Of a stretch of DNA of 20,678 nt, positions 1 through 20,678 are shown piece after piece (position 1 is the first letter of the stretch; every line of letters begins with the position of its first letter). A program made the position numbers and the translations under genes. The DNA comes from Saccoglossus kowalevskii (taxonomy: Eukaryota > Hemichordata > Enteropneusta > Harrimaniidae), in the NCBI RefSeq assembly GCF_000003605.2, contig NW_003133848.1, positions 86,710-107,387 on the forward strand, given 5' to 3'. The notes beneath the pieces were generated by a model. It was given only the letters and a program-made list of their open reading frames with translations. It was not told where the DNA came from and made no database searches.

Positions 1-3000
1 TACATCATCAGAAATCAGAAGAATAAACAGAATAGAGATTTTCGAACAGCTGTGTTGTCAAATCAAGGTGGAGACGATAATGGCAAGGGTGGAAAGAGGA
101 AAAACAAATCTGGAATACTGAGGGTGATAACTCGAGTGGATATGGAGGAGGTGAGTGCTGTTACAATCACTAAATCATTCTGCATAACATTCACATTTAT
201 GACGTTTAGTGTGAAATATCATTGCTGATACAACGAGGTAAAATTTGAACAGTAAGTTGAGAAAACCAAATCATCTGAATTTAATTATTTTGTTCAGTGT
301 TATGCAAATTTGAGACTACGGTAGATTAACACAGTTACTTAAATAATGCATTAGTACTAACTAAACTCACATGATTCACGTGATCTGTTATATAGTGAAC
401 AAAAGTTCTACCAATTCAAAGTCTTGTTCTCATGGCAACATGTAAAACAAATGTTATTATACAATTTCTTTACAAAATACATCAGACACTTTTAAATAAA
501 GTATTTTTCACATTTGTAATTGTCATATATTCCCTGAACGTAAATATGTTCACCTGTGTGGACATCTACTTTCATTATGAATGATAAATAAGTTGAAAAT
601 GTGTAAATTTGATGCTCATTATACCTTCCAAAATTTCATCAGAATTACAATGAGATAGTGTGTATTTTTAATTGTACAGATAGTTTTTATTGATTTTAGA
701 CAACCACTGTTTAAAGAATGTGTAGCTGCTGTCTATCATGACAACTTCTATAATCAGAGTCAATATGCCAAGTATTACTATTGGTGTTTCAGTGCCATGC
801 TCTCTATGGAGCATTGGACGTTGTATCTTTACTGATCAACACAGTTGTGAAAACACCATACAATCAGTCATTGGGTTGTATTTTTGGAAATGCCACATTT
901 GCTCTCTCAGTACATGGACTTTCATAAATAGTTGTCTATGGACAAAATAATTCATATTTTTAATGTTCCAGCGTACAACAATCCGCTGAGCAATTGTTTT
1001 TGAACTGCCCTTTCAGTATGATCAGTGTTATTTTAATGTTCATGAGATGTGAAAATGGAATTTGGAATTAAAGATGTTATAATTTCCCTTTCCTGTTATT
1101 TAAGGCTTTGGTTGATTTACAATTAAACGAGAATTGTAACGTTCGTCTTGAAGAAACCATGGCAGATGTTGGTACAGTGATTGCTATGTTTACAAAAGCC
1201 ATAGCCGAAGCACCCTTTAAGTAAGTCAAACTATCAAACAGTATTGATTTGTTTATTTTATGGGTACTGGGTAATCCAAAGACTGACCGTTTTGTTACCA
1301 ATTAACTTGCATGCTGATATGTCATTGTCACATGACAGATATTTATGATAAAAGCATGTGAGTAACTGGAGAATTGTTGTTTGAACAGCAGGCTGTCTGT
1401 GTGCTGTTTGCATATGTATAGCATGAACATAAAACATTTTACCTGTCATATACCGGTAACCATGTTGGTTCAGTATTAAAATATATAATTGCATTTCTCG
1501 AAAAAAATAAAAAGGAATCCACTTTTTCTTTTAATTTTTAGAAACAGTTTTGATTAGATTCTCAGGTATTGATTGTTTTGTTTTTTTCTTGCCTTGTAGA
1601 AGAGAACGAGACAAGGGAATATTCTCTTTCCATGTTTCCACAGAATGGGCTGGTGGTGTCAGAGTTGACAAAGATGGAAAAGGTTTATTGAGAGTATGGA
1701 GGCAACAGTTACAACAATTCAGATTAGTGAGTGTTGACAAAGCAGCAGCCATTGTGGCAGCCTATCCATCACCGCAGATATTGATGAAGGTAAAATCAAG
1801 AATTTTATTTTCCTATTTGCTGCTTTGTTCACTTAGTGCAGTGTTTGAATTTGGATGTTGTCTGGTTGCCATGGGCAACTTTTTTTGCCATGAGACAACC
1901 AAATCTTGAGACTGGTTGCCCATTGGGAAATCAATTATTTTATTTTTTTTAGAAATAATAATTTTTATTTTTATATTTTTAATCCAGTGCAGTATTATCA
2001 TTCCACTGAAAAAAAAGTTCAGTTTTAATCATTGCTACTTACCTCCAGATACATGTAGATACACAAGACCAGTCATGTGACAGAATGTGATGGCCTTGTC
2101 CTGACGTAATTTTCACGATTGATGAGGTGTATCCTGTGGCTGTATTTTTATGAGCAAAGTACAGCATTGCATTGCATAATGTACCGTGAAGATATCAACA
2201 TTATTATTACACAATGTACATGGACACGTGACTAATTTAGTTATTTCATGGCTTTTGATAATCTGAAGGTTTTATTATTCAAATATACATGTACATATAA
2301 GCTAGAACATTAAACAATATAAACAAAGTGCCAAAATGTACTGTGGCAATTCAAGTTGTGCATTGGATGCCAAGCAAACTATTTTAAAAAGGACTATTTT
2401 ATCTCATTTGTATATTTCTGCAGTCAATACCAATATTATTGAAAAACGTTGAAACTATGAATAACACACTACATATGTAATAATGTGTAATATTAATTGT
2501 CCAATTATAAAAATGATTGGACACCTACATTTTCATGGCAGACAACCAGTTTTTCAGAGTGCTTGTCAAGTTCAACTGAACAACCAGGAATTTATTGTAA
2601 TTTCAATTCTTGTAGTGCAGCTTGAGAAATCAGTAGGATATGGTAAACTGATTTAAATTGCAAGATACATTTTCAATCACAACACTCTTCGTAGTAGAGA
2701 TCATTTTACTGTCTTTGTCTTCGTAAATGGCTGTAAGTTTGCAGCAAAAATTAAATAGTTTATATTATTTACATCTATATAAAAATTTCTGCTTACAACT
2801 CTTCCCAGGGGGGATTTAAATTGATGTGAATCCTACTTTAAGCCAATCAAATTTTCTTTGTGTTTAGTGCTGAGTGCCTTTGTTAACTACACTGGAAAAT
2901 ATTCTGTTGGTGTCCAGAGTGGGAACAGCCAATGCCTTCATGAGAATAACATGAAAACTTGATGGATTATTTACATTATTACAATGTAATATTAGGTTTT

Positions 3001-4386
3001 GAGAGCTGCTGAGTCTAGAAAATTACACTAAATGAACCAAAAAGCATGCATTAGATTCACCTCAGCTACTCTGTTGACATTGGCTGTTTATTCTATTGGT
3101 TTATTCTTGATAACAGACATCCAAACCATACACAAAATGGCCAAAACACACGTATTTCATATGGATTAAAAAAAAAAGGGCTGATAAGTGGTGTTGAGAA
3201 CATTACCTGATCTACACAAAAGTGTGAATATATAGTTACAACTTCTCAAACCATTCTAGAAAGCTATCTTGAGTACTGTTAAATACTTTATTTTAGCTAG
3301 AATTAATTTTTGCTGAAAAAAAATTTGGGGAGTTTTGTATGGAATTTATTTTCACTAATTTTTGACTAGTCGAATGTAAAATATAAGGAAAAAGATATAT
3401 TTGCTGAATTTTATTTTTAGTGAATCATTCCTTCAGCGAAAATTAATTCCAAACGAATACAAAGAGTTTTACAGTACTATAACCATTGTGTACTGTGGCC
3501 CAGTATATTATATGTTGTACAATTCCCACACTGTATAGTGAAAACCCAATGTCATGGAATACATACATCAGTGGTGAAATTTTCCATTATTTTATCAGTG
3601 TTTCTTCAAATTACTCTATATTTAGGCTTATCAAGAATGTTCAAGTGCTAAACAAGCTGAGAAGCTACTACAAGACATTGTGGTAAGTTGGTGAAGAATG
3701 GTGCTTGCAAGTGTTAAATGTGGAAAGAGTTGTTGCAATGCTAGATTAATATTCAGTTTTACATTTGCTATGTACACCGGCAGCATTATTTCGGAGTCGA
3801 ACTACTGCTCCTCCCACGATTAACAGGAAATTATCTCCAATGCATTTACATGGTCGGGCCAAATGAGAAATGAGATCTGCCAGAGTTCAATTCTGTTTGA
3901 TCAGAGCAGAGCAGAACAGAACAGAACAGTGCCCTCAAATAAAAGGGCTCTGATAAAATGCTGGTGTGTGAACATAGCAATTATCAGTATTATAAATGCC
4001 ATATTTTCTCTATTAGTACCGATAGTGATTGTGCTTACATAAATAATTGAGATGTATATAGGATCAAGTTATACATGTATTTTAATAATCCAGCATACAG
4101 TAAATGCAATTTTTGGTTCATGTGCACTTTAAATACATGTACAGTAAATATGGTACGGTAACTTAATAACCTGACATCTGATATTCTGGTGCCTGCTGTG
4201 TTTTAAAGCAGTCTAGCATTACACTAAGCTACATGCCTGGTTATGTTTATTTATTCTTGTCTGTAGGTGAGGAGGGGTGCCGGTGTATTGGCAACAAATC
4301 GACGAATTGGACCAGAACTATCCAGAAAAGTGTATTTATTCTTAACAAGCCATGACGGTGATATGGTTTTACATAGCAGACATTAA
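1..4386 (+). CDS. EME1: Crossover junction endonuclease EME1/EME2-like, C-terminal five exons (5' partial)
   Basis: Exons are 1-150, 1105-1220, 1600-1789, 3626-3682 and 4267-4386. All visible introns are GT-AG, and the pieces join in one frame (633 nt, 210 residues, then TAA). EME proteins are the regulatory partners of MUS81 and help cut replication forks, flaps and Holliday-type junctions in the nucleus. The product shows family hallmarks: ALVDLQL (about 51-57), FTKAIAEAPFK (about 79-89), WAGGVRVD, then VWRQQLQQF and AYPSPQ (about 145-150), and near the C-terminus VRRGAGV followed by RRIGPELSR. These cover the end of the degenerate ERCC4-type nuclease domain and the C-terminal helix-hairpin-helix region. 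EME proteins are usually about 380-570 residues, so the N-terminus lies left of the window. EME1 and EME2 cannot be separated by eye; the SPSB3 neighbour favours the EME2 side or a single pre-duplication gene. The family call is very secure. Confidence 0.93.
151..1104 (+). other. EME intron (first visible), 954 bp
   Basis: This intron runs from a GTGAGT donor after GAG at 150 to a TTTAAG acceptor before GCT at 1105, phase 0. I see no gene, RNA or clear repeat in it; the short open frame at 738-950 has no recognisable protein features. Confidence 0.85.
1221..1599 (+). other. EME intron, 379 bp
   Basis: It has a strong GTAAGT donor and a TTGCCTTGTAG acceptor, and it splits a lysine codon (AA + A). 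It contains one TACCGGTA palindrome at 1451-1458 and otherwise nothing I can name. Confidence 0.85.
1790..3625 (+). other. EME intron, 1836 bp, carrying a MITE
   Basis: The donor is GTAAAA after an AAG codon and the acceptor is TTTAG before GCT at 3626, phase 0. Near its 3' end is the inverted-repeat element at 3276-3474. Around 1857-1899 short inverted matches (GTTGTCT with AGACAAC) could form a small hairpin. The rest is AT-rich sequence without recognisable features. Confidence 0.8.
3276..3474. repeat. MITE with TA target duplication (CTGTWAAA ends)
   Basis: The sequence from 3276 (CTGTTAAATACTTTATTTTA) and the reverse complement ending at 3474 (CTGTAAAACTCTTTGTATTC) form imperfect terminal inverted repeats of about 45 bp. 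They continue into a shared GAATTAATTTTYGCTGAA block on both sides. Each end abuts TA (3274-3275 and 3475-3476), the duplication expected of Tc1/mariner-type elements. It is about 200 bp with no coding potential, so it would be non-autonomous. It lies about 150 bp upstream of an EME splice acceptor, in the intron. The superfamily is inferred only from the TA and the size. Confidence 0.65.
3683..4266 (+). other. EME last intron, 584 bp
   Basis: The intron is bounded by a GTAAGT donor and a TCTGTAG acceptor, phase 0. It contains a short pentanucleotide repeat at 3902-3929 and no other feature I can support. Confidence 0.85.
3902..3929. repeat. Pentanucleotide microsatellite (CAGAG/CAGAA)
   Basis: Five consecutive 5-bp units, two CAGAG then three CAGAA, followed by a partial CAG. 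A short simple repeat inside the last EME intron. Confidence 0.8.
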
Positions 4387-4541
4387 ATCAACAACGGTAA
4401 TGGTTTATGTGATGCATGTTGAATAGTTAATTTGCATGTAATTTATAAAGCTGTATATAAATCGCACTGATGTGTGATTTGAATGAAATGCGATAACATT
4501 TTGTGCACTATAAATTTTTACTACAGCTTTTATACCCAAAC

Positions 4542-4547
4542 AATAAA
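4542..4547 (+). promoter_or_regulatory. Putative poly(A) signal of EME
   Basis: AATAAA lies 156 nt after the EME stop codon, with a second overlapping-type AATAAA about 16 nt on. The position suits a short 3' UTR. The cleavage site is not visible and later AATAAA copies (4936, 5496) are possible alternatives. Confidence 0.45.
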
Positions 4548-4613
4548 TGAAATTGTTAAAATAAACTGAAACAGTACACCCATAATTGAAATTAATTAAT
4601 CTCATTACCAATA

Positions 4614-4820
4614 CTGTAAAATGACTACCTTTCATAGGGTTTAAATTTTGCTGATTTACCATTTCAGGCATACTCAGTGGGTTTTAAATTCACTGTTTTA
4701 TCATTTAGACAATGTGTTCTATGCTAAATTTTACATATTCACTGGGTTTTAATTTAGCGCATTTTTCAGTCAGCGAAATAAGCAAAATTGAAACCCAGTG
4801 AATAATTAACCCCTTTACAG
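4614..4820. repeat. MITE with CTGTAAA ends and TA target duplication
   Basis: ATACTGTAAA at 4611-4620 pairs with TTTACAGTAT at 4814-4823. The inverted match continues less exactly inward through a GGGTTTAAATTTTGC-like block near 4637-4655, mirrored by GCAAAATTGAAACCC near 4782-4796. TA is duplicated at both edges, giving an element of 207 bp. The CTGTAAA ends resemble those of the 3276-3474 element, so both may be related Tc1/mariner-type MITEs. An internal CACTGGGTTTTAATTT copy near 4740 suggests further internal duplication. It sits just past the EME poly(A) signal. Confidence 0.65.
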
Positions 4821-4971
4821 TATTTACTGCAACTAATTTACCTATGTATCATGGTGAGAACACTTAAGTCGTTCTTTATAGGTGTTAATGTTAACAGTAA
4901 ACGGTGAGCAACCACTGTATGGTGTTAACATTAATAATAAAGACTATCTAGGTTGTATTATTATTATTAAG

Positions 4972-5090
4972 GTACTGTAAAACATGTCTTTTTCGCGAGC
5001 ATGTCATTTTAGCAAATTTAGCGAGAGAACTGATTTCGCTAATTCAAGATGTCACTAATGACTTTATTATAAATTCAAAATGGCCAAGGC
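4972..5090. repeat. Possible end fragment of a related repeat
   Basis: GGTACTGTAAAACATG at 4972 again starts TA-CTGTAAA, and is followed by short inverted pieces around TTTTCGCGAGC and TTTAGCGAGA/TTTCGCTAA. I could not find a matching opposite end, so this is at best a truncated copy of the same type of element. Confidence 0.3.
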
Positions 5091-5900
5091 TTAGGGATTT
5101 GTATAGAGTAATCTGGAACATAAAAATCTGGGGTGCTTCCTAATTACTTGAGGGGTTGGGTCACAGTAAGGTTCAAAACTCTGAAATAAAAATATATGGT
5201 CACTGAACTAATTCTCCACAAAATTACTCTGAAAAATGTATGAAAATGTGTATTTTGAATAGTTTACATGTCATATCAAACAATTTTGTTCAATGACCTG
5301 TGCTAAAAAATTATATGTAGTGTGATGAGGGATACATATTAGCTGTCACAAAATATTGGGGAATTTTGAATATGTGTTCAATGTATTATTTATCACTACA
5401 ATTTCTATATATGGTATTTATTTATGTTTTGTGTCTTTAAATGTTTTTTGTTGAGTGCCAGATAAAATGGACAATTTGTATGTTACTGTTTGTGAAATAA
5501 AATATTTAGTATTTTGTAAGTGTTATCACTGTTACAGGACCAGCTTCTAAAAGTAACCTGTTGATCCCACACGAGCATGGATTGTCAACTTTGTGTAGTC
5601 CTGACCAATGGGGGACAAGCTGATCTTAGTACTAACCTGATATTTTACTTCAACCAAAACATTGTGAAAGCAGATTGTATACATAATCAGTAAAATAACC
5701 CTGCTATCTTGAATGACATCCCAAAAAACAATGCACAACTAATGCACATCTCAGGAGATGCCATCCTGCTCTTGATTTTCTCAATATTCATATCAACACT
5801 CGGAGCCACGGATTAGGCCTTGTACACATAAAATGTAAGTACTGGAATAACAATAAACATGTGTACCTAAAGTTTACCATGTTATGCAAGTTATATAGGG

Positions 5901-6700
5901 AACCTGTGTGCCAAGTTTGAAGTTCCTAGCTTTTGCGCCATTTTAGCCCAATACTGGAAATAAACACATGTAAAATGTGCCTGGGTGTTGAGAGTGAAAC
6001 ATGTTTGCCTTGCTTTAAGGTAGATAAACACCTTCAACCAAAAAATTAGTTACCATTCGATTTTGATGATTTTATCTTACCAAACACGTAAATATATTAC
6101 AGAGACCATCCCAAATTTGACTTTTTTATCATTAAATCATCGGCAAAATATGATAAATTTGCTATAGCAAAATTTATAACCATAGAGCACTTGTTCTAAC
6201 CCCTAATAATTTAAGAATAAGAGAAATGCCAAGTAAAACGTGGAATGTTTTGGTTTATATATGTGCAACTCTTGAAATAAATGAATTTTCAAATTGTTTA
6301 AGTATTGATCATGCCAAAAAAATTCAAAAGTTTATGTAGCACCAATGTGAAATGGTGCTCTACCAGCATATATGTTTTTCAGCCTTGTTGGGAGATTCTC
6401 TTCAGTTATTTCTTGCATGGTTTACTTCAATATTTCGCAGTTACAAAGATTTTGAGTCACACAAATCTTCACACACCTAGGTGTTGTGAGTTAGCACATG
6501 TTAGCCAAGTCTGAAGGCCCTAGCTATTTTCTCTTTAGCTATATACAAAACATACATAAACTCAAACTGTGACCTTGCCATATGGCAAGGTCTAGCAAAT
6601 CGCTTGGTACATGTGTGCACATTTTGATAGCACTGGCTATGCTGGACTTTTGACTCAAAAAGGTAGCTGTGTTGGTTGGAACATTTGTGCTAAGTCTGAA
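5901..6700 (+). repeat. Diverged direct repeats (GTGYCAAGTYTGAAG type)
   Basis: Three similar blocks lie in the same orientation: CTGTGTGCCAAGTTTGAAG at about 5905, GTTAGCCAAGTCTGAAGGCC at about 6499 and TTTGTGCTAAGTCTGAAGTC at about 6684. The first two continue into CCTAGCTWTT. This looks like old copies of a dispersed repeat family or of internal units of one larger element. No open frame spans them. Confidence 0.4.
6571..6592. repeat. Perfect 22-bp palindrome
   Basis: GACCTTGCC, then ATAT, then GGCAAGGTC: the whole 22 bp equals its own reverse complement. It lies between the second and third of the diverged direct repeats. Its role is unknown; it may be part of a mobile-element remnant. 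Confidence 0.75.
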
Positions 6701-8852
6701 GTCCGAGTTACCATACATATCGCACGTATGGTAATAATGACTTTAATACCCAGTATGTGTAAGTTTTGAATATAATCGGTCAAAGTATGCCTGAAATAGA
6801 AATGTGGATGGATAAATGCATAGTGGTCCTTGGTCCAAACTTTACATATACAATGTAACAGCAAGCAATGCAAATTAACTTTTCAATGGATATGGAGGAT
6901 TTAATGATACAAAATCACAATCAATATTCTTAAAACACTTAGAAATTCAGCATTGACAAACAATGATGAGAGAAAAGGAAACAAAAACTATGCTTTATGA
7001 ATAACTAATCATACATGTTTTTTTTACACATTTACCACACATAAAAAGTGGATGGTTTGCAGTGCAGTAACAATTACATGTACCGTATGTGACAATGATT
7101 TAAAACTGTTTTCAACCAAAGACTGTATTACTCTCCAAATAAAAATGTCATCAATTTCTTACATATTTCAAGCAATCGATATATTAATCTTGTGTACTAG
7201 TACCATGCCAAGTTGCAGAATATACCAGTAACCACGGTAATTCTAAAATGCCGATTCAAGACAGCAGTGGTACACAAATTAAATTTATTTATTTGTTGAA
7301 ATCTTGTTCCCATAACTCCCTTTCCAATACTTGATCAAACATTGATTCAGTCGGCATATAGGCAGCCTGGTTATCTTTCCATAATTTCATTGATCCCCTC
7401 GGTAGTCTGAAATGTTGCTGAGATTTCACCTGTCACTGTAGTCAGTGGCTGATAAATATAGCATGGTGCTAATATGAATACGCTAAACACTGGATGAGAG
7501 TTGTATGTTTATACGTGTTGTATCAACTCGTATGGTAGTTGACACTGAGATGAAAGTCCAACCGTCATATTGTTTGTGATGTTGGAATAAATTTACATGG
7601 TTAATAAGCAAAATAAGAGACAATATACTAATATAGAGAGAACCCACAAAATAATAGGAATGCAATTAGGCTAGCATATAGGGTAGTAATCCACTTATAC
7701 AAAACTCTGTTTGTTGAAAAGTACACAATTCACCATGTCTTGCATTCTCAGAAACCACCCTTCTCTACTACCGGTATATGTACTCTCAGATAACAATACC
7801 GATTGGCAACATTTGTCTATTCAAAGATTATATTCTAGGTGATGTCTACCACGGGTAAGGAAAAAACAACAACCAGTGTTACACTGTACCTGAACATTGC
7901 TGGTTGTACACGCATGGGGATGCTTTGTTTCATTTGTTAGACAGATCATTGCTTCTAAAAATTTAAAACAAGGAGGAGTGAAAGTATTCATCTAATCTTA
8001 ATTATTGTGTTTTACATGAATTACAACCTCCAAAATGTCACAAGTCATATTCATGAACTCAGAATTCCAGGGTGTTTAGAAGTATTACCAAACAAGAAAC
8101 CTTCAGCCAAGGACATATTAACTGAATATTAATTTACTGTTGAACATTTGTTGTTGTAAAAACCCTTATATTTTTGGAAGTAAATTAAATCAAATTAAAC
8201 CTGTGCATTAACAATTTTAGAGATTGCACGTTCTAATGTTGCTGAAAAAAACATGGCCGAGGTACACTTACAGCTAAAAACCTTGCAATGACATGTTGAC
8301 CTGGCCAAATAACTACATTTCGCTGCAATATCTTGCAAAATGTTTGAATAAGTGTACAATCCATACATGGTAACAATAGAATAGGTCTTGTTGCCAATTC
8401 ATCCTTTTATTGTTATCTGAGGTGTAGTTTTACGTAATTATTCTAAAATATATACACAAATTTTACATGTCACATACTCATTTCACAATTAACTTACACC
8501 AATTGATTTACAGTATTTGTCTACCAAAAAATTATAAGATCTTTAGAAAAACCTGATTGTAGTGACGCAAAATGCTCAATTACATCAACTAAGGGGAAAA
8601 AAACAATAACATTTTTAAAAACAAATCGCATTAAATTCAACCTAGAAACATGTATGCTACCATACTCCCTAGGTTGGTAAAAATAATGCCAGTGGCACTT
8701 TGGGTCAAATTTTTGAGACCACTTGTTTGTGAATTCAATAATTATAACAAACTTGCAGCAAAAGAAAACAATGTACATTATTCATTACCAAACACACACT
8801 TCCCTGGCTTGATGTAAAACAACTAATACACGGTGAAAAGTTCAGTCACAAA

Positions 8853-8858
8853 TTTATT
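8853..8858 (-). promoter_or_regulatory. Putative poly(A) signal of SPSB3
   Basis: TTTATT on the plus strand reads AATAAA on the minus strand, about 327 nt beyond the SPSB3 stop codon. It is the nearest canonical hexamer I noticed; another lies at 8406-8411. No transcript end can be seen directly. Confidence 0.35.
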
Positions 8859-9184
8859 AAAACTGGTCTTCAAATTGTGTGGATAAAATTGCGGTACCTT
8901 TTTAAGGCCTTCAGGAAAGGAAAAACCAAGTAAAGATGTTAAGAACTCCCACACAAGATCTGAAAATATCGTCCATTCAGTAAATGGCATCCTATGTCAT
9001 TAGACATTGGATTTTAGTTTTTGTAGTCGTCACAATCACCTAGTAGTATCGGTAGTGAGAAACAAGAAAAGACTTTGTTTGTCAAGTACACACTAGTACC
9101 GGTATAATAAATCTATAACATCTCTATATGCACTTCTACACTGAACTACATGTAGGTAGACTCATCATGTTTTTGCTGACTAAG

Positions 9185-12100
9185 TTAGGGATCACTAACA
9201 TGTCGTATATCTCTCAATGTTAGACTTGTCTGGGTACCCGTCGTACAGAGTTCCTTTTTCTCGTTCATCACACAAGTGTCTAACAACCACCCCAGATTGT
9301 CCTGCAGGAAGCTTTGAAGTCCAGGCGGTAGTTCAAGAACCGCTAAGACCTTCAAGTCTTTGGGAATATACCTGCGTATTGCGTCACAACAAAGGAACTG
9401 TAATGTAGTAGGAAATGATCTGGTTTTTACAATCTTCATACCGGTCCGTGCAGCCGTGGAGCACACCACTGGATAAAGTTTCTTCCCTTGGAGACCTTTA
9501 AATGCCACACCTGTTAGAAATACTGAGCATTAATTTTATAATATAGTGGTTCTTTTCTTGTCAGACAATAGGAGCAGCCAAGGAAATGTTATTTTTTTAC
9601 AGTATCATCACTACTACTACCCCTAAAACTTGCTTTATATGTCGTCATGGTGACAACACTATACTCCAGTATAATGTATACCGGTACTTTTTATCAGTCG
9701 CTAGTGCATATCCAGTCAGGATATGTATTTCAATCGATCAAATATACTGTGGCAAAGTGTTGGTCGTCATTTCATATAATTTGGTAAGACAAAAAAAATG
9801 CAAAATTCATATAGAACAGAAAACTGTGAATATTCACACACATTGTTAGACTAGCAATGGTTTTCTAACACTCAATTGTGGAATGGGGAATTCCTTTGAC
9901 TCTTTGTTTTAGAGTATCAGGTTTTAAAAAGTAAAAAGACACTACAAGAACACATAACTGGTTCCGTTTAATTGTGGGTTTTGACAATTCATCACACTAA
10001 GTAATCAACAGTTGTCATACGTGCACATGTTAAGAATACAGCAGCAACAACTGTAACGGCAACATTTTAATTCCTAATTTCCGAGTTACCGTAAAATTCC
10101 TTTTTGAGGCCGCAGCTTTAATAGAAGCTGCACCCCTAACTTGAGACATTGTTTTATGTTGAAATTGACAAGTTTTGATCCCAGGGAAAAGTCTGCAATA
10201 TAAGCCGCACCCCAAACTTTCACAAACCAAACCAGCCACCACATATTTCAGAAAAAAATATACCATTTAATTTTAAATTAAGGCATAATTTTTCGAACAT
10301 TTCAATGATTCCTGTTGCTTAAATTAGAGTCTAATTAAGGTTTTCCGTAGTCATTGACGCTTATTCCAGAGTACAGGTTTATTGTGGGTAACGTGACTGG
10401 GTAAACTGCGTTTCGACAATGAGCTGTTATTATTTTCAAAAGTGTTAAATTCTTCTTCAATGCTCAGCTTATCTTTCGAAAACAACTAATTTCTTGATTT
10501 AAAAAAATCATGCCGTTTTCCCATCAAAATCAAAGCCAAACGATCGCACTACAACAACGGTAAATCTCTTCTGTGTTTCCTTTACCATGAGGTCGCTGAA
10601 CTACATTAACATATTTAAATGAACTATGGTAATTTAATCACGTTGGCACCATCCAGCGTTTCGATTGGTTAATTAGCGACTTGACCTATCAGGTCAACAT
10701 AACAGTTTCAAGTCACTAAAGATGTTTGAACTAACATGGCGGATATCGTATCGGTCGAGCATTTAGGGCTCATACCACTAATTGAATTTCCATAGACGAC
10801 AATGTTAACATATGACGAGATTGCTATATGAAAATGACGAAGAAAGTTGAAAATATGGCTCAAAAATGGGAAACCAACATGCCAGTAATCAACCATATGA
10901 AAAAAACTAACATGTTGGCCAGCTCAAACTCTTGCAAATCTCAGGTAAACAAGACACACCTACTGTACTTGGATTGCACCAAGAGAAATCACTGGAAAAA
11001 CACCAAGATTAGAACATCCATTAACACACAGAATAAACCCACAGGTACACAGCCGCTAAGTAGTAAACAAAAGACCACATGTTGGTCTCACCTCTGACCC
11101 AGGTGATTACGCCCTCAAACAGGGAGCACCTGAGAAAAATAATATTTAAAAAATTTCATTGGTTCTTGCTAGGCATTTAAATTGAGCAGCCATTGGTTAA
11201 TTAGTGGCATGAGACCTTTATATGTGACCAAAATCATTCGCTTGCGGTGAAACTAAGTTGAATTTTCACAACAATTCAACGAATTTATTTTTGTACATTA
11301 TTGTAATCACTACTGATTAATAATCAGCAATTGTAACACTTCGAAAACAAGTAAGTTATTCACTTGTGTGAAACGCAGCATGATCGTTACCGTGATCATT
11401 TGCTACTATAAAATGCATTCGTTTTTGTTTTGACTTCTTTTAGAATATACTTTTCGTTATCAAAAATAAGAAAATAAATATATATTACATTAAATAATGT
11501 ACTGAGTATTTTTTCGTTATCATTTTTTTTTTGATTGACTTTTTTTATTTTAAAAACCCCGATGTCTAGATTAAACATAGAATGTACAGTCACTCTGCCG
11601 GAAGTCGAACATGCCGCAATCGACTGTGTCAGATGGCTGTCTGCACGGTTACTAAAAGAGTGACTGGTGCTAACGAATTAGTCTATTCAAGAGATTGTAG
11701 TATACAGTACCGTAATCTGCAAATGCATACAAATCTATTTGTAGATATTATTTATTGTGCAGTATGTTATACAGTGTGAAATTTCGTTCGTGTACAAGTT
11801 TGTCTGCGTGTAAAAATCCGAAAGTGCCTTAGAATCGCAACAAAGTTGCAATCGAGTGTCGTGCATCTCATTAGCATATCATTATCCCTTCTGGCCTTTG
11901 TTTTCTGAAAAAAATTTCAACTGTTACCGAAGTGAATGCTCTAATTGAAGCCGCACCAAGACTTCACGCATCTGAATTCGTCCATTGAAAAAATTAATTT
12001 TAATTAAAGCCGCGGCCTCAAAAAGGAAATTTACGGTACTATTTTTCTCACGAAATTCGATAGAGGGCGTTCCCAAAGTACCCAGATGACAGCCCATTTA

Positions 12101-15100
12101 ACGTTCGTGGTGGGGTTGAAATTTGAGCGGCGTCTACTGCAAGCAATATACTAGTCGTTACTGTTGCTGAAGTCTTATTTTTTTACAAACGTTTTGCAAG
12201 AATTGGTCAAAATGATTAACTGGTATTGTAATGCCCCAGGCTATTCATCGAGTTTGATTAAAAAGAAACAAACAGCGAAATATCCTGAGATGAATGGCGT
12301 AATATTTCACACATTTCTTTAGTCCAAGAAATCAACACTTCGACGCCAGTGGATTCGAATGCTTCGTCGAGAACCTGAGTGGACGTCAAACGATATTCTC
12401 GGATTTGTTCACGGCATTTTCCATCCTGTACCAGTATTTTTTTGAGTTCAATAACTGGAGACAGCCGTCTTTCAACCGCAGTTATACATAGATTGAAAAA
12501 CGAAGACTTTCAGCTTCCCAAGACGAGCGTAAACGATAACATTGAGCCGGATTTGATAGAAAATTTGCTCGTTGCCTATTCCCACATTGATCTTCTTGTT
12601 CATAATCTTTGTGATGGCATTTGTTGTGAAGTTGAAGTTAAAGTTAAAATGACTACGGAAGGAAAAAAAGCTTGCGTCCATTTATATAACTGTATCTGCT
12701 GATCGCCTGGTGAATAAAATATTAAATCAAATTTACACTACACAGTTACAAACACCAGAAACTATTTTAGAGTTTGATTTAATAATAAACCATGGCTTGT
12801 AAGGATTTTCCTTCATGGATGTTTGCCGGATACACTCTGCCATAACGACAATAAATTCTGTATTCTGCACATGATGAAGCTTTACGGAAATGATGAAATA
12901 AATAACCATTATCAAGTCGATATTCTTTCAGTCTGGCTGTTGTCCAGTTACTTCGATGCAACAAATATGAGAATATATCAGCTATTTCAAACGTAGGCAA
13001 AGTATGAAGGTCTTTTTGCCAAGTTTTTACGTTATACGTAAATACGGAGCTACCAAAATTATCGTTGACTCACCATGTTTTACAGTACGATGACGACTTT
13101 TTACAGTACGTTGACTCTTCGCGATCGTCGGTCTCCAAAAGGCGAACATTTAACTCGTTTGCAAACTCAACAAGTTCAAAAAGTTTAGCTTTACGAACAT
13201 TGCTGCAAGTCATACCACGACCCTGAAGAAATTTGCGGAGTTCTGGAACTTTTTTGTTTTTCCAATCTATTGATTTACGCATGTAAGAATGCAGAACGTC
13301 AATAACGTCAAACAACCCCACTCAGGCTCGTCATCCGGGTATTTTGGACGCACCCTCTAGCAGGATTCCGGGGAAAACTAACAACTCGAAAATTAGGAAT
13401 TATCATATACTGGTAACTACAATTTACAGAATTCTCTTTTATCTGTGCACTATTTCAATGATTTGCATGACTGTAATTACCTTGTCATGCACTGAATAAT
13501 AGTGACAATATTCTATGAAACCTAAATTGTGCAAATAAAAACTTTGAGACTTGAAAATTACAAATACTGGCCTACATACCTGATGGTTGCCGGTTTATGT
13601 AAAACGATAATGTTCCCGACCACGTATTCAGGTGTACTCCTACCACAGTGTTCTGACCGAACTTTGAACAGTAACGTTTTGGTGTGCCATCATGTTGCAT
13701 ATGGCCAGTATAGGACAGGCCCCAGCTATTGTGATCCAGACCCAGTAGACTGCAGAACTTAGTATGGTACTTTGTTAAGTCTAGTTCATCTGTGCCAACG
13801 CCCACCATCTAGATTTAAGCATAGCAATACAAAGTTTAATTGATGTAAATAATACTACAAAATGTAGTACAAAAGATGTATTGTTTTTCAATTTTTCAAA
13901 TATAGTTTTTTTCATTGTACATGTATATTGATTCACAAAGATTCAGTTCTGTCTAGGGAATGATATCTTTGTTTATGCACAAAAATTCAAATACAAAATC
14001 TAAGCACACAAATTCAGATACATCTCATAACAGTGCCCGAAAATGTTTACTACTTTTTGAAGATATTTCGTAACGTAACTGCACATATACATATGCTAGA
14101 CAGTTTATAGCTTAAGAGAGTTGTTACGTTTTAAGAGTGCTCAGAATCGTTATGTGAGTACATGTGTGTGGTGTGTTCGATTATGCAAATTTCAATTTTT
14201 TTAGCTGACCTATACTTTCCAGCATCTTCCAAAAAAAGAACAATGAAAAGATGTTTAACAAAATACCGTAATTTAGGTTAATTTACATCACACGCTTTGG
14301 CATATATGCTCTGCAATTATTTGATTTGTGTTTTCATTGACCAGGCGGGGAGGTCAGAACAGATACACAAAAAATTGAATTCCATGATATGGGAAAATGA
14401 TTGTAGCAGTGAAAAGCTCACTAAGGTTCTTTAGACAAGGTCACAATAACATACTGTATTTGAGGTTTAGGATTTCAACAGAAGCATATTTATTGCATAC
14501 TGAATCATTAAATTTGAATTTTTTTTGACCATGGACAAACAAATATAGAAAATACAGCCCCAATAAATGCTATAAAATAATCACACAATGACAATTTATG
14601 CCAGCAAACACTTCACACTAACAAATATTTACAATTTCTAAAATATTTTGAGAGGAAATCCTTGTTTCAAGAACCCTGGCGAAATCTTTACAATATTTTG
14701 CAATTTTCTTGCACACATGAAATTCATGAAATATAGATTTGACAGCTTACCATATCGGTTCCATACACTGGTGATATCATCTTTATTTCCCAATAATGCT
14801 GGCCATCAATCATAGGCATACTACCACGTGCTGCAGCAGTACCACAGCTATAGTTTTTATGAAACCATACTTCACGATTTTCTAAATACACATCACTGAC
14901 AGTGGTATTCGGAGGTGGTATGGGGTTGTCCCACTGCCATTCTGTATCTGAGAGAGAAAACTTTTCCCTTATTTCGATACTACTCAATCTGATTAAAATA
15001 AGGTCCTAGTTTGGGTTTGTTTGTTTTTTGTTAAAATAATATCATTCATATTTTTTTCATATATTCTATTATTTGTGGGCTTTCGCGATTACCAAAACTT

Positions 15101-16880
15101 AAAAAAATACCAGCAAACAAATTTTAAAAAAAATAATAGAATAAATGAAAAAAATATGAATGATATTATTTTAACACAAAAAAAAAAAAAAAAAAAAAAG
15201 CCCAAACTAGGATCTTATTTTAATCAGATTGGATACTACTCATCAATTGTATGGTTTTGAACAAAATAAACTTCACAATTGCAAAGAATGGTTATTAACT
15301 ATTCCCAGAAGCCATTGGAATTTTCATTTTTATATTAATAGAAATGGATCGTTGATTGCATGATGTGTCACTTTCACAACACTTGACTTTCACGATTGTT
15401 TTTTAGTTGAGTAGCAAAGAAAAATTGGGAAAAAATATTACCAATAATACTAACCAATTTATTTGGATTTTCAGTCTTCAAGTGACTGTGGATCTAGTCC
15501 ACTAAATGACATGTACTGGCAGCAATGAGGAAGCATGCAAAAGGAGTAAAGAATTACTAATTGTATTTTGTATTGTTTTATATAAAAATGCTCGGAGATT
15601 GGTATATTCTTTATTTTGTATAAATTATATTCTATCATGGAAGGTTTGAATGAAGTAACTGTGATGAAATGTGACATGACTGACAAGACCATGAGAAGCA
15701 ATCTCCCCAGGCAGAGTTCTATCACGAATATATCTCTGCCACCATGCGATCTTATGCTTGTCGTTGATTGGTCGATGCGTCACAGCGGTACTACTTTCAA
15801 AGACCCTCACCAAAACATTGCCATGCAAGTGTTCGATTTTCGAATCTGACGAATGTGTATCGTTGTTTACAGATTTTGGCTGTTTTCAAAGTTAGAAGCT
15901 TCTTTTTTTCTTTCTGTAGCACAAACGGTGTGACAGTGGGACGATTAGTCGTTGATACTACGAAGTGTTTTCGTTTGTTCATATTTCTTCGACAGGACGG
16001 TCAATTTGATTAACCGAGTAACACCTTAGTAACCGTTATTCCGCGATGAAATTATTTTCTTTTGTAAATTATATAACTAATTCACTGTTTTCAGTATGTT
16101 TACGAAAAAATCATTATCAGACATCGATAACATATTTTAAAACTTGTTTACTAGGATGAAGAAATCAACACGAGATTCCTCTAATAACAAAAATACGCAA
16201 ATAATACGCGTAGTAAATGTCTTGTGGTGTTTCACCACAAAATGGCAGTGTGTGGTGGCAGAGATACTTTCGTTGATCTAACCGCAAGGAACTCTGGGAA
16301 GGAGAATGCATGAGAAGACAAGGGTTCATATTCTTATTACAATGAATGGAAGGCTACATACATGCAGTCTTACTGCATATGTCCTTGAGAGCCCTAACCC
16401 TAAAGGAAAACACTCATTTGATATCACAGGGTGGCCAAATTAAAATCTATAGAAACTATCACTCTCGGTACGGATCATGAAGGTGAACGCCCAAAATATC
16501 TGCCAAAACAATTGTTGAAAAACGTTAGGAATGCAATTTGTAGGTAATGTAAACAACATTCAACCTCAATTACTCCACTCTTCGACATTGATATGGCTAA
16601 CTATAAAAGGCTTCACACGGAAATGTCTCCTACCTGAGTGTTCCTCGTTACACGTACATGAGCAATTGTTGGTACTACTATTTCCTGAACAGTCACAAAA
16701 TGTGCCATTTGATGTCGCTCGTCGGTACACATATTTATGGAATTTCGTTCGGTCGCGCTCACTCTCAAAAATGTGTTCGTCTTCGCTCGAGGAAGAAGTA
16801 CTGAGCGTAACAACAACACGATTTCCTCGAACCTGCGGCCTCCGAGGTCTTTTTCGAGGTCTACTTAGCTCCCTCGACAT
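9185..16880 (-). CDS. SPSB3: SPRY domain-containing SOCS box protein 3 (complete CDS, four exons)
   Basis: Exons on the minus strand are 16880-16634, 14947-14751, 13808-13580 and 9510-9185 (999 nt, 332 residues; the human protein is about 355). Introns are GT-AG, and the two split codons rejoin as Asp83 and Gly225. SPSB3 is a substrate receptor that recruits Elongin B/C and Cullin-5 to ubiquitylate targets; nuclear cGAS is a reported target of the human protein. Residues 8-15 (PRKRPRRP) form a basic, NLS-like patch, and a Cys-rich stretch (62-77, FCDCSG) also occurs in human SPSB3. The SPRY domain spans about 85-255, with YSCGTAAARG, GQHYWEIKM, SPVYGTDMMVGVGTDELDL, SWGLSYTG, GVHLNTWSGTLSF and YPVVCSTAAR. 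The SOCS box begins with the BC box TLQFLCCDAI (260-269), and LELPPGL (283-289) occupies the Cul5-box position. The start is the first in-frame ATG, with A at -3. Confidence 0.95.
9511..10086 (-). other. 3' part of SPSB3 last intron, no gene seen
   Basis: This is the end of the 4069-bp intron (13579-9511), closed by the TTTCTAACAG acceptor. It contains one TACCGGTA palindrome at 9679-9686. The open frame at 9586-9849 has no recognisable domain. Confidence 0.6.
10089..12036. mobile_element. Non-autonomous DNA transposon with 34-bp inverted ends, TA target site
   Basis: The left end starts CCGTAAAATTCC at 10089 and the right end, read in reverse complement from 12036, starts CCGTAAATTTCC. The two 34-bp ends differ at 2 positions and both contain TTTTTGAGGCCGCRGCTTTAAT. 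TA flanks both edges (10087-10088, 12037-12038). Inside, AAGCYGCACC-type motifs recur in one orientation near 10125, 10206 and 11949, as subterminal repeats. The TA site and the end style suggest a Tc1/mariner-pogo relative, which is inference. The 1.95-kb body has no transposase I can recognise; the frames at 10828-11097, 11396-11593 and 11582-11779 look non-coding. It lies in the SPSB3 last intron. Confidence 0.8.
12212..12702 (+). pseudogene. Broken THAP zinc-finger gene (transposon-derived)
   Basis: From ATG at 12212 the frame reads NWYCNAPGYSSS, then VIFHTF, then a TAG at 12320-12322. The same frame continues SKKSTLRRQWIRML, and after a frameshift near 12380-12390 gives YSRICSRHFPSC (CSRHF at 12406-12420). 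This follows the order of a THAP C2CH domain: N-terminal Cys, FHxFP-like motif, RxxW, and C-x2-HF. It has one nonsense codon, one frameshift, and Tyr in place of the second zinc Cys (CNAPGY). The tail to the stop at 12700-12702 has no known domain. THAP domains bind DNA, and in transposases they recognise the element ends. A 24-bp GTAATA...TTTCTTTAG stretch around the TAG resembles an intron but is too short for one. It is best read as a dead remnant. Confidence 0.7.
12736..13321 (-). pseudogene. Broken SAP plus SWIM zinc-finger gene remnant (YqaJ-protein N-terminus type)
   Basis: Read on the minus strand, the frame from 13321 (ATG at 13282) gives a SAP-like helix pair, WKNKKVPELRKFLQGRGM followed by RKAKLFELVEFANEL. 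It meets TGA at 13072-13070 and continues in the same frame with LPTFEIADIFSYLLHRSNW and LKEYRLDNGYLFHHF. A frameshift near 12890 then leads to ENPYKPWFIIKSNSKIVSGV and the CNC of a SWIM motif, and stops. SWIM fingers need a later C-x-H, which is absent. This order (SAP, FTxxDIxxYL-type segment, PW(V/F)I segment, SWIM) matches the N-terminal half of invertebrate proteins that carry a YqaJ-like nuclease at their C-terminus. The TGA overlaps a good donor (CATG|GTGAGT), so an original intron there is possible. Confidence 0.65.
13809..14750 (-). other. SPSB3 second intron, 942 bp
   Basis: It runs from a GTAAGC donor (14750) to an AAATCTAG acceptor before ATG at 13808, phase 0. It contains only AT-rich sequence with no gene or clear repeat. 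Confidence 0.8.
14948..16633 (-). other. SPSB3 first intron, 1686 bp
   Basis: It runs from a GTAGGA donor (after TCAG at 16634) to a pyrimidine-rich TTTTCTCTCTCAG acceptor before 14947. A foldback element sits 29 bp upstream of that acceptor. Blocks at about 15677-15765 and 16253-16310 resemble each other in opposite orientation; they share TGGTGGCAGAGATA. Open frames near 15616-16013 show no domain. Confidence 0.75.
14985..15231. mobile_element. Foldback MITE with 9-bp target duplication (Mutator-like)
   Basis: Two arms of about 90-100 bp (14985-15074 and 15131-15231) are near-perfect reverse complements, starting CAATCTGATTAAAATAAG and ending with its complement. They surround a 56-bp loop. 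GATACTACT is repeated directly at 14976-14984 and 15232-15240, as a 9-bp target duplication. Long inverted arms plus 9-bp duplications are typical of Mutator-like non-autonomous elements. A run of 22 A at 15178-15199 in the right arm faces a shorter T-rich stretch in the left arm. It has no coding capacity. It lies in the SPSB3 first intron, close to the exon 2 acceptor. Confidence 0.82.
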
Positions 16881-17291
16881 GTTCTGGGTTCTATAAGTTC
16901 CACGGTAACAGCAAACCACCAATTCTGTGTAACAATATTGTGAAAGTAAAACGTGAAAATTATCAAAAACAAACCTGACGTTGCAAACAGGAAGTATCAA
17001 TAAGTCTGGGATAGCGCCCTCAACCCAATTTCCTTTCAATTCTTCCGTTTGTATGATAAATTATGTCGGTCGATTCATCATAGCACGGTTACTAAAAATC
17101 TTCGTTATCTCTACAATCACATTGTACAACGTATTTAAATTATTCGCAGTAACTAAAAAAACCTGGGTGCCTTTCTTCGAAGATACAGACACTCATTTCT
17201 ATTAAATCATTCGGGTATATTTCATTTCTCATGTGCGCAACTTTCTGTTGCGAAAAACAAAAGAATGATGACATTATGTTATGTTTAATAT
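16881..17291 (-). promoter_or_regulatory. Likely SPSB3 5' UTR and proximal promoter region
   Basis: This stretch lies upstream of the SPSB3 ATG. Translation stays open back to about 17039 but has no other ATG, so I treat it as 5' UTR. A TTGTTACACAG acceptor-like site lies near 16926 (minus strand) and could receive a spliced non-coding first exon. I see no convincing TATA box. Confidence 0.35.
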
Positions 17292-17297
17292 TTTATT
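17292..17297 (-). promoter_or_regulatory. Possible poly(A) signal of an upstream minus-strand gene
   Basis: TTTATT on the plus strand is AATAAA on the minus strand, about 390 nt after the stop of the candidate exon at 17686-17875. It is meaningful only if that exon is real. Confidence 0.25.
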
Positions 17298-17685
17298 TCG
17301 AATGCACACAAACAAAAGTAAAGTAATGCCCAACAGAGCAAAAGACATCACTACAAGACTAAAACAGATCTAAAATACGAAAAAAAAACGAACAAAGAGA
17401 AATTGGAAAGAATAAACTTGTCACAACTGGAGAGATCATCCATAGTGACAAGTAGCTCATAAATAAATAGAGCTGTCTACATTCTTTGATAATTCTATTT
17501 TGACAATGAAATATATAATGTTTTTCTTATTATGAAGGCAAGGTTTAATAAATTGATCTGTATACTGCAAAGACTCATTATAGAAATAAATTGACTATGA
17601 ACCGAGAAGTTACTAAAATTATTTATGTACATGTATTTGGTAGAAACTAGAAACTTTCTTTGTTGTTCGTACTTTGAGCATTACA

Positions 17686-17875
17686 TTATTTGACACTGAT
17701 TTGATGGAATTCATCTTCAATTTCTTCTCTATTACATGTTCTCTTTTCTAGTGGTGTTTTTGGTTTCGTGTGCCGGCCAGATAACATTTTGATTTCTTGA
17801 TCTATATTTCCTAGAAAACTGTCGCCAAGCAACGAAATATTACTTACCGTGTTTGAACAGGAACTGCTCGACGCG
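17686..17875 (-). CDS. Candidate terminal exon of an unrecognised gene
   Basis: On the minus strand a pyrimidine-rich acceptor (CCCGTTTTGTAAG) precedes an open frame of about 62 residues ending in TAA (17688-17686). It begins ASSSSCSNTVSNISLLGDSF and continues with GNIDQEIKML and then TPLEKRTCNREEIEDEF. The Ser-rich start and charged tail look like a real protein C-terminus, but I do not recognise the family. It would lie head-to-tail upstream of SPSB3. No upstream exons were found to the window end, so introns would have to be long. Against it, a perfect donor (ACACG|GTAAGT) lies inside the exon. The same DNA could instead be a CpG-bearing, non-coding first exon of SPSB3. Confidence 0.3.
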
Positions 17876-18865
17876 CTTACAAAACGGGAAATGGAGTATT
17901 CTCATATTTAGAGTGTACGGGGAACGCGTATAACTGGATGTTGCTCGGCCGGAGATTGAGTCAAAAGTGATTACGTAACCATTAAAACACTGCATATACC
18001 GGTACATGAACTGTCTCCTGTTACGTTAGGTAACCAAACTAGCCTCATGTCCAAACCAAATGTTATTTAAAATATACCATATCAAATGAGGTATGATCTT
18101 AATATCAATGTTACTAGTAAATATAAATTATATTTTTATTTACAAAAAAGATTTCAGTATAATTAAAGAACTTGCCAATTATATTTACACAACACAAAGA
18201 TATATTTAACATTTAAATACTAGTTACGTACTTTTTTATAATATTTGTACATACATCTTTTTATAATTTTAAAACTTGTTTTTGCTGTACATACGGTATC
18301 CTATGTAAATCTTTTTACACGGACGCAATAAAATTAAAAGTTCTAAAAATATTCAAAAGTCATGTGAACAGAATTGAGTGATCGATTGGAACAGTTTCTT
18401 GAAACACGATTTTCTTATGTTTTTATGAAGAGTCACTAATTAAAAAACACAGAATCGTTCATGTCAATTAATTTATTGAACAACTGATTTTCAGATGTTT
18501 CATTCAACAGCAGTAGTAAGAACATCAACACAGGTGATAAATGATCCAAATACCCATTTTCAAAAATACTCTTCCTGGCAGATACTACATATACAACTTT
18601 CAGATGATTTTTTTAATAAGTAGGAGGAGGTGTGGTTATTCATATTCAGAGCTAATTGACTGACTGTTGGAAAGCCTGCTTATAAACAATATATAACGGT
18701 AGTTTATTTACTATCACTGTGGATGACAAGGGTTTATTTACTTTTACTTTTTTGCGTTCCAATCTAAGTTTTTAAAACAAATTGGCGAGGTTTCCATCTC
18801 ATAAGTGAAATATGCAGAAGTGTTGCTATGCAGACATTATGATTGCCTTTGTTCTAGCTCCATGG
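17876..18865. other. No gene seen
   Basis: The part near 17850-17960 is richer in CG dinucleotides than its surroundings (ACGCGC, AACGCGTA, TCGGCCGG), which could mark a promoter. A TACCGGTA palindrome lies at 17997-18004. The rest is AT-rich with no coding pattern or RNA gene I can support. Confidence 0.5.
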
Positions 18866-19072
18866 TAGACTTGCTTGGAGTCTGTTGCAATTCCGATGAA
18901 AAATTTCCTCGAAATAAATATAAATTGCATAAACGAAGGGTGAACATGAAAGTCCTGTAACTGCGAATTCCCGACAATGTTGAGACTTTTGCGCTCACTC
19001 CTCGTTTACACAATTTATATTTATTTTTCAAGAATTTTTGATTCGAATCGCAACAAACTGCAAGCAAATCTA
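18866..19072. mobile_element. Foldback MITE with 9-bp target duplication (Mutator-like), second type
   Basis: Arms 18866-18954 and 18984-19072, each 89 bp, are imperfect reverse complements (TAGACTTGCTTGGAGTCTGT at the left; TAGATTTGCTTGCAGTTTGT at the right, read in reverse complement). A 29-bp loop separates them. The flanks GCTCCATGG (18857-18865) and GCTCTATGG (19073-19081) are a 9-bp direct repeat with one mismatch, as expected for an aged target duplication. The arm sequence is unrelated to the 14985-15231 element. The arm divergence suggests an older insertion. It carries no gene; the minus-strand open frame across it is a by-product. Confidence 0.75.
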
Positions 19073-19081
19073 GCTCTATGG

Positions 19082-20678
19082 TTCTACCGATAATTCAATT
19101 ATACAGTCATAATGGAAAATTCAAAATGCATGCATAAAACTGTAAACTACTTGAATTTCGAAAGAGTAAATTTTTAGGAGTCAGTGAAGAAATCTTGTAG
19201 AAGTGAACATTTTTCTGGGGTCCTACTACACAAAGTGTCATTGACATTCAAAAAATGTTGTCTTGAGGAATGCCATTAAACTTTTCCTGTTTATGTATTA
19301 AGATATATAACTGATTTTTGATTTCCTAGAACTCTTTATAAACTGCAGGGGTAGGAGGATTCTAACAACAACTCCCAGTATTACAGTGACATATGTGTAA
19401 AATATCAGATTGGGACAAGTCATACTGAAGTGTGTAATTTGGTGGCTGGCAGACCATCGTCCGCTTGCATGGTGTTGTTCCGTTCGGACATTCCTCGGAC
19501 ATTGAAAATTCAAGATGTGGCAGACAGACAACACAAACTATAATACCAATTTACAATTTTTTTTTTATTGCAATGCTGTTATAAAATATAGTACAATACA
19601 AAAATGAAGAATGTGACATCTATTGCTATGGTAACGATCAAACAATGTATTTTTTAACATCAGCCAAACAACCTTTCAAGAAGGTTATGAACATAAAAAT
19701 GCAGTTTGTATTAATAAAAACTAAATAAAAAACAATACAAACATTTATGGTTGAAGGTTTCAATCCATTCATTCTATACAGTCAATTTCATGAACACATG
19801 AATGCTGTTTTATGAAAAGTTTTAAATATTTATAAAAAAATTTACCCTAGAAAACCTTTGTGGTCCAGGCTTTCAACAGCTATAGAAGCTATTGGCAATA
19901 TAACAATTACCCATGAGTCTTTGTAAGTCTCCTTTAATCATTGGCCAATTTACTGTCATGCATCTGTTAACGAGTTGTGATTGGTCAATTTGTTTTCAAA
20001 CTTCATTTGAAATTTATAAAACATTCATAAATATTTCTTATTAAAAACATTTATGTCTTCATGAAATTCACTGTAGCTGAATTTACCATTCAGCATTGAA
20101 TCACATTACTGCAACACACAAGAATGGCACTTGAAAATAACATCAAGCAGAAACATAGTTGAACTCTGGTGACCTTGCCCTTTGTTATATAATATAATTC
20201 CCTTTATCATAGTTTGTTTCAATATAAATATGCATTGTCATAATTAATTTTGAATACAAACAAGTTTTGGGGTTGAACCAACAGTGGGGAATCAGTCTAC
20301 CGAATGTCCTTAAAAGATGTAAATATCTTACAAAAACATTGGTGCCTTATTTGTTTAATTATTTTAAGGGACATAATTTCCAGCTTTCTTCAAAGTAATT
20401 CAGATATTTTAGTATAAAAACAAATGTCTCATTGAAAAAAAAAAAGTGCTGCATTTAGATGTGAATAGATTCATAAAACATGCAAGATAACAGAAAATTT
20501 TAGCTGGCTTTAGTCCAAGTATTTTGTACAGGTGTCTGTCAAAAATTAATGATTCACTGAGACAAATATGAACTACCTCATTGTGTGACTACTGTATTAT
20601 ATGAAAAATAAAAAAAAAAAAAACCCTTTATGAATAGCTATCATGTTGCAAGCTCTGCTTTGTATGCAAATCAACTTA
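19082..20678. other. No gene seen to the window end
   Basis: This is AT-rich DNA with homopolymer runs (for example near 20437 and 20610). I found no open frame with recognisable protein features, no splice-bounded exon and no clear repeat pair. Confidence 0.55.

Follow-up and report, generated by a model that had tools for sequence, protein, structure and literature searches.

A probable internally deleted copy of an ISL2EU-type DNA transposon in Saccoglossus kowalevskii and its broken two-gene relatives

Known two-gene elements and the present family

ISL2EU elements belong to the PHIS superfamily and, as set out in the main text of Han et al. 2015 (PMC4482050), carry one gene for a transposase with THAP, HTH and DDE parts and another for a YqaJ protein, lie between inverted ends of 6–259 bp, and insert at A|AT|T with duplication of AT. 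The autonomous element is given there as ~4.8 kb on average, and most ends open with GG, a feature that is usual, not defining. The same main text, in which the words SAP and SWIM have 0 and 0 occurrences, calls the role of the additional genes unknown. It also describes Harbinger, in which the second protein is of the Myb/SANT kind and the target duplication is TWA, and Spy, a further PHIS group with one gene, an AAATTT target and no duplication.

The locus described here lies in a 20,678-nucleotide stretch of S. kowalevskii DNA (the window), of which positions 10069–13401 are very probably a dead copy, non-autonomous and internally deleted, of an ISL2EU-type cut-and-paste DNA transposon, derived from a two-gene parent and presumably multiplied in trans. 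As in ISL2EU, a PHIS-type DDE domain, absent from the window, lies behind the same left end in two broken relatives (L049 and L072); THAP and HTH belong to one transposase gene, going by the THAP remnant of the window, the order of pieces in L072 and the HTH_Tnp_4 match in L049; and the second gene is YqaJ-type in relatives, although YqaJ is missing from the window copy. The inverted ends of ~72 bp lie within the published range, and the AATT-like target and the animal host would likewise fit. Unlike ISL2EU as described in that text, the ends open with AATTCC (TCC or CC past the target copy), not GG, the partner protein also shows SAP-like and SWIM parts, and the window copy is a deletion derivative rather than an autonomous element. 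A DDE/HTH transposase combined with a second protein is shared with PIF/Harbinger, from which the YqaJ-type second gene and the AATT border set the present family apart; Spy has a related DDE domain and an A/T-rich palindromic target, but differs in its single gene, AAATTT site and lack of duplication. By its gene plan we file this apparently new family of a known kind as probably ISL2EU, in agreement with the preliminary description, which pointed to that superfamily's two-gene plan; the THAP-HTH-DDE and YqaJ parts of broken relatives match the plan as published. A sparsely described transposon group thereby gains a family for which ends and target are defined and longer, though broken, relatives are available.

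Copies, ends and target site

The features of the window copy are as follows.

10069–10088, plus strand: true left end AATTCCTAATTTCCGAGTTA, the initial 20 bp of the left inverted repeat; opens with the AATT target copy and matches the left end of other copies
10089–12036, no strand: nested insertion of 1948 bp with ends CCGTAAA.../...TTTACGG; TA at 10087–10088 and 12037–12038
12037–12090, plus strand: remaining left inverted repeat, from the ~72-bp end alignment, with GAGGGCGT inside
12212–12642, plus strand: gene 1 remnant, a frame-broken THAP (~12212–12450) and linker, cut before HTH and DDE
12642–12652 (approximate, BLAST edges), no strand: internal deletion joint fusing both genes
12652–12738, minus strand: start of the gene 2 intron behind its first SWIM exon, from comparison with L049 and L070
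12736–13321, minus strand: gene 2 remnant with a SAP-like part (~13155–13276), a conserved stretch LP.FEIADIFSYLLHRS.WTTARLKEYRL and the first half of a SWIM (CNC, ~12736–12807)
13330–13401, minus strand: right inverted repeat with the true right end ...GAAAATTAGGAATT, from copy alignments and the ~72-bp end alignment

Alignment of sibling copies from the host genome places the true ends at AATTCCTAATTT…AAATTAGGAATT, and an alignment of the two ends shows them mutually inverted over ~72 bp. The 19-bp terminal pattern has 74 genome matches at ≤1 mismatch, compared with 0 for a reversed control; these resolve into 18 inward pairs, among which 17 different left ends occur. AATT borders both ends in 12/14 aligned rows, and homology among copies ends together at these borders. 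Two tandem arrays contain unoccupied units, TTTTCAC-CATT-CCGG, as against the occupied TTTTCAC-AATT..AATT-CCGG; the unoccupied units have four bases between the flanks, with CATT instead of AATT, which is compatible with a duplication of either 2 bp or 4 bp. The target is AATT-like, backed by these imperfect unoccupied sites.

The same observations bear on whether the family is instead, like Spy and Pangu, a separate PHIS group beside ISL2EU, marked by TCC/CC ends of its own and a 4-bp AATT duplication. The missing GG, the AATT at both ends and the four bases between the flanks of the unoccupied units speak for such a group; however, AATT is what one would expect from the A|AT|T target published for ISL2EU, and the genes follow the ISL2EU plan of the main text of PMC4482050, so that we consider a separate group unlikely.

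At least 61 matches occur in the host's own genome, and the copies have different flanks while their ends and AATT borders are common. Homology to L072 on the THAP side stops at 12642 and homology to L049 on the partner side starts at 12652, and the internal joint thus bracketed (~12642–12652) is spanned by 13/14 aligned copies, which therefore represent an amplified non-autonomous derivative. Non-autonomous deletion derivatives of DNA transposons in general share ends and an internal joint and are multiplied in trans; the present one differs in that the 5' portion of each gene is retained. The window copy had been read as a lone relic, and it is indeed dead and deleted, but it is one copy of this amplified derivative, later interrupted by another insertion. 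The proposed search for further copies was thus productive, with THAP and SAP/SWIM pieces not confined to separate elements. Two unrelated pseudogenes, joined by chance or by segmental duplication with no transposon involved, would account for both genes being broken in the copies examined; this is highly improbable, and is already refuted because the dispersed copies have different flanks, quite apart from their common ends and AATT borders, the unoccupied units in the tandem arrays and the relatives with the same gene pairing. Segmental duplication in general was rejected on the same dispersal, and a host gene derived from the transposon on the broken state of the frames seen.

Among inward terminal pairs (≤1 mismatch, <20 kb apart), none was longer than 4.1 kb. 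The 4.1-kb span itself (L013) was rejected as an autonomous copy: it starts at the left end of a 1.35-kb copy and closes at another right end beyond that copy, and no HTH, DDE or YqaJ piece was found in it (~500 N inside). A 2.16-kb pair at C1340 (L071) and a 2.46-kb pair at C2502 likewise gave no match to HTH, DDE or YqaJ pieces. Terminal matches at places including C617, C1757, C1854, C2787 and C4227 lie outside the examined set. The full-length intact copies that had been hoped for did not appear among the terminal pairs found, and because none of these pairs encloses the two genes intact, the parent was pieced together from several broken relatives.

Gene remnants, longer relatives and proposed origin

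The plus-strand THAP remnant of the preliminary description was recovered with PF05485 (E 9e-9) in a read-through translation of the window with X at frame breaks; when the pieces of the frame were searched separately against Pfam, 0/3 matched. The gene 1 remnant is 74.7% homologous to L072, in which it is followed by pieces of HTH and DDE.

On the minus strand, where SAP and half a SWIM had been described, the SAP-like frame and, by eye, the CNC motif of the first SWIM half were both found, but SAP stayed below cut-off in the window (E 0.11), as did HeH/LEM (E 0.065). Six related pieces, the window's included, gave SAP in 5/6 (best E 7.5e-5) and HeH/LEM in 5/6 (best E 2.4e-4), both being below cut-off for the one of the six members with displayed scores. 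A structure search with the SAP profile returned six weak matches, the best being 1zrj_A (E 0.16; E1B-55kDa-associated protein 5), which we take to be a SAP domain, and the other five bearing unrelated names. The exon of L049 matches the window by tblastn at E 3e-39; in L049, CNCVA is followed by a GTAAGT donor, and in L070 by a mutated donor, an intron and then a second SWIM exon. A Pfam search of the spliced reads did not recognise SWIM. The YqaJ part is deleted from the window's remnant, and comparison with the relatives points to a partner protein in which SAP-like and SWIM parts stand ahead of the nuclease domain.

Several broken relatives, some only ~66–75% alike to the window in DNA, retain what the window copy has lost. 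L049 has the same left end, HTH_Tnp_4 (E 7.5e-12), DDE_Tnp_4 (PF13359, E 2.6e-36) and convergent SWIM/YqaJ pieces, of which the YqaJ piece is below cut-off (E 0.033); K stands at what we assume, from the DDE motif, to be the place of the catalytic E. In L072, the same left end leads, in order, into part of a THAP, assigned through its homology to the window sequence, then a linker and pieces of HTH and DDE. L070 has both ends, a THAP start and convergent SAP/SWIM/YqaJ-like pieces. A THAP start, YqaJ above cut-off and SWIM pieces occur at C14 (L061, L069) with both ends, the left by eye, and in L063, L064 and L065 with the left inverted repeat. In all, five elements combine a THAP start with YqaJ/SWIM pieces behind one left end, 2/5 with both ends. 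YqaJ (PF09588) is above cut-off at C14, C2307, C2673 and C3647, within elements that have these ends or similar ones. Less than 5 kb inside a terminal match, DDE_Tnp_4 was observed 2 times against 0.04 expected at random, and YqaJ 2 times against 0.008; DDE_Tnp_4 lies within 3 kb of YqaJ in 5/12 YqaJ matches, and 4/5 of these are convergent.

THAP domains or TA targets also occur among P-element, Kolobok and Tc1/mariner elements, in which target duplications are 8 bp, TTAA and TA, respectively. Derivation from one of these, to which the THAP domain could point, is very doubtful: relatives with the same left end carry DDE_Tnp_4 as their catalytic domain, accompanied by HTH_Tnp_4, the partner is YqaJ-type, and the border is AATT. 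In wider searches, viral contigs gave 3 stretches with the partner remnant and 7 with the DDE domain, none confirmed, phages gave nothing with the partner exon, solved structures gave only two matches with the DDE domain (E 0.31 and 0.37), and Rfam found nothing in the window.

The ISL2EU-type parent would have had two convergent genes inside ~72-bp inverted ends, inserting at AATT, with a THAP-HTH-DDE_Tnp_4 transposase at the left end and a SAP-like/SWIM/YqaJ nuclease-type partner at the right. Abortive repair after excision may have deleted the middle, leaving a product of ~1.1–1.4 kb that kept both ends and was presumably multiplied in trans by the proteins of a fuller copy. THAP would recognise the ends, the DDE domain would cut and join, and the SAP/SWIM/YqaJ protein may act as an accessory nuclease or end-processing factor. 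The window copy probably inserted into an intron of a SPRY/SOCS-box gene, decayed and was then struck by a second transposon. More speculatively, and with little likelihood, the partner's SAP/SWIM N-terminal part might itself recognise the transposon end and bring the YqaJ nuclease to it, so that ends would be processed in transposition by a nuclease as well as by the DDE enzyme; in that case the recognition parts of both genes that persist in the amplified derivative might have been under selection, for instance in the role of repressors, instead of being kept by accident.

Extent of the element and the nested insertion

The preliminary description had one transposon lineage pairing THAP and SAP/SWIM genes, and the pairing holds through the DDE and YqaJ parts of relatives, but its ends, TA duplication and extent do not. 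The inverted pair at 12061/13359 is genuine and exceeds what chance would give. The local score of this pair, 28, which takes in outer bases where the inverted repeat continues outward, was reached by 0/2951 random window pairs (top 23) and 0/5000 base shuffles (top 25). A 1299-bp element with ends at 12061/13359 and a TA duplication, although the symmetrical inner pair TAGAGGG/CCCTCTA resembles TA plus inverted ends, has practically no chance of being correct and is refuted because the sequence beyond these positions is shared by the 13 other copies in which both flanks could be read, and homology stops at the AATT borders instead. The TA at GAGGGCGT/TA is thus internal sequence, through which sibling copies continue outward. 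A plausible but wrong boundary call is thereby corrected, with a lesson for nested elements read from a single copy.

The full element includes the nested insertion, which splits its left end; siblings with a readable left end run uninterrupted through the site, and the insertion's own ends match inverted over 33 bp at 94%.

True borders, target site and setting

The inverted pair at 12061 and 13359, which the preliminary description took for the ends of a 1299-bp element, is genuine: its local alignment reached a top score of 28, which neither 2951 random pairs taken from the window (maximum 23) nor 5000 base shuffles (maximum 25) equalled. This alignment already extended outside the proposed ends, however, and the sequence outside GAGGGCGT is shared by the 13 further copies whose two flanks could be read, showing that the element continues further; the sequence beyond the supposed TA target duplication is likewise common to these copies, so TA was abandoned as the duplication. 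Right-hand homology among copies stops at ~13401, and left-hand homology reaches 12037, then resumes at 10069–10089. The element termini are therefore AATTCCTAATTTCCGAGTTA...GAAAATTAGGAATT, and the window copy carries an additional 1948 bp. The terminal inverted repeats are alignable over ~72 bp, with the window copy scoring 41.

Features within and around the element
10089–12036: nested insertion of 1948 bp, bordered by TA left and right; its inverted ends, 33 bp long, start with CCGTAAA
13572–13808, − strand: SPRY exon, E 1.6e-9
9185–9529, − strand: SOCS-box exon, E 3.3e-7

The longest listed reading frames inside the nested insertion are 93 aa. Two other copies carry additional segments near the right end, ~312 bp in L009 and 385 bp in L026, which resemble the left flank of a further copy stretch, L021, and are probably another repeat. 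Because SPRY and SOCS-box exons flank the element on both sides, it is intronic if these exons form one gene; we take the exons at 9185–17060 (−) to be SPSB3-like, and Pfam returned no match on frames 14724–15005 and 16566–17060 (−).

Among the 14 rows whose two ends could be read, 13 from other copies and one from the window, 12 have AATT left and right, the exceptions being L010, with AATT at neither end, and L011, with AATT at the left end only; no further duplication was seen outside AATT in these 14 rows. In L014 (contig C1561) and L043 (C4465), the element occupies the same site of a tandem repeat. One element-free unit beside the insertion in each array reads TTTTCAC-CATT-CCGG, and occupied units in both arrays read TTTTCAC-AATT...AATT-CCGG. 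Because four bases separate the flanks in the empty units, the target is AATT-like, the C of the empty unit being one mismatch to this reading; empty and occupied units fit a 2-bp and a 4-bp duplication alike. This tandem repeat (L007, L014, L043) was hit at one and the same position at two loci, in opposite orientations, which suggests a favoured target.

An amplified deletion derivative and its lost domains

Searching the genome (572 Mb, 4830 contigs), whose genes point to an animal, with 12061–13359 gave at least 61 matches, with scores for 40 of 59 candidates. Fourteen aligned copies differ pairwise by 2.5–9.3% (window copy versus others, 6.8–9.3%), and 13 of them span the same internal joint, the exception, L028, being deleted there. 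A 19-bp terminal pattern, allowing at most one mismatch, occurs at 74 places, compared to 0 for the reversed control; these matches make 18 inward pairs of 1.09–4.13 kb with 17 distinct left ends. No DDE piece was found in 17 terminal pairs, the window copy among them, and the search for full-length copies between the same ends, as proposed in the preliminary description, yielded no intact element among these pairs, of which the C4180 span holds ~500 N. The element is an amplified derivative, and the data show its termini, its target, the convergent arrangement of its genes, the common joint and its dispersal.

Three-frame translation revealed a frame-broken THAP-like gene on the + strand and a SAP-like/half-SWIM gene on the − strand. 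The former of these two previously described remnants was upheld by PF05485 (E 9e-9) with X placed at the frame breaks, its three separate pieces giving no Pfam match, and the SAP reading of the latter is weak, with both SAP (E 0.11) and HeH/LEM (E 0.065) below cut-off in the window piece. SAP ranked after three other families in the L043 partner piece (E 0.17), and across six related partner pieces, including the window's, the best values were E 7.5e-5 for SAP and E 2.4e-4 for HeH/LEM.

Relatives carry the lost domains. L049 (C3944) opens at L049 5998 with the common left end and lacks THAP; HTH_Tnp_4 (E 7.5e-12) and DDE_Tnp_4 (E 2.6e-36) follow on the + strand. Convergent with these, on the − strand, lie a partner exon that holds the first half of SWIM and has its homologue in the window (E 3e-39), the next exon and YqaJ-like pieces (PF09588 E 0.033, Viral_alk_exo E 0.012, both below cut-off). 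The right end of the element was not found in L049. L072 (C2719, also matched independently by PF13359) has the left end and, over a stretch that shares 74.7% identity with that of the window, a partial THAP domain, assigned by homology, plus a linker; HTH-like (E 3e-13) and DDE-like (E 6e-36) pieces follow in tblastn. On the window, THAP-side homology extends up to 12642 and partner-side homology begins at 12652; these BLAST edges locate the joint.

Comparison with ISL2EU and proposed mechanism

According to Han et al. 2015 (PMC4482050), ISL2EU elements of animals have one gene for DDE, HTH and THAP and a second for YqaJ; they duplicate AT within A|AT|T, and their ends, 6–259 bp long, usually begin GG. 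PMC9179366 gives an identical gene plan. The window family and its relatives, taken together, have this plan, and the ~72-bp inverted ends fall within the published range, whereas the GG start is missing. The earlier assignment to ISL2EU, which fits in gene plan and end length, is probable. The words SWIM and SAP are absent from the main text of PMC4482050, as are SWIM and 'SAP domain' from PMC9179366. In the papers searched, outside subscription titles and Repbase, YqaJ was not found together with 'SAP domain', and ISL2EU and SWIM co-occur only through a fish virus name; within that scope, the SAP/SWIM part may be undescribed so far for ISL2EU.

By analogy with established transposon biology, the DDE enzyme would move the element by cut-and-paste and THAP would recognise its ends; the middle may have been lost through abortive repair and the derivative multiplied in trans. 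The partner would most likely be an accessory nuclease, putatively working at the ends or donor gap.

YqaJ relatives and independent pairings

Scanning the genome for YqaJ returned 12 matches, every one above cut-off. On C14 (L061/L069), two ends, of which the left was recognised by eye, enclose ~2.9 kb with a THAP start, YqaJ (PF09588 E 2.1e-5, one frame) and SWIM pieces. L070 (C173), absent from the 12 matches, comprises 1775 bp with both ends; besides a THAP start it holds SAP, SWIM and YqaJ-like pieces in convergent orientation. L063, L064 and L065 show the left inverted repeat, a THAP start and YqaJ/SWIM, L063 and L065 being aligned from the eighth base of the repeat and lying outside the 74 terminal matches. 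Since the THAP start as read in L064 served as the query, the self-match of L064 is not a test, whereas the matches of the other four are.

DDE_Tnp_4 lies within 3 kb of YqaJ at 5 of the 12 matches (0.008 such pairs expected at random), convergent at C2261, C2730, C3086 and C2726 and not convergent at C4613. Because their DDE pieces share only ~34–48% protein identity with that of L049, these five are taken for other families. Stretches L056, L057, L059 and L060 show convergent DDE_Tnp_4 and YqaJ genes in other families of the same genome, and L058 (C4613) has the two in a different order. The top YqaJ match coincides with a 487-aa open frame (L055 1606–3066, −), with no DDE match in the 3.5 kb of this stretch.

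In L070, a full SWIM motif is legible across an intron, CNCVA then EHGSCKHCAALLF; because Pfam gives this reading no score, we take it to be SWIM by the motif. A 332-aa frame in L062 (359–1354, +) contains, by eye, a complete SWIM-like motif (CECKA..GRCSH) directly before a YqaJ match.
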